In this document: positions 1 to 64,000 of the stretch, piece after piece
Numbering within the stretch: position 1 is the stretch's first letter
How the letters are laid out: each line of letters opens with the position of its first letter
Source of the DNA: Bradyrhizobium quebecense
GTDB lineage: Bacteria; Pseudomonadota; Alphaproteobacteria; Rhizobiales; Xanthobacteraceae
Direction: 5' to 3'
Assembly (NCBI RefSeq): GCF_013373795.3
Contig: NZ_CP088022.1
Span: forward strand, 3,162,001 to 3,226,000
DNA: 64,000 bases
Made by a program: the position numbers and the translations under genes
The notes under the pieces: generated by a model
Database searches by the model: none
Seen by the model: only the letters and a program-made list of their open reading frames with translations
Told to the model about the DNA's origin: nothing

Positions 1-2225
1 CCCTGAAAGTCGACCTGAAGATCGAGGCAGCGCCGCAGCATCCGCGCCAGCTCGCCGCGCCGATAGGGCTTGGTCAGCAGCGGAATGCCATGGCCGCCAC
101 GTCCCTGTTGCGCCGGCAGCGCGCCATCGCTGTAGCCCGAGGTGAACAGCACCCGCAGCGCCGGTCGCCCGGCCATCAGCGTCTCCGCCAATTGCCGGCC
201 GTTCATGCTGCCCGGCATTACGATGTCGGTGAACAGGAGATCGAACGCGGTGCCGCGGCTGACGATCTCGAGCGCGGCATCTGCGTTTGCCGCGACCAGC
301 ACCTTGTAGCCGAGGCTTTCGAGCTGGCCCGTGACGTAGTCGCGGATCGTCGGGTCGTCCTCGACGCACAGGATGGTCTCGTTGCCGCCCCTGACCGGCA
401 GATCGTCCTCCTCGATCGCGCCCTGCACCGTGCCGTCCGCCTTGGGCAGATAGATCCTGAAGATGGTGCCGCGCCCCTGCTCGCTCTTGACCTCGATCCC
501 GCCGCCGCTCTGCTTGACGAATCCGAACACCATGCTGAGCCCGAGCCCGGTGCCCTGCCCGACCTCCTTGGTGGAGAAGAACGGATCGAAGATCTTCTCC
601 AGATGCGACGGCGAAATTCCGGTACCGGTATCGCTCACCTCGATCACGAGATGGTCGCCGGCACGCTCGACGCCGTGCGCGACGGCATCGGGAATCCCGA
701 GCTGCATGTTGCGGGTCGCAAAGGTCAGCGTGCCGCCCTCGGGCATCGCATCGCGCGCATTGATGGCGAGATTGACCAGCGCGGCGCCGAGCTGGCTGCG
801 GTCGACAAAGGCGAGCCAGGCGTTGCGGCCGAGCTCCGTCCTGATCTCGGTCTGCGACCCCAGCGTCTGCGACAGCAGCCGGACCACTTCGTCGATCAGG
901 TCGTTGACGTCGGTCTCGGCAGGCTGCAACGGCTGCTTGCGCGCGAATGCCAGCAGGCTCGAGGTGAGTTGCGCGCCGCGATCGGCGGCATCGCTGATCA
1001 GCTTGGCGATTGCGGCAAGCTGCGGGTTATCCCTGACGCCGTCGGCGAGGATCTCGATCGTGCCGGTGATCACCGTCAGCATATTGTTGAAGTCGTGCGC
1101 GATGCCGCCCGTCAACCGCCCGAGCGATTCCGTCTTCTGCGCCTGGATCAACTGCTCTTCGGCGCGCCGGCGCTGGGTGACGTCCCTGACAAAGGAATTG
1201 ATGATCCAGCCATCGCCGCGGCGCAGCGCATTGAGCGAAACCTCGACATAGAACCGGTGGCCGTCGCGGTGCACGGATGCGGTTTCATAACGCATGCCCA
1301 TGCCGCCGGCCGCGGTCTCCTGCAGGAAGCGGGTGATGCGCTGCCGGTGTGCAACCCGCAACTCTTCCGGAAAAACCAGTTCGACCACGCGCTGGCCGAC
1401 CGCCTCGGAGCGCGTCCAGCCGGTCAGCGCCTCGGACTGCGGGCTCCAATCGAGCACGATGCCGTCCTGGTCGGTCTGAACGAAGGCGTCGAGCGCGGTC
1501 CTGACGATGGCCTGCGCCATCTGCTCGCTCTCCACCAGCGCCTGATGCGCCTGACGCTCCGCGGTGACATCGCGCAGCACGATGACCGCGCCGCGCAAAT
1601 TGCCGGCATCGTCGCGCAGCGGCCTGGCGTTGGCGACAAGGCAGACAGCCGGTTCCGCCCGCAGGGGTTTGACGATCAGTTCGCAATCGTCGACGTCATC
1701 GCCGCGCAGCGCACGCGCCATCGGCGTCTCCGCGATCGGCATCACAGTCGTGCCGTCAGCATAATAGTTCTGAAACGTGCGAACGCCGGTCAGGGTGTCA
1801 AAACCGGGTTCGACACGGTACAGCCGCCGCGCCGCGGCGTTGACGATCACGATCATCGCATGCTCGTCGGCGACCACCACCGGATCGCGGATGCTCTCGA
1901 CGGTCTTCTCCAGCAAGTGCTGCCTGCTGCCCAATTGCGCGGACAGTTCGGCAAGCGTCGCAGCGAGCTGAGCGGCCTCGTCGTCGCCGCTCGGGCGTAT
2001 CGAGACCGGCTCGCCGCGCGACAGCGCCTCCGCCGCCCGCACCAACTGGGCGGGCGTTCTGGACTGCGACCTCGCAATCATCTCAGCCGTCATCAACACC
2101 ACCGAAACCACACCACCGGCGAGCAGAATGCCCGGCCAGGCGACGCCATGGATGAAGCCCAGCGCGAGCAGGAGTGTGACGACGGGAAGCATCATCCCGG
2201 CCGCCAGTCGGCCCGACAAATTCAT
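1..2225 (-). CDS. Hybrid sensor histidine kinase with PAS domains and receiver (C-terminus cut by window edge)
   Basis: The reading frame runs off the left edge after 741 codons, so only the last residues are missing. Order visible: two N-terminal membrane segments (about residues 8-48), a HAMP-like linker, a first PAS (about 105-225), a second PAS (about 235-355), HisKA with the H-box GIAHDFNNML (His377), an HATPase with N box NLAINARDAM, G1 box DTGTGI and G2 box GQGTGLGLS, then a receiver domain with Asp623/Asp624, phospho-acceptor Asp667 (LLFTDIVMPG) and Lys719. This is the usual alphaproteobacterial hybrid-kinase layout. The ligand is unknown. The ATG at 2225 is the first Met in frame with the membrane segment; a TTG lies three codons upstream. 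A near-perfect operator-like palindrome sits about 145 bp upstream. Confidence 0.9.
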   Translation of the reverse strand, partial: MNLSGRLAAGMMLPVVTLLLALGFIHGVAWPGILLAGGVVSVVLMTAEMIARSQSRTPAQLVRAAEALSRGEPVSIRPSGDDEAAQLAATLAELSAQLGSRQHLLEKTVESIRDPVVVADEHAMIVIVNAAARRLYRVEPGFDTLTGVRTFQNYYADGTTVMPIAETPMARALRGDDVDDCELIVKPLRAEPAVCLVANARPLRDDAGNLRGAVIVLRDVTAERQAHQALVESEQMAQAIVRTALDAFVQTDQDGIVLDWSPQSEALTGWTRSEAVGQRVVELVFPEELRVAHRQRITRFLQETAAGGMGMRYETASVHRDGHRFYVEVSLNALRRGDGWIINSFVRDVTQRRRAEEQLIQAQKTESLGRLTGGIAHDFNNMLTVITGTIEILADGVRDNPQLAAIAKLISDAADRGAQLTSSLLAFARKQPLQPAETDVNDLIDEVVRLLSQTLGSQTEIRTELGRNAWLAFVDRSQLGAALVNLAINARDAMPEGGTLTFATRNMQLGIPDAVAHGVERAGDHLVIEVSDTGTGISPSHLEKIFDPFFSTKEVGQGTGLGLSMVFGFVKQSGGGIEVKSEQGRGTIFRIYLPKADGTVQGAIEEDDLPVRGGNETILCVEDDPTIRDYVTGQLESLGYKVLVAANADAALEIVSRGTAFDLLFTDIVMPGSMNGRQLAETLMAGRPALRVLFTSGYSDGALPAQQGRGGHGIPLLTKPYRRGELARMLRRCLDLQVDFQ

Positions 2226-2369
2226 CCCGACCAACTCACCGTGAGCAGTTGCACCGGAAAATGGAAAAGCAAAACAATATCGGAAAGGATTGTCGGCGCC
2301 GGGGCAATATCGGGTGGCTTGCGCCTTCTTGCTTAGCCGAGTCCGGCTCCGCAATCCGCCACTTTCGTA

Positions 2370-2385
2370 TCCGTACAAGTACGGA
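2370..2385. promoter_or_regulatory. 16-bp perfect inverted repeat, probable repressor operator
   Basis: TCCGTAC-AA-GTACGGA reads the same on both strands. It lies in the 356-bp space (2226-2581) between the sensor-kinase start and the amidotransferase stop, so the kinase is the only flanking gene transcribed away from it. The form (7-bp arms, 2-bp centre) is typical of TetR-type operators, but no TetR gene is seen nearby. Apart from this site and the hairpin at 2537-2566, nothing is seen in this gap. Confidence 0.4.
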
Positions 2386-2536
2386 GAAGGGTCGGTTAGG
2401 CGCGGAGGCCGGCGGGGTCGCGTCTCAGATTGAATTTTGTGGCATCAACGCGCCGATCCGGCCAATCAATAACCACCGATGGTCATCGTTGAGCAGCGTT
2501 GGAACGACGAGTCCTTTCCACAGCAACCGCCGCGGA

Positions 2537-2566
2537 GTATGGGTCCCTGCTTTCGCAGGGACGACA
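2537..2566. repeat. Short palindromic intergenic repeat (hairpin TCCCTGC-TTTC-GCAGGGA)
   Basis: A 7-bp stem with a TTTC loop, flanked by GTATGG and CGACA. It looks like a single-stem relative of the longer GTCAT-bounded elements at 31712 and 53718. It lies just downstream of the stop of the glutamine amidotransferase gene, but has no T-tract, so it is unlikely to be an intrinsic terminator. Confidence 0.5.
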
Positions 2567-2581
2567 GCGGTGCGGAGGTGC

Positions 2582-3352
2582 CTACGCCGCCCGCCGGCGC
2601 TCGCGCAGTGCGTCGCCGAACGCCTCGAACAGGGCGCGGTTGATCGGATTGCGCTGCGGATCGTATTCGGCGTGCCATTGCACGCCGAGCGCAAAGCCCG
2701 GCGCATCGGCGATGCGGATCGCCTCGATGGTGCCGTCCTCAGCGATGCCCTCGATCACGACGCGCCTGCCGGGCTCGAGGATGCCCTGGCCGTGCAGCGA
2801 ATTGACCCGAATGGTCTCGCAGCCGAGGATCTTTGCGAAGGCGCCGCCCGGCGTCAGCGCGACGTCGTGACGGTCGGCGAACACCACGGTGGGATCGGGA
2901 TGGATCTCGCCGTTCTCCAGCCGCGGCATCCGGTGGTTCATGCGGCCGGGGATCTCGCGGATCTCTGGATGCAGCGAGCCGCCGAACGCGACGTTCATCT
3001 CCTGAAGGCCGCGGCAGATACCAAAGATCGGCACGCCGCGCGCGACGCAGGCCACCGACAGCGCCAGCGCGACGTCGTCGCGGTGGATGTCGTAGGGCTC
3101 GTGGGCCGCGCACGGTTCGGTGTTGAAGCGGGTCGGATGAACGTTGGCACGGGCCCCGGTCAGCACCACGCCGTCGACCACGTCGAGCAAGGCGCCGACC
3201 TCGGTGATTTCGGGGCTGCCCGCGAACATCAAGGGCACGGCACCCGACACCTCGGCAACCGCGCGAAGGTTGCGCTCTCCGACCATCTGGACTGTGAAAC
3301 GATTTTCAATGCGATGGGCGTTTCCGATCACGCCGACCACGGGCCGTCTCAT
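2582..3352 (-). CDS. Gamma-glutamyl-gamma-aminobutyrate hydrolase family (class I glutamine amidotransferase, peptidase C26)
   Basis: About 256 residues. It carries the class-I amidotransferase nucleophile elbow GICRGLQE (Cys113 counted from the ATG at 3352) and the His-x-Glu of the triad in GVQWHAEYD (His227, Glu229). This matches the PuuD-like family that hydrolyses gamma-glutamyl-GABA or related gamma-glutamyl amides in polyamine breakdown. The ATG at 3352 begins directly at the first beta-strand (MRRPVVGVIG); a longer TTG start at 3370 adds six residues and looks less likely. No other Puu genes are adjacent, so the substrate is open. Confidence 0.85.
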   Translation of the reverse strand: MRRPVVGVIGNAHRIENRFTVQMVGERNLRAVAEVSGAVPLMFAGSPEITEVGALLDVVDGVVLTGARANVHPTRFNTEPCAAHEPYDIHRDDVALALSVACVARGVPIFGICRGLQEMNVAFGGSLHPEIREIPGRMNHRMPRLENGEIHPDPTVVFADRHDVALTPGGAFAKILGCETIRVNSLHGQGILEPGRRVVIEGIAEDGTIEAIRIADAPGFALGVQWHAEYDPQRNPINRALFEAFGDALRERRRAA

Positions 3353-3627
3353 TATTGAAGTCTCGCGCAATGATTATTCTAAGCTTGCGACTTTGCGGAG
3401 ACGATCATGCCTTCGAGTTCCTCCCGGATCAACTGCCTATATCTGCACAGGGGACCTTGCAGTCCTGCACAGATTCGCAGCCCTCGGGGCCCCAATCGGC
3501 CGGCTGCCCGGCGGTCATGCCCGGTGCCGTGCCGCGTCAGCGGCAAACCGGCACGGCCCGCCCAGCTTGATCCCGGCGGGATTTTCGCCAAAGACTGCCA
3601 GACACCGTCGCGAAGGGGGAATCACCC

Positions 3628-4797
3628 GTGACAGACTTGGCTGACAATCGCCTGCAGGCCCGCAACGACATGGCGTGGGCGATCGCCGTCGGCGGCATCG
3701 GCATCGTGCTGTTCGCTGCCCTGTTGACCTTCGCCTGGCAGTTCGCCGCGACCCTGTTCCTGCTGTTCGCGGGCATGCTGCTCGGGGTCGCCCTCAATGC
3801 CATGACCACCCTGCTCGGCCGGCTGACCGCGCTGCCTCACGCGTTGCGGCTTGCGATCGTCTGCCTGGCGATGGCGGGACTGTTGTCCGGCATCGTGTTC
3901 CTCGGCGGCACCACCATCGCGCAGCAGGCCACGGTGTTGAGCAACACGATCAAATCGCAGCTCGGCAGCGTCAAGGAGTTCCTCGAGCAGCATGGTGTCG
4001 ACACCAGCTATCTCGATTTCACCAACGCCGCTGGCGAGACAAAGCCGGAAGGCACCGCCGTGACGACGACAACAACGACGCCGGCAGCGCCCCAATCGCA
4101 TGGCATCCCCGGCGCCGGCGCGCTGGCTTCCAGCGGCGGCGCGATCATCAGTCAGACGCTGAAGGTGCTGCTCGGCACCGTCAGCGTCGTCGGCAATTTC
4201 TTCATCGTGCTGTTCCTCGGGCTCGCCTTCGCGGCCCAGCCGAGCATCTACCGCGCCGGATTGCTGTTCATCGCGCCGGCCAAATACCGCGCCCAGGCGA
4301 CCGTCATCGTCGACCGCATCGGCGAGACGCTTGAGCGCTGGCTGATCGCGCAGATCATCACCATGACCGCGGTGTTCCTCGTCACCTGGATCGGGCTTGC
4401 CATCATCGGGATTCCGAGCTCGTTCATCCTCGGCATCCAGGCCGGCCTGCTCGCCTTCATCCCGACGGTCGGCGCGATCCTTGGCGGACTGATCGTGGTG
4501 CTGGCGAGCCTCGCCACGGGGTGGATCGCGGCGCTGTCGGCCTTCATCCTGTTCCTCGGCGTCCACGCGCTGGAAAGCTACGTGCTGACGCCGATCATCC
4601 AGCGCCAGGCGCTCGACATCCCGCCGGCAACGCTGTTCGCGTTCCAGATCCTGCTCGGCGTCGTGTTCGGCATCTGGGGGCTCGCGCTGGCGCTGCCGCT
4701 GATGGCGATCGCCAAGGTGATGATCGACCACTTCAAGGCGGAGGATCAGGCGCCGGCGCAGACGCCCCCTCCGTCGAACGTGCCGCAGCTCAGTTGA
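3628..4797 (+). CDS. AI-2E family transporter (PerM-like permease)
   Basis: 389 residues starting at GTG, preceded by AAGGGGGA at a good distance. The first two helices (about 17-62) are followed by a third hydrophobic stretch, a loop with a Thr/Pro-rich insert (about 140-160), and C-terminal helices containing the family patterns GIPSSFILGIQAGLLAFIP and ESYVLTPIIQRQALDIPP. The family exports small molecules or ions; AI-2 transport itself has been shown only for a few members, so the substrate is unknown. The last 8 bp overlap the end of the convergent small gene at 4790. Confidence 0.88.
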   Translation: MTDLADNRLQARNDMAWAIAVGGIGIVLFAALLTFAWQFAATLFLLFAGMLLGVALNAMTTLLGRLTALPHALRLAIVCLAMAGLLSGIVFLGGTTIAQQATVLSNTIKSQLGSVKEFLEQHGVDTSYLDFTNAAGETKPEGTAVTTTTTTPAAPQSHGIPGAGALASSGGAIISQTLKVLLGTVSVVGNFFIVLFLGLAFAAQPSIYRAGLLFIAPAKYRAQATVIVDRIGETLERWLIAQIITMTAVFLVTWIGLAIIGIPSSFILGIQAGLLAFIPTVGAILGGLIVVLASLATGWIAALSAFILFLGVHALESYVLTPIIQRQALDIPPATLFAFQILLGVVFGIWGLALALPLMAIAKVMIDHFKAEDQAPAQTPPPSNVPQLS

Positions 4798-5026
4798 AGA
4801 GCAGGATGGTACCGACGACCATCAGCATCACGCCGACCAGCATCACGATCGGCCAGCGGCGCCTCTGCGGTTGGTATCGTCCCTGCGCGCGGCGTTCGGC
4901 GATCAGCGCGGTCTCGTATTCATCGGAGTCCGAGAACAGGCAGGCGAAGCCGCCGCGCGCCGAAGCCGCGTCGGCTTCGAGCGACATCAGCGCTGATTGC
5001 GGATTGCGGGTGCTGATCGACTCCAT
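4790..5026 (-). CDS. Small C-tail-anchored membrane protein, unknown function
   Basis: 78 residues from the ATG at 5026, or 82 from an in-frame GTG at 5038. The N-terminal two thirds are soluble with an acidic patch. A basic stretch (RYQPQRRR) then precedes a single C-terminal membrane helix (WPIVMLVGVMLMVVGTILLF), suggesting a tail-anchored topology with the N-terminus in the cytoplasm. GC3 is high, supporting coding. It ends 8 bp inside the convergent permease gene. I do not recognise a family. Confidence 0.6.
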   Translation of the reverse strand: MESISTRNPQSALMSLEADAASARGGFACLFSDSDEYETALIAERRAQGRYQPQRRRWPIVMLVGVMLMVVGTILLFN

Positions 5027-5070
5027 GCCCGAAAGCACGGGATCGAATGGTTAACCAGTCGTTACTGCGC

Positions 5071-6288
5071 TCACGCACGGGCAGGCTCCGGCTTTTGCCG
5101 CGCCGATGCCGGCAGGCCCGCGGTCTTGCGCCGCCAGTTCTCCAGCGACAGCGGCAATTCCTCCGCTGCCTCGACGCGGTTGCGGCCACTGCGCTTGGCC
5201 TGGTAGAGCGCGGTGTCGGCCGAGGCCAGCAGCACCTCGAGCTCGGTCCCGGCGGGTCCACCGGCCACGCCGATGCTGACCGTGGTGTCGACCGCGCCGT
5301 CCTCGCAGGTGATGTTGCTGTTCTCGAACGCCTCACGCACGCGCTCGGCGACCAAGACGCCCTCCTCCAGCGAGCAAGGCAGCAGCGCCGCGAATTCCTC
5401 GCCGCCGATCCGGCCCGACAGATCGCTGATCCTGAGGCTGTTGACCACCACGGCGGAGAACAGTTTCAGGATCTCGTCACCGGCGGGATGGCCGAACCGG
5501 TCGTTGATCGACTTGAAATGATCGATGTCGAAGATCATCACGGTGACCGGCCGGCCGGCAACGGCTTCCCGCTCGATCACCCGCGTGCAGGCCTCGGTGA
5601 AGCCGCGGCGGTTGAGCATGCCGCTCAACGGATCGATCGACGCGGCCGTCTTGTGCACGGCGACCGCGCGGTCCGACACCATCATGAAGATCACGAACAC
5701 CGTGCCGATCGCGTACAGCACGAGTTCGATCGAGAACAGCGTGACCCAGAAGCTGCTGACGAAGTTCTGGCCGTTCAGTCGCAGCACGTCGCCGACCAGG
5801 ATCGGCAGCATCAGGACGCAGCCATGAGCGACCGGGATCGCGATCGCAATCCAGCGCCTCTGCATCGCGCGGCGGCGCTCGCTCCAGAGTTCGGAGGCGG
5901 TCAGCGCGGCGTAGATCGCGACGATCCCGGCGCCGATCGTCAGGCGCATCGCCGGATCCGCGACTGATGTCACGGCGCCGATCCACACGATCGGGCCGAG
6001 CACGAGACCCGGCAGGTTGGCCTTGCGGCCGTGGAAGATGCGCGCGGCATTCCAGACCATGCCGCAGGCGGCGAAGCCGATCGCATTGAGACCCAGCAAG
6101 ACGAGCGGATCGAGCGTCGAGCTGCCGACCGTCCAGAGCGCGACGGAGGCCGCGCCGAGCAGATAGGCGGTGCCCCACCATTTCAGCGCGGCGATGTTCT
6201 CCTGCCTGCCAAACAACCAGAGCATGGCGCCGAGCATGCCCGCAACCATGGTGGCGAACAGATAAAGCGTCGATGGATCGAACGACAT
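5071..6288 (-). CDS. Membrane-bound diguanylate cyclase (GGDEF)
   Basis: 405 residues. About six hydrophobic segments occupy residues 5-205, followed by a GGDEF domain (about 215-375). The active-site loop is GGEEF (295-299), a catalytically competent variant, and metal/substrate residues are seen in FDIDHFKSINDRFGHPAGDE. An RxxD inhibitory site (RISD, 286-289) sits exactly five residues before the active loop, so product inhibition by c-di-GMP is expected. There is no EAL domain. It may feed c-di-GMP to surface-polysaccharide control, relevant to the adhesin-like cluster at 17-30 kb, but this link is inference only. Confidence 0.92.
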   Translation of the reverse strand: MSFDPSTLYLFATMVAGMLGAMLWLFGRQENIAALKWWGTAYLLGAASVALWTVGSSTLDPLVLLGLNAIGFAACGMVWNAARIFHGRKANLPGLVLGPIVWIGAVTSVADPAMRLTIGAGIVAIYAALTASELWSERRRAMQRRWIAIAIPVAHGCVLMLPILVGDVLRLNGQNFVSSFWVTLFSIELVLYAIGTVFVIFMMVSDRAVAVHKTAASIDPLSGMLNRRGFTEACTRVIEREAVAGRPVTVMIFDIDHFKSINDRFGHPAGDEILKLFSAVVVNSLRISDLSGRIGGEEFAALLPCSLEEGVLVAERVREAFENSNITCEDGAVDTTVSIGVAGGPAGTELEVLLASADTALYQAKRSGRNRVEAAEELPLSLENWRRKTAGLPASARQKPEPARA

Positions 6289-6463
6289 AGTGTCACCCCA
6301 GCCCGGTGATGCAACGTTCGCAGGCGCAAATAATACGGTGATGCAGCGCCAGTGCGAGCCCGCAAGCTAGAAGGCCCGAGTTCCAATTTCGTTTGCACGC
6401 ACACGCAAGTTTTCATGAAAAACTTCGCTAATTCGCGTCGAAGCACGCCAGGCTTGGCGCAGC

Positions 6464-6487
6464 AAAAAGGGCGCCTCGCGGCGCCCT
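6464..6487 (-). terminator. Intrinsic terminator of the rplM-rpsI operon
   Basis: On the minus strand an 8-bp GC stem (AGGGCGCC / GGCGCCCT, loop GCGA) is followed by a run of five T. It lies 47 bp past the rpsI stop codon. Confidence 0.8.
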
Positions 6488-6534
6488 CTGCAACTCGATG
6501 CACGCGGCAATTGCCGCGAATTTGACAACCCGAA

Positions 6535-7011
6535 TTAGCGCTTCGAGAACTGGAAGGACTTGCGGGCCTTGGCCTTGCCGTACTTCTTGCGCTCGACCGT
6601 ACGGGAGTCACGGGTCAGGAAGCCGCCCTTCTTGAGGACGCCGCGCAGCTCGGGCTCGAAGTTGGTCAGCGCCTTCGAGATGCCGTGGCGGACCGCACCG
6701 GCCTGGCCGGAGAGACCGCCACCGGCGACGGTGCAGATCACGTCGTACTGGCCGTTACGGGCGGCAGCGACCAGCGGCTGCTGGATCATCATGCGCAGCA
6801 CCGGGCGGGCGAAGTAGATTTCGATGTCGCGGGTGTTGACCGAGATCTTGCCGGCGCCCGGCTTGATCCAGACGCGGGCGACCGCGTCCTTGCGCTTGCC
6901 AGTGGCATAGGCGCGATTGAACTTGTCGACCTTCTTGACGTACTTCGGCGCGTCGGGAGCCGCCGGCTTGACCTGCGAGAGCTGGTCGAGGGACTGCAAA
7001 GTATCGGACAT
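6535..7011 (-). CDS. rpsI: 30S ribosomal protein S9
   Basis: 158 residues. An N-terminal extension of about 30 residues, common in alphaproteobacteria, precedes the S9 core starting at [16 protein letters not shown]. The basic C-terminal tail ends in the S9-typical [11 protein letters not shown], which contacts the P-site tRNA in the decoding centre. Its ATG overlaps the rplM stop (TAATG), so the two genes are translationally coupled. A strong intrinsic terminator follows. Confidence 0.97.
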
Positions 7012-7475
7012 TATGCGGCCCTCGTGTTCTTGCGATTCAGGGAAGCGATATCGACCTTTTCGGGGCTCTGAGCCTCATGCGGATGCTCGGCACCCGGATA
7101 GACGCGCAGATTGCCCATCTGCATGCGGCCGAGCGGACCGCGCGGGATCATGCGCTCGATCGCCTTCTCGACGACGCGCTCGGGGAAGCGACCCTCGAGG
7201 ATCTGCTTCGCAGTGCGCTCCTTGATGCCACCGATGAAGCCGGTGTGCTTGTAGTAGACCTTCTGGTCGCGCTTGCGACCGGTCAGCACCACATGCGCGG
7301 CGTTGACGATGATGACATTGTCGCCGCAATCGACATGCGGGGTGTAGGTAGGCAGGTGTTTGCCGCGCAGGCGCATCGCGACGAGCGTGGCGAGACGACC
7401 GACGACCAGACCTTTGGCGTCGATCACGACCCACTTCTTCGTCACTTCGGCGGGCTTGGCCGAGAACGTGCTCAT
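7011..7475 (-). CDS. rplM: 50S ribosomal protein L13
   Basis: 154 residues. Clear L13 signatures include [16 protein letters not shown] near the N-terminus and the highly conserved [20 protein letters not shown] near the C-terminus. It is the first gene of the rplM-rpsI operon, an order conserved across bacteria, and is one of the early-assembling 50S proteins. A candidate promoter lies about 95-125 bp upstream. Confidence 0.97.
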
Positions 7476-7570
7476 GTGTGAAATCCGTGAAAAGGAAATC
7501 GGCGCCGTATGCGCCGAACTGGCGGCTTTCTAGAGAAGGTGCGGCCGCGCGTCAACGTCGGTGCGCGCGA

Positions 7571-7600
7571 TTTATTTCAGCGAAAACAATAGCTTGTAAA
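7571..7600 (-). promoter_or_regulatory. Candidate sigma-70 promoter of rplM-rpsI
   Basis: On the minus strand TTTACA (7600-7595) and AATAAA (7576-7571) are separated by 18 bp, in an A/T-rich patch of an otherwise GC-rich gap. The position fits a leader of about 90 nt before rplM. Confidence 0.35.
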
Positions 7601-7627
7601 TATGGTGTAATAATACCGCGAAAAAGC

Positions 7628-8056
7628 CTATTGATTTGGAATGGAATAGGTCGCCGTGACATGGGCGATCGGATCGGGCGAGGTGCCGGACAGCAGGTTC
7701 ACTTCACCGACCGCAAGCCGCTTGCCGAGCTTGAGCAGCTTGGCGACCGCGAGCACGTCCTGCCCCGGCTGCCCCTTGCGCAGGAAGTTGATGTTGAGGT
7801 TGGTGGTGACGGCAAGGCCGATCGGCCCGATGGCCGACAATAGCACCACATACATCGCGAAATCCGCCAGCCCCATCAGGGTCGGTCCGGACACCGTGCC
7901 GCCCGGCCGCAGCATGCGCTCGCTGAAACGCTGGCGCAGCAGGGCCGTCTCGCCGTCGGCGCTTTCGATCCTGATGTCGTCGTGGGTGAACGCCTGCGGA
8001 AATTCCTTGCGCAGAAACTCCTCCAGATCAGCCACGCTCATTTTCGCAATCGCCAT
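7628..8056 (-). CDS. PaaI-type hotdog-fold acyl-CoA thioesterase
   Basis: 142 residues with the 4HBT core. The helix segment GGTVSGPTLMGLADFAMYV is the usual hotdog alpha-helix with the catalytic-region Asp, and the strand TTNLNINFLRKG lines the dimer interface. Hydrolysis of a short or aromatic acyl-CoA is the family role; the substrate cannot be read from sequence. It is divergently transcribed from the crotonase gene 71 bp away, which may share its regulatory space. Confidence 0.85.
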   Translation of the reverse strand: MAIAKMSVADLEEFLRKEFPQAFTHDDIRIESADGETALLRQRFSERMLRPGGTVSGPTLMGLADFAMYVVLLSAIGPIGLAVTTNLNINFLRKGQPGQDVLAVAKLLKLGKRLAVGEVNLLSGTSPDPIAHVTATYSIPNQ

Positions 8057-8127
8057 GCCGCCCCTGCCCTCGCTTCAGCCTGCCTGTTACATTAAGTTGT
8101 CATACAGACCAAAGTGGAATTTTCGCC

Positions 8128-8955
8128 ATGTCCGCCCAAGCCGCCCGCGCCGAAGCGCCGCAACACCAGCCGATCCTGCTGCGCGAGACCGTCGGCAGTA
8201 TCGCGCTACTGACGCTCAATCGCCCCGCGGCCCGCAACAGCCTCTCCGAGGGCCTGATCGGCGAGTTGCACGCGGCGCTGAACGATATCGGCGCTGACAA
8301 GAGCATCCGTGCCGTCGTGCTCGCCGCCAACGGCCCGGCCTTCTGCGCCGGCCATGACCTCAAGGAGCTCACCGCGCGCCGCACCGATGCCGACCGCGGC
8401 CGCGCCTATTTCGCGGAGATCATGAACGCCTGCAGCGCGATGATGCAGGCGATCGTGCACCTGCCAAAGCCGGTGGTCGCCTCCGTTCAGGGCATCGCCA
8501 CCGCGGCGGGCTGCCAGCTCGTCGCGAGCTGCGACCTCGCGGTCGCCTCCGAGGCGGCGGCGTTTGCGACGCCGGGCGTCGACATCGGGCTGTTCTGCTC
8601 GACGCCGATGGTGGCGCTGTCGCGCAACGTGCCGCGCAAGCAGGCGATGGAGATGCTGCTGACCGGTGAACCGGTCTCGGCGGCAACGGCGCAGAGCATC
8701 GGCCTCGTCAACCGCGTGGTATCGGCCGGCACCGAACGCGACGCCGCGATCGCGTTGGCCGAGAAGGTCGCGCTGAAATCGGCCTACACCGTCAAGCTCG
8801 GCAAGGAGGCATTCTATCGCCAGGCCGAGATGAGCCTCGCGGACGCCTATCGCTTCGCGGCCGAGGTGATGACCGAGAACATGATGGCGCGCGACGCCGA
8901 GGAAGGCATCGGCGCCTTCATCGAGAAGCGCGACCCGAAGTGGCAGGACAAATAA
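8128..8955 (+). CDS. Enoyl-CoA hydratase/isomerase family protein, ECHDC3-like
   Basis: 275 residues of crotonase fold. The oxyanion-hole segments are intact: AFCAGHDLKEL and GIATAAGCQLVASCDLAV. The two acid/base glutamates of true hydratases are not in place: the first position is Gln in GCQL and the second falls in the segment ATPGVDIGLFCS. These residues and the GLFCSTP / VPRKQAMEMLLTGEP stretches match the ECHDC3 branch closely, which is thought not to be a standard hydratase. The role is therefore uncertain. It is followed directly by an inverted repeat element. Confidence 0.85.
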   Translation: MSAQAARAEAPQHQPILLRETVGSIALLTLNRPAARNSLSEGLIGELHAALNDIGADKSIRAVVLAANGPAFCAGHDLKELTARRTDADRGRAYFAEIMNACSAMMQAIVHLPKPVVASVQGIATAAGCQLVASCDLAVASEAAAFATPGVDIGLFCSTPMVALSRNVPRKQAMEMLLTGEPVSAATAQSIGLVNRVVSAGTERDAAIALAEKVALKSAYTVKLGKEAFYRQAEMSLADAYRFAAEVMTENMMARDAEEGIGAFIEKRDPKWQDK

Positions 8956-8959
8956 CCTT

Positions 8960-9044
8960 CGTCATTGCGAGCGGAGCGAAGCAATTCACCTTTCCATGCG
9001 ACGATAGAACGGATTGCTTCGTCGCTACGCTCCTCGCAATGACG
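8960..9044. repeat. Inverted intergenic repeat, family A (copy 1)
   Basis: 85 bp bounded by CGTCATTGCGAG and its exact complement CTCGCAATGACG. The interior contains GCGAAGCAAT and its inverted partner ATTGCTTCG. It begins 5 bp after the crotonase stop codon. A second full copy is at 38615-38698 and a half copy at 28578-28609. Confidence 0.85.
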
Positions 9045-9065
9045 TCACCGGACAATTGATCAGAA

Positions 9066-9650
9066 ATGAACCACGACGCCTACGACGACAACTACATCCG
9101 CAGCATCCTGAACAACGTGAAATCGATCGCGATGGTCGGCGCCTCGCCGGTCAATGTGCGGCCGAGCTATTTCGCGTTCAAATATCTGGCGCAGCGCGGC
9201 TACGACATGATCCCGGTCAACCCCGGCCATGTCGGCAAGGCGCTGATGGGCAAACCGTTCGTCGCATCGCTCGCGGACATCGATCGCCCGATCAACATGA
9301 TCGACATCTTCCGCAATTCGAGCCACATCATGCCGGTCGTCGAGGAGGCGCTGAAGTTGTCGCCGCTGCCGAAGGTGATCTGGATGCAGCTCGGCGCACG
9401 CGACGATGCCGCCGCCGAGAAGGCGGAAGCCGCGGGTCTCAAGGTGGTGATGAACCGCTGCCCGAAGATCGAGTATGGCCGGCTGTCGTCGGAGATCTCC
9501 TGGATGGGCGTCAATTCGCGCACGCTGAGTTCCAAGCGCGCGCCGATCCCGACGCAGGGCATGCGGCTGTCGCTCAACCGCATGAGCGTCGGGGGCGGCC
9601 AGACTGCGGCATCCGACCGCGCCGCAAAAAACAAAACCGAGACGAGCTGA
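9066..9650 (+). CDS. CoA-binding domain protein (succinyl-CoA-synthetase-alpha-like Rossmann fold)
   Basis: 194 residues. An N-terminal Rossmann segment SIAMVGASPVNVRPSYFAFK is followed by GYDMIPVNPG and a MNRCPKIEYGR motif typical of the YccU/CoA_binding_2 family, here with a C-terminal extension. These stand-alone proteins bind CoA in vitro but have no settled function. The next gene, 149 bp downstream on the same strand, is O-acetylhomoserine sulfhydrylase; this pairing is frequent in alphaproteobacteria and hints at a link to methionine metabolism. I looked for a SAM-II riboswitch in the gap and saw none. Confidence 0.85.
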   Translation: MNHDAYDDNYIRSILNNVKSIAMVGASPVNVRPSYFAFKYLAQRGYDMIPVNPGHVGKALMGKPFVASLADIDRPINMIDIFRNSSHIMPVVEEALKLSPLPKVIWMQLGARDDAAAEKAEAAGLKVVMNRCPKIEYGRLSSEISWMGVNSRTLSSKRAPIPTQGMRLSLNRMSVGGGQTAASDRAAKNKTETS

Positions 9651-9799
9651 CGTTTCAGCGGAATAATCGTCGCGATTATCCGGTCAAGCGCAGCACACCC
9701 GTTTCAAACCGCGGCGCGCGCGCCGACGCGGCTTGACGGCGAGCGTCGTCGCCATCAGCATGCCGCGCGTTTCGACCAGGCCACAACAGGACACAAAGA

Positions 9800-11080
9800 A
9801 TGACCGATCGCCTTCCGGGATTTTCCACCCTCGCCGTGCACGCCGGCGCACAGCCTGATCCCACCACCGGCGCGCGGGCGACGCCGATCTACCAGACCAC
9901 GTCATTCGTCTTCAACGACGCCGACCATGCGGCTTCGCTGTTCGGCCTGCAGGCATTCGGCAACATCTATACCCGCATCGGCAACCCGACCAACGCCGTG
10001 CTCGAGGAACGCGTCGCAGCGCTCGAAGGCGGCACGGCGGCACTTGCGGTTGCCTCCGGCCACGCCGCGCAGCTCGTCGTGCTGCAGCAGCTGATGAGGC
10101 CCGGCGACGAGGTGATTGCGGCACGCAAGCTCTACGGCGGCTCGATCAACCAGTTCACCCACGCCTTCAAGGCGTTCGGCTGGAACGTGGCATGGGCCGA
10201 TCCCGACGATATCGCTAGCTTCGAACAGGCGGTGACGCCGCACACCAAGGCGATCTTCATCGAATCGATCGCCAATCCGGCCGGCAGCATCACCGACATC
10301 GAGGCAATCGCAGCCGTCGCGCGCAAGGCCGGCGTGCCGCTGATCGTCGACAATACGCTGGCCTCGCCCTATCTGATCAAGCCAATCGACCACGGTGCCG
10401 ACATCGTCGTGCACTCCCTGACCAAGTTCCTCGGCGGCCACGGCAACTCGCTCGGCGGCATCATCGTCGACGCCGGCACCTTCGACTGGTCGAAGGACAA
10501 CAAATATCCGATTCTGAGCGAGCCGCGCCCGGAATATCACGGCATCCGGATCCAGGAGACCTTTGGCAATTTCGCCTTCGCGATCGCCTGCCGCGTGCTC
10601 GGCCTGCGCGACCTCGGTCCCGCGCTGTCGCCGTTCAACGCCTTCATGATCCTCACCGGAATCGAGACGCTGCCGTTGCGCATGCAGAAGCACTGCGACA
10701 ATGCCAAGGCGGTGGCGGAATTCCTCTCCACCCACCCGGCCGTGTCGGCCGTGAACTATGCCGGCCTGCCCGGCGACAGGTACAACGCCCTGCAGCGCAA
10801 ATACGCGCCGAAGGGCGCCGGCGCGGTGTTCACCTTCAGCCTCAAGGGCGGCTACGACGCGGGCGTCAACCTGGTGTCGAACCTGAAGCTGTTCTCGCAT
10901 CTCGCCAATGTCGGCGACACCCGCTCGCTGGTGATCCACCCGGCCTCCACCACCCATAGCCAGCTCGACGACGCCGCCAAGGTGAAGTCGGGCGCGGCGC
11001 CCGAGGTGGTGCGGCTGTCGATCGGCATCGAGGACAAGGAAGACCTGATCGCGGACCTCGACCAGGCCCTGCGCGCCTGA
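9800..11080 (+). CDS. metY: O-acetylhomoserine aminocarboxypropyltransferase (sulfhydrylase)
   Basis: 426 residues of the Cys/Met-metabolism PLP family. The PLP lysine is Lys209 in HSLTKFLGGHG, and the tyrosine/arginine phosphate-binding segment is IYTRIGNPT. Its length (over 420) and the HGNSLGGIIVDAG stretch favour the O-acetylhomoserine sulfhydrylase branch over the shorter cystathionine gamma-synthases (about 390). It would make homocysteine from O-acetylhomoserine and sulfide in the cytoplasm. A weak hairpin without a T-tract lies 15 bp after the stop. Confidence 0.9.
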   Translation: MTDRLPGFSTLAVHAGAQPDPTTGARATPIYQTTSFVFNDADHAASLFGLQAFGNIYTRIGNPTNAVLEERVAALEGGTAALAVASGHAAQLVVLQQLMRPGDEVIAARKLYGGSINQFTHAFKAFGWNVAWADPDDIASFEQAVTPHTKAIFIESIANPAGSITDIEAIAAVARKAGVPLIVDNTLASPYLIKPIDHGADIVVHSLTKFLGGHGNSLGGIIVDAGTFDWSKDNKYPILSEPRPEYHGIRIQETFGNFAFAIACRVLGLRDLGPALSPFNAFMILTGIETLPLRMQKHCDNAKAVAEFLSTHPAVSAVNYAGLPGDRYNALQRKYAPKGAGAVFTFSLKGGYDAGVNLVSNLKLFSHLANVGDTRSLVIHPASTTHSQLDDAAKVKSGAAPEVVRLSIGIEDKEDLIADLDQALRA

Positions 11081-11142
11081 TCCCGACATTGGTTCCGGAG
11101 CGGTGCGCCCGCATCGCTCCGGCAACCTTGCCCAAACGACCG

Positions 11143-11186
11143 TCTCGTTAACGCTTAATACCGACGGTCTCTCGTTAACGCTCAAT
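11143..11186 (+). repeat. Near-identical 17-bp direct repeats upstream of secreted-protein gene
   Basis: TCTCGTTAACGCTTAAT at 11143-11159 and TCTCGTTAACGCTCAAT at 11170-11186 differ at one base and start 27 bp apart. Each holds a GTTAAC palindrome. They lie 50-93 bp before the ATG at 11236, so they could be tandem binding sites. Confidence 0.5.
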
Positions 11187-11235
11187 CCGGCATAAAGTGG
11201 CAGTGATAGGCTCCGGATGATTCGGGAGACCATTG

Positions 11236-11640
11236 ATGCTGCGCTGGATATTGCCGCTCGCGATCGCGCTGTTTGCGATTTCGTCTGCTGACGCCGCCGA
11301 CGGCCCTGTCGTCACCAAACGCGCCACCGTCAAGGCCGCGCGCCAGCTGCCGGCCGGCCTGCCGCGCCGGCACTACGCCTACCGCACCACCATCACGCAG
11401 CCGACCTATGTGCGGCGCGGACGCCAGCTCGTGGTCGTCGAGCCCGAAGTGATCCCGCTCAACGCAGAGCCGTATATCCCGTTCGTGCCGGGCGAACCGC
11501 TGCTGCCGGGGTCATCGTCGCTGCCCGGCTATTACGGCAACTGGCATTCCTACAACTATCTCGGCCCGTATTACGGCGGCGCCTATGTCGACTACTGGGA
11601 TCGCCTGCCCTACGCCTGCGGCGTCTACGGCTACTGCTAG
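11236..11640 (+). CDS. Small secreted Tyr/Pro-rich protein, unknown function
   Basis: 134 residues from the ATG at 11236. A Sec signal peptide (about residues 1-21, cleavage near SADA-ADG) precedes a basic region and then a C-terminal half rich in Tyr, Gly and Pro, ending CGVYGYC. The paired cysteines near the C-terminus could form a disulfide in the periplasm. Such Tyr-rich small exported proteins are common in Bradyrhizobium, but I know of no assigned function. It lies 14 bp upstream of nadQ and could be co-transcribed with it. Confidence 0.7.
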   Translation: MLRWILPLAIALFAISSADAADGPVVTKRATVKAARQLPAGLPRRHYAYRTTITQPTYVRRGRQLVVVEPEVIPLNAEPYIPFVPGEPLLPGSSSLPGYYGNWHSYNYLGPYYGGAYVDYWDRLPYACGVYGYC

Positions 11641-11654
11641 CCCGGGACGCGCGC

Positions 11655-12614
11655 GTGGCCAGATCGCCGCAGAAGAAAACCAGCGCACCGGCTTCGGGCA
11701 ACGCGGTGACCGCCGACCTCGTCGCGGTGCTGGTCGCCGTGACCGACGGCACGCCGAAGATCATGACCATCGCCGGCGGCTCCGCGCTGCCGAGCGGCCC
11801 GTTCGAGTTCACCCACCGTTCGCTGCAGACCGCGTTGCGGGCGTGGGTCGAGGCGCAGACCGGCCATCCGCTCGGCTATGTCGAGCAGCTCTACACCTTT
11901 GCCGACCGCGGCCGGTCCGGCGACGCCAGGACGCCGCATAGCGTCTCGATCAGCTATCTCGGCCTGACCCGCGAGGACCAGGTCGGCGAAGGTTTCGAGG
12001 CACATTGGTCCGGCTGGTACGACTATTTCCCCTGGGAGGATCATCGCGCCGGCACGCCGGTCTGCCTTGCGAAGATGATCGCGCCGAAGCTGAAGACGTG
12101 GGCGAAGTCGGCCTCGTCACCCACGCTGCAGCGCGAGCGCTGGCAGCGCTGCGCGATCACCTTCGGTCTCGATGACCGCGACTGGAACGAAGAACTTGTG
12201 TTGCAGCGCTACGAATTGCTGTACGAGGCGTTGCTGATCCCGGAAGCCGGACGCGCGCATGACCGCGAGGCGCCAATCGTGCCGGGCAAGCCGATGACGG
12301 CGGATCATCGCCGCATCCTCGCAACCGGGATCGCGCGGCTGCGCGCCAAGATCAAATACCGCCCGGTGGTATTCGAGTTGATGCCGGCCGAGTTCACCCT
12401 GCTGCAACTGCAACGCAGTGTTGAAGCGCTCGCAGGCCGGCTGGTCCACAAGCAGAACTTCCGCCGGCTCATCGAGCAGCAGGAACTCGTTGAAGAGACT
12501 GGCGCAATGGCCGCCGACACCGTCGGACGGCCGGCCAAGCTGTTCCGCTTCCGCCATGCCGTATTGGCCGAACGGGCCGTCGTCGGCACCAAGCTTCCGC
12601 TTTCGCGCACTTGA
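11655..12614 (+). CDS. nadQ: NAD biosynthesis transcriptional repressor NadQ (NrtR-like, Nudix-related)
   Basis: 319 residues, GTG start. The N-terminal two thirds resemble the degenerate Nudix-like domain of NrtR-family regulators (for example SISYLGLTREDQ and the acidic/aromatic HWSGWYDYFPWED). The C-terminal third is a winged-helix region (LMPAEFTLLQLQRSVEAL ... HKQNFRRLIEQQELVEETG). NadQ proteins in Hyphomicrobiales control nadABC, and exactly that operon starts 54 bp downstream. Two 21-bp inverted repeats in the gap fit the TTATRCTC-type operator. The -35 hexamer of nadA overlaps the nadQ stop codon. Confidence 0.88.
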   Translation: MARSPQKKTSAPASGNAVTADLVAVLVAVTDGTPKIMTIAGGSALPSGPFEFTHRSLQTALRAWVEAQTGHPLGYVEQLYTFADRGRSGDARTPHSVSISYLGLTREDQVGEGFEAHWSGWYDYFPWEDHRAGTPVCLAKMIAPKLKTWAKSASSPTLQRERWQRCAITFGLDDRDWNEELVLQRYELLYEALLIPEAGRAHDREAPIVPGKPMTADHRRILATGIARLRAKIKYRPVVFELMPAEFTLLQLQRSVEALAGRLVHKQNFRRLIEQQELVEETGAMAADTVGRPAKLFRFRHAVLAERAVVGTKLPLSRT

Positions 12615-12641
12615 CACGCCTTATGCTCAGGATAAGTATAA
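12611..12641 (+). promoter_or_regulatory. Predicted nadABC promoter
   Basis: A consensus -35 TTGACA (12611-12616) overlaps the nadQ stop. A -10-like TAAGTA (12633-12638) follows after 16 bp. The -10 lies inside the first NadQ operator, so bound repressor would block RNA polymerase. Confidence 0.6.
12621..12641. promoter_or_regulatory. NadQ operator 1
   Basis: Imperfect 21-bp inverted repeat TTATGCTC-N5-AAGTATAA lying over the predicted -10 region. Its arms match the second copy 27 bp downstream. Confidence 0.72.
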
Positions 12642-12647
12642 GCCATC

Positions 12648-12668
12648 TTATGCTCAAGGAGAGTATAA
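12648..12668. promoter_or_regulatory. NadQ operator 2, overlapping the nadA ribosome-binding site
   Basis: 21-bp inverted repeat TTATGCTC-N5-GAGTATAA that ends on the base before the nadA ATG. The Shine-Dalgarno AAGGAG is formed by the spacer plus the first base of the right arm, so operator and ribosome-binding site are the same DNA. Confidence 0.75.
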
Positions 12669-13651
<983 letters not shown>

Positions 13652-13655
<4 letters not shown>

Positions 13656-15202
13656 GGACCGATCTCTCCGATCTCAACGGCCGCCCGGTGATCATCGGCG
13701 GCGGCGCCGCGGGACTGATGACCGCGCTTCAGCTCGCGCCCGAGCCGGTCGTGCTGCTGTCGAAATCGCCGCTCGGCGCCGAAGCATCCAGCATGTGGGC
13801 GCAGGGTGGCCTCGCCGCGCCGGTCGGCGCGGATGACACTCCTGCCCTCCATCTCGCCGATACGCTTGCGGCCGGCGCCGGCCTCTGTGATGCGGCCGCA
13901 GCATCCCGGATCGTTCATGCCGCGCCTGCCGCCGTGGAGCATCTGGCCGAGCTCGGCGTCGCCTTCGACCGGCGCGCCGACGGCAGCTGGCGTCTCGGGC
14001 TCGAGGCCGCGCACGGCCGCAACCGCATCGTGCACGCCACCGGCGACGGCACCGGCCGCGAGATCATGCGGGCGCTGATCGCCGTGGTCCGCCAGACGCC
14101 GTCGATCACCTTGCTGGAAGGCGTCGAGGCGCGGCGGCTGCTGGTCGCGGACAATGCGGTCAGGGGCGTGCTCGCAGCCAGCGACCGCGGCGCGTCGACG
14201 ATCGCGACCAACCGCGTCGTGATCGCGACCGGCGGCATCGGCGGGCTGTTTTCAGACAGCACCAATCCAGGCGGATGCTTCGGCCAAGGGCTCGCGCTCG
14301 CGGCCCATGCCGGCGCAAAACTGTCGGACCTCGAATTCGTGCAGTTTCATCCGACCGCCTTCGATGGGCCGTCACGGCCGATGCCACTGTTGACCGAGGC
14401 GATCCGCGGCGACGGCGCGACCCTGATCGACGAGACCGGCCGGCGCTTCATGGCCGATCAGCCCGGCGCCGAGCTCGCGCCACGCGACATCGTCGCGCGC
14501 GCCGTCTGGCGGCATCGCGCCGCGGGACATCGCACCTTCCTCGATGCGCGCAAGCATCCGGGCGCGGATTTCGCGCAGCGCTATCCCGTGATCAGCGCGT
14601 TCTGCAAGATGGCGGGCATCGATCCCGCCAATGATCCGATCCCGATCCGGCCGGCGGTCCACTACCACATGGGCGGCATCGCGGTTGACGGCCATGGCCG
14701 CAGCACGGTGCAGGGCCTGTGGGCCTGCGGCGAGGCCGCGCGCACCGGGCTGCACGGCGCCAACCGGCTCGCCAGCAACTCGCTGATGGAAGCGATCGTC
14801 TGTGCGCGCTGGGTCGCCGAAAGCATCGAAGGCGTCAGCGCAGGTCCGCGCGCGATGCTGAGCGACGACACGCTGTCGCCCGCCGCCGATCCTTCCGCCG
14901 TGCGTCCGATCCTCACCCAGGGGCTCGGCGTGCTGCGCGACCACGACGGCATTGCACGCGCGATCCGCGGCCTCTATCCGCTCGCGCGTAGTCCCGGTGG
15001 GGCATCCGACGCAGCATTGGTCGGACTGATGATCGCGGTTGCCGCCATCAGGCGCGAGGAAAGCCGCGGCGGTCATTTCCGCACCGATTTCCCGCACACC
15101 GCTTTGTCGGCGGCGCCGTCTTCCCTGACCCGTGCCGAGGCGCTCGCCGCCGCGCACGACATCGTTGAATCCAAGCTACCAGCCAGGAGTGCCCGCTCAT
15201 GA
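13652..15202 (+). CDS. nadB: L-aspartate oxidase
   Basis: 516 residues from the ATG overlapping the nadA stop; a longer in-frame reading (from 13352) is only nadA antiframe sequence. It has an FAD Rossmann motif ([16 protein letters not shown]), the succinate-dehydrogenase-like signature [11 protein letters not shown], and the active-site region [14 protein letters not shown] with [19 protein letters not shown]. It oxidises aspartate to iminoaspartate, the substrate of NadA. The stop TGA overlaps the nadC ATG. The C-terminal helical domain is present, so the gene is complete. Confidence 0.96.
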
Positions 15203-16050
15203 TCCTCAATCCCCTGTTGCCGCTGCTGTATGAACCGATCGTGCAAACCGCCTTGCGCGAGGATCTCGGCCGCGCCGGCGATATCACGGCAGACGCCATC
15301 GTGCCGGCCAGCCAGCAGGCCCGGCTGGTGATGCGGGCGCGGCAGCCCGGCGTGATCGCCGGGCTCGACATCGCACGGTCAGCCTTCCAGACGGTGTCGC
15401 CGGCGATCGAGCTGCGCGCCGAGCGGCCTGACGGCAGCGCGGTCGAACCCGACCAGGTCATCGCGATCATCGACGGTCCGGCGCGCAGCCTGCTCACCGC
15501 GGAGCGCACCGCGCTGAACTTTCTCTGCCATTTGAGCGGCGTCGCGACCGCGACCGCCACCCTGGTCAAGGCTGTCGCAGGTACGCGCGCGCAGATCGTC
15601 TGCACCCGCAAGACCACGCCGGGGCTTCGTGCGCTGGAGAAATACGCGGTTCGCGCCGGCGGCGGCGGCAATCACCGCTTCGGTCTCGACGACGCCGTGC
15701 TGATCAAGGACAACCACATCGCGCTCGCCGGCGGCATCCGCCCCGCGATCGAACGTGCCAAGGCCAATACCGGTCATCTCGTGAAGATCGAGGTCGAGGT
15801 CGACACGCTGGCGCAGCTTGAAGAGGTGCTGGCACTCGGCGTCGACGCGGTCCTGCTCGACAACATGACGACCGAGCAGCTCAGCCAGGCGGTGGCGATG
15901 GCGCGCGGCAAGGCGCTCACCGAAGCCTCCGGCCGCATCACGGCTGCGACCGCCGCGGCGATCGCCGCCACCGGCGTTGATTTGATCTCGGTCGGCTGGG
16001 TGACCCACAGCTCGGCCGCGCTCGATATCGGGCTCGACTATCTGTCCTGA
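15199..16050 (+). CDS. nadC: Nicotinate-nucleotide pyrophosphorylase (carboxylating), quinolinate phosphoribosyltransferase
   Basis: 283 residues, last gene of the nad operon. Family motifs are LREDLGRAGDIT, the basic site CTRKTTPGLRALEKYAVRAGGGGNHR, KDNHI, and the barrel-end segment VGWVTHSSAALDIGLDY. It converts quinolinate and PRPP to nicotinate mononucleotide with loss of CO2. Its stop is 4 bp from the stop of the convergent ctaA gene, and no clear intrinsic terminator separates them. Confidence 0.96.
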   Translation: MILNPLLPLLYEPIVQTALREDLGRAGDITADAIVPASQQARLVMRARQPGVIAGLDIARSAFQTVSPAIELRAERPDGSAVEPDQVIAIIDGPARSLLTAERTALNFLCHLSGVATATATLVKAVAGTRAQIVCTRKTTPGLRALEKYAVRAGGGGNHRFGLDDAVLIKDNHIALAGGIRPAIERAKANTGHLVKIEVEVDTLAQLEEVLALGVDAVLLDNMTTEQLSQAVAMARGKALTEASGRITAATAAAIAATGVDLISVGWVTHSSAALDIGLDYLS

Positions 16051-16054
16051 CGGA

Positions 16055-17140
16055 CTAAAGCGACTGGCCGACCGGAACGAGGGTCGGCTGGTCCCGTTCG
16101 GTCCGGCGCGCAGCGAGGCGCTCGGCCTGCAACACCGCCAATGTCAGCACGACGATCGCGACCGCCTGGTGCGCTAGCGCCAGATCGATTGGCACCTGAT
16201 GCAGCAGCGTCAGGATGCCGAGCGTCGCTTGCAGCGTGATCGCCGCAACCAGCCACCAGGCCCCCGCGATGACCGCACTTCCGGCGCGTGCACGCACCGC
16301 ATCGATCGCATGCGCGATCGCCAGCGCGAACAGCAGGTAAGCGGTCATGCGATGCTCGAACTGTACCGTCAGCGTGTTGTCGAACAGATTGCGCCACCAC
16401 GGCGTCTCGAACCACAGCCGGTCAGCCGACGGAATCAAGCCACCGTCGATCTCGGGCCAGGTGTTGTAGACCCGGCCTGCGCGCAGGCCCGCGACCAGCG
16501 CGCCGAAATAGAGCTGAACGAAGGTCAGCACGAGCAGCACCGCGCTCGTGATCTTCAGCCTGAGTGGCGCAATCACGGATGGACGATCCGTCAAGCGCCG
16601 CAGCGTCCAGACGATCGCCGCGAAGATCAGGAGCGCCAGCACCAGATGCGTCGCCAGCCGATATTGCGACACCTCGACGCGCTCCGAGAGGCCGGACGCC
16701 ACCATCCACCAGCCGACGCCGCCCTGCAGCGCACCGAGACCGAAGATCACCCACAGCCGCCGGCCGAGCTCGCCGCTCACCGCGCCGCGCCACAGGAAAT
16801 ACAGGAACGGCAGCAGATAGGCAGCGCCGATCACCCGGCCGAGCAGCCGGTGGCTCCACTCCCACCAGAAGATCGTCTTGAACTGATCGAGCGTCATCCC
16901 GGCGTTGAGCTCGCGATATTGCGGGATGGTCTTGTAGCCCTCGAAGGCCTTCGTCCACTGCGCCTCGGTCAGGGGCGGCAGCGCGCCTGTCACCGGCTTC
17001 CATTCGACGATCGACAGGCCGGATTCGGTGAGCCGCGTGGCGCCGCCGACCAAGACCATCAGCGCGATCAGGGCGGCGACCGCGATCAGCCAGACCCTGA
17101 CGGCGCGGAGCTGCGATGGTTGTGCGGAAATACCGGCCAT
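16055..17140 (-). CDS. ctaA: Haem A synthase (COX15/CtaA family)
   Basis: 361 residues with eight predicted membrane helices. Conserved features are [25 protein letters not shown] (an N-terminal alphaproteobacterial COX15 signature), the haem-ligand histidine segments [11 protein letters not shown] and [12 protein letters not shown], and [11 protein letters not shown] and [11 protein letters not shown] in the second half. It oxidises haem O to haem A in the inner membrane for aa3-type cytochrome oxidases. No other ctaA-ctaG type gene lies alongside. Confidence 0.95.
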
Positions 17141-17207
17141 TTCGCCCTGACTTGATTGGATTTTCGGGCCCCTTATAGTCCGGCCCGCAAGCGGCGCAAG
17201 CGCCGCC

Positions 17208-17310
17208 TGAGGCCTCGTTCCGATCGGTCGGAACGAGGCCTCAGCAATCTTTTGTTTTGACGCGTTTTCTTTGCGCGAACCGGTGTCCGCTTCGCTCGAA
17301 AACGCTCTGG
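17208..17310 (+). repeat. Compound palindromic repeat, family B (copy 1)
   Basis: It begins with a perfect 16-bp-arm palindrome with a 4-bp loop (17208-17243: TGAGGCCTCGTTCCGA / TCGGAACGAGGCCTCA). A conserved tail follows, reading TTTTGACGCGTTTTC, GCGAACCGGTGTCC and GCTCGAAAACGCTCTGG. Copies 2 and 3 are at 20907-20998 and 44169-44266. This copy fills the gap between ctaA and the DUF2842 gene and ends 23 bp before that gene's ATG. Confidence 0.85.
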
Positions 17311-17333
17311 ATCACGAGTCATACATATCCGCC

Positions 17334-17543
17334 ATGGCCATACGCACCCGCAAATTGCTCGGAACCATCGCCCTGCTCATCCTGGTCGTGGTGTGGTCGC
17401 TGCTTGGTATGACGGTGGCCCAGACCCCGTGGCTCGCCAATTCGGGGCTGCTGCAGGCGATCTTCTACGTCGTCGCGGGCCTCGGCTGGGTGCTGCCGGC
17501 GATGCCGATCGTCTCCTGGATGTCGCGGCCCGACCGCGCCTAG
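17334..17543 (+). CDS. DUF2842 domain protein (small two-helix membrane protein)
   Basis: 69 residues from the ATG at 17334; a longer reading starts inside the repeat element and is rejected. Two membrane helices (about 9-29 and 39-61) are joined by a short loop, and the C-terminus ends SWMSRPDRA. The family is widespread in alphaproteobacteria and has no known function. Its stop overlaps the stop of the convergent deacetylase-like gene by 4 bp. Confidence 0.8.
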   Translation: MAIRTRKLLGTIALLILVVVWSLLGMTVAQTPWLANSGLLQAIFYVVAGLGWVLPAMPIVSWMSRPDRA

Positions 17544-18670
17544 ATCGCGCCCTCGTCGCGCGCACGCCGCGTTGGCCGCACCGGTGCGAACATCACGCCC
17601 GAGAGCAGCACGCGCATCATCCGCAGCGAGCGCACGCGGCCGTCCCATGCGATGCGCGGCAGTGCGTGGAGGTTGGTGCGCCCCTGCGCCTCGACCACAC
17701 CTGATATGGTCGACACCGCGCTGGCGAAGCCGGCCTCCTCGGCCATCACGACATGCGGACGGCGGAACGCGTCGCGGTCCCCGAACGGGAATGCGAAATG
17801 CTTGATCGGCCGCCGCAGCGCGCTCTCGGCGACCGCCTTTCCCATCGCCATCTCGCGTTGCGCGTCGGCATCCCTGAGGCTCGACAGGACGGAATAGTTC
17901 ACCGTAGCGCTGCCGAACGTCACGTTCGGATCAGCCGCAAGCTTCGCCAGATCCGTCCAGTCGAGCGACGCGCCGCGTGACAATTGCGCCGCATCGGCCG
18001 AATAGCGCCGGCCGAGATCGTTCACTGCATAGGACAGATCGGACGGCGACAGCTTGCGCAGCCAGCCGGACAGGAAATCGAACAGCTCGTATTTGTCCGA
18101 CAGGCTCGAGACCACGAAATGCCGCTCCCTGCCATCGATCATCAGGCTGATGCGGCTCTCGCGCGCGATGATGTCCTCAAGCACCAGCCACCACGCCGTG
18201 CCCACGCCGTCCGGGAAAGCCGTCGGCAGATAGAGGGTGAAGGGGACGCGGTGCCTGGCGAGCACGGGATAGCCATGCGTGACGAAGTCCCTGGTCGCAC
18301 CGTCGAAGCTCAGGCAAACAAAGCGGCGCCGCTCCGGCAGGGTCACCGCGCGGCGGCAGGCCTCGTCGATCCCGACGATGTCGTACTTCCAGCGCTTCAG
18401 CGCGCGGAGGGCGCGATCGAGGAAGGCAGGCGTGATCTCCTGGGATTTCAGCGGCTGAAACCGGCCCCGGCGCGCAGGACGGACGCGCGCGAAGCGCAGG
18501 ATCACCCCGGCGCCCCCGGCCTCGTGTTCCCGCAGCCTGAAGGCGCCGCTGAAATAGGCGAGCTCCATCCGGGCCCGCCGCAAAATCCCGTTGTCCGGCG
18601 TCAAGATCCCCGCCTCTGGCCGGCGGTTCCCACACCCCGCCGCGGCATTGTTATTACTCTTTGTTGACAT
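17540..18670 (-). CDS. Polysaccharide deacetylase-fold protein lacking the metal-binding histidines (probable pseudoenzyme)
   Basis: 376 residues with the NodB/CE4 fold: motif 1 region VCLSFDGATRD, middle region with PVLARHRVPFTLYLPTAF, and FAFPFGDRDAF near motif 4. In active CE4 enzymes motif 1 is (T/S)FDDG and motif 2 is H(S/T)xxH. Here the second Asp is Gly (SFDGA), and the motif-2 segment reads GSATVNYSVLS, with Ala and Tyr at the two His positions. The metal site therefore appears destroyed while the fold is kept. It is divergent from the acyltransferase gene and next to exopolysaccharide genes; a structural or binding role is possible. Start choice (ATG 18670) is uncertain; a Met 34 codons further on is the alternative. 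Confidence 0.8.
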   Translation of the reverse strand: MSTKSNNNAAAGCGNRRPEAGILTPDNGILRRARMELAYFSGAFRLREHEAGGAGVILRFARVRPARRGRFQPLKSQEITPAFLDRALRALKRWKYDIVGIDEACRRAVTLPERRRFVCLSFDGATRDFVTHGYPVLARHRVPFTLYLPTAFPDGVGTAWWLVLEDIIARESRISLMIDGRERHFVVSSLSDKYELFDFLSGWLRKLSPSDLSYAVNDLGRRYSADAAQLSRGASLDWTDLAKLAADPNVTFGSATVNYSVLSSLRDADAQREMAMGKAVAESALRRPIKHFAFPFGDRDAFRRPHVVMAEEAGFASAVSTISGVVEAQGRTNLHALPRIAWDGRVRSLRMMRVLLSGVMFAPVRPTRRARDEGAI

Positions 18671-18736
18671 TTCCCTGCGAAGGTCGGCCGCAGCCGAGAC
18701 CTGTAAATTAATACCTTAAAAAATTTGGGCTCCGAG

Positions 18737-19930
18737 ATGATCATGGCGGCGGCAGTTGAAGGCCAGACGGCGGGGACGCGACCATGGCCGAACGCAATCC
18801 GCGTCGCCGGCGTCGACATCTTTCATGACCTCACTGCGGCCGAGGCGACCTGGCGCAGTCTCGAGACACCGCAACACAGCTACACCCCCTATCAGCGCTT
18901 CGATTTCCTCGCCAACTGGCAGCGCCAGGTCGGCGAGCGCGAGGGCCTGCGGCCCTTCATCGTCGTCGCTCATGACAGCGAACGCCGGCCGCTGCTGCTG
19001 TTGCCGCTCGCCGTCGAGCAGCGCCTGGGCGCGAGCTGCGCGGGCTTCATGGGCGGCAAGCATGCAACCTTCAACATGGCGCTGTACGACAAGGACTTCG
19101 CCGCCAACGCAACCGAGGCCGACATCACGGCACTGACCGGATCGATCGCCGAGCGGTCTCGCGTCGACGCGCTCGTGCTGTGTCAGCAGCCGCTGCGCTG
19201 GCAGGACCAGCCCAATCCGCTGGCGTTGCTGCCGCACCAGGCTGCGGTGAACGACTGCCCGCTGCTGATCATCGAGCCCGGCGCGGCACCCGCGGCACTG
19301 ATCAGCAACTCTTTCCGCCGGCGCCTCAAGGGCAAGGAGCGCAAGCTGCAGGCGCTGCCCGGCTACCGCTACCATGTCGCAAGCGACAGCGCCGACGTCT
19401 GCCGCCTGCTCGACTGGTTCTTCCGCGTCAAGCCGCAGCGCATGGCCGAGCAGAAACTGCCCGACGTGTTCGCCGAGCCCGGCGTCGAGCAGTTCATTCG
19501 CAGCGCCTGCCTTGCGCCGCGCGCCGACGGCAAGGGCTACGCGATCGACATCCACGCCCTGGAGTGCGACGAGGAAGTGATCGCGATCTTCGCCGGCGTC
19601 TCCGACGGTCATCGGTTCTCGATGATGTTCAACACTTACACGATGTCGGCGAATTCCAAGTTCAGCCCCGGCCTGATCCTGATGCGCGACATCATCGATC
19701 GCCACGCCGGCCTGAACTACCGCGCCTTCGACCTCGGAATCGGCTCGGACGAGTACAAGCGGCTGTTCTGCAAGAACGACGAAGCGATCGTCGACAGCTT
19801 CATTCCGCTCAGCCTGCGCGGCAAGCCGGCGGCAAGCGCGCTGTCGGCCATCAGCCGCGCCAAGCGCGCCGTGAAGCAAAATCCGGCGCTGTTCGAAATC
19901 GCGCAGAACCTGCGCAGCATGTTCCGCTAA
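18737..19930 (+). CDS. FemAB/BcsL-type GNAT acyltransferase for surface polysaccharide
   Basis: 397 residues from the ATG at 18737. The C-terminal Acetyltransf_6 (CelD/BcsL) domain spans about residues 170-330, with SNSFRRRLKGKERKL and the late motif FDLGIGSDEYKRLFCKND that is typical of this group. These cytoplasmic enzymes N- or O-acylate sugar or peptidoglycan precursors. HfsK of the Caulobacter holdfast pathway is of this class. Here the gene is divergent from the deacetylase-fold gene and a few kb from Wza/Wzz/PGT/polymerase genes, which supports a role in decorating the same polysaccharide. Confidence 0.82.
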   Translation: MIMAAAVEGQTAGTRPWPNAIRVAGVDIFHDLTAAEATWRSLETPQHSYTPYQRFDFLANWQRQVGEREGLRPFIVVAHDSERRPLLLLPLAVEQRLGASCAGFMGGKHATFNMALYDKDFAANATEADITALTGSIAERSRVDALVLCQQPLRWQDQPNPLALLPHQAAVNDCPLLIIEPGAAPAALISNSFRRRLKGKERKLQALPGYRYHVASDSADVCRLLDWFFRVKPQRMAEQKLPDVFAEPGVEQFIRSACLAPRADGKGYAIDIHALECDEEVIAIFAGVSDGHRFSMMFNTYTMSANSKFSPGLILMRDIIDRHAGLNYRAFDLGIGSDEYKRLFCKNDEAIVDSFIPLSLRGKPAASALSAISRAKRAVKQNPALFEIAQNLRSMFR

Positions 19931-19933
19931 GCC

Positions 19934-20872
19934 TCAGCTCGCCGCTTCACCCTGCTCTGCGCCGCCACTCGGTACGCCGAGCCGCCTCATCGCGTCGAAT
20001 AGCAGCGCCGCGGCAGGTGACAGCGCACGCTTGCGCAGCTTGATCAGGCCATAATTCTCCAGCAGGAGCCGGTCGCGAAGACGCAGCATCTTGAACCGCT
20101 GCGGGTCGACCAGATCGAACACCAGCATGGGAACCGGCACGATCGCGTCGATACCGGCGGCGATTCCAACCGAGGCAAAGAACGACTCGGTGTTGATGAC
20201 CCGGCGCGGCGGCGTCACGCCGCGGCTCATGAACAGCCTCTCCAGCGCCTGGCGCATGAAGGATTCCCGCGGCTGGCAAATCCACTGCTGGTCGGCCATG
20301 TTCTCCAGCTCGACGGTCTCGCGGCCGACCAATGGATGCTCGGCACGAACCAGCAGCACCGCCTCTTCTGCGCCGATCTCATAATAGTCGAATTGCCGGG
20401 GGTCGATGCCGGCCGGAATCCTGGCGACGACGAAGTCGAACTCGAGCGCGAGCAGACGCGTGATCAATGGCGGGCTGGTGCTGACATCGAGCGAGATGTT
20501 CACCCGGTTCAGCTTCTCGCCGAGATACTGGATCACGTCGACGACCAGGTCGATGCTGGGCTTGGCGACTGTTCCGACGGAGACGGTGCCGAGCTCGCCG
20601 GACTTGTAGCCCGCGAACTCGTCGGTGACCTGGTCGAGATCGGCCAGCACGCTCTTGCCGCCGCGAATCAGGATCGAGCCATAGGCGGTGGGCTCGACGC
20701 CGCGCGCCGTCCGCTCAAACAGGGGAACCCGCGCCAGCGCCTCGATTTCGGCGAGCATCTTCGATGCCGCAGACTGGGTGATGTTCAACCGCTCGGCCGC
20801 CAGCTGCAGCTTGCGCTCATTGTCGAGAGCGACCAGCAGGCGCAGCTGGCGCAATTTCAGGTTATTGATCAC
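19934..20872 (-). CDS. LysR family transcriptional regulator
   Basis: 312 residues, GTG start. An N-terminal helix-turn-helix (LRQLRLLVALDNERKLQLAAERLNITQSAASKMLAEIEAL) precedes a periplasmic-binding-protein-like effector domain from about residue 90. It is divergently oriented to the MFS transporter gene, and a T-N11-A box lies between them, so it probably controls that transporter and itself. The effector is unknown. It converges on the acyltransferase gene with a 3-bp gap. Confidence 0.93.
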   Translation of the reverse strand: MINNLKLRQLRLLVALDNERKLQLAAERLNITQSAASKMLAEIEALARVPLFERTARGVEPTAYGSILIRGGKSVLADLDQVTDEFAGYKSGELGTVSVGTVAKPSIDLVVDVIQYLGEKLNRVNISLDVSTSPPLITRLLALEFDFVVARIPAGIDPRQFDYYEIGAEEAVLLVRAEHPLVGRETVELENMADQQWICQPRESFMRQALERLFMSRGVTPPRRVINTESFFASVGIAAGIDAIVPVPMLVFDLVDPQRFKMLRLRDRLLLENYGLIKLRKRALSPAAALLFDAMRRLGVPSGGAEQGEAAS

Positions 20873-20906
20873 GGCCTGCTACCATCCTGCCCGGCAAGGG
20901 CCTCTT

Positions 20907-20998
20907 CGTTCCGATTAAATCGGAACGGGGCTCCAGATTCTGTCTTGACACGTTTTCCTGCCGCGAACCGGTATCCACTTCGCTGGAAAACGCTCTGG
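20907..20998 (+). repeat. Compound palindromic repeat, family B (copy 2)
   Basis: A leading palindrome (CGTTCCGATT-AA-ATCGGAACG) is followed by the conserved tail: TTGACACGTTTTCCTG, CGCGAACCGGTATCC, CGCTGGAAAACGCTCTGG. It is in the same orientation as copy 1 and sits in the LysR-MFS intergenic space, close to the LysR start. Confidence 0.83.
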
Positions 20999-21096
20999 GG
21001 TTCCCGCGTTTATACCGCGGTGCATCATGACAGTTTCGCCGTGGCTCCATTCCCAAATGCCATTAGTCACGCGGCTGTCGATTACACAACAATGAA

Positions 21097-21109
21097 TGCA
21101 ATACTTGCA
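21097..21109. promoter_or_regulatory. LysR-type operator (T-N11-A box) upstream of MFS transporter
   Basis: TGCAA-TAC-TTGCA is a perfect interrupted palindrome and fits the T-N11-A rule for LysR-type regulators. It sits 97 bp before the MFS start and about 225 bp from the LysR start. The rest of the 333-bp gap holds repeat copy B2 and no other clear signal. Confidence 0.5.
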
Positions 21110-21205
21110 AGGGCAAGGCGACGGACCGCTGCGGGTGCACCAAGTGCCACCCCGGGCAGCGCGATTACCGTGCGCCGAATCGAAAAACCGGAAGGGATGG
21201 GAACG

Positions 21206-22534
21206 ATGAGCGACGATGTCGAGAAGCGCGCAATCGGAAAGATGATGCGGCGGCTGATTCCGTTCCTCATCCTGTGTTACTTCGTGGCCTATCTCGATCG
21301 CGTCAATGTCGGCTTCGCCAAGCTGCACATGAACACGGCGCTTGGCCTCAGCGAAGCCGCCTACGGGCTCGGCGCGGGCCTGTTCTTCGTCGGCTACTTC
21401 TTCTTCGAAGTGCCCTCCAACATCCTTCTGGAACGGTTTGGCGCGCGGCGCTGGATCGCCCGCATCATGATCAGCTGGGGTATCGTCTCGGCGGCATTCG
21501 CGTTCATCCCGCAGATGTCCACGGCGAGCGGTCTCTCGAGCGAGTGGATCTTCTACTTCCTTCGCCTGCTGCTCGGCGCCTGCGAGGCCGGCTTCTTCCC
21601 CGGCATCATCTTCTATCTGACGCTCTGGTTCCCGACGATCTATCGGGCCCGCGTCATCAGCCTGTTCATGCTCGCGATCCCGATCTCGAGCATCATCGGG
21701 GCGCCGATCTCGGGCCTGCTGCTCAACCTGTCCGGAGGCGGCCTGACCGGGTGGCAGTGGCTGTTCATCTGCGAAGCGCTGCCGTCGGTCCTGGTCGGCT
21801 TCGCCGTGCTCGCCCTCCTGCCCGACTTCCCGCGTCAGGCGACCTGGCTGCAGCCCGACGAGGTCAAATGGGTTCAGAACACCCTTGAGATCGAGCGGCA
21901 GAAGAAGGAAGCGGTGGAGCACATCTCGGTGCTGCAATCGCTCACCGATTCGCGCGTGCTGGCCTGCGCCTTCGTCTACTTCTGCCTCAATGCAGCGAGC
22001 TACGGCGTCGCGTTCTTCCTGCCCACCATCATCAAGGCGTTTGGCGTCACCGACACCCAGACCGGCCTGATCGCAGCGCTGCCTTTCGTGTTCGGTGCGG
22101 TCGGCATGGTGCTGCTCGGCCGCCATTCCGACAAGACCGGTGAGCGGCGCTACCATGTCGCCGGCGCACTCGTGCTCGCCGCCGTCGGCATCGGCCTGGC
22201 CGGACTGGTCTCTAGTCCCGTGCTGATCATCGGCCTGCTCTGCCTCGCGCAGATCGGCGTTTCGGCTGTGCCGCCGATGTTCTGGCCGATGCCGGCCAGC
22301 ATTCTGAACGGCGCCTCGGCCGCGGCCGGCATTGCCGCGATCAACTCGCTCGGCAATCTGTCGGGCTTCGCGGGCCCGTTCGCCATGGGCTATCTGAAGG
22401 ATCTGACCGGTGGATTCACAGCAGGCCTGCTGCTGCTCGCGGTCGTCGGATTGATCGGCGCGCTGGTCACGATCAGGCTGCGGATCGATCCGGTCCTCGA
22501 GCGATCGATGCGCGAGCCGATGATGGCGCACTGA
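21206..22534 (+). CDS. MFS transporter, anion:cation symporter (ACS/phthalate permease) family
   Basis: 442 residues from the ATG at 21206, which has GGAAGG at a suitable distance; an ATG nine bases earlier is too close to that site. Twelve membrane helices are predicted. Signatures include YLDRVNVGFAKLHMN in helix 1 and GLGAGLFFVGYFFFEVPSNILLERFGARRW around helices 2-3, both typical of ACS-family permeases for organic anions such as hexuronates, phthalate or tartrate. Substrate unknown. It is paired with a divergent LysR regulator, and the pair separates two parts of the polysaccharide region. Confidence 0.9.
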   Translation: MSDDVEKRAIGKMMRRLIPFLILCYFVAYLDRVNVGFAKLHMNTALGLSEAAYGLGAGLFFVGYFFFEVPSNILLERFGARRWIARIMISWGIVSAAFAFIPQMSTASGLSSEWIFYFLRLLLGACEAGFFPGIIFYLTLWFPTIYRARVISLFMLAIPISSIIGAPISGLLLNLSGGGLTGWQWLFICEALPSVLVGFAVLALLPDFPRQATWLQPDEVKWVQNTLEIERQKKEAVEHISVLQSLTDSRVLACAFVYFCLNAASYGVAFFLPTIIKAFGVTDTQTGLIAALPFVFGAVGMVLLGRHSDKTGERRYHVAGALVLAAVGIGLAGLVSSPVLIIGLLCLAQIGVSAVPPMFWPMPASILNGASAAAGIAAINSLGNLSGFAGPFAMGYLKDLTGGFTAGLLLLAVVGLIGALVTIRLRIDPVLERSMREPMMAH

Positions 22535-22622
22535 GGCGCCATCACGAAGCATGTGAAGCGGCCTCCCAAAGCGAAGCGCGAATGACGTCTCAATCTGAGC
22601 TCATCGCGCCTTGGGGGTCCGG

Positions 22623-24959
22623 TCAGGCCGCCACCACGCGCGGACCCGCCACGACCGTTTCCGACGGCGCGCAGGGCTGGCTCAGCATCGTCACCTCGGA
22701 GAAACCGACGGCCCTGAGCTGATCGACCATCGAGCGGCGGGCATCCTGCGCCATGCCGGCGTCGGGCACGACGACAGCTTGCGCCTTTGCGGTCAGCAGC
22801 TCGGCCGGCAGGTCGACGGCCGTGCCGGCGTCGAGCAGCACGTGGTCGTAGACCCGGAGCAGCGCGTCGATCGCAAGCGCCAGCCGCGGCGATTGCAGAT
22901 GCGAGCGATCGAAGCCCGGACGCCCGGCGCTGACGATCTGAACCCGCGACTGCCGATCCTTGGTGATGATCTGTGCGAACGTCGCCTCGCCCTGCATCAA
23001 TTCAGCAAGGCCGGGCGCGCCGGGATCGACCGTGGCCGCCGTCAGCGCCGGCGAGGACGCGACAAGATCGACCACCACGACCTTGGCCTGACGCGCCATC
23101 AGACGGGCCAGCGTCAGCACAGTCAGCGTGACGCTCTCGGCGGCAGCCGGGCCGAGCACCGTGACCTTGTGGGCGGCTGGACCGGCCGCGACCAGACGCT
23201 CGGCCAGCTCATCGATCTCGTTGGCCGTCCGGGCGGGCGCAGGCTGCGGCTCGCTGACGACCGGCTCATATGCAACTGCGGGGTCGGGCCTCAGATCAGG
23301 CTCGGGCGACAGGCTGGGCGCGAGCGGCGACGCGAGCTCAGATTCAGGCGGCGGCGTCAGTGCCGGCTCGTCGACAGTTGCGGTTTCCATGACCGGTTCT
23401 CGGCGCCGGATCACTGCGGCGGCCGGCGCGAAGGCACGACCCACCGCGCCGGGCGCGGAGATGCGCAGCAGCTCGCCGGTGATGATGATGCCGGCCGACA
23501 GCAGCAGCGTCGCCAGTGTCGCGATCAGCACGATCGGCAGCTTCTTCGGATAGGCCGGCGTGTTCGAGACCGTGGCGCGCGAGATGATGCGGCCGTCGGT
23601 CGGCGCGGCCTCGATGTTCTCGCGTGCGGTCGCCTCGCGATATTTTGCGAGATAAGCTTCCAGCAGATCGCGCTGCGCCTTGGCTTCACGCTCGAATCCG
23701 CGCAGCTGCACGTCCTGGCTGTTGCTCGACGACGCCTGCTTCTTCGATTGATCCAGGCCCACTTGCAGCGCCTGGACCCGGCCATCGGCGACGCGGGCGT
23801 CGTTGTCCAGCGAGCGCGAAATCTTGCCTGCTTCCTCGCGCAATTGGCGGTCGAGGTCGGCGATCTGCGCCTTCAGTTCTTTGATGCGCGGATGGTTGTC
23901 GAGCAGCGTCGACGACTGCTCGGCGAGCTGTGCGCGCAGCGTGCCGCGCTGTTCGGCGAGCCGGCGGATCAGCTCGGAATTGAGCACTTCCGTGGCCTCG
24001 ATCGGCTTGCCGCCCTGAAGCATCTCGCGGATCAGGCGCGCCTTGGTCTCGGCATCCGCCTTCAGCGCGCGGGCATTGTTGAGCTGCGTGTTCAGCTCGC
24101 CCATCTGCTGGTTCGACAGCGGGATGTTGTTGGTGCCGACGAACAGGCTCGACTTGGAGCGGAATTCCTCGACCCGCGAATCCGCTTCCGCGACCTTGCT
24201 GCGCAGCTTGTCGATCTCGCCCAGCAGCCAGGTGCTGGCGGACTTGGCCTGGTCCTGCCGCGCCGCCTGCTGCAGCACCAGATAACCGTCGGCAATCGAG
24301 TTGGCGACACGCGCCGCAAGCTCGGGATCCTCCGACTGGAATTCGATCACCATGACGCGCGACTTGTCGACCGCATAGGCCTGGAAGCGCTCGTAAAAGG
24401 AATCGAGCACCCGCTCTTCCGGCGTCAGGCTGAACGGGTCACGGCCGATGCCGAACAGCGCCAGCAGCGACTTCAGGGGGGAAAAGCCCCGCAGCACCGG
24501 ATCGAACTCGGGGCGCTCGGCGAGCTTGTTCTTCTTGATGATGTCGCGGGCGAGATCGCGCGACAGCAGCAGTTGCACCTGGCTGGTCACGGCCTCGGCG
24601 TCGAGCGAGGTGCGCTCGAGGTCGCGCTCGCCGTTCGGGCGCAGGAAGGCGTTCTCGCGATTGTCGATCAGGATTCGCGCTTCCGACTTGTAGCGCGGCG
24701 TCACGACGTTGACGGCGGCAAGCGACAGCGCAAACGCGAACACGGTCGGCACGATGATCCAGCTTCGCTTGCGCGCCAGCGCGCGCCCGAGCACATACAG
24801 ATCGAGATCAGTCGCCTCCGCTGGACGCGCCGTCTTGTCAGGGGCTGATATCGGCGAAGCTGGCCTCGCAACGGCTTCGGCAGTAACGGGCGCAGACTTC
24901 GGTAACGCCCGTTGCACCGCGGCCTTTTCCTTGCCTCCATGCCAGAATGCAAAACGCAT
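22623..24959 (-). CDS. Wzz/ExoP-like polysaccharide co-polymerase with degenerate BY-kinase domain
   Basis: 778 residues from the ATG at 24959, which has GGGAG six bases upstream; an ATG at 24989 is the longer alternative. Order: cytoplasmic N-terminus, first membrane helix (about 65-85), Wzz domain with long coiled coil (about 90-460), second helix, Pro/Glu-rich linker, then a C-terminal ParA/BY-kinase-like domain. In that last domain the Walker A position reads VTVLGPAAAESVTLTVLT, with no GKS/T and no lysine. The Walker A' and B strands (VVVVDLVASS, HVLLDAGTAVD) remain, and there is no terminal Tyr cluster. It likely sets chain length and export with Wza but cannot act as a normal kinase. 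It is divergent from the Wza-like gene. Confidence 0.85.
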   Translation of the reverse strand: MRFAFWHGGKEKAAVQRALPKSAPVTAEAVARPASPISAPDKTARPAEATDLDLYVLGRALARKRSWIIVPTVFAFALSLAAVNVVTPRYKSEARILIDNRENAFLRPNGERDLERTSLDAEAVTSQVQLLLSRDLARDIIKKNKLAERPEFDPVLRGFSPLKSLLALFGIGRDPFSLTPEERVLDSFYERFQAYAVDKSRVMVIEFQSEDPELAARVANSIADGYLVLQQAARQDQAKSASTWLLGEIDKLRSKVAEADSRVEEFRSKSSLFVGTNNIPLSNQQMGELNTQLNNARALKADAETKARLIREMLQGGKPIEATEVLNSELIRRLAEQRGTLRAQLAEQSSTLLDNHPRIKELKAQIADLDRQLREEAGKISRSLDNDARVADGRVQALQVGLDQSKKQASSSNSQDVQLRGFEREAKAQRDLLEAYLAKYREATARENIEAAPTDGRIISRATVSNTPAYPKKLPIVLIATLATLLLSAGIIITGELLRISAPGAVGRAFAPAAAVIRRREPVMETATVDEPALTPPPESELASPLAPSLSPEPDLRPDPAVAYEPVVSEPQPAPARTANEIDELAERLVAAGPAAHKVTVLGPAAAESVTLTVLTLARLMARQAKVVVVDLVASSPALTAATVDPGAPGLAELMQGEATFAQIITKDRQSRVQIVSAGRPGFDRSHLQSPRLALAIDALLRVYDHVLLDAGTAVDLPAELLTAKAQAVVVPDAGMAQDARRSMVDQLRAVGFSEVTMLSQPCAPSETVVAGPRVVAA

Positions 24960-25134
24960 AACGAACTCCCGCGGACGCCGCGATTCCATCTCAATGGCCG
25001 CGATTACAGTCCATTAAGGTTGCTGCTGGGTTAATCGACGCGGTTGACGGATGCGGCGGCCACCACCACTCCGTCATCGTTTGTTAACCATGAGTGCCGT
25101 TAATCGATGCCGATATTGTTGCGGGATTCCTCAC

Positions 25135-25773
25135 ATGCGCGATCTGCGCGCTCCCCTCGTTTGTCTGATTGCTGCGCTCGCGCTGTCGGGCTGCATGGGC
25201 CGGACGTCGCCGGTTGCCGGCGACCCGGCCCTCGATTCGATGGCGTATGGGCAGCAAGGCTTCGCTGTGCCCGCGCCGATGGCCGTGGCCTATGCCGATC
25301 CCGCGCCGACGCGTGAGGCCTATAATCTTGGCCCCGGCGACAAGCTTCGCGTCGTGGTCTATGGCCAGGAAGGCCTGACCAATTCCTATGCTATCGATGC
25401 CGCCGGCGCGATCACCATGCCGCTGATCGGCTCGGTGCCGGCGCGCGGCCGCACTCCTGCCGGACTCGCCGCCGAGATCACGGGACGGCTGCGCAACGGC
25501 TACATCCGCGAGCCTTCGGTGGCGGTCGAGATCGAGGCCTACCGCCCGTTCTTCATCCTCGGTGAGGTCGCAGCCCCCGGCCAATATCCGTATGTACCCA
25601 ACATGACGGTCGAGAGCGCGGTGGCGATCGCCGGCGGCTTCTCGCCGCGCGCCCAGCGCGACCAGGTCACCCTCACCCATACCGATGCATCGGGCGCCGG
25701 CCGCTTTGTCGTTCCCTTGGGCACGCCGATCGGGCCCGGCGACACCGTCTTCGTCGGCGAACGCTGGTTCTGA
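25135..25773 (+). CDS. Wza-like polysaccharide export lipoprotein
   Basis: 213 residues from the ATG at 25135; a longer in-frame start is rejected because the lipoprotein signal begins here. The signal MRDLRAPLVCLIAALALSGC ends in an LSGC lipobox, so the protein is lipid-anchored in the outer membrane. The polysaccharide-export domain starts at YNLGPGDKLRVVVYGQEGL, and a SLBB-type segment follows (FFILGEVAAPGQYPY). It lacks the long C-terminal part of E. coli Wza, like the short GumB/ExoF-type members. It is followed 3 bp later by the glycosyltransferase gene. Confidence 0.88.
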   Translation: MRDLRAPLVCLIAALALSGCMGRTSPVAGDPALDSMAYGQQGFAVPAPMAVAYADPAPTREAYNLGPGDKLRVVVYGQEGLTNSYAIDAAGAITMPLIGSVPARGRTPAGLAAEITGRLRNGYIREPSVAVEIEAYRPFFILGEVAAPGQYPYVPNMTVESAVAIAGGFSPRAQRDQVTLTHTDASGAGRFVVPLGTPIGPGDTVFVGERWF

Positions 25774-25776
25774 TCG

Positions 25777-26916
25777 ATGGCACAGGATCAAAATCAGGAA
25801 CGGCCGCTCCGCATCCTGCATGTCGTCCGTGCCCCGGTCGGCGGCATCATCCGTCACATCCTCGATGTCGCCAACGGCCAGATCGAACGCGGTCACCATG
25901 TCGGCATCGTCGCCGACAGCCTGACCGGCGGCACGCGGGCTGACGCGGTCCTCGCCGAGATCGAACCGCGCCTCAAGCTCGGTGTCCACCGGGTGGCGAT
26001 ACGCCGCGAGCCGCGCTTCGCTGACTTCATGGTCTGGGCGCATATCGCCGGCCTGATCCGGAAACTGAAGCCCGATGTCGTACATGGTCATGGCGCCAAG
26101 GCCGGCGCCTATGTCCGGCTGCGGCGGCGCTCGAACAAGGTGATCCGGGTCTACACGCCGCACGGCGGCTCGCTGCACTATCCGCTCGACACCTGGAAGG
26201 GCCGCTTCTACAGCCAGCTCGAGCGCACGCTGATGAACAGTACCGACCTGTTCCTGTTCGAGAGCGCGTTTGCCCGCGACACCTATCAGCGCACCGTAGG
26301 CAAGCCCTCAGGCCTCGTCCGCTGCGTCTTCAACGGCGTCACGTCGGAGGAATTCGAACCGGTCGCCAAGGCCGACGACGCCTCCGACGTGGCCTATGTC
26401 GGCGAATTCCGGCGCATCAAGGGTGCCGACCTCCTGATCGACGCGGTCGCCAAGCTGCGCGCCGACGGCAAGCCGGTGACGCTGACGCTCGGCGGCGACG
26501 GCGAGGAGTTCGAACGGCTCAAGGAGCAGGTGAAGCGGCTGTCGCTCGGCGACGCCGTCCGCTTCATCGGCCACGTCAAGGCGCGCTTCGGCTTCTCGAA
26601 GGGCAGCGTTCTGGTGGTTCCTTCACGGGGCGATTCGATGCCTTATGTGGTGATCGAGGCCGGCGCGGCGGGAATTCCGATGATCGCCGCCAATGTCGGC
26701 GGCATCCCGGAGATCTTCGATACCCATACCGACGCGCTGTTCGCGCCCAGCAACGCCGGCGCGATGGCCGACGCCATCAAGGCCGCACTCGACAATCCCG
26801 CCGCGACCGCGGCGCGCGCCGAGCAACTGCGCGAACGGATTTCCGAACATTTCTCGCAGAGTGCGATGGTCGAGGGCGTGCTGGCCGGCTATCGCGACGC
26901 ATTTGCCAAACATTAA
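25777..26916 (+). CDS. GT4-family glycosyltransferase
   Basis: 379 residues. GT-B fold: an N-terminal LRILHVVRAPVGGIIRHILDVANG with the glycine-rich acceptor loop, PDVVHGHGAKAGAY, then a C-terminal donor domain with VGEFRRIKGADLLIDA and the EX7E-region VVPSRGDSMPYVVIEAGAAGIPMIA. It transfers a sugar from a nucleotide donor to a lipid-linked intermediate at the inner membrane. It starts 3 bp after the Wza-like gene, so the two are one operon, probably continuing to the sugar-phosphate transferase 115 bp on. Confidence 0.9.
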   Translation: MAQDQNQERPLRILHVVRAPVGGIIRHILDVANGQIERGHHVGIVADSLTGGTRADAVLAEIEPRLKLGVHRVAIRREPRFADFMVWAHIAGLIRKLKPDVVHGHGAKAGAYVRLRRRSNKVIRVYTPHGGSLHYPLDTWKGRFYSQLERTLMNSTDLFLFESAFARDTYQRTVGKPSGLVRCVFNGVTSEEFEPVAKADDASDVAYVGEFRRIKGADLLIDAVAKLRADGKPVTLTLGGDGEEFERLKEQVKRLSLGDAVRFIGHVKARFGFSKGSVLVVPSRGDSMPYVVIEAGAAGIPMIAANVGGIPEIFDTHTDALFAPSNAGAMADAIKAALDNPAATAARAEQLRERISEHFSQSAMVEGVLAGYRDAFAKH

Positions 26917-27031
26917 CCATTTCTTGCACACGTAACCGTTTCTTCCGATTTGTCCCCTTAAGTCACGTCCGGGGGAATTTCGCTGTTGCGCGCGGATGCC
27001 CATCTGCTCGCGCAGGAATGGACGTGGACTC

Positions 27032-28573
27032 GTGGAACCGTTTAACGCACGCTCGATGCTAGATGCCGCTGCGTCTGCGACGGCCGCTCAGCCGCAGGTC
27101 GAACGACGCCGCCGTCTGTCGCCGGCCGCGCTCGCCGTTACCAATCAAAAAGTTCGCGGCGCCTACTCACCGGTCGTAATCGCCGGCGTGGTTCGCCTTA
27201 CCGATTTCGTGCTGCTCAGCCTGGTCGGCGTCGGGCTCTATCTCGCCTATGTCAGGCCGTTCGCCGGCGGCATCCACTGGGGATACATCGGTTCGATCCT
27301 CGGCATGTCGGCTGCGGCGGTGGTCTGCTTCCAGGCCGCCGACATCTATCAGGTGCAGATCTTCCGCGGCCAGCTCCGCCAGATGACGCGGATGATCTCG
27401 TCATGGGCCGTCGTGTTCCTGCTGTTCATCGGCGTCTCCTTTCTGGCCAAGCTCGGCGGCGAGGTGTCGCGGGTCTGGCTGTCGTCGTTCTTCTGCGTCG
27501 GCCTCGCGGTGCTGATCGCCGAACGGCTGGCGCTGCGCTCGATGGTGCGCGCCTGGGCGCATGACGGCCGGCTCGACCGCCGCACCATCATCGTCGGTGC
27601 CGACCAGAACGGCGAGAAGCTGATCGAGGCGCTCAATGCCGACGATGATTCCGACATCCACGTGCTCGGCGTGTTCGACGACCGCAATGACGCCCGCGCG
27701 ATGGACACCTGTGCCGGCTCACCGAAGCTCGGCAAGGTCGACGACATCGTCGAATTCGCCCGCCGCACCCGCGTCGACCTCGTGCTGTTTGCGCTGCCGA
27801 TCTCGGCGGAGACCCGCATCCTGGAGATGCTGAAGAAGCTCTGGGTGCTACCGGTCGACATCCGCCTGTCGGCCCATACCAACAAGCTACGCTTCCGCCC
27901 CCGCTCCTATTCCTATGTCGGTAAGGTGCCGACGCTCGACGTATTCGAGGCGCCGATCACCGACTGGGATCTGGTGCTGAAATGGCTGTTCGACCGCGTG
28001 GTCGGCGGCCTGGCCCTGCTTGCGGCACTGCCGGTGCTCGGACTGGTGGCGCTTGCGGTGAAGCTCGACAGCCCCGGCCCGGTGCTGTTCCGCCAGAAGC
28101 GCTTCGGCTTCAACAATGAGCGGATCGACGTCTACAAGTTTCGCTCGCTCTACCATCACCAGGCCGATCCGACCGCCTCCAAGGTGGTGACCAAGAACGA
28201 TCCGCGCGTTACCCGCGTCGGCCGCTTCATCCGCAAGAGCTCGCTCGACGAATTGCCGCAGCTGTTCAATGTCGTGCTGAAGGGCAATCTCTCGCTGGTC
28301 GGCCCGCGTCCGCACGCCGTGCAGAGCAAGCTGGAGAACCGCCTGTTCGACGAGGCCGTCGACGGCTACTTCGCCCGCCACCGCGTCAAGCCCGGCATCA
28401 CCGGCTGGGCGCAGATCAACGGCTGGCGCGGCGAGGTCGACACCGACGAGAAGATCCAGAAGCGCGTCGAATACGACCTCTATTACATCGAGAACTGGTC
28501 GGTGCTGTTCGACCTCTACATCCTGCTCAAGACCCCGTTCTCGCTGCTGACCAAGAGCGAGAACGCGTACTGA
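27032..28573 (+). CDS. Undecaprenyl-phosphate sugar phosphotransferase (WcaJ/HfsE-like initiating transferase)
   Basis: 513 residues from the GTG at 27032. An ATG at 26996 (12 codons longer) and an ATG at 27056 are alternatives, and no start has a strong ribosome-binding site. Four N-terminal membrane helices precede a CoA-binding-3-like domain ([19 protein letters not shown]) and a fifth helix. The catalytic bacterial sugar transferase domain has [33 protein letters not shown] and [16 protein letters not shown]. It loads the first sugar-1-phosphate onto undecaprenyl phosphate and so starts the repeat unit. Confidence 0.9.
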
Positions 28574-28577
28574 GATC

Positions 28578-28609
28578 GATTGCCCTCGCTCACGCTCCTC
28601 GCAATGACG
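28578..28609. repeat. Half copy of inverted repeat family A
   Basis: GATTGC and then GCTCCTCGCAATGACG match only the right half of the elements at 8960 and 38615. The left arm is absent, so this is a truncated copy. It lies between the sugar transferase and polymerase genes. Confidence 0.6.
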
Positions 28610-28649
28610 AGCGTCAGCTTATGTGTCTGTTGCGTTGCGTGAGTATCCG

Positions 28650-29918
28650 ATGGCCTATGCGGCGACAGCCGGGACGTCCCAATCGCCGACATCAGCGCCG
28701 CCAGGCGTGCTGGCGCTGCAGCGGGCGCTGGTGTGGCTCGCCGGGGCCTCGATCGCCATCGTGTTCATCGAACCGAGCCCGTATGAACTCGTCACGCTGA
28801 CCGCCTGCGTGCTGTTCTTTGGTACGGGCCTGCGCATGCAGCTCGTGTTCATGCCGCTGCTGTTCGCGCTGATCGTGCTCAATGTCGGCTACAGCATCGG
28901 CGCGGTGCCGTTCCTCGACAAGCCGGAGGTGGTGAACTGGGTCCTCACCTCCTGGTATATGGCCATCACCGTCATCTTCTTTGCAATGGTGATCTCGGAA
29001 GATACCGAAGCGCGGCTCGACATGCTGCGCCGCGGGCTGATCGTCGGCGCGATGATCGCCTCGCTTGCGGGCATCGCTGGCTACTTTCATCTGGTGCCCG
29101 GCGGCTACGATCTGCTGACGCTGTATGACCGCGCCCGCGGCACCTTCAAGGACCCGAACGTGCTCGGCGCGTTCCTGATCCTGCCGGCGCTGTTCACGCT
29201 GCAAAGCGTGGTCACCGACCGCTTCGGCAAGGCGTTCCGCAACGCGATCGCCTTCGGCATCATCTCGCTTGCGATCCTGCTGTCGTTCTCCCGGGCCGCG
29301 TGGGGCGGCCTGATCGTCACCGCGGCCTTCATGCTGGCGCTGATGGTGTTCACCAGCCGCTCGCAGGCGCAGCGCTCGCGCATCATCGTGATGACCCTGA
29401 TCGCCGCGATCCTGGCCGTTGCGCTGATCGCGGTGCTGCTGTCGATCGGCTCGGTCGCCGACATGTTCAAGCAGCGCGCGAGCTTCGACCAAAGCTATGA
29501 CGAAGGCCGCTTCGGCCGGTTCGGCCGCCACATCCTCGGCGCCCAGATGGCACTCGAATTGCCGTTCGGCATCGGGCCGCTGCAATTCCACACCTACTTC
29601 CCCGAGGACACCCACAACTCCTTCCTCAACGCCTTCATGTCGGGCGGCTGGATCTCGGGGATCTGTTATCCGGCGCTGGTGTTCGTCAGCGCGATCATCG
29701 GCTTCCGCTACGTCTACAAGCGGGTGCCGTGGCAGCGCGACTATCTGGCGATCTTCTCGGCGTTCCTTGGCATCGTCGGCGAGAGCTTCATCATCGATAC
29801 CGACCATTGGCGGCACTTCTGGCTGATGCTGGGGACGATGTGGGGCATGTACGCGGCGACCGAGCGCACCCGCGCGACACCGGCCGAGGTCAGCGACGAG
29901 ACTTCGGCGGCAGCTTGA
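28650..29918 (+). CDS. Wzy/O-antigen-ligase-like membrane polymerase
   Basis: 422 residues from the ATG at 28650 (GTGAG upstream); a GTG at 28623 would add nine. About ten to eleven membrane helices are seen. The Wzy_C region contains RARGTFKDPNVLGAFLIL and the periplasmic loop GIGPLQFHTYFPEDTHNSFLN, the usual place of the catalytic Arg/His residues in O-antigen ligases and polymerases. It would polymerise the repeat unit made by the two preceding genes. Its last 29 bp overlap the convergent marR gene. Confidence 0.83.
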   Translation: MAYAATAGTSQSPTSAPPGVLALQRALVWLAGASIAIVFIEPSPYELVTLTACVLFFGTGLRMQLVFMPLLFALIVLNVGYSIGAVPFLDKPEVVNWVLTSWYMAITVIFFAMVISEDTEARLDMLRRGLIVGAMIASLAGIAGYFHLVPGGYDLLTLYDRARGTFKDPNVLGAFLILPALFTLQSVVTDRFGKAFRNAIAFGIISLAILLSFSRAAWGGLIVTAAFMLALMVFTSRSQAQRSRIIVMTLIAAILAVALIAVLLSIGSVADMFKQRASFDQSYDEGRFGRFGRHILGAQMALELPFGIGPLQFHTYFPEDTHNSFLNAFMSGGWISGICYPALVFVSAIIGFRYVYKRVPWQRDYLAIFSAFLGIVGESFIIDTDHWRHFWLMLGTMWGMYAATERTRATPAEVSDETSAAA

Positions 29919-30426
29919 GCTCGGCGCGCTGCTCCGGCGGCATGTCGATCACCGCCTTCAATGCGCCGGTCGCTTCCAGCACGCCCTTGTAGCCGTCATT
30001 GGCGAAGCGCAGCAGCAGGCGCAGTTCGTCGTCGGTGTAGCGGCTCCAGAGCTTGAGCATCGCCTCCTGCATCGGCACGTAGAACTTGCCGATCTCCGCC
30101 GCCTTCTCCTCAACGACCGAAATGAAGACCTTGCGGCGGTCGCTCTCGTCCCGCTCGCGGCGCACGTAGCCCGCCTTCTCCAGCCGATCGACCACGCCGG
30201 TGATCGCGCCGGTGGTCAGCCCGGTGACTTCCGCGAGACGCCCCGCGGTCACGCGTCCTTCAAGGTGGAGGATGTCCATGCATTCCATGTCGGAATTGGA
30301 AATTCCGGCCATGTTTGCAACGGCTTGACCGTACATCACGCCCTGCGCGGATGACCGGCGCATCGCCTCCTCGAGTTCCTGCATCAGCGCTGCGCGCGAC
30401 TTCACACTTGACAAGGCTGCTCCCAT
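29890..30426 (-). CDS. MarR family transcriptional regulator
   Basis: 178 residues. A winged helix-turn-helix (VTAGRLAEVTGLTTGAITGVVDRLEKAGYVRRERDESDRRKVFISV) is flanked by dimerisation helices. It is divergent from an FAD monooxygenase gene, with an inverted repeat in the 81-bp gap, which fits control of the monooxygenase and autoregulation by an aromatic or phenolic ligand. Its 3' end overlaps the polymerase gene from the other strand. Confidence 0.92.
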   Translation of the reverse strand: MGAALSSVKSRAALMQELEEAMRRSSAQGVMYGQAVANMAGISNSDMECMDILHLEGRVTAGRLAEVTGLTTGAITGVVDRLEKAGYVRRERDESDRRKVFISVVEEKAAEIGKFYVPMQEAMLKLWSRYTDDELRLLLRFANDGYKGVLEATGALKAVIDMPPEQRAELKLPPKSRR

Positions 30427-30441
30427 ATCTTACTCGCCTAA

Positions 30442-30460
30442 TATCTTATTTTCGAAGATA
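30442..30460. promoter_or_regulatory. Candidate MarR operator
   Basis: Inverted repeat TATCTT-N7-AAGATA in the marR/monooxygenase divergent gap. A further TATCTTA half-site lies at 30426-30432, 16 bp upstream of the first arm and touching the marR start codon. Confidence 0.5.
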
Positions 30461-30507
30461 ATCAGCAACTGACCTTTCGTACCCCGCACGGATGCATGGA
30501 GCAAGGC

Positions 30508-31704
30508 ATGACCTCACGTCCCCGTAAAGCTCTGATCATCGGCGCCGGCATCGCAGGTCCAGTGACCGCGATGTTCCTGACCCGCGCCGGCATCGAGGCC
30601 GAACTCTATGAAGCATGGCCCTACTCCACCGGGATCGGCGGCGGGCTGCAGATCGCGCCGAACGGCATGCATGTGCTGGCGGAGCTCGGCCTCGCCGACG
30701 AACTGATCCGCAGCGGCTCGGTCGCGGAGTCCTTCGATTTCTATTCGCAGGCCGGCAAGAAGCTCGGCTCGCTCAACCAGAACATGCAGCAGCGCTTCGG
30801 CCAGCCCGCGGTGAACGTGTGCCGCGCGACCCTGAACGAGACGCTGATCGACAAGGCCTGGGCCTCCAACGTCTCGGTGTTCTTCGAGAAGAAGCTGGTG
30901 AAGATCGAGGATCGTGGCGACCAGCCGGTCATCGCCTATTTCAACGACGGCACCACTGCCGAGGGCGATTTCGTGATCGGCGCCGACGGCGTGCATTCGG
31001 CGGTGCGGCGGCACGTGATCCCCGACGGCCCGACGCCGTTCGACACCGGGCTGATCGGCTTCGGCGGCTTCGTGCCGCGGGCCATGTTCGAGCGCCTGCC
31101 GATCGGCCAGAAGGTGGAGACGACGTTCGGACAAAGCGGCTTCTTCGGCTATGGCCTGTGCAGCCCCGATCCGGACACGGGTGGAATGTGGTGGAGCACG
31201 CAGCCCTCGCACGGCATGAGCGCGGCCGCCTACCGCCTGCAGAGCCAGGACGCGATCAGGCAGCATCTGCGCGATTTCCACGCCGGCTGGCACGCCCCGA
31301 TCCCCGAGATCATCGAGGCCGCCGAGAATATCGTGGTGACCGACACGCTCGACGTCGCGACGCTGCCGACCTGGTCGCGCAAGCGCACGCTCCTGATCGG
31401 CGACGCCGCGCACGCGACCAGCCCGCATGCCGGCCAAGGCGCATCGCTCGCGCTGGAAGATGCGATGCGGCTCGGCATGCTGATGCGCGACGGCCAGGAG
31501 CTCGGGCTGACGTTCCAGGCGTTCGAGCACGAGCGGCGCCCGCGCGCCGAGAAAATCGTGGCGATCGCCCGGCGCAACGGCAACAGCAAGCGCGAGTTCG
31601 GCCCGACCGGCGCCTGGCTTCGCGATCACCTGCTGAAGCTGCTGCTGCCGGTGTCGTCCAAGGGCATGGACTTTATGTACGCCTACAATCCGCGCGCGGC
31701 GTAG
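30508..31704 (+). CDS. FAD-dependent aromatic-ring monooxygenase family protein
   Basis: 398 residues from the ATG at 30508, which has GGAG six bases before; an ATG at 30496 is the alternative. Class A flavoprotein hydroxylase motifs are complete: GxGxxG in ALIIGAGIAGPVTAMFLTRAG, the DG motif DFVIGADGVHSAVRRH, and the GD motif TLLIGDAAHATSPHAGQGA. It probably hydroxylates an aromatic or heteroaromatic acid using NAD(P)H and O2; the closest branch cannot be fixed by eye. The divergent MarR gene is its likely regulator. Confidence 0.88.
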   Translation: MTSRPRKALIIGAGIAGPVTAMFLTRAGIEAELYEAWPYSTGIGGGLQIAPNGMHVLAELGLADELIRSGSVAESFDFYSQAGKKLGSLNQNMQQRFGQPAVNVCRATLNETLIDKAWASNVSVFFEKKLVKIEDRGDQPVIAYFNDGTTAEGDFVIGADGVHSAVRRHVIPDGPTPFDTGLIGFGGFVPRAMFERLPIGQKVETTFGQSGFFGYGLCSPDPDTGGMWWSTQPSHGMSAAAYRLQSQDAIRQHLRDFHAGWHAPIPEIIEAAENIVVTDTLDVATLPTWSRKRTLLIGDAAHATSPHAGQGASLALEDAMRLGMLMRDGQELGLTFQAFEHERRPRAEKIVAIARRNGNSKREFGPTGAWLRDHLLKLLLPVSSKGMDFMYAYNPRAA

Positions 31705-31711
31705 CCTCGGC

Positions 31712-31815
31712 TGTCATGCCCCGCGAAAGCGGGGCATCCAGTACGCCGCGGCGTATCCGCTCAAGCACAATAGTCTCTGGAATACTGGATCGCCCGGTCG
31801 AGCCGGGCGATGACA
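31712..31815. repeat. Two-stem inverted repeat, family C (copy 1)
   Basis: 104 bp bounded by TGTCAT and ATGACA. The left stem is ATGCCCCGC-GAAA-GCGGGGCAT and the right stem ATCGCCCGG-TCGA-GCCGGGCGAT. Between them are the inverted pair ATCCAGTA and TACTGGAT. Copy 2 at 53718 has the same plan with a different stem sequence. Confidence 0.85.
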
Positions 31816-31835
31816 GGGAATAAGGTGACGCGAAG

Positions 31836-33011
31836 TTACCTCTCGACCTCGAAGGTCAGCCCGGCGTGATCGACCAGGCGCTTGATGAGCTTGCCCTGCA
31901 TCGCCGCTCCCGGCGTCCAGAAGCCGGCGGCGACGTCGGGCGTATCGCGCAACAGGCAGATCGCGCATTCCGAGATCATCTTCGAGGTCGAGCCGTAGCC
32001 GGGATCGCGATCGCCCTTTATGCCGGCGCGGACCATGCGGCCGTCGGGCACGACCGCGAGATAAAGCAGATCGTAGCGGCCGTTCTCGCGCTCTTCCTTC
32101 GACGGTCCCTCGCCCGGCTTCGGCGCGCCGGGCCCGGTCTTCTCCGAATTCAGCGCCATCACCCGCTTGGCATTGGCCTCGCCCTTCTCGCCGGGACCGG
32201 TCAAAACCATCTCGTCGTAGACGAACTCCTTGCCGTAGGGAAAGCCCATCAGCATGTTGGAGCGATGGACGTTGCGCGTGTTGATCAGCGCCATCATGAA
32301 CGGCGCGGTCCATGAGTGCAGGTCGTCCTCATAGGCCGGCTTGCTGCCGCGCGGCTGCTTCGGCCCCTCGAAGCCCGGCGTCAATGCAAACGGGTTGTTG
32401 AGGATCGCGACCAGGCTCAGATCCTTGGCGACCGCATCGAAGGTGGCCTTGGCGCTCGCGGCCGTGCCCCCGGACAGCGTGCCGCGCATGTCGCGCACCC
32501 GGCCCTTGACGCGCTGCGCCGGCGCACCGAACACCCGCTTGGCTTCCTCCTGGACGAAGAAGGCGCCGAGTTCGAACGGCACCGAGTCGAAGCCGCAGGA
32601 GAACACGATCCGTGCACCGCTGGCCTTTGCGGCGGCCTCGTGCTTGTCGATCATCTGCCGCATCCAGACCGGCTCGCCGCAGAGATCGAAATAGTCGGTG
32701 CCGCTTTCCACGCAGGCCGCGATCAGCTCATTGCCATAGAGCTGATACGGACCGACCGTCGAGATGACAGACTTGGTCTGCGCCAGCATCGCCTTCAGCG
32801 ATGCGGCATCGCCGGCATCGGCAACGATCAGCGGCGTGTCGGCGGGCGCGCCGATCGCATCACGAACCGAGGCGAGCTTGTCCTTGCTGCGCCCGGCCAT
32901 CGCCCACTTCAGGCTGCCGTCGCAATAATGCGCGGCGAGATATTCGGCGACGAGCTGGCCGGTGAAGCCGGTCGCGCCATAGACGACGATGTCGAGTTTC
33001 GACGAGGACAT
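31836..33011 (-). CDS. Saccharopine dehydrogenase-like NADP-binding protein (trans-acting enoyl reductase family)
   Basis: 391 residues from the ATG at 33011 (MSSSKLDIVVYGATGFTGQ); the longer reading to 33074 is unlikely. The N-terminal Rossmann motif VVYGATGFTGQLVAEYL is of the type seen in mycobacterial trans-acting enoyl reductases and eukaryotic SCCPDH. SVISTVGPYQLYGNELIAACVESGTDYFDLCGEP is a strong family signature. The substrate is unknown; true saccharopine activity is not expected. It is followed by a family C repeat. Confidence 0.83.
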   Translation of the reverse strand: MSSSKLDIVVYGATGFTGQLVAEYLAAHYCDGSLKWAMAGRSKDKLASVRDAIGAPADTPLIVADAGDAASLKAMLAQTKSVISTVGPYQLYGNELIAACVESGTDYFDLCGEPVWMRQMIDKHEAAAKASGARIVFSCGFDSVPFELGAFFVQEEAKRVFGAPAQRVKGRVRDMRGTLSGGTAASAKATFDAVAKDLSLVAILNNPFALTPGFEGPKQPRGSKPAYEDDLHSWTAPFMMALINTRNVHRSNMLMGFPYGKEFVYDEMVLTGPGEKGEANAKRVMALNSEKTGPGAPKPGEGPSKEERENGRYDLLYLAVVPDGRMVRAGIKGDRDPGYGSTSKMISECAICLLRDTPDVAAGFWTPGAAMQGKLIKRLVDHAGLTFEVER

Positions 33012-33091
33012 GGATCGGGCTCCCTGCGCAGCAAAATGGGCGCCCCTTTTGTCATCGCGGGCGCGGCGACGCAATCAGCTATTTCTTGCAG

Positions 33092-33877
33092 CTATTTCTT
33101 GGCATAGGACACGCCCATGCCGGCGCGGACGTCGGCCTGGATGCCATAGGGTGCGATCGGGTAGCGCAGGCCGTTCTTGGCGAGCTGCTTCATCCCCGCG
33201 ATCGCCTTCACCAGATAGGCCGGCGGCAGCGCCATCAGCATCTCTTCGTCGGGCACGCCGCCATAGCGGCGCTCGGCAAAGCACGGCAGTGACAAGCTCG
33301 GCTCGCCGGTCTTCAGCGCCCGCCCCCACGAATCCGCGCACGCGGTTTCGCCGACCACGCCCCACTCGAACTTCTTGTAGCCGGTGTACTGCAGCCCGTT
33401 GATCAGGATGATCATCTGTCCCGGCGTCGCATAGACGAGGCAGATGTCGGGCGGATTGAGGCGTCCGCTGGTCAGCGGGCTCACCGCCATCGCCTGATAC
33501 TGACCGTAAGGCACCACGTCGAGCGCCTCCTGGCGCTTGCGTGCATCTTCTGCCGTGCCGTGCCAGACGCCGACATAATTCTCGCCGGCAAGCCACTTCT
33601 CGTCCTGCGGCGCGAGCCCGATCACCGCGCGGCATTGCGCGCCGACCAGATCATCGCCGGTAATGCCGACGGTCCAGCCGAGCCGCGAGGCCATGCTGAC
33701 GATCTGGTCCGTGGTGTGGACCGCCGATGGGCGGCGGATCTTCGGGATCGCCTCCATCTCCTCGACGCGCGCGAACATCTTGATGCCGATGACCGTGGTC
33801 TTCAGCCGCAGCAGGTTGTTCAGATCGGCCACGATTGCGGAGAGGTCGAACTGTTCCGGCGGTGACTGCTGTTGCAT
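33092..33877 (-). CDS. DUF169 domain protein
   Basis: 261 residues from the ATG at 33877, which has GGGAG eight bases upstream; a reading extended to 34042 overlaps the ydcF gene and is rejected. Conserved segments include TTVIGIKMF, the AQCRAVIGLAP region with a cysteine, and PPDICLVYATPGQMIILINGLQYTGYKKFEW. DUF169 proteins are widely distributed in bacteria and archaea, and their function is not established. It lies 80 bp from the saccharopine-dehydrogenase-like gene on the same strand. Confidence 0.82.
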   Translation of the reverse strand: MQQQSPPEQFDLSAIVADLNNLLRLKTTVIGIKMFARVEEMEAIPKIRRPSAVHTTDQIVSMASRLGWTVGITGDDLVGAQCRAVIGLAPQDEKWLAGENYVGVWHGTAEDARKRQEALDVVPYGQYQAMAVSPLTSGRLNPPDICLVYATPGQMIILINGLQYTGYKKFEWGVVGETACADSWGRALKTGEPSLSLPCFAERRYGGVPDEEMLMALPPAYLVKAIAGMKQLAKNGLRYPIAPYGIQADVRAGMGVSYAKK

Positions 33878-33969
33878 GGCGAAAACTCCCGTGATCGGTG
33901 GCTTGGCGCCACCTGTTGATTTGATGTTAGCCGGATTGGCCGAGGGAAGCGACAAGCTCGTGGTTGACC

Positions 33970-34764
33970 TCAACGTGCGGTCGGTCCCGGCAGCAAATCG
34001 TCGGTCTTGCCCGCAAGATGATAGGCAACCAGCCCGATCCACTCCCGTGTGCCGAGATCGGTGCGCGACAGGCCGTCGATCGCAAGCGTCGCGAAACTCA
34101 TGACATTGCCGACGCGCCAGTCGACCGGATAGGCCTCGACATTGAATCCCGCCTTGCGGAACAGCCCGACCGACCGCGGCATGTGATAGGCCGACGTCAC
34201 GAGCAGCCAGCGCTCACCCGGCTTGGGATCCACCAGCGCCTTGGAGAACTCGGCATTCTCGACCGTGTTGCGCGAGCGGCGCTCGATGGTCAATCGCGAT
34301 TTGGCAATGCCGAGGCTCTCGAACATCTCGGCGGCATAGTCGGCTTCGCGCGCGTCGTTCGAGATCAGGTTCGCGCTGCCGCCAGTGAACACGAGGCGCG
34401 CGTTCGGATATCTGCGCGCGAGCGCCGCCGCCGCGATGACGCGATCCGCCGCAGTGCGCACCACCGGCGTGCCATGCGCAACCGACAGATCGGCATCGAT
34501 CGAGCCGCCGAGCACGATGATGCCGTCGGGCGCGCCGCGCGAGGCGTCCCATGGCGGGAAGCGCTGCTCCAGGGCGGAGATCAGGACATTGCCGAGCGGC
34601 GAGAAGCCGCAGATCGCGAGCAGCAGCGCTGACGCCACCATCAACCTGCGGCCGAGCCGAGCAAACCGCGTCAGCAGCAGAACGGCGCCAATCACGCCGA
34701 TACCGATCAGGAAATTGATCGGCAGCAGTATGATGCCGAGCGTCTTGGAGAGCACAAAAAACAA
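33970..34764 (-). CDS. YdcF/SanA family protein (DUF218)
   Basis: 264 residues from a TTG start with AGAGG upstream. Two N-terminal membrane helices (about 5-32 and 38-60) anchor a DUF218 domain with GIIVLGGSIDADLS, ARLVFTGGS, ERRSRNTVENAEFS and LLVTSAYHMPRSVGLFRKAGF. The family is linked to cell-envelope barrier function and possibly polyprenol metabolism. The domain probably faces the periplasm. No operon partner is clear; the DUF169 gene follows after 92 bp. Confidence 0.87.
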   Translation of the reverse strand: MFFVLSKTLGIILLPINFLIGIGVIGAVLLLTRFARLGRRLMVASALLLAICGFSPLGNVLISALEQRFPPWDASRGAPDGIIVLGGSIDADLSVAHGTPVVRTAADRVIAAAALARRYPNARLVFTGGSANLISNDAREADYAAEMFESLGIAKSRLTIERRSRNTVENAEFSKALVDPKPGERWLLVTSAYHMPRSVGLFRKAGFNVEAYPVDWRVGNVMSFATLAIDGLSRTDLGTREWIGLVAYHLAGKTDDLLPGPTAR

Positions 34765-34830
34765 GCGAAGCCTCTGCGAAGTTCTGCTACAGCGTCATAC
34801 GCCGCCCGAAGCGCAATCAAAAGCCGTCAC

Positions 34831-35772
34831 ATGCCCCATCATCATCTGAAATCCAGTCCTGAAACCTGCCATTGGGGCTTCTTCGAAGCAAAGCTGAAAC
34901 CGGTCCTGACCATCGCGAGCGGCGACGAGGTCACGATCGAGACCGTCAGCGGCGGCCCCGACGTGGTGCCGGACCGCGGCAAGTTTTATGTGCCGCCGGA
35001 GCTCGACGACATTCATGCGAAGTGCGAGCGGATGGTGCCCGGGCACGTCCTGACCGGCCCGATCGCGGTGAGCGGCGCCGCACCCGGCGACGTGCTCGAG
35101 GTCGATATTCTCGACGTCCAGCTACGGCAGGACTGGGGCTATAATCTGATCAAGCCGCTGTCCGGCACCCTGCCCGACGACTTCCACGAGACCCGCATCC
35201 TCAACATCCCACTCGATCGCGCGCGCATGGTCGGCCGCATGCCGTGGGGGCTCGACCTGCCGCTGAAGCCGTTCTTCGGCGTGATGGGCGTGTCGCCGCC
35301 GCCGGCCTGGGGCCGCATCTCCTCGCTGATCCCGCGCGCGATGGGCGGCAATCTCGACAACAAGGAGCTCGGGGCCGGCGCCAAGCTGTATCTGCCGGTG
35401 TTCGTGCCGGGCGCGCTGTTCTCCTGCGGCGACGGCCATGGCGTGCAGGGCGACGGCGAGGTCTGCGTCACCGCGATCGAGACCGCGCTCACCGGCCGCT
35501 TCCGCCTCACCCTGCGCAAGGATCTCAAGCTCGCCTATCCGCGCGCCGAGACCACCGACCACTACATGACCATGGCGATGGATCCCGATCTCGACCAGTG
35601 CGTGGTGCGGGCGCTGCGCGACATGATCGTGCTGCTCGGCGAGAAGCGCAATCTGTCGCGCGAGGACGCCTACACGCTGTGCAGCCTGGCCGCCGACCTG
35701 CGCGTCACGCAGACGGTCAACGGCTCCAAGGGCATTCACTGCATGATCGCCAAATCGGTCGTTCACGGCTAA
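34831..35772 (+). CDS. Acetamidase/formamidase family protein
   Basis: 313 residues of the FmdA/AmdA fold. Visible motifs are HHLKSSPETCHWGFF at the start, PGHVLTGPIAVSGAAPGDVLEVDILD, FVPGALFSCGDGHGVQGDGEVC with the metal/active-site His, and ETTDHYMTMAMDPDLD. It would hydrolyse a short amide to acid and ammonia in the cytoplasm. It lies upstream of an acyl-CoA synthetase gene on the same strand (88-bp gap), which could activate the released acid, but that is only suggestive. Confidence 0.88.
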   Translation: MPHHHLKSSPETCHWGFFEAKLKPVLTIASGDEVTIETVSGGPDVVPDRGKFYVPPELDDIHAKCERMVPGHVLTGPIAVSGAAPGDVLEVDILDVQLRQDWGYNLIKPLSGTLPDDFHETRILNIPLDRARMVGRMPWGLDLPLKPFFGVMGVSPPPAWGRISSLIPRAMGGNLDNKELGAGAKLYLPVFVPGALFSCGDGHGVQGDGEVCVTAIETALTGRFRLTLRKDLKLAYPRAETTDHYMTMAMDPDLDQCVVRALRDMIVLLGEKRNLSREDAYTLCSLAADLRVTQTVNGSKGIHCMIAKSVVHG

Positions 35773-35860
35773 ACGGCCGGTCGATAAGCCGCACTTGTGT
35801 TCCGCAAGCGCGGCTCGATACAATCCCCGTCTCAACGAACAAAAATGGACGGGGACGGAT

Positions 35861-37687
35861 ATGCTCAAGGACAGGCTTTCGCCGGCCGACGAGGCTACGC
35901 GCGACAAGGAGATGCAGGAGACGCTCGCCGCCTGCCCGCGCATCCTCGATCTCATTGCCCGTGGTCCGCAGGGCGCGCCTGAGGCGGAAGCCGCGATCTA
36001 TCTGCGTTCGCCGCTCGATCCCAACCCGGTCGTGATCTCGAACGATCATCTGATGGGCTGCATCAAGGCGGCCGAGAACTATTTCCGCAGCAAGGGCATC
36101 GGCAAGGACGACGCGGTCGCCGTCCTGCTCCCGGCCTGCCCCGCGACCGTGGTCGCGATCTTCGGCGCAGCCGCCTGCGGTGTCGCCGAGCCGCTCAACC
36201 TGCTGTTCACACGCGAGGCGATTGTCGCGCAGCTCAACGCCATCAAGGCAAAATTGCTGCTGGCGCCGCCGCCAGGCATGCCGGGCGGGCTCTATGAGCG
36301 GGTCGAAGGGTTGCAGCGCGAGGTGCCGTCACTGCAGCACATCGTGATCGTGCCGCTCGACGGCAGCATCGCGTTCGACGGTGAGGTGCTGCGGCCCGAT
36401 CCAGCATGGCGCGACGACTACGGCAAGTCCAAGGATATGAGCGAGGCCGACCGTGTCGCCGTGATGCTGCCGACCGGCGGCACAACAGGTCATCCCAAGG
36501 TGGCGCGGCTCACCAACCGCGCGATGGTCGCCTCCACCGTATCCTCGCGCATGGCGCTCGATTTCCATCGCGGCGAGCGCGCGATGATCACGCTGCCGCT
36601 GTTCCATGTCGGTGGCTTGTTCTGCACGACGGCCAATTGCCTGTCCGCCGGCACGACGATTTTCATCCCCGGCCCGGCCGGCGCCCGCGATCCGGCGCTG
36701 ATCACGCATTTCTGGAAGATCGTCGAGAAATACCGCGTCAACATCTCCGGCAACGTGCCGACCACGCTCGGGGCGCTGGCCGACATCCCGGTCGCGGACA
36801 GCGACATCTCGACCCTGCGCGTCACCGCCACCGGGGCCTCGATCTGCCCGCCGGAAATCGAACGGCGTTATCTCGCGACCTGGGGCGGTGCCTGCATCCA
36901 GCAGCTCTACGGCATGACCGAACTCGCCGGCGCCATCACGCACGACGTGCACGGCGTGAAGCCGCGCGCCGAGAGCGTCGGCACCCGCAATCCGCTGGTC
37001 GAGCTCGCGATCCTGGACGGCGGCAAGCTGCACACCGGGCCGTGGCCCTCGCCGGTCGGTGAACTGCTGACCAGGGGCCCGCAGGTGTTCGCCGGTTACG
37101 TCGACAAGAAGCAAACCGAAGAGGCGTTCCGCGACGGCTGGCTGCGCACCGGCGACATCTGCCGGATCGACGCCGATGGCTTCGTCTACATCCTGGGCCG
37201 CGCCAAGGATGTCATCATCCGTGGCGGCCACAACATCGACCCGCGGGCGATCGAGGATGCCGCGCTGGCGTTTCCGGGCGTGGCGCTGGCCGCGGCCGTC
37301 GGGCGTCCCGACACCTATGCCGGCGAAGTGCCGATGCTGTTCGTCTCGGCGCAGCCCGGCGCCCATATCGATCCGAACGCGCTCGCCGCTTTCGTGCAGG
37401 ACAACATCCTGGAGCCGCCGGCGCGGCCGCGCGTGGTCTCGGTGATCCCCGAGATGCCGGTCACGCCGGTCGGCAAGATCTTCAAGCCAAAGCTGCGCGA
37501 GATCGCCGCCGGCGAAGCCGCGCGCGAGCTGCTGGCTCGAGAAGGCTTGTCGGGCGAGGTCAGTGTCGAGGCCATCACCGACCCATCCCGCGGGCTGTAC
37601 CTGAGCGTGAGCGCGCCTGCGGACAAGGCCGAAACCGCTGAGCGGCTCCTCAAGAAGTTCCCAGTCAAGGTCGAATTGCGATCCTAA
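35861..37687 (+). CDS. Class I adenylate-forming acyl-CoA synthetase
   Basis: 608 residues from the ATG at 35861 (GGGGACGG upstream). AMP-binding signature A3 is VMLPTGGTTGHPKVARLT; later motifs are QQLYGMTELAG, WLRTGDICRIDADGFVYILGRAKDVIIRGGHNI and the C-terminal catalytic lysine region TPVGKIFKPKLRE. It activates a carboxylic acid to the acyl-AMP and then the CoA thioester. A C-terminal tail of about 60 residues beyond the usual end (containing SVEAITDPSRGLYLSVSAP) is an extension that I cannot assign. Substrate unknown. Confidence 0.88.
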   Translation: MLKDRLSPADEATRDKEMQETLAACPRILDLIARGPQGAPEAEAAIYLRSPLDPNPVVISNDHLMGCIKAAENYFRSKGIGKDDAVAVLLPACPATVVAIFGAAACGVAEPLNLLFTREAIVAQLNAIKAKLLLAPPPGMPGGLYERVEGLQREVPSLQHIVIVPLDGSIAFDGEVLRPDPAWRDDYGKSKDMSEADRVAVMLPTGGTTGHPKVARLTNRAMVASTVSSRMALDFHRGERAMITLPLFHVGGLFCTTANCLSAGTTIFIPGPAGARDPALITHFWKIVEKYRVNISGNVPTTLGALADIPVADSDISTLRVTATGASICPPEIERRYLATWGGACIQQLYGMTELAGAITHDVHGVKPRAESVGTRNPLVELAILDGGKLHTGPWPSPVGELLTRGPQVFAGYVDKKQTEEAFRDGWLRTGDICRIDADGFVYILGRAKDVIIRGGHNIDPRAIEDAALAFPGVALAAAVGRPDTYAGEVPMLFVSAQPGAHIDPNALAAFVQDNILEPPARPRVVSVIPEMPVTPVGKIFKPKLREIAAGEAARELLAREGLSGEVSVEAITDPSRGLYLSVSAPADKAETAERLLKKFPVKVELRS

Positions 37688-37783
37688 CACACTCATCTGT
37701 CTAGTAAATTTGTCATCGGTGGCGCGCCGGAACCAGCTTCCGGCGCGCGCGAGCGTGCGCGTCCAGTTTCGCCGCTCATGGCT

Positions 37784-37820
37784 TGACGGACCGTCATATT
37801 CCTAAATAGACTCTAAATAG
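37784..37820. promoter_or_regulatory. Palindrome and direct repeats upstream of ribbon-helix-helix-like gene
   Basis: TGACGG-A-CCGTCA (37784-37796) is a perfect 13-bp palindrome that covers a -35-like TTGACG. Two exact CTAAATAG copies follow at 37802-37809 and 37813-37820, 11 bp apart (one helical turn). Ribbon-helix-helix proteins commonly bind such spaced direct repeats, so autoregulation of the next gene is plausible. The rest of the 173-bp gap shows nothing else. Confidence 0.45.
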
Positions 37821-37860
37821 CTACTTTTTAGTACAGGCGTTCAGGGTTAAGCGTTTTCTC

Positions 37861-38061
37861 ATGGCTACAGAAAAGGCCGAAACCGACCGCGTCCCGGTCA
37901 CGTTGGCACTCTCGACCATTGGTTACCTCGAGAAGCTGGTGAGACAGGGCACCCACGGCACGAGCGTCCCGGGCGTCGCACGGACATTGATCGAGGAAGG
38001 CATTCGGCTCGCCATCAAGGACGGGTTGCTTGCAATCCGCGACAATGGACGCACGCCCTGA
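37861..38061 (+). CDS. Small ribbon-helix-helix-like protein
   Basis: 66 residues. A short strand-like segment (RVPVTLALSTIGYLEKLVRQG) is followed by two helices (SVPGVARTLIEEGIRLAIKDGLL), the pattern of a ribbon-helix-helix DNA-binding protein of the antitoxin/CopG type. No toxin gene lies next to it. The A/T-rich promoter region carries direct repeats that could be its operator. It is 48 bp upstream of the GcrA-like gene on the same strand. Family assignment is by pattern only. Confidence 0.65.
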   Translation: MATEKAETDRVPVTLALSTIGYLEKLVRQGTHGTSVPGVARTLIEEGIRLAIKDGLLAIRDNGRTP

Positions 38062-38109
38062 CGACGTGTGCGTCGGCGCGGCGGTTCAACAGAACGTGGA
38101 ACCGTCAAA

Positions 38110-38577
38110 ATGATTACCATCGAGCCGACCTGGACGCCCGAGCGCGTCGACCAACTCAAGATCTACTTTGAAGCCGGCCTCTCCTGCCGCGACATCGCCG
38201 TGAATATCGGCGTCAGCCGCAATGCGGTGATCGGCAAGCTGTCGCGGCTGAACCTCACGCGCACGACGCCGGACGAACGCCGGGCAAGGCGGAAGAAATC
38301 CAACGCCCATGCCGCGCAACGGGCGACCGCGAAGCAGCAGCTCCGGTTGCTGCAGGCGGTCTACGAACAAGAGCCCGACGATGCGCCGATCGTCAGCGCC
38401 AACAACTGCTCGCTGTTCGAGCTGAGCGAGCAACGTTGCCGCTGGCCGATCAGCACGCCGGGCGCCGATGATTTCTGCTTTTGCGGCAACACGCCGCTCG
38501 GCGGCATGCCCTATTGCTCCGGGCATTACCGCCTCGCCTATCAGGCGGGATCGCGACAGCGCGCGATGCGCGGGTAG
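38110..38577 (+). CDS. GcrA family cell-cycle regulator
   Basis: 155 residues from the ATG at 38110. The N-terminal homeodomain-like segment WTPERVDQLKIYFEAGLSCRDIAVNIGVSRNAVIGKLSRLNL and the C-terminal cysteine/histidine block (NNCSLFELSEQRCRWPI ... FCGNTPLGGMPYCSGHYRLAY) are the two GcrA hallmarks. GcrA binds sigma-70 domain 2 and methylated GANTC promoters to drive S-phase genes in alphaproteobacteria. This may be a paralogue rather than the main GcrA. The linker here is basic (RRARRKKSN). Confidence 0.9.
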   Translation: MITIEPTWTPERVDQLKIYFEAGLSCRDIAVNIGVSRNAVIGKLSRLNLTRTTPDERRARRKKSNAHAAQRATAKQQLRLLQAVYEQEPDDAPIVSANNCSLFELSEQRCRWPISTPGADDFCFCGNTPLGGMPYCSGHYRLAYQAGSRQRAMRG

Positions 38578-38614
38578 TTTCGACTGCGTCGCAGAGCGTA
38601 GATCCGTGCAGTTC

Positions 38615-38698
38615 CGTCATTGCGAGGAGCGACAGCGACGAAGCAATCCATCGTTCCGTTATCCGAGCATGGATTGCTTCGCTTCGCTCGCAATGACG
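38615..38698. repeat. Inverted intergenic repeat, family A (copy 2)
   Basis: 84 bp bounded by CGTCATTGCGAG and CTCGCAATGACG, with inner arms GAAGCAATCCAT and ATGGATTGCTTC. It starts 37 bp after the GcrA stop and ends 20 bp before the stop of the convergent SDR gene. Confidence 0.87.
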
Positions 38699-38717
38699 AG
38701 GTCAGTTGCACGCGAAG

Positions 38718-39680
38718 TCACCCGACCTTCCAGCCGGTCGCCGCCACGATGCCCTGGTAGAACTCCGGCGTGTAGGCCTGCTCCGGGGTCTTGCGCACAC
38801 GCTCGTCGAGCAGATGCGCGTCGTCGCCGACCAGGATACGCCAGCGATCGGCCTTCACGCCGTCGAGGATGATCTTGGCGGCGGCAGCCGCCGAGGTCGG
38901 TGCCTCGTCATGGAAGATGCGAGCGCGGTCGAGCGCGAGCTGCTGGATGTCGGCATCCGACATCTTGGCGACGTCGATGCCCTGCCCTTGCAGACGCTGG
39001 CGGGCCTGCCTGAGCTCGTCGGGATTGAGCTGGTCGGCGCCGTTCTGCACCTTGCGCGAGTTCGACACGATCGAGGTGCCGATGTGACCTGGCATCACGA
39101 CCGAGCATTTGACATGCGGCGCGTTGAGGCGGAGATCGTTGATCATCGCCTCGGTGAATCCCTTCACCGCGAACTTCGCCGCGCTGTAGGCGGTGTGCGA
39201 CACGCCCATGCCGACCGACGCCCAGAAGCCGTTGACGCTCGAGGTGTTGACGATGTGCGCCTCGTCGGCCTTCACAAGCAGCGGCAGGAAGGTGCGGACG
39301 CCGAGATAGACGCCGCCCCAGCAGATGTTGAAGGTGCGCTCCCACTGCTCGCGCGTGTTGGTGAACAGGCTGCCGCCACCGCCGATGCCGGCGTTGTTGA
39401 ACAGCAAATGGATCTTGTCGGTCGCCTGCTGCTCGATCAGCTCATCGCGAAAACGCTTGTAGTGATCCTCGATCGAGACGTCGGCAACGTGGGTGGTGAT
39501 GCGCAGGCCCTGCGGCAGCTTCTCGACCTCGCAGAGCCGCTTGGTCTCGGCCATCGCCTCGGCCGAGACGTCGCACATCGCGACATTGCATCCTTCAGCA
39601 ACGAGCTGCCGCGCCAGCTCGCGCCCCATGCCCGTGCCGCCACCGGTGATGACGGCAATCTTTCCGGCGAAATCCTTCAT
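38718..39680 (-). CDS. Short-chain dehydrogenase/reductase (SDR)
   Basis: 320 residues from the ATG at 39680; a longer reading to 39773 is rejected. Classical SDR motifs: TGGGTGMGRELARQL for cofactor, NNAGIG, the catalytic Ser in NTSSVNGF, and the Tyr-x-x-x-Lys in YSAAKFAVKGF. Asp at the end of the second strand (CDVSAE) points to NAD(H) preference. The C-terminal part is longer than in minimal SDRs, as in a family often found near steroid or lipid catabolism. The 236-bp upstream gap shows no clear signal. Confidence 0.9.
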   Translation of the reverse strand: MKDFAGKIAVITGGGTGMGRELARQLVAEGCNVAMCDVSAEAMAETKRLCEVEKLPQGLRITTHVADVSIEDHYKRFRDELIEQQATDKIHLLFNNAGIGGGGSLFTNTREQWERTFNICWGGVYLGVRTFLPLLVKADEAHIVNTSSVNGFWASVGMGVSHTAYSAAKFAVKGFTEAMINDLRLNAPHVKCSVVMPGHIGTSIVSNSRKVQNGADQLNPDELRQARQRLQGQGIDVAKMSDADIQQLALDRARIFHDEAPTSAAAAAKIILDGVKADRWRILVGDDAHLLDERVRKTPEQAYTPEFYQGIVAATGWKVG

Positions 39681-39916
39681 GTGAGATCCGTTCCTTCCTT
39701 GATTCTTCTTGCCTGCTTGTTCTTGGTTTCGGCTGGAGCGCGGATCGCAATCCCAGCCGCTCGGCTGCGGCACTCTACATCACTGAATTATCGCGCAGCA
39801 ACGGCGCCCGCCCTTCACGCGCAAGTGTGCCGCCAGCAGCAGATCAAGGCAGCCGGCGCTGTAACGATCATTCCGCGCAGCGAACAATCCGATATCGACA
39901 AGCGGAGACAACGATC

Positions 39917-40048
39917 GTGCAGATCCTGAATGGATTGGTCGCAACGACGCTGATGGTGATCGCGGCCGGCATTGCCACTGCAGCCGCTGCCGCCGAGGTC
40001 ACACCGCCGAAGCCGCGCGACGGCGTCTGCGCCGACGGCTCACGCTGA
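39917..40048 (+). CDS. Very small secreted peptide (possible)
   Basis: 43 residues from a GTG at 39917 with GGAGA nine bases upstream. A convincing Sec signal peptide (MQILNGLVATTLMVIAAGIA, then TAAAAAE) is followed by only about 17 mature residues (VTPPKPRDGVCADGSR) with one cysteine. The upstream in-frame extension is not credible. It could be a genuine small exported peptide or the remnant of a longer gene. Confidence 0.4.
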   Translation: MQILNGLVATTLMVIAAGIATAAAAAEVTPPKPRDGVCADGSR

Positions 40049-40195
40049 TCAGATCAGACGAGCGCAGAAGCGGCGTGGCGTAATACATCGTCATTGCATG
40101 CGCGCTCTCAGATGCCGAGATGATGTCGCTCGATCCCGAACGCTTGTCCGAGTCCTCCCCGTGAACGCCAGGTCGGAGCGCGGGACCGCTCCGCG

Positions 40196-40444
40196 CTATT
40201 CGGCCGTCTCGATCCGCACGGGCGCGCGCCGCCGCAGAGCGCCGCTGGCAACGCTCAAGACAAGCTTGAGCAGGCCGCGCCACGAGAAGTCGATGACCAC
40301 CTCATGGTGCCGCAACCCCTTGCCGCCCTTCACCAGCCCGAGATCCCGGATCAAGCAGTAATGGCCGCTGCTCATCCGAGCCAGGCGGCTGTTCTTGAAG
40401 CGTCCCATGAATGACGAGAATGCACTGCGGATCGATTCCGTCAA
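40196..40444 (-). CDS. Small basic hypothetical protein
   Basis: 82 residues from a TTG at 40444, or 70 from an ATG at 40408. Third codon positions are strongly G/C, as in real genes here. The protein is basic (SSFMGRFKNSRLARMSSGHY ... RRRAPVRIETAE) with one hydrophobic segment (SWRGLLKLVLSVASG). No family recognised. It lies within a 755-bp stretch (40049-40804) whose only other features are the small RNA candidate and the porin terminator. Confidence 0.42.
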   Translation of the reverse strand: MTESIRSAFSSFMGRFKNSRLARMSSGHYCLIRDLGLVKGGKGLRHHEVVIDFSWRGLLKLVLSVASGALRRRAPVRIETAE

Positions 40445-40540
40445 ATCTTGACGACATCGAATCGATGAGACGGTGCGGGCCCTGCTGCGAGCAGCTGTTT
40501 GCGACGGCCGCGCGCGTCACGATCGTCCGCGCCTCGAATC

Positions 40541-40571
40541 AAAAACCTCCGGCAGGGCATTGCCGGAGGTT
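40541..40571 (-). terminator. Strong intrinsic terminator, orphan (ends the small RNA candidate)
   Basis: On the minus strand an 11-bp stem (AACCTCCGGCA / TGCCGGAGGTT, 6-nt loop) is followed by TTTTT. The porin gene upstream already has its own terminator at 40746-40775, so this second one needs its own transcript. Confidence 0.8.
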
Positions 40572-40617
40572 TGGGAGGCTTAGCATGAGCTAAGAGCCAT
40601 CATTCAATGTGTTGGCC
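40541..40617 (-). ncRNA. Candidate trans-acting small RNA with CCUCCC segment
   Basis: The predicted transcript of about 77 nt starts near 40617, shortly after a -35/-10 pair. It contains a small hairpin CTTAGC-TCAT-GCTAAG (40594-40579), an unpaired CCTCCCA (40578-40572), and then the intrinsic terminator. The hairpin / pyrimidine-rich seed / terminator arrangement resembles alphaproteobacterial sRNAs whose CCUCC-type loops pair with Shine-Dalgarno sites. There is no open reading frame of note. The start site is inferred from promoter spacing only. Confidence 0.5.
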
Positions 40618-40623
40618 GCCACG

Positions 40624-40652
40624 TATATAGTTTAGTAGATCAGGTAAGTAAA
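40624..40652 (-). promoter_or_regulatory. Predicted promoter of the small RNA candidate
   Basis: Minus strand TTTACT (40652-40647) and TATATA (40629-40624) with a 17-bp spacer, in an A/T-rich island of a GC-rich genome. Confidence 0.45.
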
Positions 40653-40745
40653 TAAATTTGCCGCGAATGAATCGCATGGCACGTCTTCGTTGTTCGCCTG
40701 GACCGAAATGACGCAGCCAATCTTCCGCTACCTATTCCAGTCGAA

Positions 40746-40775
40746 GAAAAACCCCGGCAGTTGCCTGCCGGGGTT
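40746..40775 (-). terminator. Intrinsic terminator of the porin gene
   Basis: An 11-bp stem (AACCCCGGCAG / CTGCCGGGGTT) with a 4-nt loop and a T-run on the minus strand, 30 bp after the porin stop. Confidence 0.85.
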
Positions 40776-40804
40776 CTGTAGGACGGTGATCAGATCAATC
40801 GGTA

Positions 40805-42340
40805 TTACCAGTTGCGCTGAGCACGGAAGAGCATCTGGACAGTGTCCTGATCCTTCAGCTCGTAGGTCGCGGTCGGCTTGCCGATACCAGCCGACGAAGT
40901 GGTGATCGTGCCGGCATACTTCTGATCGAGATGGACGTAGGTCACGTCGGCCGAGAAGGTCAGGTTCTTGACCGGGGTCCAACGGGTGATCACGCCGATC
41001 TGCGAGATATTGTAGTCGGGGTTGCAGCTGGTCACGCCAGCGCCGCCACCGAAGGCGGTGCGGAACGTGCCACCGACGCCGCCAACGCCGCAGATGAGCG
41101 ACTTGGCCGTGTCGTTGTACATGACCGCAGCGAAGGCACCGTACAAGCTGGTGTTCCAGTAGGGATCCCAGTTGTGGGTGTACGCACCACGGAAGCCCCA
41201 GGTCTTGATCGACTGCTGCTGACCGTTCAGACCGAACACCGTGTCGGGTGCCGTGCCGAAGCCAACGCTTTGATAGACGCCGGGCAGGTTCGAACCGCCG
41301 TAGATGGCGACCGAGCTGAACTGGCTGGCCAGTTCCTGGATGTTGTAACGGGTCGCACCGTCGGTGTAGACGCCCTGGACGTTAATGGTATCGCCAGGTC
41401 CGGTCGGGATGTTCTTGATCGACAGCGCCAGTGCACCAGCCCAACCCCACTTGTCGTCGGGATGACCGGTCAGCTCCGTACCGCCGTAGTAGGCAGCATG
41501 GTTGTCATGCGCGGCGACCGACGCCTGGAAGATACCCCAAGCCTGGTCGACCTTGAGTGCGGCGACGAAGTCCGGCGCGATCGTGCCGGCATAGTCGCTC
41601 GAACCGTAAGCGCCACCGACCGAGAGGTTGTTCACGCCAGCCTGCATGTACGCAACCTGGTCCTGTGCCGACAGGGCCAGCGACACGCCGTTGCCGAACT
41701 GCGCGGTGTAGGTGAACTGGTTGATGCCGTTGGTGGTGCTCACGCCACCGACGAGACCGTCGTAGTTGTTGCCCGGATAACCGTTCCAGGGAGCAGCGAA
41801 CTGCGAGACCGCCTTACCCATGGTGAAGCCGGCAAACTGGATGAAGGCGTAGTAGACGCCGACCGTACCGGCAGCAACGCCGCCAGAGCCAGCGTTGTTC
41901 GGCGCCGCAGCAGTGCCGATCGCCGAATAGACCGACGAGCCGTTGCCCTGACCGGTGTAGGTGTCCGAGGTCCAGGTGAACACCGCATCGAAATAGGTGC
42001 GGACCACGCCGTACTCGGTCGCGGTGCGCGTATCGATGTTGAAGTCTTCACGCGAACGCCAGGTGTAGCCGTTGGTGAAACGGTTGTTGGCACCGCTCGC
42101 GCCGTTGACGTTCGGGCCGTAGACGCTGTTGCCGTTCACAACGACGTCGGCACGAACGAAGCCGCCCAGCTTGATGCAGGTGTCGGTGCCGGGAATGTAG
42201 TAGAAGCCCGGACCATAGAGCGAGCAAACCTTCACGTATTCGACCGCTTTGGCCTTAACGGGAAGATCGGCTGCCTGTGCCCCGCCGACCGCGACCAGCG
42301 CGGCGGCCGAGCCCAGAATAAGGCTCTTCGCCAATTTCAT
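40805..42340 (-). CDS. Major outer-membrane porin (alphaproteobacterial Omp2b-like)
   Basis: 511 residues with a strong AGGAGG-type ribosome-binding site (GGAGGTTTAAT before ATG). The signal peptide is MKLAKSLILGSAAALVAVGG, with cleavage after AQA-ADL. The mature start ADLPVKAKAVEYVKVCSLYGPGFYYIPGTDTCIKLGG is diagnostic for the porin_2 family, including the pair of cysteines. Alternating beta-strands run to a C-terminal aromatic (RAQRNW), which the Bam complex needs. Its codon use is less GC-biased and more optimised than its neighbours, as expected for a highly expressed gene. It forms a general diffusion trimer pore. Confidence 0.96.
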   Translation of the reverse strand: MKLAKSLILGSAAALVAVGGAQAADLPVKAKAVEYVKVCSLYGPGFYYIPGTDTCIKLGGFVRADVVVNGNSVYGPNVNGASGANNRFTNGYTWRSREDFNIDTRTATEYGVVRTYFDAVFTWTSDTYTGQGNGSSVYSAIGTAAAPNNAGSGGVAAGTVGVYYAFIQFAGFTMGKAVSQFAAPWNGYPGNNYDGLVGGVSTTNGINQFTYTAQFGNGVSLALSAQDQVAYMQAGVNNLSVGGAYGSSDYAGTIAPDFVAALKVDQAWGIFQASVAAHDNHAAYYGGTELTGHPDDKWGWAGALALSIKNIPTGPGDTINVQGVYTDGATRYNIQELASQFSSVAIYGGSNLPGVYQSVGFGTAPDTVFGLNGQQQSIKTWGFRGAYTHNWDPYWNTSLYGAFAAVMYNDTAKSLICGVGGVGGTFRTAFGGGAGVTSCNPDYNISQIGVITRWTPVKNLTFSADVTYVHLDQKYAGTITTSSAGIGKPTATYELKDQDTVQMLFRAQRNW

Positions 42341-42718
42341 ATTAAACCTCCAAGTTGCTCATATGCGTAGAGTCCGGGTCGCGAGCGCCCCGTGATCCTC
42401 CCGCATTGTCCAAGACCGTTTTCCCCAAACCTCGCACCCTCAGATCAATCTGTGGTGTGCGACGGACTTGAACGATCACCGCAACGGGACGATCGAGATT
42501 CCCCTACCGCCGGGTTCAATATGCATGGGCGAGTTGCCCAATCAAAATAGTTTATAAAGTCAGGAATGCGAATGCGGCCACACTGTGTCTCGTCGGCAAC
42601 GCTCGACTTAAGAGCCCCTTACGTGCTTGGGCAAATTTGTCGCACCCCAAATAGCCGAACCGTCACATACGCATCATAATTGCTTTACGTTCACTTGCCT
42701 TCCTGAGCGACTTACTAG

Positions 42719-42742
42719 AAAAAATGTCCCGCCGACGCGGGA
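42719..42742 (-). terminator. Terminator-like hairpin in the porin/marR divergent region
   Basis: Minus strand: TCCCGC-GTCG-GCGGGA, then a short CA and T6. It lies in the 455-bp gap 42341-42795, between two divergently transcribed genes, so it terminates no annotated gene. Apart from this and A/T-rich patches around 42541-42560 that may hold the porin promoter, nothing else is seen in the gap. Confidence 0.45.
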
Positions 42743-42795
42743 ATTAAGAAATAAATCAGCACAAAGCTGAGTCGGCACCTAGGGAAGGGGAAGCT

Positions 42796-43308
42796 GTGTC
42801 AGTGATCAGGAAAGACCAGGCGCGCCTGCGCGCCATCGAGAATCTCGACATCATCAAACGCTTTACGCTCGAGATCTCGTCCATCAACTCGCATCTCGAA
42901 CGGGTTCGCCAGCTCTGGGGCAAGGCGCTTGGCGTCAGCGGTCCGCAATGGATGATCCTGATCGCGATCTCGGACCTCGACAAGGATGACGGCGTGCCGA
43001 TCAACGTGGTGTCGAAGCTGCTGCATGTCGATCCGTCGTTCGTGACCACGCAGTCCAAGCTGCTCGAGCAGAAGGAGCTGCTGCGGCGCGCGCCCTCCCC
43101 GGCCGATGCGCGCGTGGTCCGCCTGTCGCTGACCGACAAGACCCGAAAGCATCTGGCGGGTCTCTCCGGCCAGCACAAGGCATTCAAGAAGACCGTGTTC
43201 GAGGAATTCAGCGAGTCTGAACTCGCCGAGTTCACGGCCAAGCTTGCGATGCTCAACAACCGCCTGGAAAAGGCCTGCCTGATCGCCGCGATGGATTACG
43301 AGACCTGA
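42796..43308 (+). CDS. MarR family transcriptional regulator
   Basis: 170 residues, GTG start with a strong GGGAAGGGGAA site. The winged helix is at about 60-125 (PINVVSKLLHVDPSFVTTQSKLLEQKELLRRAPSPADARVVRLSLT). It differs from the MarR at 29890 and lacks a divergent enzyme gene; the neighbour on the other strand, 455 bp away, is the porin, which it could regulate. Ligand unknown. Confidence 0.9.
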   Translation: MSVIRKDQARLRAIENLDIIKRFTLEISSINSHLERVRQLWGKALGVSGPQWMILIAISDLDKDDGVPINVVSKLLHVDPSFVTTQSKLLEQKELLRRAPSPADARVVRLSLTDKTRKHLAGLSGQHKAFKKTVFEEFSESELAEFTAKLAMLNNRLEKACLIAAMDYET

Positions 43309-43371
43309 CGATGGTCGCATCGGGGCGTAAACAACGCCCGAATGCACTTAAACACCGCATGCTTTGAAAAA

Positions 43372-43449
43372 TGGTCGGAGCGAGAGGATTTGAACCTCCG
43401 ACCCCTAGTCTCCCAGACTAGTGCGCTAACCGGGCTGCGCCACGCTCCG
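43372..43449 (-). tRNA. tRNA-Pro (anticodon GGG)
   Basis: The cloverleaf folds completely. The acceptor stem is CGGAGCG/CGCTCCG with discriminator A and encoded CCA, the D-arm contains GCGCAGCCCGGTTAGCGC, the anticodon stem is CTAGT/ACTAG with loop CTGGGAG (anticodon GGG), and the T-arm GGAGG-TTCAAAT-CCTCT has one G-U pair. It reads CCC and CCU codons. Confidence 0.96.
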
Positions 43450-43547
43450 ATGCCGTTCCATTAGCTGCGATCCTGCGTTCGCGCAAGGCGGAGCAGGCCC
43501 TTTAAGCGCTGCAATCCGGGCCCGGTTCCCATGGCGGCTTCCCTGGC

Positions 43548-44141
43548 TCAGCCGTCCTTCATCGCCGCATCGATCAGCTGCCGGCAGGCGACCAGCTCCT
43601 GCAGCACGCGTTCGAGCCGCTCCCGATCGACTGGTGGAACGGTCGGGCGCACCAGCGGCGCAGCCGACGCCTTGCCCGGGTGGGCGTGCGCCTTGTAGGT
43701 CGACAGGATCGGATCCACGTCGGGATCGACGAATCGGTAGTCGATTCCCCCCTCGTCGCCGTCGCCCTCCTCGCCGTCGAAATCGAGGCCGTCATTGCTC
43801 TCGAGATCGTCGGGCTCGGCCATGCTGTTGCCAACCGCCTCCTCGACCGCGCCGAACGAGACGGCGGCGGTCTGGTCGGCGATGCCCTGCACCGACTTGA
43901 TGCCGTGCTCTTTCAGGATCCGCTGCACGCCGCGGATGGTGTAGCCCTCGCCGTAGAGCAGCCGGCGGATACCTTTGAGCAGGTCGACGTCGTCGGGGCG
44001 ATAATAGCGGCGTCCGCCACTGCGCTTCATCGGCTTGATCTGCGCGAAGCGCGTTTCCCAGAATCTCAGCACATGTTGGGGAATATCGAGCTCATCTGCG
44101 ACTTCGCTGATGGTACGGAACGCATCCGGCGCCTTGTCCAA
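43548..44141 (-). CDS. MerR family transcriptional regulator (ihfA-linked)
   Basis: 197 residues from a TTG with GAGGAG upstream. The MerR helix-turn-helix is [47 protein letters not shown]. The middle section is unusually acidic ([18 protein letters not shown]), and no metal-ligand cysteines of classical MerR are present. This protein follows ihfA in most alphaproteobacteria, and its function is unknown. The 122-bp gap from ihfA is nearly filled by repeat copy B3. Confidence 0.9.
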
Positions 44142-44168
44142 ATGCCCGCTCCTCTGGCTTCAATGCCT

Positions 44169-44266
44169 GGAGCCCTTTCCGTTCCGATCGAAACGGGCTC
44201 CGGATTCTGGTTTTGGCGCATCTTCTTCACGCGAACCGGGTATCCACTTCGCTTGAAAACGCGCTA
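44169..44266 (+). repeat. Compound palindromic repeat, family B (copy 3), touching the ihfA stop
   Basis: It carries GGAGCCC...GGGCTCC arms around GTTCCGATCGAAAC, then the conserved tail CACGCGAACCGGGTATCC and CGCTTGAAAACGCGCTA. Its right end coincides with the TAG stop of ihfA on the other strand, and the element fills most of the ihfA-merR gap. Confidence 0.83.
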
Positions 44267-44599
44267 GTCGGCCTTGTTGCCGTCGCCATTGGTGACGGCA
44301 TGGCCATTGATCCGCTGCTTCAGGATCGCCGACGGCTTGAACACCATCACCCGCCGCGGCGAGATCGGCACCTCGGTGCCGGTCTTTGGATTGCGCCCGA
44401 TACGCTGGCCCTTCTTGCGCACCATGAAGGAGCCGAATGAGGACAGCTTCACCGTCTCGCCCTTTTCCAGGCAATCGGTGATCTCCTTCAGCACCAACTC
44501 GACAAACGCCGACGATTCCGTGCGCGACAGACCTACCTTTTGGTAGACCGCCTCACACAAATCGACGCGCGTCACTGTTTTTCCGGTTCCCGTGGTCAT
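44264..44599 (-). CDS. ihfA: Integration host factor subunit alpha
   Basis: 111 residues from the ATG at 44599 ([20 protein letters not shown]); the longer reading is upstream noise. It has the HU/IHF fold with the signature [44 protein letters not shown], whose Pro intercalates in DNA. The C-terminal tail is slightly longer than in E. coli. It bends DNA as a heterodimer with IHF-beta. It is third in the plsX-fabH-ihfA-merR order. Confidence 0.96.
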
Positions 44600-44729
44600 C
44601 GCCTGCCCCGCACTCTCGGCGAACAATTTCTTGACTGAAATTAAAAGCTTAGCGCGCAATGGTCAACAGCGACCAGCATCCGGGCGCTGGAAAGATGCCG
44701 GCAACCTGCCGATACTCTTTGGCGATGCG

Positions 44730-45707
44730 CTACCAGCGCACGAGCGCCGAACCCCAGGTGAAACCGCCGCCCATCGCCTCGAACAGCACCAGATCGCCCT
44801 TCTTGACGCGTCCGTCCCTCACGGCAACCGATAGCGCGAGCGGGATCGAGGCCGCCGAGGTGTTGCCGTGCTTGTCGACTGTCAAGACCACCTTCTGCGG
44901 CGCAATATGCAGCTTGTGGGCCGAGGCATCGATGATTCGCTTGTTGGCCTGATGCGGAATGAACCAGGTGATGTCGTCGGCGGTGAAGCCAGTGGCGTTG
45001 AACGCATCGACGATCACATCGGTGATCATGCCGACGGCGTGCTTGAATACCTCGCGGCCCTCCATCCGGAGATGGCCGACCGTCTTGGTCGAGCCGGGAC
45101 CGCCATCGACGAACAGCTTCGACTTGTGGCGTCCGTCCGAGCGCAGATGCGTCGTCAGCACGCCTGGATCGTCGGTCGTGCCGGAATGATGCTGCGCTTC
45201 CAGCACCACCGCGCCGGCGCCATCGCCGAACAGCACGCAAGTACCGCGGTCGTTCCAGTCGAGGATGCGCGAGAAGGTTTCGGCGCCGATCACCAAGGCC
45301 CGCTTGTGGGCCCCGGCGCGCAGGAAATTGTCCGCGGTGGTCAGCGCAAAGACGAAGCCGGAGCACACCGCCTGCAGATCAAACGCGACGCCGTGGTTGA
45401 TGCCGAGCCCGTGCTGGACTGCGACCGCGGTCGCCGGAAACGTGTTGTCGGGGGTCGAGGTCGCCAGCACGATCAGGTCGATCGACTGGGGGTCGATCTT
45501 GGCATCGGCGAGCGCGGCGCGCGCGGCATTGATGGCGAGATGCGAGGTGAACTCGTCATCGGCGGCGATGTGCCGCTCGCTGATGCCGGTGCGCTGCACG
45601 ATCCAGTCATCGGACGTGTCGATTCGGCTCGCCAGTTCGGCATTAGTCAAAACCCGCTCCGGCAGATATGAGCCGCAGCCGAGCACTACCGAACGTATCG
45701 CAGTCAC
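44730..45707 (-). CDS. fabH: 3-oxoacyl-ACP synthase III (KAS III)
   Basis: 325 residues with a GTG start that overlaps the plsX stop by 4 bp (GTGA). The catalytic triad is visible: Cys115 in LQAVCSGF, His252 in FIPHQANKR and Asn282 in [14 protein letters not shown]. It condenses acetyl-CoA with malonyl-ACP to start fatty-acid synthesis. The plsX-fabH coupling is widely conserved and links phospholipid and fatty-acid initiation. Confidence 0.97.
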
Positions 45708-46765
45708 GAGACAGCCTCCTGCGCGGTCTGCGCCTTTACCAGGGCGCCGCCATCGCGGTTGAGCATCTGATTGATCTTGGTGAGGAGATCGTAGTGCGCC
45801 ATCTCATAGCCAACATCCACCGCATAGGCAAAGCCTTCCGCGTTGATGCCACCATGGCTCTTGACCACCACGCCGTTCAGGCCGAGCAGCAGGCCGCCAT
45901 TCGACTTGTTGGGATCGAGCTTGTCGCGCAGCTTCTGGAACGCGCCGCGGGCAAACAGATAGCCGATCCGCGCCAGCCAGCTCGACGACATCGCCTCGCG
46001 CAATAGCGTGAACATCTGGCGCGCGGTGCCCTCGGCGGCCTTGAGCGCGATATTGCCGCTGAAGCCTTCCGAGACGATCACGTCGGCGAGCCCCTTGCCG
46101 ATCGCATCGCCCTCGACAAAGCCGATATAGTTGAACTGGGGTGCGTTCATCGCGCGCAGCATCTCGGCGGCCTCGCGGATTTCCCCGTGACCCTTGATCT
46201 CCTCGGACCCGATATTGAGCAGGCCGACGGTCGGCCGTTCGAGGTTGAACAGCACGCTCGCCATGGCGCTGCCCATCACCGCGAGCGTCGCCAGATGGCG
46301 GGCGTCGCCGCCGATCGAGGCTCCGAGATCGAGCACCACTGAATCGCCTCGCAGCGTCGGCCACGCCGCAGCGAGCGCCGGGCGGTCGACGCCCGGCAAC
46401 GTCCGCAGATTGATGCTGCCCATCGCCATCAGCGCGCCCGAGTTGCCGGCGGAGACCGCAACGTCGGCCTCGCCGTGCTTCACCGCATCGATCGCCAGCC
46501 ACATCGACGACGCCCTGCGGGTCCGCCGCAGCGCCTGGCTCGGCTTCTCGTCATTCTTCACCGCGACGTCGGTATGGATCACCTTCGATACCGCCTTCAG
46601 CGCCGGATGTTTCGCAAGCTCCGGCTCGATCTGGGCCCGGTCTCCGACCAGCAGGAATTCGCTGTCGGGATGACGGCTCAACGAGATCGCGGCGCCGGGA
46701 ATGACCACCGATGCGCCGACATCGCCCCCCATGGCGTCAAGCGCGATTCGAACCTTATGAGGCAT
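45704..46765 (-). CDS. plsX: Phosphate acyltransferase PlsX
   Basis: 353 residues from the ATG at 46765 ([15 protein letters not shown]); the longer reading to 46792 has no support. Family motifs are [10 protein letters not shown] near the N-terminus, [37 protein letters not shown] and a C-terminal [17 protein letters not shown]. It makes acyl-phosphate from acyl-ACP for PlsY on the inner face of the membrane. The 325-bp upstream gap holds an A/T-rich promoter-like patch and the 10-bp tandem repeat at 47061. Confidence 0.96.
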
Positions 46766-46941
46766 GCACGTCCCGGAAGCCTGCTCTCCCACAGCCCTTC
46801 AGATGAAGACCGCGAGCTTGAAGTCACCGCCGTCAACGGCGCGCGGCGAAACGCCGGGCCGCGACAATAGCGTGTCCGCGGTCCGACACAACCTCTTGAC
46901 CACAAACAAGCGAGGCGCCGAACCGTCACGCAACACATCAA

Positions 46942-46969
46942 GACATACCAGAAATACATGATATTTCAA
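46942..46969 (-). promoter_or_regulatory. Candidate plsX promoter
   Basis: Minus strand TTGAAA (46969-46964), 16-bp spacer, TGG-TATGTC extended -10-like element (46947-46942), within the only A/T-rich stretch of the gap. It would give a leader of about 170 nt. Confidence 0.3.
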
Positions 46970-47060
46970 ACTATTATGACACTTACTTGAAGTAATCGGA
47001 AATCCCCCTCGCGCAGGCCTGCAGGCAAGCCATCCCCTCAAATGTTGGAGCAAACTGCCC

Positions 47061-47100
47061 TCAAATTCCGTCAGCTTCCCTCAACTCCCCTCAACTTCCC
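47061..47100. repeat. Four tandem 10-bp units at the DUF177 stop codon
   Basis: Units TCAAATTCCG, TCAGCTTCCC, TCAACTCCCC and TCAACTTCCC abut exactly. On the minus strand every unit ends in TGA; since 10 is not a multiple of 3, successive TGAs fall in different frames. The first one read is the DUF177 stop. Confidence 0.7.
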
Positions 47101-47678
47101 TTGGGCTTCTTGCCGTCAGCCTTTTCCTTCAGCGCCTTGAGCGCGGCGAAGGGATGATTTTCCGGATCAGGCGCTTCAACCTGTTGTTCAAAGACGGCAT
47201 CCGCCTTGCGCGGATAGGGGTCGATGCCGAGAAACAGCGCATCGGTGGCGAGCCGGCCGATGTCGATGAAGCCACCGACGATCGGCTCCGGCGGATCCGG
47301 CGTCTCCTCATCACCCTGCTCGGCGTCGTCGACGAGGTCGGCCATCTCCGGGATCTGCTCGGGCGGCGCGAACAACACGTCGATCGGCTCGTCGATCTCG
47401 TTCTCGATCGGATCCAGCGTCACCACGCAGGTCTGCCCGACCCTGGCCCAAACCCGGCCGGTGACGTGGCAGCTGCCGTCGCGCTTGGGCTGCAGATCGA
47501 ACGCCGCCCGCGCGGAGACCACCTCGCGCAACTCGCCGACCTCGGCGATCGCCTTGCGCGTCGCCTCGTCGGCCATGATCTCGCGATGCAGGCCGGTATC
47601 AGGAATCTGAGCAACATTGACCAGCACGCGCCAAGGGTCCCGCACGGCTTCGGGCCGTCCTGTGCTGCCGCCGCTCAT
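47091..47678 (-). CDS. DUF177 (YceD-like) protein, 23S rRNA accumulation factor family
   Basis: 195 residues from the ATG at 47678; an extended reading to 47717 is unlikely. The central motif GRVWARVGQTCVVTLDPIENEIDEPIDVLFAP is the DUF177 core, with its conserved Cys and Pro. In many bacteria this gene sits with rpmF and plsX, and YceD affects 23S rRNA levels. Here no rpmF follows, the usual alphaproteobacterial arrangement. The preceding gene's reading frame runs 80 bp into it. Confidence 0.88.
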   Translation of the reverse strand: MSGGSTGRPEAVRDPWRVLVNVAQIPDTGLHREIMADEATRKAIAEVGELREVVSARAAFDLQPKRDGSCHVTGRVWARVGQTCVVTLDPIENEIDEPIDVLFAPPEQIPEMADLVDDAEQGDEETPDPPEPIVGGFIDIGRLATDALFLGIDPYPRKADAVFEQQVEAPDPENHPFAALKALKEKADGKKPKGS

Positions 47679-48276
47679 GCCGTGGTCCTCGCAGCTTGCG
47701 GCGCCGGGAAGCGCCATGCCCCTGGGTCAGCGTCGCGAGGTCCGCGCGCGCCAACACCGCCATCGCCCCTCTGGCATAGACGGCCAGTTCGCGGGCCTTG
47801 TCGATGTTGTGACCATTGAGGATGTTCTTGCAGAGCGACTGGGCCAGGGCCTCGTCGCTGTCGGTCAGCGCCAGATCATAGGCCGCGGTGCGGCCGTAGA
47901 AGGCCTCGCCGAACGCCTGCATCCGCTTCGGCACCGTGAGGTCGCCGACGCCCATTTCCCTGAGATTGTCATCCATGTCGATGCAGAAATGATCGAACAG
48001 GGCCTGCGACAGCCCGGCGCCGCCTTCCGCGGATTTCAATCGCCGCAGTACCAGCCACAGATGCATCAGAAGCAGGTCAAAACGGCCATTAACCGTGTCC
48101 GGAACGCCCAAGTCACGGTAAAACAACGGTTCTCGCGCCTGCGTCACGATCATGCCATAGATGGTCTCAATGGTGCTGCGCGCGGGCACCCGGGTCTTCT
48201 GAAGTGATTGAACGGCCAAAGCATAGCGGGTTCCGGCTGCCGGCCCCCAAAGGACGCCTGTTGAGGGTTCGCCCAT
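47599..48276 (-). CDS. Ubiquinol-cytochrome c chaperone family protein (CBP3-like), possibly frameshifted at both ends
   Basis: The core is clear: IETIYGMIVTQAREPLFYRDLGVPDTVNGRFDLLLMHLWLVLRRLK, then LFDHFCIDMDDNLREMGVGD and FYGRTAAYDLAL, the CBP3/UQCC1 family that helps assemble cytochrome bc1. The open frame starts at an ATG at 48276, in the space shared with the divergent lipoprotein gene, and runs 80 bp into DUF177, which is odd. A more natural gene is 48224 to 47675: ATG 48224 gives MLWPFNHF in another frame, and the third frame gives FPAPQAARTTA then a TGA overlapping the DUF177 ATG. Both changes require one missing base each (near 48200 and 47720). Confidence 0.7.
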   Translation of the reverse strand: MGEPSTGVLWGPAAGTRYALAVQSLQKTRVPARSTIETIYGMIVTQAREPLFYRDLGVPDTVNGRFDLLLMHLWLVLRRLKSAEGGAGLSQALFDHFCIDMDDNLREMGVGDLTVPKRMQAFGEAFYGRTAAYDLALTDSDEALAQSLCKNILNGHNIDKARELAVYARGAMAVLARADLATLTQGHGASRRRKLRGPRHERRQHRTARSRAGPLARAGQCCSDS

Positions 48277-48360
48277 TGGAGCTCGGCATGATTGCAATCC
48301 ATTGAGCTGCCCGGTACGTCAATGCTCCGGCCGATGCAAGGGGACGGAACAGTTCCGCCG

Positions 48361-48840
48361 ATGAACCACACTCTTCCAAGACAGTCTCGCACGGCTTCCG
48401 CGCGCGGGTTCTTCATGCGTTTCCGCGCCATCGCGGTCGTTGGTCTGTTCTGCGCCGCCGCGCTCGGCGGCTGCGCCGGCGAGCAATTCCAGAAGGGCTA
48501 CATCCTGCCCGACGGAGCGCTCGAGCAGATTCCGATCGGAGCGAGCCAGGATCAGGTGCTGATCGTGCTCGGCACCCCCTCGACGGTCGCAACGCTGGAC
48601 GGCGAGGTGTTCTATTACATCTCGCAGCGGACCTCGCGGCCGGTTGCCTTCATGAACCAGCGCGTGGTCGACCAGCGCGTCATCGCGGTCTATTTCGACA
48701 AGAACCGCCAGGTGCGCCGGCTCGCCAATTACGGCCTGAAGGACGGCAAGATCTTCGACTTTGTCAGCCGGACCACGCCGACGTCGGGCCAGGAAATGTC
48801 CTACCTGACACCGCTCTTCAAGCTGCTGAGCTTCAACTAG
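48361..48840 (+). CDS. BamE/SmpA-OmlA family outer-membrane assembly lipoprotein
   Basis: 159 residues from the ATG at 48361; other Mets at 48322, 48334 and 48415 are possible. The lipoprotein signal is FRAIAVVGLFCAAALGGC, with an LGGC lipobox preceded by a long basic N-terminus. The BamE-like domain reads ALEQIPIGASQDQVLIVLGTPSTVATLDGEVFYYIS followed by VIAVYFDKNRQVRRLANYGLKDGKIFDF. It probably stabilises the BAM complex that inserts outer-membrane proteins such as the porin and TonB receptor here. It is divergent from the bc1-chaperone gene. Confidence 0.9.
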   Translation: MNHTLPRQSRTASARGFFMRFRAIAVVGLFCAAALGGCAGEQFQKGYILPDGALEQIPIGASQDQVLIVLGTPSTVATLDGEVFYYISQRTSRPVAFMNQRVVDQRVIAVYFDKNRQVRRLANYGLKDGKIFDFVSRTTPTSGQEMSYLTPLFKLLSFN

Positions 48841-48888
48841 AGCATGATCCGGAAAAGTGCGAAGCGGTTTTCCGAAAAGATCATGCTC
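48840..48888. repeat. Palindromic repeat family D directly at a stop codon
   Basis: 49 bp: GAGCATGATC at the left and GATCATGCTC at the right, with inner arms CGGAAAA and TTTTCCG. The left end uses the last base of the BamE-like stop codon, and an A-run follows on the right. I recognise this as a common Bradyrhizobiaceae intergenic element. Confidence 0.8.
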
Positions 48889-48992
48889 AAAAAATAAGGC
48901 CTGAAGGACTGCGCCAGTTTGTCGCTTGCCCCACGGGCAAGCGGTCCCCTACGCTTGCTCGCAAACAAGAAGCCTGAGCAGGGGGTAGGCGC

Positions 48993-50000
48993 GTGAGTGC
49001 CAAGAGATTTTCCCGTCGTACGCTATTGTCGAGCACGGCCGCATTGTCGGCGGCGGCGATCCTGCCGCGTGCCAGTCTCGGTGCCGGCGACTGGCGACCG
49101 TCCGAGACGGTCCGGATCATCGTGCCGGCGGCGGCCGGTGGCTCGACCGACGTGATGGGGCGGCTGCTGGCGGCACATTTGCAGCCGCTCTGGGGCCAGT
49201 CGGTCGTGGTGGAGAATCGCTCCGGCGCCGGCGGCACCATCGGCACCGCGGAGGTCGCGCGCAGCAAGGGCGACGGCCACACCATCCTGATCGGCAATCC
49301 CGGCCCCAACGCGATCGCCTTCAGCATCTTCAGGAACCTGACGTACAAGGCCGACCAGCTGCAGGCGGTCTCCAACATGATCCGGATCCCGAACATCGTC
49401 TCGGCGCATCCGTCGACCGGCATCAAATCGATCCCCGAATTGATCGCCTATCTGAAGAAGAACCCCGACAAGCTCACCTACGGCTCGTCCGGCACCGGGC
49501 AGAGCCCTCACCTCACCGGCGCCTGGTTCCTGCAACTCACCGGGCTGAAGATGACGCATGTGCCGTTCCGCGGCGCCGGCCCCGCGCTGCAGGCCGGGCT
49601 CGCCGGCGACATCCAGATCCTGTTCGACAATCTCTATCCGTCGCTGCCACAGGTGCAGGACGGCAAGCTGAACGGGCTCTGCGTCACCACGGCCGAGCGC
49701 AGCGAGTCCGCGCCCAATCTGCCGGTGATGCGCGAGGGCGCGCCGGAGCTCGCCAGGTTCGACGTCGCCTCATGGTTCGGCGTGTTCCTGCCGAAGATGG
49801 CACCGGCGCCCGTGGTCGACGAGCTGAACCGCCAAATCAAGGCGATGCTGGAGCGCGATGACGTCAGGAAGAACATCAGTGGCATGGGCGCCCGCGCCGA
49901 CTACGGCACACCGCAGCAATTCTCCGACTTCGTCGAAGCCGAGACGAAGAAATTCGCCGCCATCATCGAGAAGGAAGGACTCCAGATGGAGGTCAAGTAG
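48993..50000 (+). CDS. Tripartite tricarboxylate transporter (Bug family) solute-binding protein
   Basis: 335 residues, GTG start with GGGGG upstream. A twin-arginine-like signal (RFSRRTLLSSTAALSAAAIL) is followed by the Bug signature VRIIVPAAAGGSTDVMGRLLAAHL, VVENRSGAGGTIGTAEVARS and the conserved loop with YGSSGTGQSPHLTGAWF. It binds a small organic acid in the periplasm. The membrane partners TctA/TctB are not adjacent, so it is an orphan binding protein, common in this clade. Confidence 0.92.
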   Translation: MSAKRFSRRTLLSSTAALSAAAILPRASLGAGDWRPSETVRIIVPAAAGGSTDVMGRLLAAHLQPLWGQSVVVENRSGAGGTIGTAEVARSKGDGHTILIGNPGPNAIAFSIFRNLTYKADQLQAVSNMIRIPNIVSAHPSTGIKSIPELIAYLKKNPDKLTYGSSGTGQSPHLTGAWFLQLTGLKMTHVPFRGAGPALQAGLAGDIQILFDNLYPSLPQVQDGKLNGLCVTTAERSESAPNLPVMREGAPELARFDVASWFGVFLPKMAPAPVVDELNRQIKAMLERDDVRKNISGMGARADYGTPQQFSDFVEAETKKFAAIIEKEGLQMEVK

Positions 50001-50042
50001 CGGCCGTTGTCGCGGTCTTTCCGGAGCACGGTGCGGCCAACG

Positions 50043-50198
50043 CTACGAGGACTTGTTGATCTTCTTGATCTTCGCGTCGGTTGCTTCCATCGACATCGCC
50101 AGTTCCAGGATCGCCTGCGACAGCAGCTCGACGGCCTCCTTCTGATCCTGCGACTTGGAGGCGCGGAGCGCATAGTTCCGTGCGGATGAGAGCGACAT
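50043..50198 (-). CDS. 51-residue conserved-looking small protein
   Basis: ATG at 50198 with GGAGAT six bases upstream, stop at 50043. Sequence in outline: MSLSSARNYALRASKSQDQ, then KEAVELLSQAILELAMSME, then TDAKIKKINKSS. It is almost entirely helical and amphipathic, with high-GC third positions. Because it is under 60 codons it is easily missed. Its convergent neighbour, the TTT binding protein, ends 42 bp away. No function known to me. Confidence 0.75.
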   Translation of the reverse strand: MSLSSARNYALRASKSQDQKEAVELLSQAILELAMSMEATDAKIKKINKSS

Positions 50199-50295
50199 CG
50201 ATTGATCTCCGTGTTGTTCGCGTCTGGTTGTCGGCGGATCTCGTTGGCGGAAAGCCGAACAATTCCGCAGTACACCGAACCAAGTCCCTGCAAAA

Positions 50296-50327
50296 CAAAA
50301 ACCCCGCGGCTTGCACCGCGGGGTTTT
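50296..50327 (-). terminator. Terminator of hppA, usable on both strands
   Basis: A 12-bp perfect stem (AAAACCCCGCGG / CCGCGGGGTTTT) with a 6-nt loop. The minus strand continues TTTTTGTTTT, and the plus strand also ends in TTTT. It lies 22 bp after the hppA stop. Confidence 0.88.
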
Positions 50328-50349
50328 GCATTCAGTCTTGTCGTACCGC

Positions 50350-52470
50350 TTAGTGCGCCAAGATCGCCAGCAGCAGCAGCGCCACGATGTTGGTGATCTT
50401 GATCATCGGGTTGACCGCCGGGCCCGCCGTATCCTTGTAGGGATCGCCGACGGTGTCGCCGGTCACCGCGGACTTGTGGGCGTCGGAGCCCTTGCCGCCG
50501 TAGTGGCCGTCCTCGATGTACTTCTTGGCATTGTCCCAGGCGCCGCCGCCCGAGGTCATCGAGATCGCGACGAACAGGCCGGTGACGATGACGCCGAGCA
50601 GCATGGCGCCGACCGCGGAGAACGCCGCCGACTTGCCGGCCGCGCCGCCGCCCGCGATCGCATAGATCACGAAGTAGACGAAGATCGGCGACAGCACCGG
50701 CAGCAGCGACGGGATGATCATCTCCTTGATCGCTGCCTTGGTCAGCAGGTCGACCGCCTTGCCGTAGTCCGGCTTGTCGGTGCCCTGCATGATGCCGGGC
50801 TTCTCGCGGAACTGACGGCGCACCTCTTCAACGATCGCGCTGGCGGCGCGTCCGACCGCCGTCATACCCATCGCGCCGAACAGATACGGCAGCAGGCCGC
50901 CGAACAGCAGGCCGACCACGACGTAGGGGTTGTTGAGCGAGAAGTCGGGATTGACCCCCTTGAAGTAGAGGTGGTTGGCGGAGTCCGCGATGAAGAATTT
51001 GAGGTCCTCATTATAGGCCGCAAACAGCACCAGCGCACCGAGACCGGCGGAGCCAATCGCGTAGCCCTTGGTCACCGCCTTGGTGGTGTTGCCGACTGCG
51101 TCGAGCGCGTCGGTCGACTTGCGCACCTCCTTAGGCAGACCCGCCATCTCGGCGATGCCGCCGGCGTTGTCGGTGACCGGGCCGAAGGCGTCGAGCGCGA
51201 CGATCATGCCGGCCAGCGCCAGCATGGTGGCGGTCGCGATCGCGATGCCGAACAGGCCGGCCAGGCTGTAGGTGACCAGGATGCCGGCGATGATGACGAG
51301 CGCGGGCAGCGCGGTCGCCTCCATCGAGATCGCCAGGCCCTGGATCACGTTGGTGCCGTGACCGGTGACGGACGCCGCCGCAATCGACTTCACCGGACGA
51401 TAGTCGGTGCCGGTGTAGTACTCGGTGATCCAGATGATCAGGCCGGTGACGACGAGGCCCACCACGCCGCATTCGAACAGCGCCATGCCGGTGTAGTCGA
51501 CGCCATCGAGCTTGCCGAAGCCGATCAGCCAGTTGATCACGGCCGCGACGCCGACCAGCGACAGGATGCCGGTGGCGATCAGGCCCTTGTACAGGGCACC
51601 CATGATCGACTGGCTGGCGCCGAGCTTGACGAAGAAGGTGCCGATGATCGAGGTGATGATGCAGATGCCGCCGATTGCGAGCGGAAGCGTCATCATGCTC
51701 ACCAGGATCGGCGTCTTGGCGAAGAAGATCGCCGCGAGCACCATGGTGGCGACCGCGGTCACCGCATAGGTCTCGAACAGATCCGCCGCCATGCCGGCGC
51801 AGTCGCCGACATTGTCGCCGACGTTGTCGGCGATGGTGGCTGGGTTGCGCGGATCGTCCTCCGGGATGCCAGCCTCGACCTTGCCGACGAGGTCGCCGCC
51901 GACGTCTGCACCCTTGGTGAAGATGCCGCCGCCGAGACGGGCAAAGATCGAGATCAGCGAGGCGCCGAAGCCGAGCGCCACCATGGCGTCGACCACGGTG
52001 CGGCTGCCGGCTTCCAGCCCCATGAACTTGACCAGCACCATGAAGTAGATGGTGACGCCGAGCAGCGCGAGACCGGCAACCAGCATGCCCGTGATCGCAC
52101 CCGCCTTGAAGGCGAGTTCGAGGCCGCCGGCCAGCGAGGTGGTCGCCGCCTGCGCGGTGCGGACGTTGGCGCGCACCGAGACGTTCATGCCGATGAAGCC
52201 GGCTGCCCCCGACAGGATGGCGCCGATCGCAAAGCCGATCGCCACCAGAAGGCCAAGGAAGTAGGCCAGCACCACGAAGATCACAATACCGACCATGCCG
52301 ATCGTGGTGTATTGCCGCCGCAGATAGGCTTGTGCGCCCTCGCGCACCGCGCCCGCGATTTCCTGCATGCGGGCATTGCCCGCATCCGCGTTCAAGACCG
52401 ACTGCGTCGCCCAGATCGCGTAGACGATGGAAAGCGCCCCGCAGAGCACAATCAACCATAAAGCTGTCAT
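50350..52470 (-). CDS. hppA: Membrane-bound proton-translocating pyrophosphatase, K+-independent type
   Basis: 706 residues from the ATG at 52470; the extended reading to 52626 is upstream sequence. About 16 helices are predicted. Pyrophosphate-site motifs are [44 protein letters not shown] and, later, [18 protein letters not shown]. The K+-determining motif reads GNTTKA, with Lys where K+-dependent enzymes have Ala, so it should be K+-independent. It couples PPi hydrolysis to H+ pumping across the inner membrane. Confidence 0.97.
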
Positions 52471-52693
52471 TGAATGTTGCCTCAGATCCTTGATGTAACC
52501 CCCGCGCCTTCTTTGTGCCGCTAGGGGGCGGCAGGCGCTTATTTTGCGAGGACAATCCTCCCCAAAAACGGATTGCCTCAAATCGGGCGCGACCTTGCCA
52601 AAATCGTTACCGCTGTGCAACGCCACCTACGGCCGAAAACGCCGATATCGGCAGCAATTTAGAAGGAAAGTCGGCGCGTTTCGGCCGGACGTT

Positions 52694-53695
52694 CTAGAAA
52701 TGGCTGTAGGACAGCCGCTTCAGCGCCAGTTCCCTGCCCTGTCCGTCGAGAAAGCTTGGCGGTGACAAGCCCGCAATGAGACCGCCGATGGCGGTGACCG
52801 CGACCTTGGCCTGCCGTGCCTCGCGCACAAAGGCGTCCGCTCGATCGCCCGGGACCGCGCACAAGAGCTCGTAGTCATCGCCGCCAGCCACCAAGGTCTC
52901 GATACCGATCGCCTTGCGCGCGAGCAGCCGCGCGGTCGCAGGCGACAATGGGATGCTCGGCACATTGATCACGGCTGTCACGCCGCTGGCCGCGCAAAGC
53001 TTGGCCAGATCGCCGGCGAGACCGTCGGACACGTCCATCGCCGCGCTAGCGTAGTTGCGGACGGCCTTGGCAAGGGCGTTGCGCGGCTGCGGAACTCGGT
53101 AGCGCGCGGCAAGAAAATCCCGGCCGGCGGCATCGCCCGCCAGCGCCGCCGCGACCGGGCCGCCCCGGAGCACATCGAGGCCGAGCGCGGCATCCCCGAT
53201 CGTGCCCGTCACGAACATGCGGTCGCCAGCCTTTGCGCCTGCGCGGTGCACCATCTTGCCCTGAGGCAGCCGCCCGAACGCGGTAATCGAGATCATCAGC
53301 GGCCCCGGCGTCGAGACCGTGTCGCCGCCGAGCAGCGGGCAGCCGTAATCGCCGGCATCCTCGCCGAGCGCCTGGGCGAACGGCTTTAGCCAGGCCTCCT
53401 CGGCGTGGCGCAGCGCCAGCGTCAGCACGAAGCCGGCCGGCACAGCTCCCTTGGCCGCGATATCGGAGAGGTTCACCCGCAGCGCCTTGCGCGCCAGCGT
53501 GTCGGGCGGATCATCGGCAAGGAAATGCACGCCCTCGACGATGGCATCCGTGGTGACCACGATGTCCTCGCCGGCCGCCCTCAGCGCGGCGGCGTCATCG
53601 TCGAGCCCGAACGCGCCCGGGTCGGTCGCAAGCGGCCTGAAATAGCGCGCGATCAGGGCGTCTTCGCCGGATGGACCGTCCTGACGCTCTGCCAT
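52694..53695 (-). CDS. thiL: Thiamine-monophosphate kinase
   Basis: 333 residues from the ATG at 53695 (GGAAGG upstream). Motifs are FGLDDDAAAL (metal/ATP Asp cluster), VVTTDAIVEGVHFL, LGGDTVSTPGPLMIS and MDVSDGLAGDLAKL, plus LVAGGDDYELL. It phosphorylates thiamine monophosphate to the active diphosphate. It is the last gene of the glyA-nrdR-rib-nusB-thiL order; a family C repeat separates it from nusB, so it may be partly uncoupled. Confidence 0.95.
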   Translation of the reverse strand: MAERQDGPSGEDALIARYFRPLATDPGAFGLDDDAAALRAAGEDIVVTTDAIVEGVHFLADDPPDTLARKALRVNLSDIAAKGAVPAGFVLTLALRHAEEAWLKPFAQALGEDAGDYGCPLLGGDTVSTPGPLMISITAFGRLPQGKMVHRAGAKAGDRMFVTGTIGDAALGLDVLRGGPVAAALAGDAAGRDFLAARYRVPQPRNALAKAVRNYASAAMDVSDGLAGDLAKLCAASGVTAVINVPSIPLSPATARLLARKAIGIETLVAGGDDYELLCAVPGDRADAFVREARQAKVAVTAIGGLIAGLSPPSFLDGQGRELALKRLSYSHF

Positions 53696-53717
53696 ATCGC
53701 GCGCCTTCCCCTCCGCT

Positions 53718-53818
53718 GTCATCGCCCGGCTTGACCGGGCGATCCAGTACACCGCGCAAGCTGTTGTTGCCAATCACCGCCGCGGCGTACTGGATCACCC
53801 GCATGCGCGGGCGATGAC
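53718..53818. repeat. Two-stem inverted repeat, family C (copy 2)
   Basis: 101 bp bounded by GTCATCGCCC and GGGCGATGAC. Left stem ATCGCCCGG-CTTGA-CCGGGCGAT; inner pair GATCCAGTA and TACTGGATC; right stem CCCGC-ATGC-GCGGG. It lies between nusB and thiL, inside a gene series that is otherwise tightly packed. Confidence 0.85.
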
Positions 53819-53833
53819 GGCGGAATACGTGGT

Positions 53834-54328
53834 TCAACCCCGCACAAACTCGTCGCCGCGGAACTGGCGCGCGATCTGGTCGAGCACCGCGTTGACCATG
53901 CCGGTCTCGTCCTTCTCGACAAAGGCGTGCGCGACGTCGACATATTCGGAAACCACGACGCGGCCCGGCACGTCCCGGCGATGCTCGAGTTCGTAGGACC
54001 CTGCCCGCAGCACCGCGCGCAGGATTGCGTCGATCCGCTTCAGCGGCCAACCCTTCGACAGCGCCTCGTCGATCAGGGGATCGAGCTTGGCCTGGTCGCG
54101 CACCACGCCGGAGACGACGTCGCGGAAGAACGCGGCTTCCGCCGGCAAGTATTTCTCGCCCTCGACCTCGTTGCCGAGCCAGTGGCTCTCGAACTCGGCG
54201 AAGATGTCGTTGATGCCAGCGCCGCCAATGTCCATCTGGTACAGCGCCTGCACGGCGGCGAGCCGTGCCGCGCCGCGCCGGTTGGCTTTCCTGTCAGGGG
54301 CTTTCGCAGGCTTCTTATTGTCAGCCAT
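53834..54328 (-). CDS. nusB: Transcription antitermination factor NusB
   Basis: 164 residues. A basic N-terminal extension (MADNKKPAKAPDRKANRRG) precedes the all-helical NusB core: ARLAAVQALYQMDI, RIDAILRAVLRAGSYELE and VVVSEYVDVAHAFVEKDETGMVNAVLDQIAR. It binds boxA RNA with S10 for rRNA antitermination. It starts 2 bp after the ribH stop, so the two are coupled, as in most bacteria. Confidence 0.96.
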   Translation of the reverse strand: MADNKKPAKAPDRKANRRGAARLAAVQALYQMDIGGAGINDIFAEFESHWLGNEVEGEKYLPAEAAFFRDVVSGVVRDQAKLDPLIDEALSKGWPLKRIDAILRAVLRAGSYELEHRRDVPGRVVVSEYVDVAHAFVEKDETGMVNAVLDQIARQFRGDEFVRG

Positions 54329-54330
54329 GG

Positions 54331-54822
54331 TCAGGCCTTTGCCAGGCGGCGTTTGATCCGCAGCATCGCGATCGCCGCGCGTGCGGCGTCGCCGCCCTTG
54401 TTCAGCTCGCTGGCGCGCGCCCGCGCCCAGGCCTGCGCCTCGGTGTTGACGGTGAGGATGCCGTTGCCGAGCGGGAATTTCCGGCTCACGGCCAGATCCA
54501 TCAATCCGCGCGAGGACTCCTGTGAGACGATCTCGAAATGGATGGTGTCGCCGCGCACCACGCAGCCGAGCGCGATCGCCGCGTCATAGGGCTTGCCGTT
54601 TGCCGCCGCGGCGTCGATCGCGATCGCGATCGCGGCCGGAATCTCCAGGGCGCCCGGCACCGTAATCACGTCGTGGCTGGCACCGGCCGTCTTCAGCTCG
54701 GCGAGCGCGCCTTCCAGCAGCGCATCCTGGATGTCGTCATAAAACCGGGCTTCGACGATCAGCACGCGTGCGCCGGTGATGTCGGTCTGGTCCTTGAGGG
54801 GTGCGCGCCGCGCGTCAGCCAT
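54331..54822 (-). CDS. ribH: 6,7-dimethyl-8-ribityllumazine synthase
   Basis: 163 residues. Motifs are [20 protein letters not shown], the active-site [10 protein letters not shown], and [27 protein letters not shown] with the catalytic His. It joins the ribityl-pyrimidinedione to dihydroxybutanone phosphate to give lumazine for RibE. The 207-bp gap to ribE holds no FMN riboswitch that I can see and no other clear feature. Confidence 0.95.
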
Positions 54823-55029
54823 TGCAATACCAATCGGAACTTGGGGAGGAGTTGTGCTGCGTTTTAGGCGCAGCAGGCGGTAAAGCCAAGGGCAATACTG
54901 GCCCGGATGTCACCGCGATCAGCCTGATTTTTCAGGTCGGCTTAGCCCGCAATGCATAGGCCATCCGGCTGGAAGCCGCCCGAGGCGAACAGGCAGATAA
55001 GGATGTCTGTCTCGGCCGCAATGCCGAGG

Positions 55030-55638
55030 CTATTTCATCTCCGACAGCCGCGCGGCATAGCGGGCCATCAGATCGACCTCGATATTGACCTCGCTGCCGG
55101 CCTTCCAGCCGCTCAGGGTCGTGACGGACAGCGTGTGCGGGATGATCAGCACCGAAAAAGTGACGTCGTCGACCGTATTCACGGTCAGCGACACACCGTC
55201 CAGCGTGATGGATCCCTTCGCCGCAATGAAACGCGCGAGTTCGCGGCTGGTTCGCAGCTCGAAACGCGCCATGTCGGGCAGATCATCGCGCTTGACGATG
55301 GTGGCGATCCCGTCGGCATGCCCGGCCACGATGTGACCGCCGAGCTCGTCGCCGATCTTGAGCGCGCGCTCGAGGTTGAGCCGGCCACCCTGCGCCCAGT
55401 GCTTGGCGGTGGTCATGCCGAGCGTCTCGGCCGCGGCATCGACATCGAACCAGGTCTTGCCGTCAGCCGTGCCGGAGGCGACCACGGTGAGACAGACGCC
55501 GTTGCAGGCGATCGAGGCGCCGTCGGCGATCGTGGTCTGGTCGTAGTCGCAGGCAATCCGCATACGGTGCAGTTGCCCCTGCGCCACTGGCTTCAGGCTG
55601 ATGATCTCACCGATATCGGTGACAATTCCGGTAAACAT
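55030..55638 (-). CDS. ribE: Riboflavin synthase alpha subunit
   Basis: 202 residues with the two tandem lumazine-binding barrels. [12 protein letters not shown] starts barrel 1, with SIACNGVCLTVV; barrel 2 contains GGHIVAGHADGIA and GSITLDGVSLTVN. It dismutates two lumazines to riboflavin. Its ATG shares one base with the ribD stop (TAATG), so translation is coupled. Confidence 0.95.
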   Translation of the reverse strand: MFTGIVTDIGEIISLKPVAQGQLHRMRIACDYDQTTIADGASIACNGVCLTVVASGTADGKTWFDVDAAAETLGMTTAKHWAQGGRLNLERALKIGDELGGHIVAGHADGIATIVKRDDLPDMARFELRTSRELARFIAAKGSITLDGVSLTVNTVDDVTFSVLIIPHTLSVTTLSGWKAGSEVNIEVDLMARYAARLSEMK

Positions 55639-56798
55639 TACGCACGCTCGTAGATCATGAGACTGTCGTTATCGAGGGTTTCGCTAGCACGAAGGCGGAA
55701 GGCGGGCGACTGCGTGATTGCGGCCAGCGGCAATGCGTCCAGCGCGGGAACGCCATCGGCACCGATCGGTTCAGGTCCGCGCAACAGCCAGATTTCATCG
55801 ACAAGGCCGGCCGCCACGAAAGAATTTGCCACGCGTGCGCCGCCCTCAACCATCAGCCGTGTGACGCCCTTCTCCGCCAGCGCATGCAACACCGCCGGCA
55901 GATCGAGCCCCGGCTGCGCGCTGGACGCAACGCGGATCACCTCTGCCCCGGCAGCACCGAGCTTCATCGCGGCCGGCGCCTCGGCCAGATCCGATGTCAT
56001 CACCCAGAGCGGCGTCTCGCGCGCCGAATGCACCAGGCGGCTGTCGCCGGAGATCCGCAGTGCGCGATCGAGCACCACCCGCACCGGCGAGCGCGCCGCC
56101 ATGCCGGGCAACCGGCAGGTCAGGAGCGGATCGTCGGCCTTCACCGTGCCGATCCCGACCAGGATCGCATCGCTCTGCGCGCGCAACAGATGCACGCGCC
56201 TCTGCGCAGCCTCGCCGGTAATCGCTACCGGCTTGTGGCCACCCGCTGCAATCTTGTCGTCGGCGGACACCGCGAGCTTGAGGATCACGTGCGGGCGCTT
56301 GTCCGTGATACGGCGAAAATGCCCGGCATGGTCGTGCGCGGCCTCGGCCGCGCACAGTCCGACATCAACCGCGATTCCCGCAGCGCGCAGCTTGGCGTGG
56401 CCCTTGCCACCGACGTCCGGATTGGGGTCCTCGATCGCCGAGACCACGCGGGCGAGCCCGGCCGCGACGACGGCATCCGCACAGGGCGGCGAGCGGCCGA
56501 AATGCGAGCAGGGTTCGAGCGTGACATAGAGCGTGGCGCCGCGCGCCGCGTCACCCGCGCGCCTCAATGCCTCGACCTCGGCATGCGGGCGGCCGCCGGG
56601 CTGGGTCCAGCCGCGGCCGACAATCACGCCATCCTTGACAATGACGGCGCCGACCGCCGGATTGGGCCAAGTGCGCCCGAGCCCGCGTCGGCCGAGCGCG
56701 AGCGCAAGCTGCATGAAGCGCAGATCGGCGGCCTTTGCCGTTTCCTTTGCCTCTTTGGCTTTCTGCCCGAGCTGCTCTTCCAGAATGCGGAAGATCAT
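55638..56798 (-). CDS. ribD: Bifunctional riboflavin biosynthesis deaminase/reductase
   Basis: 386 residues. The N-terminal cytidine-deaminase-like domain has the zinc motifs HAEVEAL and [15 protein letters not shown]. The C-terminal NADPH-reductase domain starts near [18 protein letters not shown] and has [15 protein letters not shown]. It carries out the second and third steps from GTP to the lumazine precursor. It begins inside the nrdR stop (ATGA overlap) and is followed by ribE. Confidence 0.96.
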
Positions 56799-57277
56799 TT
56801 TCGCAACGTCGCGATCCGCGGGTCGTCTTCGCCGGTCAGCTCGTCGAGCACGGCTTCAAAGTCCTTGGCCTCGCGGAAATTACGATAGACCGAGGCGAAG
56901 CGCACATAGGCGACGTCGTCGAGCTGGCGCAGATGCTCCATCACGATCTCGCCGATCGCCTCCGAGGAGACCTCCGCCTCTCCGCCGCTTTCGAGCTCGC
57001 GCACGATGGTGGACACCATCTTCTCCACCCGCTCTGATTCCACCGGGCGTTTGCGCAGCGAGATCTGCAGCGAGCGCACCAGCTTGTCGCGGTCGAACGG
57101 CACGCGGCGGCCATTGCGCTTGATCACGGTCAGCTCGCGCAGCTGCACCCGCTCGAAGGTCGTGAAGCGGAAGTTGCAGGCCATGCAGACGCGCCGCCTG
57201 CGGATAACCGCGGAGTCCTCGGTCGGACGCGAGTCCTTGACCTGCGTATCGAGAGAATTGCAGCTCGGGCAGCGCAT
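56795..57277 (-). CDS. nrdR: Transcriptional repressor NrdR
   Basis: 160 residues. A zinc ribbon (CPSC ... CMAC, residues 3-34) is followed by an ATP-cone ([28 protein letters not shown]). It represses ribonucleotide reductase genes through NrdR boxes when dATP is bound. It lies 26 bp downstream of glyA and overlaps ribD by 4 bp. Confidence 0.97.
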
Positions 57278-57303
57278 CCGACGAGACCTTTACGAGCGAA
57301 CGG

Positions 57304-58617
<1,314 letters not shown>

Positions 58618-59017
58618 CGGCGAAATATCTCCACCGCCGCAAGCCTTTACACGGGATGCGGACGGTCACGAGTGGCGGTCGAAGCTGGTTTCAGAGGGTT
58701 ATCACATCACCCCAAAATGGCCAAGCGGTTGCGGTCCGCGGCGGTCAATTATGCCAGATATGGTGGGGATGCCGGGGATTGCCAGCCGGAGGAGCCGGCC
58801 CCTCGCCGCACCGGTTCCGGGCCTCCCGCAGGCCATAGCTGCCGGCGCCCGCGGGGGGCGGACGGGACGCCCCTTCCCGATCGCGCGGCCAGCCGGGGCT
58901 GACGCCTCAAGGCGAGCCGCGCCCTCTCGAGCTTCGCCAGAGCGCCCCCCCAATCACCCGACGTCCGTCTCTCTCGATCATCACGCGCGCGATCATGACG
59001 CTCGGGTCACGAGATGA

Positions 59018-59064
59018 TTTTGAATCGTTCGATTTTTGAATCGTTCAACACTGGATCGATTCAA
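59018..59064. promoter_or_regulatory. Repeated TTGAATCG motifs upstream of the TonB receptor
   Basis: TTTTGAATCGTTC occurs exactly twice (59018-59030 and 59034-59046), 16 bp apart, and the inverted CGATTCAA is at 59057-59064. This cluster is the only clear signal in the 608-bp gap 58618-59225 between glyA and the receptor. It lies about 160-210 bp before the receptor start and could bind an iron- or stress-responsive regulator. It does not match the Irr ICE box. Confidence 0.45.
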
Positions 59065-59225
59065 GCCTCTCACGCGATGCGTGCAATTGTGCGTCGTATT
59101 CCGTTGTCTCTCAGTCACACACACCGGCTTTGCGCACAGCTTCGATAGCTTCTAACGGCGCGCGGGCTGTTCGCGAAAATCACCGTGATAACGACGCCGA
59201 AGACAATTCTCTTTGGGGGCGTTGA

Positions 59226-61505
59226 ATGACGGACGGATGGATTCGGCCGCAGCGGTTTGCTGTTCCGGCTCTGGTGGTGCTTTCGGTTGCTGGTGCGGAC
59301 GAGGTCTTCGCGCAGACGCAATTGCCGTCAGTGACGGTCGATGCGCCGTCGCACCGGCAAGCGGCGCGATCGCAGCAGCCGTCGCAGCGGACCACGCGCG
59401 CACGCAGCGCCTCGCGCCGCGCAACGGTCGCGCCGGCAGGAGCGCAGCCACAGGCAGCACAGCAGGCTGCAGGCGCCGGCGGCGGACATGGGCGCGCAAA
59501 CGGCCCGGTCACCGGCTACCTGGCGCGGCAGAGCGCCAGCGGCACCAAGACCAGCACGCCGATCGTCCGGACGCCGCAATCGGTGACGGTCATCAGCGCC
59601 GAGCAGATCCGCGACCAGAAGATCGTCAGCAAGTTCGACGAAGTGCTGCGCTACACGCCGGGCGTCATCGGCGGCACCTATGGCGCGGATTTCCGCAACG
59701 ACTGGTTCATGATCCGCGGCTTCCCCGCGCAGAACGAGTCGCTGTTCCTCGACGGCCTGCAGCTGTTCTACACCTCCTATGCGAGCTGGAAGCTGCAGCC
59801 CTTCAATCTCGAGCGCGTCGAGGTGCTGCGCGGTCCGTCCGGCATCCTGTATGGCGGCTCGGCGCCGGGCGGCCTCGTAAACGCGGTGAGCAAGCTGCCG
59901 CAGGCGGAGCCCATTCGCTACATCGAAACCGGCGTCAATAATTTCGGCAACGCCTATACCCAGTTCGACATCGGCGGCGCGGCGGCGCAGCCCGGCGGCG
60001 GCCAGGTGCAGTACCGCCTGGTCGGCCAGGCCCAGGGCGGCGGCACCCAGACCGACTATGTCTACGACAACAATTTCTTCTTCGCCCCGTCAGTGACCTG
60101 GCGGCCCGATGCCGACACCAGCCTCACCGTGTTCGGCATGGCCTCGCACAGCAACACCCGCGCGCTCAACTTCCTGCCCTATGTCGGCACCGTCACCAAC
60201 GCGCCGTTCGGCCGGATTCCGACCAGCCTGTTCGCCGGCGATCCCAGCGTCGACCAGTTCCGCCGCGACCAGGAGATGGTCGGCTATCAGTTCCAGAAGA
60301 GCGTGACTGATAACGTCGACTTGCGCCAGAACGCGCGCATGGCGCATGTCGACGTCTATTACGCCGGGCTCTACGGGCTCGGCTACGCGACGACGCCGGC
60401 GGCCGCCGACATCACCCGCGGCAATTTCTACACCCGCGGCATCGCCACGCAGCTCAACCTCGACAATCAGCTCGAATATCGCTTCTCAACCGGCGCGCTG
60501 CAGCACACCGCGCTGGTCGGCGTCGATCTGAAATATTACGGCATCGACGACCGGCAGGGTTTTGGCATGGGCACGAATCTCAACGTGTTCAATCCAGTCT
60601 ACGGCAACAACCTGCCGTATGGCGGCCCGCTGTATCAGAACGCCTATCTCACCCAGGGCATGGCCGGACTCTATCTGCAGGACCAGGTCAAGCTCGACCG
60701 CCTCACGGTCGTGCTGTCGGGACGCCAGGACTGGGTCGATCTCACCAACAACAACCGGATCGGCGCCGATCAGAGCCGCGACGACAGCAAGTTCTCCGGC
60801 CGGGTCGGCGCGATCTACAATTTCGACAGCGGCGTCGCGCCCTACGTCTCCTACATGACCGGCTACAATCCGGTCATCGGCACCAACGCCGCCGGCCAGT
60901 TGCTGCTGCCAGAGACCTCCGAGCAGACCGAGGTCGGCGTCAAGTACGAGCCGGTCGGCCTCAACGCGCGGTTCGGCGTCGCGCTGTTCGACCTCAAGCG
61001 CAAGAACGCGCTGACAACAGATCCGAACAATACGCTCTTCCAGACCCAGAATGGCGAGGTCACCTCGCGCGGCGTCGAGCTCGAGGCGGTGGCGAACATC
61101 ACGCGGGATTTCAAGCTGGTGGCGAGCTACACCAACTACGAGCTGTTCGTCAGCAAGGACCTCAATCCCGCGCTGATCGGCACCGTGCCGACCAACACCC
61201 CGCGGCAGTTCGCTTCGGTCTGGACCGACTACACCTTCCGCGACGGCCCGCTGAGCGGCTTCGGCTTCGGCGGCGGCGTGCGCTATGTCGGCGCGTCCTT
61301 TGCCGACACCGCCAACACCGCGCGCGTCCCGGGGGTCGTGCTCGGCGACCTCGCTTTGCATTACGAATGGGACAACAACTGGCGCGCGGCGCTCAATGTG
61401 GTGAACGTCACCGACAAGATCTACGTCGCGAGTTGCGCCACCATCAATTCCTGTTATTACGGCGATCGCCGGCGCATCACGGCAAGCCTCGCCTACAAAT
61501 GGTGA
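59226..61505 (+). CDS. TonB-dependent siderophore receptor
   Basis: 759 residues, GGGGG seven bases before the ATG. A signal peptide (about 1-29, cleavage near VFA-QTQ) is followed by a Ser/Arg/Ala-rich linker (about 40-95), which is longer than usual. The plug domain (about 110-220) has TPQSVTVISAEQIRDQ, FMIRGF and VEVLRGPSGILYGGSAPGGLVN, and the 22-strand barrel ends RRRITASLAYKW with the C-terminal aromatic. The plug type is that of ferric hydroxamate (FhuA/FoxA) receptors. A strong terminator follows. Confidence 0.94.
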   Translation: MTDGWIRPQRFAVPALVVLSVAGADEVFAQTQLPSVTVDAPSHRQAARSQQPSQRTTRARSASRRATVAPAGAQPQAAQQAAGAGGGHGRANGPVTGYLARQSASGTKTSTPIVRTPQSVTVISAEQIRDQKIVSKFDEVLRYTPGVIGGTYGADFRNDWFMIRGFPAQNESLFLDGLQLFYTSYASWKLQPFNLERVEVLRGPSGILYGGSAPGGLVNAVSKLPQAEPIRYIETGVNNFGNAYTQFDIGGAAAQPGGGQVQYRLVGQAQGGGTQTDYVYDNNFFFAPSVTWRPDADTSLTVFGMASHSNTRALNFLPYVGTVTNAPFGRIPTSLFAGDPSVDQFRRDQEMVGYQFQKSVTDNVDLRQNARMAHVDVYYAGLYGLGYATTPAAADITRGNFYTRGIATQLNLDNQLEYRFSTGALQHTALVGVDLKYYGIDDRQGFGMGTNLNVFNPVYGNNLPYGGPLYQNAYLTQGMAGLYLQDQVKLDRLTVVLSGRQDWVDLTNNNRIGADQSRDDSKFSGRVGAIYNFDSGVAPYVSYMTGYNPVIGTNAAGQLLLPETSEQTEVGVKYEPVGLNARFGVALFDLKRKNALTTDPNNTLFQTQNGEVTSRGVELEAVANITRDFKLVASYTNYELFVSKDLNPALIGTVPTNTPRQFASVWTDYTFRDGPLSGFGFGGGVRYVGASFADTANTARVPGVVLGDLALHYEWDNNWRAALNVVNVTDKIYVASCATINSCYYGDRRRITASLAYKW

Positions 61506-61548
61506 GCCTGCCGCGAAACATTCCGTTCACAAATCCATCGTCGAGACA

Positions 61549-61582
61549 GAGAGGCGGCGTTCAGCCGCCTCTCCATTTTTTT
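61549..61582 (+). terminator. Intrinsic terminator of the TonB receptor gene
   Basis: 10-bp stem GAGAGGCGGC / GCCGCCTCTC, 5-nt loop, then CA and T7. Confidence 0.9.
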
Positions 61583-61652
61583 GACGCCGTCAGGGTGGTG
61601 TCAGCATGTCGCGCTAGGTTCGAACAGCGGCATCACTTGCCGCGCCCAGACT

Positions 61653-61690
61653 GGCCCGCTCCGAATTGCGAGCCCCGGAGCGGGCCTTTT
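61653..61690 (+). terminator. Second plus-strand terminator-like hairpin
   Basis: 11-bp stem GGCCCGCTCCG / CGGAGCGGGCC followed by TTTT. It lies 71 bp beyond the first terminator, with no gene between. Confidence 0.55.
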
Positions 61691-61760
61691 AGCTGGCGAA
61701 GATTTCCCGTGGCAACCCAAGGGCATCCGAGCCCGTCGCACCGGCCGCCGCGGGGCGACG

Positions 61761-62042
61761 TCAGAATGCACTCCTGAACTGCGCGACATAGTCGGGGCTG
61801 CCATAGACCCACATGGGCTCGTCGCATTGTCGTGAGCCTGTGTCGTTCATGCAGGCCGAACTCCACGGCGGAGCCGCGATCTGACGACCGACGATCCCGT
61901 ATCCTTGCAGTCCGTTGCCGATTGTCGGTCCTGTGCCGACATGCGTTCGATCGCTGCCTTTGCCGGTTCGCGCATGAGCAAAGGCCTGAGTCGCAAGAGA
62001 TGGCGCCAGCATGAGCGCCGCCAGAAGGTAGATCATCTTCAT
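61761..62042 (-). CDS. Small secreted protein, unknown function
   Basis: 93 residues. A clear Sec signal (MKMIYLLAALMLAPSLATQA, cleavage near AFA-HAR) precedes a Gly/Thr-rich segment. The C-terminal part has two cysteines (SSACMNDTGSRQCDEPMW) that could pair in the periplasm and ends FRSAF. No family recognised. It stands alone on the minus strand opposite the TonB receptor and could be part of the secreted-protein patch at the window end. Confidence 0.65.
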   Translation of the reverse strand: MKMIYLLAALMLAPSLATQAFAHARTGKGSDRTHVGTGPTIGNGLQGYGIVGRQIAAPPWSSACMNDTGSRQCDEPMWVYGSPDYVAQFRSAF

Positions 62043-62132
62043 CGTTCAGCCGCCTTGATAGCGCCTCGCGCGGGCGAGGCATGTGTACGTTGCTGAAAGG
62101 AAGACCGAGATCGGAGCCCGGATATTTCCCCA

Positions 62133-62346
62133 TCACACAAATGTTGGCGGTGTTGCTACAGGGCTCGACGAGGCGGGCATCGCGCCGCAGAACCAAGGCG
62201 CTATCGCCGCAGGTCGGATTCTCACGCTGACTCCCGCAGCCACAGGCGATACGCTGGCGACCGGGACGCCCGACAGCACGACATTGAGGACAAGCGCACA
62301 GGCCGCAATGAATGCGGCCAGCCCTCCTGAAAACAAATCGGCTCAT
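62133..62346 (-). pseudogene. Possible remnant of a small membrane/secreted protein with N-terminal frameshift
   Basis: ATG at 62346 (GGGA eight bases before) reads MSRFVFRR. The plausible continuation GGLAAFIAACALVLNVVLSG, a signal/anchor helix, is in another frame, which itself has only a TTG start (62336) and stops at 62133. One extra or missing base near 62328 would join them. The combined product resembles the start of DUF2946-type proteins like the intact gene on the other strand. The rest of the 455-bp gap 62043-62497 shows nothing more. Confidence 0.3.
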
Positions 62347-62497
62347 CAGACTGATCCCGCCTCAGGCCGTACCGCAGCGCGTATGCACGCCGTTGCCGAC
62401 GCACAACACACTCCATTAAATCGTCAACCCTCCTCCCTCCATTGTCACTTGGCTCGACGGCAGCCCTCCCTTGCGATAGATTGTCGCAGGTGGACCG

Positions 62498-62872
62498 ATG
62501 CGCCGACAGCTGAAGAGATTTCTACCTCTAGTTCTGGTTGCCCTGCTGGTGCAGATCTTTGCACCGATCGGCGCTTGCTGGGCGGCGACTCTTGCGGCCG
62601 CAGATCCGCTTGCAGGCGCGGTCATGTGCCACGGCGGCGCGGTACAAGCGACCGACCAGGACGATCAGATCGGTCACCGCGCGCACGAAGGCTGCTGCGC
62701 CGCCTGCAGCGTGCTGCAGACCGGCGCACCGATCACTTCGCCGCAGACATCAGCCGCGATCGCGGTCGATCGCGTGACGAGCCAGGTCACCTGGCAGGAT
62801 TTCGCGCCGCGCCTCTCCGGTCCAAGAGCCGCTTCCGAGGCCCAGGCGCGCGCTCCGCCGTTTCTGTCGTAA
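62498..62872 (+). CDS. DUF2946-like secreted protein with His/Cys motif
   Basis: 124 residues. The signal peptide FLPLVLVALLVQIFAPIGACWA is followed by a mature part with MCHGG and HRAHEGCCAACSVLQTG, a His/Cys cluster suited to binding a soft metal such as copper. DUF2946 proteins are small exported proteins often found with copper or TonB systems; none has a firm function. GGTGGA lies just before the ATG. The next gene follows after 57 bp on the same strand. Confidence 0.75.
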   Translation: MRRQLKRFLPLVLVALLVQIFAPIGACWAATLAAADPLAGAVMCHGGAVQATDQDDQIGHRAHEGCCAACSVLQTGAPITSPQTSAAIAVDRVTSQVTWQDFAPRLSGPRAASEAQARAPPFLS

Positions 62873-62929
62873 AGCCGCGCGGCCACCGGCCGCTGAGACC
62901 TTTACACATCAACGCCCGCGGAGATTCCC

Positions 62930-63934
62930 ATGTTCATCCGTCATGCGCGCGCAGCCATATCTGGCGTCGCCGTCGCGCTTGTTCCACTTTCTTGCAGCAA
63001 CGCCCACGAAATCGTCGGCAACCGCTTCTTTCCGGCCACGCTCGGCATCGACGATCCCGGCGTGAACGACGAACTCTCACTGCCCACCGTATCCAGCTTC
63101 CACACCGGCGATGATCCGTCGTTCCGGCAGCGCGACTTCTCCGGCGAGTTTTCCAAGCGGATCACCGAGGCTTTCGCGATCTCCATTGGATCAACGTACA
63201 GCTTTCTCCATCCACTTGGTGGACCGACCGGAACCGGCGCCCATGGCTTCCAGAACGTCGACACCACCTTCAAGTATCGTGTCTTCAAGGACGCCGAGCA
63301 TGAATTCGTTATGTCGGTAGGGCTGAGCGTCGAATGGGGCGGCACCGGCGCCGGCAGCGTCGGCGCCGATCCGTTCAACACCTACACGCCGACCCTCTAT
63401 TTCGGCAAAGGCTTCGGCGACCTGCCCGACACGTTGTCATGGCTGCGCCCCGTCGCGGTCACCGGACAGGTTGGCTACGCCATTCCCGGTAGGTCATCCA
63501 CCACGACCTTCGGGGTCGATCCCGATACTGGTGATTTGACCTCCGATACTGAGTTTCATCCAAGGGTGCTGAACTGGGGCGCCACGATCCAGTACAGCAT
63601 GCCCTATCTGAAATCCGCGGTTGTCGATCTCGGTCCGCCGGATTTTATCAATCGCATGATCCCGCTTGTTGAGGCGACGCTGCAGACCCCGGTCGGAAAC
63701 ACGTTGACGTCGGGCACGATGACGACCGGAACCATCAACCCCGGCGTTCTCTGGGTCGGAAACACCTATCAGCTCGGCGTCGAGGCGCTAATCCCGATCA
63801 ATCGGCAGAGCGGCACTCGTGTTGGAGTGATTGGTCAGCTCCATCTTTATCTCGACGATATCGATCCCCGGGGCATCGGCAGGCCGATCTTTGGCGGTCC
63901 GGTCCAGCCCGCCCGCCCGTTTGCGAGGAATTGA
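62930..63934 (+). CDS. Exported beta-rich protein, probably outer-membrane
   Basis: 334 residues, GGAG six bases before the ATG. A signal peptide (about 1-25, ending in SNAHE) is followed by a mature part with alternating aromatic/hydrophobic strands (FAISIGSTYSFLHP, EFVMSVGLSVEWGG, RVLNWGATIQYSMPYL, TYQLGVEALIPINR, RVGVIGQLHLYLDD), which suggests a beta-barrel of about 10-12 strands. Its C-terminus lacks a terminal aromatic. No family name is firm. The start codon of the next exported protein is 2 bp after its stop, so they form an operon with the DUF2946-like gene. Confidence 0.7.
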   Translation: MFIRHARAAISGVAVALVPLSCSNAHEIVGNRFFPATLGIDDPGVNDELSLPTVSSFHTGDDPSFRQRDFSGEFSKRITEAFAISIGSTYSFLHPLGGPTGTGAHGFQNVDTTFKYRVFKDAEHEFVMSVGLSVEWGGTGAGSVGADPFNTYTPTLYFGKGFGDLPDTLSWLRPVAVTGQVGYAIPGRSSTTTFGVDPDTGDLTSDTEFHPRVLNWGATIQYSMPYLKSAVVDLGPPDFINRMIPLVEATLQTPVGNTLTSGTMTTGTINPGVLWVGNTYQLGVEALIPINRQSGTRVGVIGQLHLYLDDIDPRGIGRPIFGGPVQPARPFARN

Positions 63935-63936
63935 TC

Positions 63937-64000
63937 ATGCGACGCTCATCCCTGATCATCGCGCTCTTGCTGTCGCTTGCGGCCGGCAAGGCAGACGCCC
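63937..64000 (+). CDS. N-terminus of an exported protein (cut by window edge)
   Basis: Only 21 residues are visible: MRRSSLIIALLLSLAAGKAD, then A. This is a complete-looking Sec signal peptide with cleavage near ADA. The neighbours suggest a metal-handling periplasmic protein (a CopC-type protein would fit), but nothing in the visible part decides it. Confidence 0.6.
   Translation, partial: MRRSSLIIALLLSLAAGKADA

Follow-up and report, generated by a model that had tools for sequence, protein, structure and literature searches.

The systems closest to the locus analysed here are the unipolar polysaccharide (upp) genes of Bradyrhizobium, Rhodopseudomonas and Agrobacterium and the holdfast (hfs) genes of Caulobacter. 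Adhesion through the holdfast requires a deacetylase, and the unipolar polysaccharide (UPP) is modelled on the holdfast. The published upp genes of Bradyrhizobium ottawaense form a uppABDEF core with uppC apart, an arrangement syntenic with that of USDA 110, and mutants in uppC and uppE lose or reduce polar root attachment (PMC12727192). The Caulobacter gene order, hfsEFGHCBAD, differs from that of the locus described below (PMC12727192).

Gene content and synteny of the locus

We analysed a stretch of 64,000 nt (the window, in which all feature positions are given), for which the original prediction had proposed an attachment polysaccharide locus overlapping the upp pathway, with a list of its parts. 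This list proved genuine: every named gene is a full-length open reading frame, and each has Pfam or NCBIfam support. The conserved edge of the locus is a gene (16055..17140, minus strand; present in 50 of the 61 loci with enough flank) that, by its sequence, probably encodes a CtaA/Cox15-like heme A synthase. Next to it lie the gene of a CE4-family protein (17540..18670, minus strand) and that of a GNAT/FemAB-type acyltransferase with an HfsK-like role (18725..19930, plus strand; PF13480, 118.4 bits), which begins with TTG and whose real start may be further in. Beyond a LysR-MFS pair follow a Wzz/BY-kinase-like co-polymerase (22623..24989, minus strand) and, all on the plus strand, a Wza-like outer-membrane export protein, which is an in-cluster uppC copy (25129..25773; Poly_export PF02563, 80.8 bits; SLBB, 39.3 bits), a GT4 glycosyltransferase (25777..26916; PF00534, 103.9 bits), the initiating sugar-phosphate transferase uppE (26996..28573) and a Wzy-like polymerase/ligase (28623..29918; Wzy_C PF04932, 38.9 bits against a cut-off of 31.7). 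The transferase passes the model for undecaprenyl-phosphate glucose phosphotransferase (TIGR03023, 497.7 bits against 410.75) and has matches to Bac_transf (207.9 bits) and CoA_binding_3 (178.2 bits). From gene order alone, the letters uppA, uppB, uppD and uppF would fall to the GNAT, Wzz-like, GT4 and Wzy-like genes, respectively.

A search with the transferase gave 588 confirmed stretches, the best 80 of which were taken as loci; these have 51–97% identity and all belong to one layout group. Among them, the order ctaA, CE4, GNAT, Wzz-like, (Wza), GT4, sugar-phosphate transferase, Wzy recurs in Hyphomicrobiales. In this comparison, which the original prediction had called for, the GNAT, Wzz-like, GT4, transferase and Wzy genes occur together in the window and in 49 of the 61 loci with enough flank, so that a chance grouping is excluded, and the same five-gene core is present in all 25 Nitrobacteraceae loci with enough flank. 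From its conserved gene order and its match to the published layout, we identify the locus as the core upp cluster, which agrees with the predicted attachment function; the arrangement, thought at that time to be unreported, had already been described (PMC12727192).

The core roles are shared with the published upp systems of all three genera, including the transferase and Wza roles needed there for polar attachment (PMC12727192; PMC4018554). As in those systems, no flippase was found in the cluster: a whole-genome scan with one flippase family, PF01943, gave five places, none of them in the window, which agrees with the prediction. Bradyrhizobium uppC likewise has a separate site, and in 19 of the 24 searched Nitrobacteraceae genomes of our first set Wza is found only at a separate site, as in published Bradyrhizobium. 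Unlike the published clusters, that of the window clade has an in-cluster uppC copy and the inserted LysR-MFS pair. The window genome carries Wza both inside the cluster and apart (second copy at G000:C1:6658695-6659234), and locus L018 keeps an in-cluster Wza remnant. The available parts of the published upp texts (PMC12727192; PMC4018554) do not discuss a CE4 gene.

Tasks are divided in the locus as in the Caulobacter hfs system, down to the CE4 and GNAT proteins that act on the polymer, but the role-by-role correspondence that had been proposed fails in detail: the transferase falls far short of the HfsE family (NF050817, 336.8 bits against a cut-off of 750), and the counterpart of HfsH is a CE4 protein without metal ligands. 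The predicted Wzz/BY-kinase-like protein was upheld as to family (PF02706, 33.4 bits against a cut-off of 25.5; TIGR01005, 269.7 bits, under its cut-off of 411.7) but not as to its kinase half, since the Walker A lysine and the C-terminal tyrosine cluster are both absent from the window protein. Judged by eye, the same absences are found in its orthologues wherever the region is readable; a dead kinase domain peculiar to this clade was therefore rejected, the feature being general among readable rows.

The CE4 protein of the cluster

The unexpected part of the locus is the CE4 gene; the upp locus itself is not new. The predicted CE4 assignment is borne out as to family by the signature PF01522, which matches above its gathering score (33.7 bits against 23.1) and spans residues 239–301 only, while the metal-binding residues are missing: the second aspartate of motif 1 and both histidines of motif 2 are gone (D124G, H255A, H259Y). 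In family the window copy thus resembles CE4 deacetylases such as PgaB and 6dq3, from which it differs in lacking this aspartate and the histidine pair.

The loss is common to the cluster copies of Nitrobacteraceae, where D124 and H255 are lost in 48 of 48 distinct copies and H259 in 46 of 48. In the alignment, D124, H255 and H61 are each present in 0 of 45 cluster copies as opposed to 94 of 94 other rows, and H259 in 2 of 45 as opposed to 94 of 94. The replacements are themselves conserved (G124 in 45 of 45 cluster copies, Y259 in 39 of 45), and clade-specific residues such as W94 and R345 are fixed in 45 of 45. L054, a short ORF with unreadable motif 1, was left out of the column-conservation table and the tree; the tree also omits L158, L163, L206, L212 and L246 (long or duplicated) and L210 and L220 (extracted ORFs ending near the N-terminus). 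L192 and L193 are in-cluster CE4 copies.

With the motif columns excluded, the inactive copies form one clade (SH-aLRT 100), adjoined in the tree by L156 (support 67), which comes from G028, has intact motifs and lies outside the cluster. The dN/dS ratio of the cluster CE4 is 0.12–0.27 in ten pairs, similar to that of active copies; the Wzz-like values for L020-L048 (dS 3.03) and L021-L026 (0.87), for which truncated or wrongly framed ORFs are the probable cause, were unusable and were excluded. At the level of sequence, then, ligand loss, its single origin on the tree and purifying selection are established for the cluster CE4, and it was likely inherited in place. We infer that its activity is lost and that the protein has been kept as a pseudo-deacetylase, whose role is probably non-catalytic, either binding the glycan or serving another protein as partner.

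A profile (A3) built mainly from relatives with intact motifs (23 rows, beside five inactive ones) matches solved CE4 chains. It should be noted, as a counter-point to the pseudoenzyme, that a ligand may have moved within the fold, as D123 and D128 are invariant and two copies keep H259.

That the protein is still a deacetylase, acting through moved ligands or without metal, seems unlikely to us. Most other conserved positions are kept, namely 42 of the 69 columns that are conserved among active copies, with D123, D128, W160, W161 and R339 retained in 43–45 of 45 cluster copies (D123 and D128 in all), but three or four His/Asp positions have been lost together, none of which varies in the 94 other rows, and a point mutation of one active-site aspartate abolishes HfsH function (PMC8449245).

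We also find it quite improbable that the gene is a functionless remnant on its way to loss. Besides the loss of ligands, decay does affect other parts of the cluster, as in the in-cluster Wza remnant of L018; the CE4 gene of L160 (Rhodopseudomonas sp. B29, on a small draft contig) falls into two pieces that lie in different frames, and G140, also of Nitrobacteraceae, has no cluster-type copy and a single match, which by identity (35%) is of the solo type found outside the cluster. Against decay, the selective constraint is similar to that of active copies, the reading frame is full-length in the great majority, the new residues are fixed or conserved, and a single old ligand loss has been kept across nine genus codes of our second genome sample.

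A second CE4 copy outside the cluster

An intact-motif paralogue lies outside the cluster in 23 of the 24 searched genomes of the first set (the 28 Nitrobacteraceae loci minus L015, L016, L034 and L048). In the second genome sample, all 23 genomes with a cluster-type copy have a second CE4 match over most of its length, and all 20 of these matches that were read have intact motifs. An intact paralogue was thus observed in nearly every genome checked. G023 and G073 contain the dead copy and no clear orthologue of the intact one; L156-L163 are not orthologues of the solo CE4.

The neighbourhood of the solo gene is not a polysaccharide cluster, and phoR-like, pstS and pstC genes are nearby. Membership of the pho regulon was rejected: with the pho-box pattern, an exact match precedes pstS (L102:16902-16919) and none is near the CE4 gene. 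The sole match in the window, at 52453, has three mismatches and is below chance expectation. Joint duplication of a CE4-GNAT pair was likewise rejected, as the gene divergent from the solo CE4 encodes an OmpA/BON protein without similarity to the GNAT.

The solo CE4 may act on UPP. A genome that holds both a conserved dead paralogue and an intact one recalls, at the level of genes, the AdoMetDC prozyme, an example of a pseudoenzyme paired with an active paralogue (PMC5201418). A literature search made mostly outside subscription journals found no report of a pseudo-deacetylase in upp.

Inserted genes, polymer and proposed pathway

The LysR regulator (19934..20872, minus strand; PF03466 and PF00126, 90.2 and 63.2 bits) and the MFS transporter (21185..22534, plus strand; MFS_1, 203.6 bits) are the two halves of a clade-specific insertion. 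That they are an insertion had been rightly predicted; among the best 80 loci, this site holds the pair only in L011-L013, which are close relatives. A role in regulating or feeding the adhesin pathway, which the position between the halves of the locus and the divergent LysR-MFS layout might suggest, is very improbable. Apart from the window, the pair is found here in only three of the 25 Nitrobacteraceae loci whose flank is long enough; the spot is the space between two convergent genes, a setting that tolerates insertions; and in L014 it holds a different LysR gene and a TctC-like gene. The MFS orthologue is 96–97% identical at this site in three relatives and 76–77% identical elsewhere in three others, and beside the latter copies no such LysR gene was seen over 1.5 kb in the two genomes checked. 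The pair was therefore rejected as a pathway member and is probably unrelated to the adhesin. A search for target-site repeats at the insertion gave nothing convincing.

WcaJ-type transferases serve many polymers, and Wzx/Wzy parts lists resemble each other across polymers, but production of bulk exopolysaccharide or capsule instead of a polar adhesin is hardly credible. The gene order is that of the upp core, in which mutation costs B. ottawaense its polar attachment, and the genome's two other transferase matches have their own Wza genes some 5 kb away, which does not agree with the published upp layout.

Assigning the pathway steps to proteins, we infer the following scheme. UppE would load the first sugar phosphate onto undecaprenyl phosphate, the GT4 protein would extend the lipid-linked glycan and the GNAT protein, acting in the cytoplasm, would acylate it; once turned over by a flippase whose gene lies elsewhere, the glycan would be polymerised by the Wzy-like protein, and export of the polymer, a root adhesin, at a single pole would fall to the Wzz-like and Wza-like proteins. 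The metal site of the cluster CE4 would have been lost once, in the common ancestor of Nitrobacteraceae, and the dead protein kept, most likely to bind the lipid-linked glycan or to act as an enzyme's partner, with any deacetylation provided by the intact paralogue elsewhere.

Taken together, gene content, synteny and the intact paralogue are observed directly, and we have good confidence in the reading as a upp core cluster whose CE4 protein in Nitrobacteraceae is non-deacetylating and kept in a non-catalytic role, any deacetylation being supplied by the paralogue. More tentatively, and as something possible rather than probable, the holdfast-type deacetylase of Nitrobacteraceae may be split into a dead CE4 in the locus, as glycan-binding or partner protein, and an active CE4 elsewhere, the pair running or controlling the deacetylation to which the polar adhesin would owe its stickiness. 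If it is true that Nitrobacteraceae, including the soybean symbionts, keep a dead deacetylase, models based on Caulobacter HfsH would not be directly transferable to them.

Gene content of the locus and its identity as the upp core

Between positions 17540 and 29918, all the genes of the holdfast/UPP-like parts list in the original prediction were found, in the order CE4 (−), GNAT (+), LysR (−), MFS (+), Wzz/BY-kinase-like (−), Wza-like (+), GT4 (+), initiating sugar-phosphate transferase (+) and Wzy-like (+). The locus is flanked by a MarR gene and a gene which we take to be CtaA/Cox15-like. The window (G000:C1:3162001-3226000) is part of a genome of 9.17 Mb that is of Bradyrhizobium type, to go by the named loci nearest to it. 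A PF01943 scan of the genome for flippases gave five places, none of them in the window.

The transferase, used as a query against named genomes, gave at least 588 stretches; the best 80 of these (51–97% identity) span Bradyrhizobium to Sinorhizobium, Mesorhizobium, Bosea, Methylobacterium and Devosia. For 61 of these best 80 of at least 588, the available sequence extends 9 kb or more upstream and 3 kb or more downstream, and GNAT, Wzz-like, GT4, transferase and Wzy genes were jointly present in 49 of the 61, with 25/25 in the Nitrobacteraceae subset. According to one study (PMC12727192), uppABDEF are clustered in B. ottawaense with uppC at another site, in synteny with USDA 110; in A. tumefaciens, uppC encodes a Wza-type protein and uppE the initiating transferase. 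The study shows that deletion of uppC or of uppE reduces root attachment. Agrobacterium uppABCDEF is described as a Wzy-type cluster that is incomplete, neither its flippase nor its polymerase having been located at the time (PMC4018554). Judged by gene layout, matched to these published clusters, the locus is the known upp core, and the earlier view that its arrangement was unreported has to be given up, as the published core already has such a layout (PMC12727192). The letters uppA, B, D and F for the window genes are presumptive, taken from gene order. The ctaA–GNAT interval of Sinorhizobium terangae (L087:2845-4531) yielded no detectable CE4; in its place lies an ORF that, by eye, resembles a metallophosphoesterase.

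Neither a Walker A lysine nor a tyrosine tail is present in the kinase domain of the Wzz-like co-polymerase (22623-24989), in the window as in the orthologues in which the region is readable; the protein thus looks like a pseudokinase fusion. The sole tRNA detected in the window, tRNA-Pro (ggg) at 43372-43449, lies in surroundings of lower G+C (0.60–0.62 at 39–46 kb).

Besides the window, LysR and MFS occupy the same site in B. macuxiense, B. tropiciagri and B. viridifuturi (3/80, best 80 of at least 588). An MFS orthologue (76–77%) lies at other sites in three genomes (G011, G013, G015), and no similar LysR was found near it within the fetched flank in the two of these three genomes read. The gap is flanked by two convergent genes, and in locus L014 (4041-6137) the same GNAT/Wzz gap holds a different LysR and a TctC-like gene, as we presumptively name them, which makes the gap a repeated landing site. 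We read it as a tolerated landing site and the LysR-MFS pair as unrelated to the adhesin. The LysR gene (19934-20872) differs from its three orthologues at dS 0.65–0.70, about twice the 0.17–0.37 of its neighbours, as though it had been replaced via recombination.

The window genome carries uppC twice, in the cluster and at G000:C1:6658695-6659234, around which no polysaccharide families were found among the ORFs scanned. In the 24 named Nitrobacteraceae genomes that were searched, the separate copy stands alone in 19 and is accompanied by the in-cluster one in four (including G002, where the separate match spans residues 96-214 only), and one genome, G022, has only the in-cluster copy; in Bradyrhizobium sp. 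CSA112 the in-cluster Wza is a broken remnant (L018:8470-8771) and the separate copy is kept. In a quick tree, in-cluster uppC of the window clade groups (93) with the separate copies from its own genomes, not with the Afipia in-cluster copies, which suggests, with moderate support, a return of the copy to the cluster or gene conversion. This in-cluster copy looks functional, with dN/dS of 0.08–0.15 (four pairs, window and three relatives).

Metal-ligand residues of the cluster CE4

In CE4 enzymes, an aspartate and two histidines are the metal ligands. We aligned the window CE4 (17540..18670, minus strand) with 55 CE4 copies neighbouring the transferase. The window and 25/25 Nitrobacteraceae copies have FDG and a motif such as SATxxY, and the others have FDD (L054 being unreadable there) and AHTxxH.

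A merged alignment (140 CE4 rows, no two alike) compared 45 cluster copies of the clade with 94 other rows, 51 in-cluster or other and 43 solo paralogues. D124, H255 and H61 are each kept in 0/45 versus 94/94, and H259 in 2/45 versus 94/94. In three further distinct copies (L160, L210, L220), each adjoining GNAT and ctaA, D124, H255 and H259 are all absent, bringing the losses to 48/48 for D124 and H255 and 46/48 for H259; the 48 comprise 26 named rows, the window among them, as well as L160 from Rhodopseudomonas sp. B29 and a further 21 rows, that is, 20 after removal of two repeats of named genomes plus L236 from genome G073.

In the Nitrobacteraceae cluster CE4 the metal site is gone, although most of the conserved positions remain, and the protein is likely to perform no catalysis. 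Changing one active-site aspartate of HfsH is reported to phenocopy its deletion (PMC8449245). Our literature searches found no report of a pseudo-deacetylase in upp.

Origin of the cluster copy and the intact solo paralogue

The CE4 tree was built by a quick method with SH-aLRT support, no bootstrap and the motif columns excluded. The 46 usable inactive rows form a single clade (100) with one state change, nested in a 73-row group (96) whose other 27 members are intact copies from elsewhere in the family, many being in-cluster; the neighbouring row is L156, an intact copy outside the cluster in genome G028 (67). The 43 solo paralogues form a separate clade (100), attached with a support of 37. 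On this topology, the likeliest origin of the cluster copy is inheritance in place with a single loss of the ligands; the solo copy may have arisen by duplication within the lineage or have been gained.

A gene in decay is not the picture the sequences give. NG86 dN/dS is 0.12–0.27 for inactive copies (10 pairs), 0.10–0.31 for intact in-cluster copies (five pairs) and 0.13–0.19 for the solo copy (eight pairs). The 53 intact rows share 69 conserved columns; 42 of these persist in the 26 inactive copies compared and 18 are lost, and newly fixed residues include W94 and R345 (45/45 each) and D343 (44/45).

The solo CE4 of the window genome (G000:C1:7777334-7778338) is full-length and a relative of the intact enzymes, with 47–51% identity to the closest in-cluster intact copies versus 33% to the cluster CE4. 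Among 24 named Nitrobacteraceae genomes, a solo orthologue with intact motifs was found in 23, and G023 was the one in which the search gave none. A family sample of 119 genomes, including the window's own, gave a CE4 match at 1e-25 in 89 and a cluster-type match (at least 48% identity) in 23. All 23 have a second match over most of its length at 33–39% identity, and the second copies are intact in 20/20 read (of 22). The sample's cluster copies besides the window's all adjoin GNAT, and D124 and H255 are absent in 22/22. Among 18 additional best matches read from the family, 17 are intact and one, in G073, is a dead-type copy with no clear intact partner; G140 has a single match only, at 35%.

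Next to the solo CE4 lies an OmpA/BON gene in all of the 24 loci compared but one, L156 (23/24). In the window genome it lies near phoR-like, pstS and pstC genes (L102:9301-19248), the phoR-like assignment being under the family cut-off and the other two over theirs; no pho box was found upstream of it in this stretch, where the only exact match precedes pstS.

A possible division of labor between the two copies

In Caulobacter, the proposed role of the CE4 HfsH is to expose amines, on which the GNAT HfsK may act (PMC5362036). In Nitrobacteraceae, the cluster would produce and export a polar adhesin via the Wzx/Wzy route. We tentatively propose, as a reading somewhat more apt to be wrong than right, that at the site of assembly the cluster CE4 would bind either the lipid-linked repeat unit or the intact CE4, the latter performing the chemistry.
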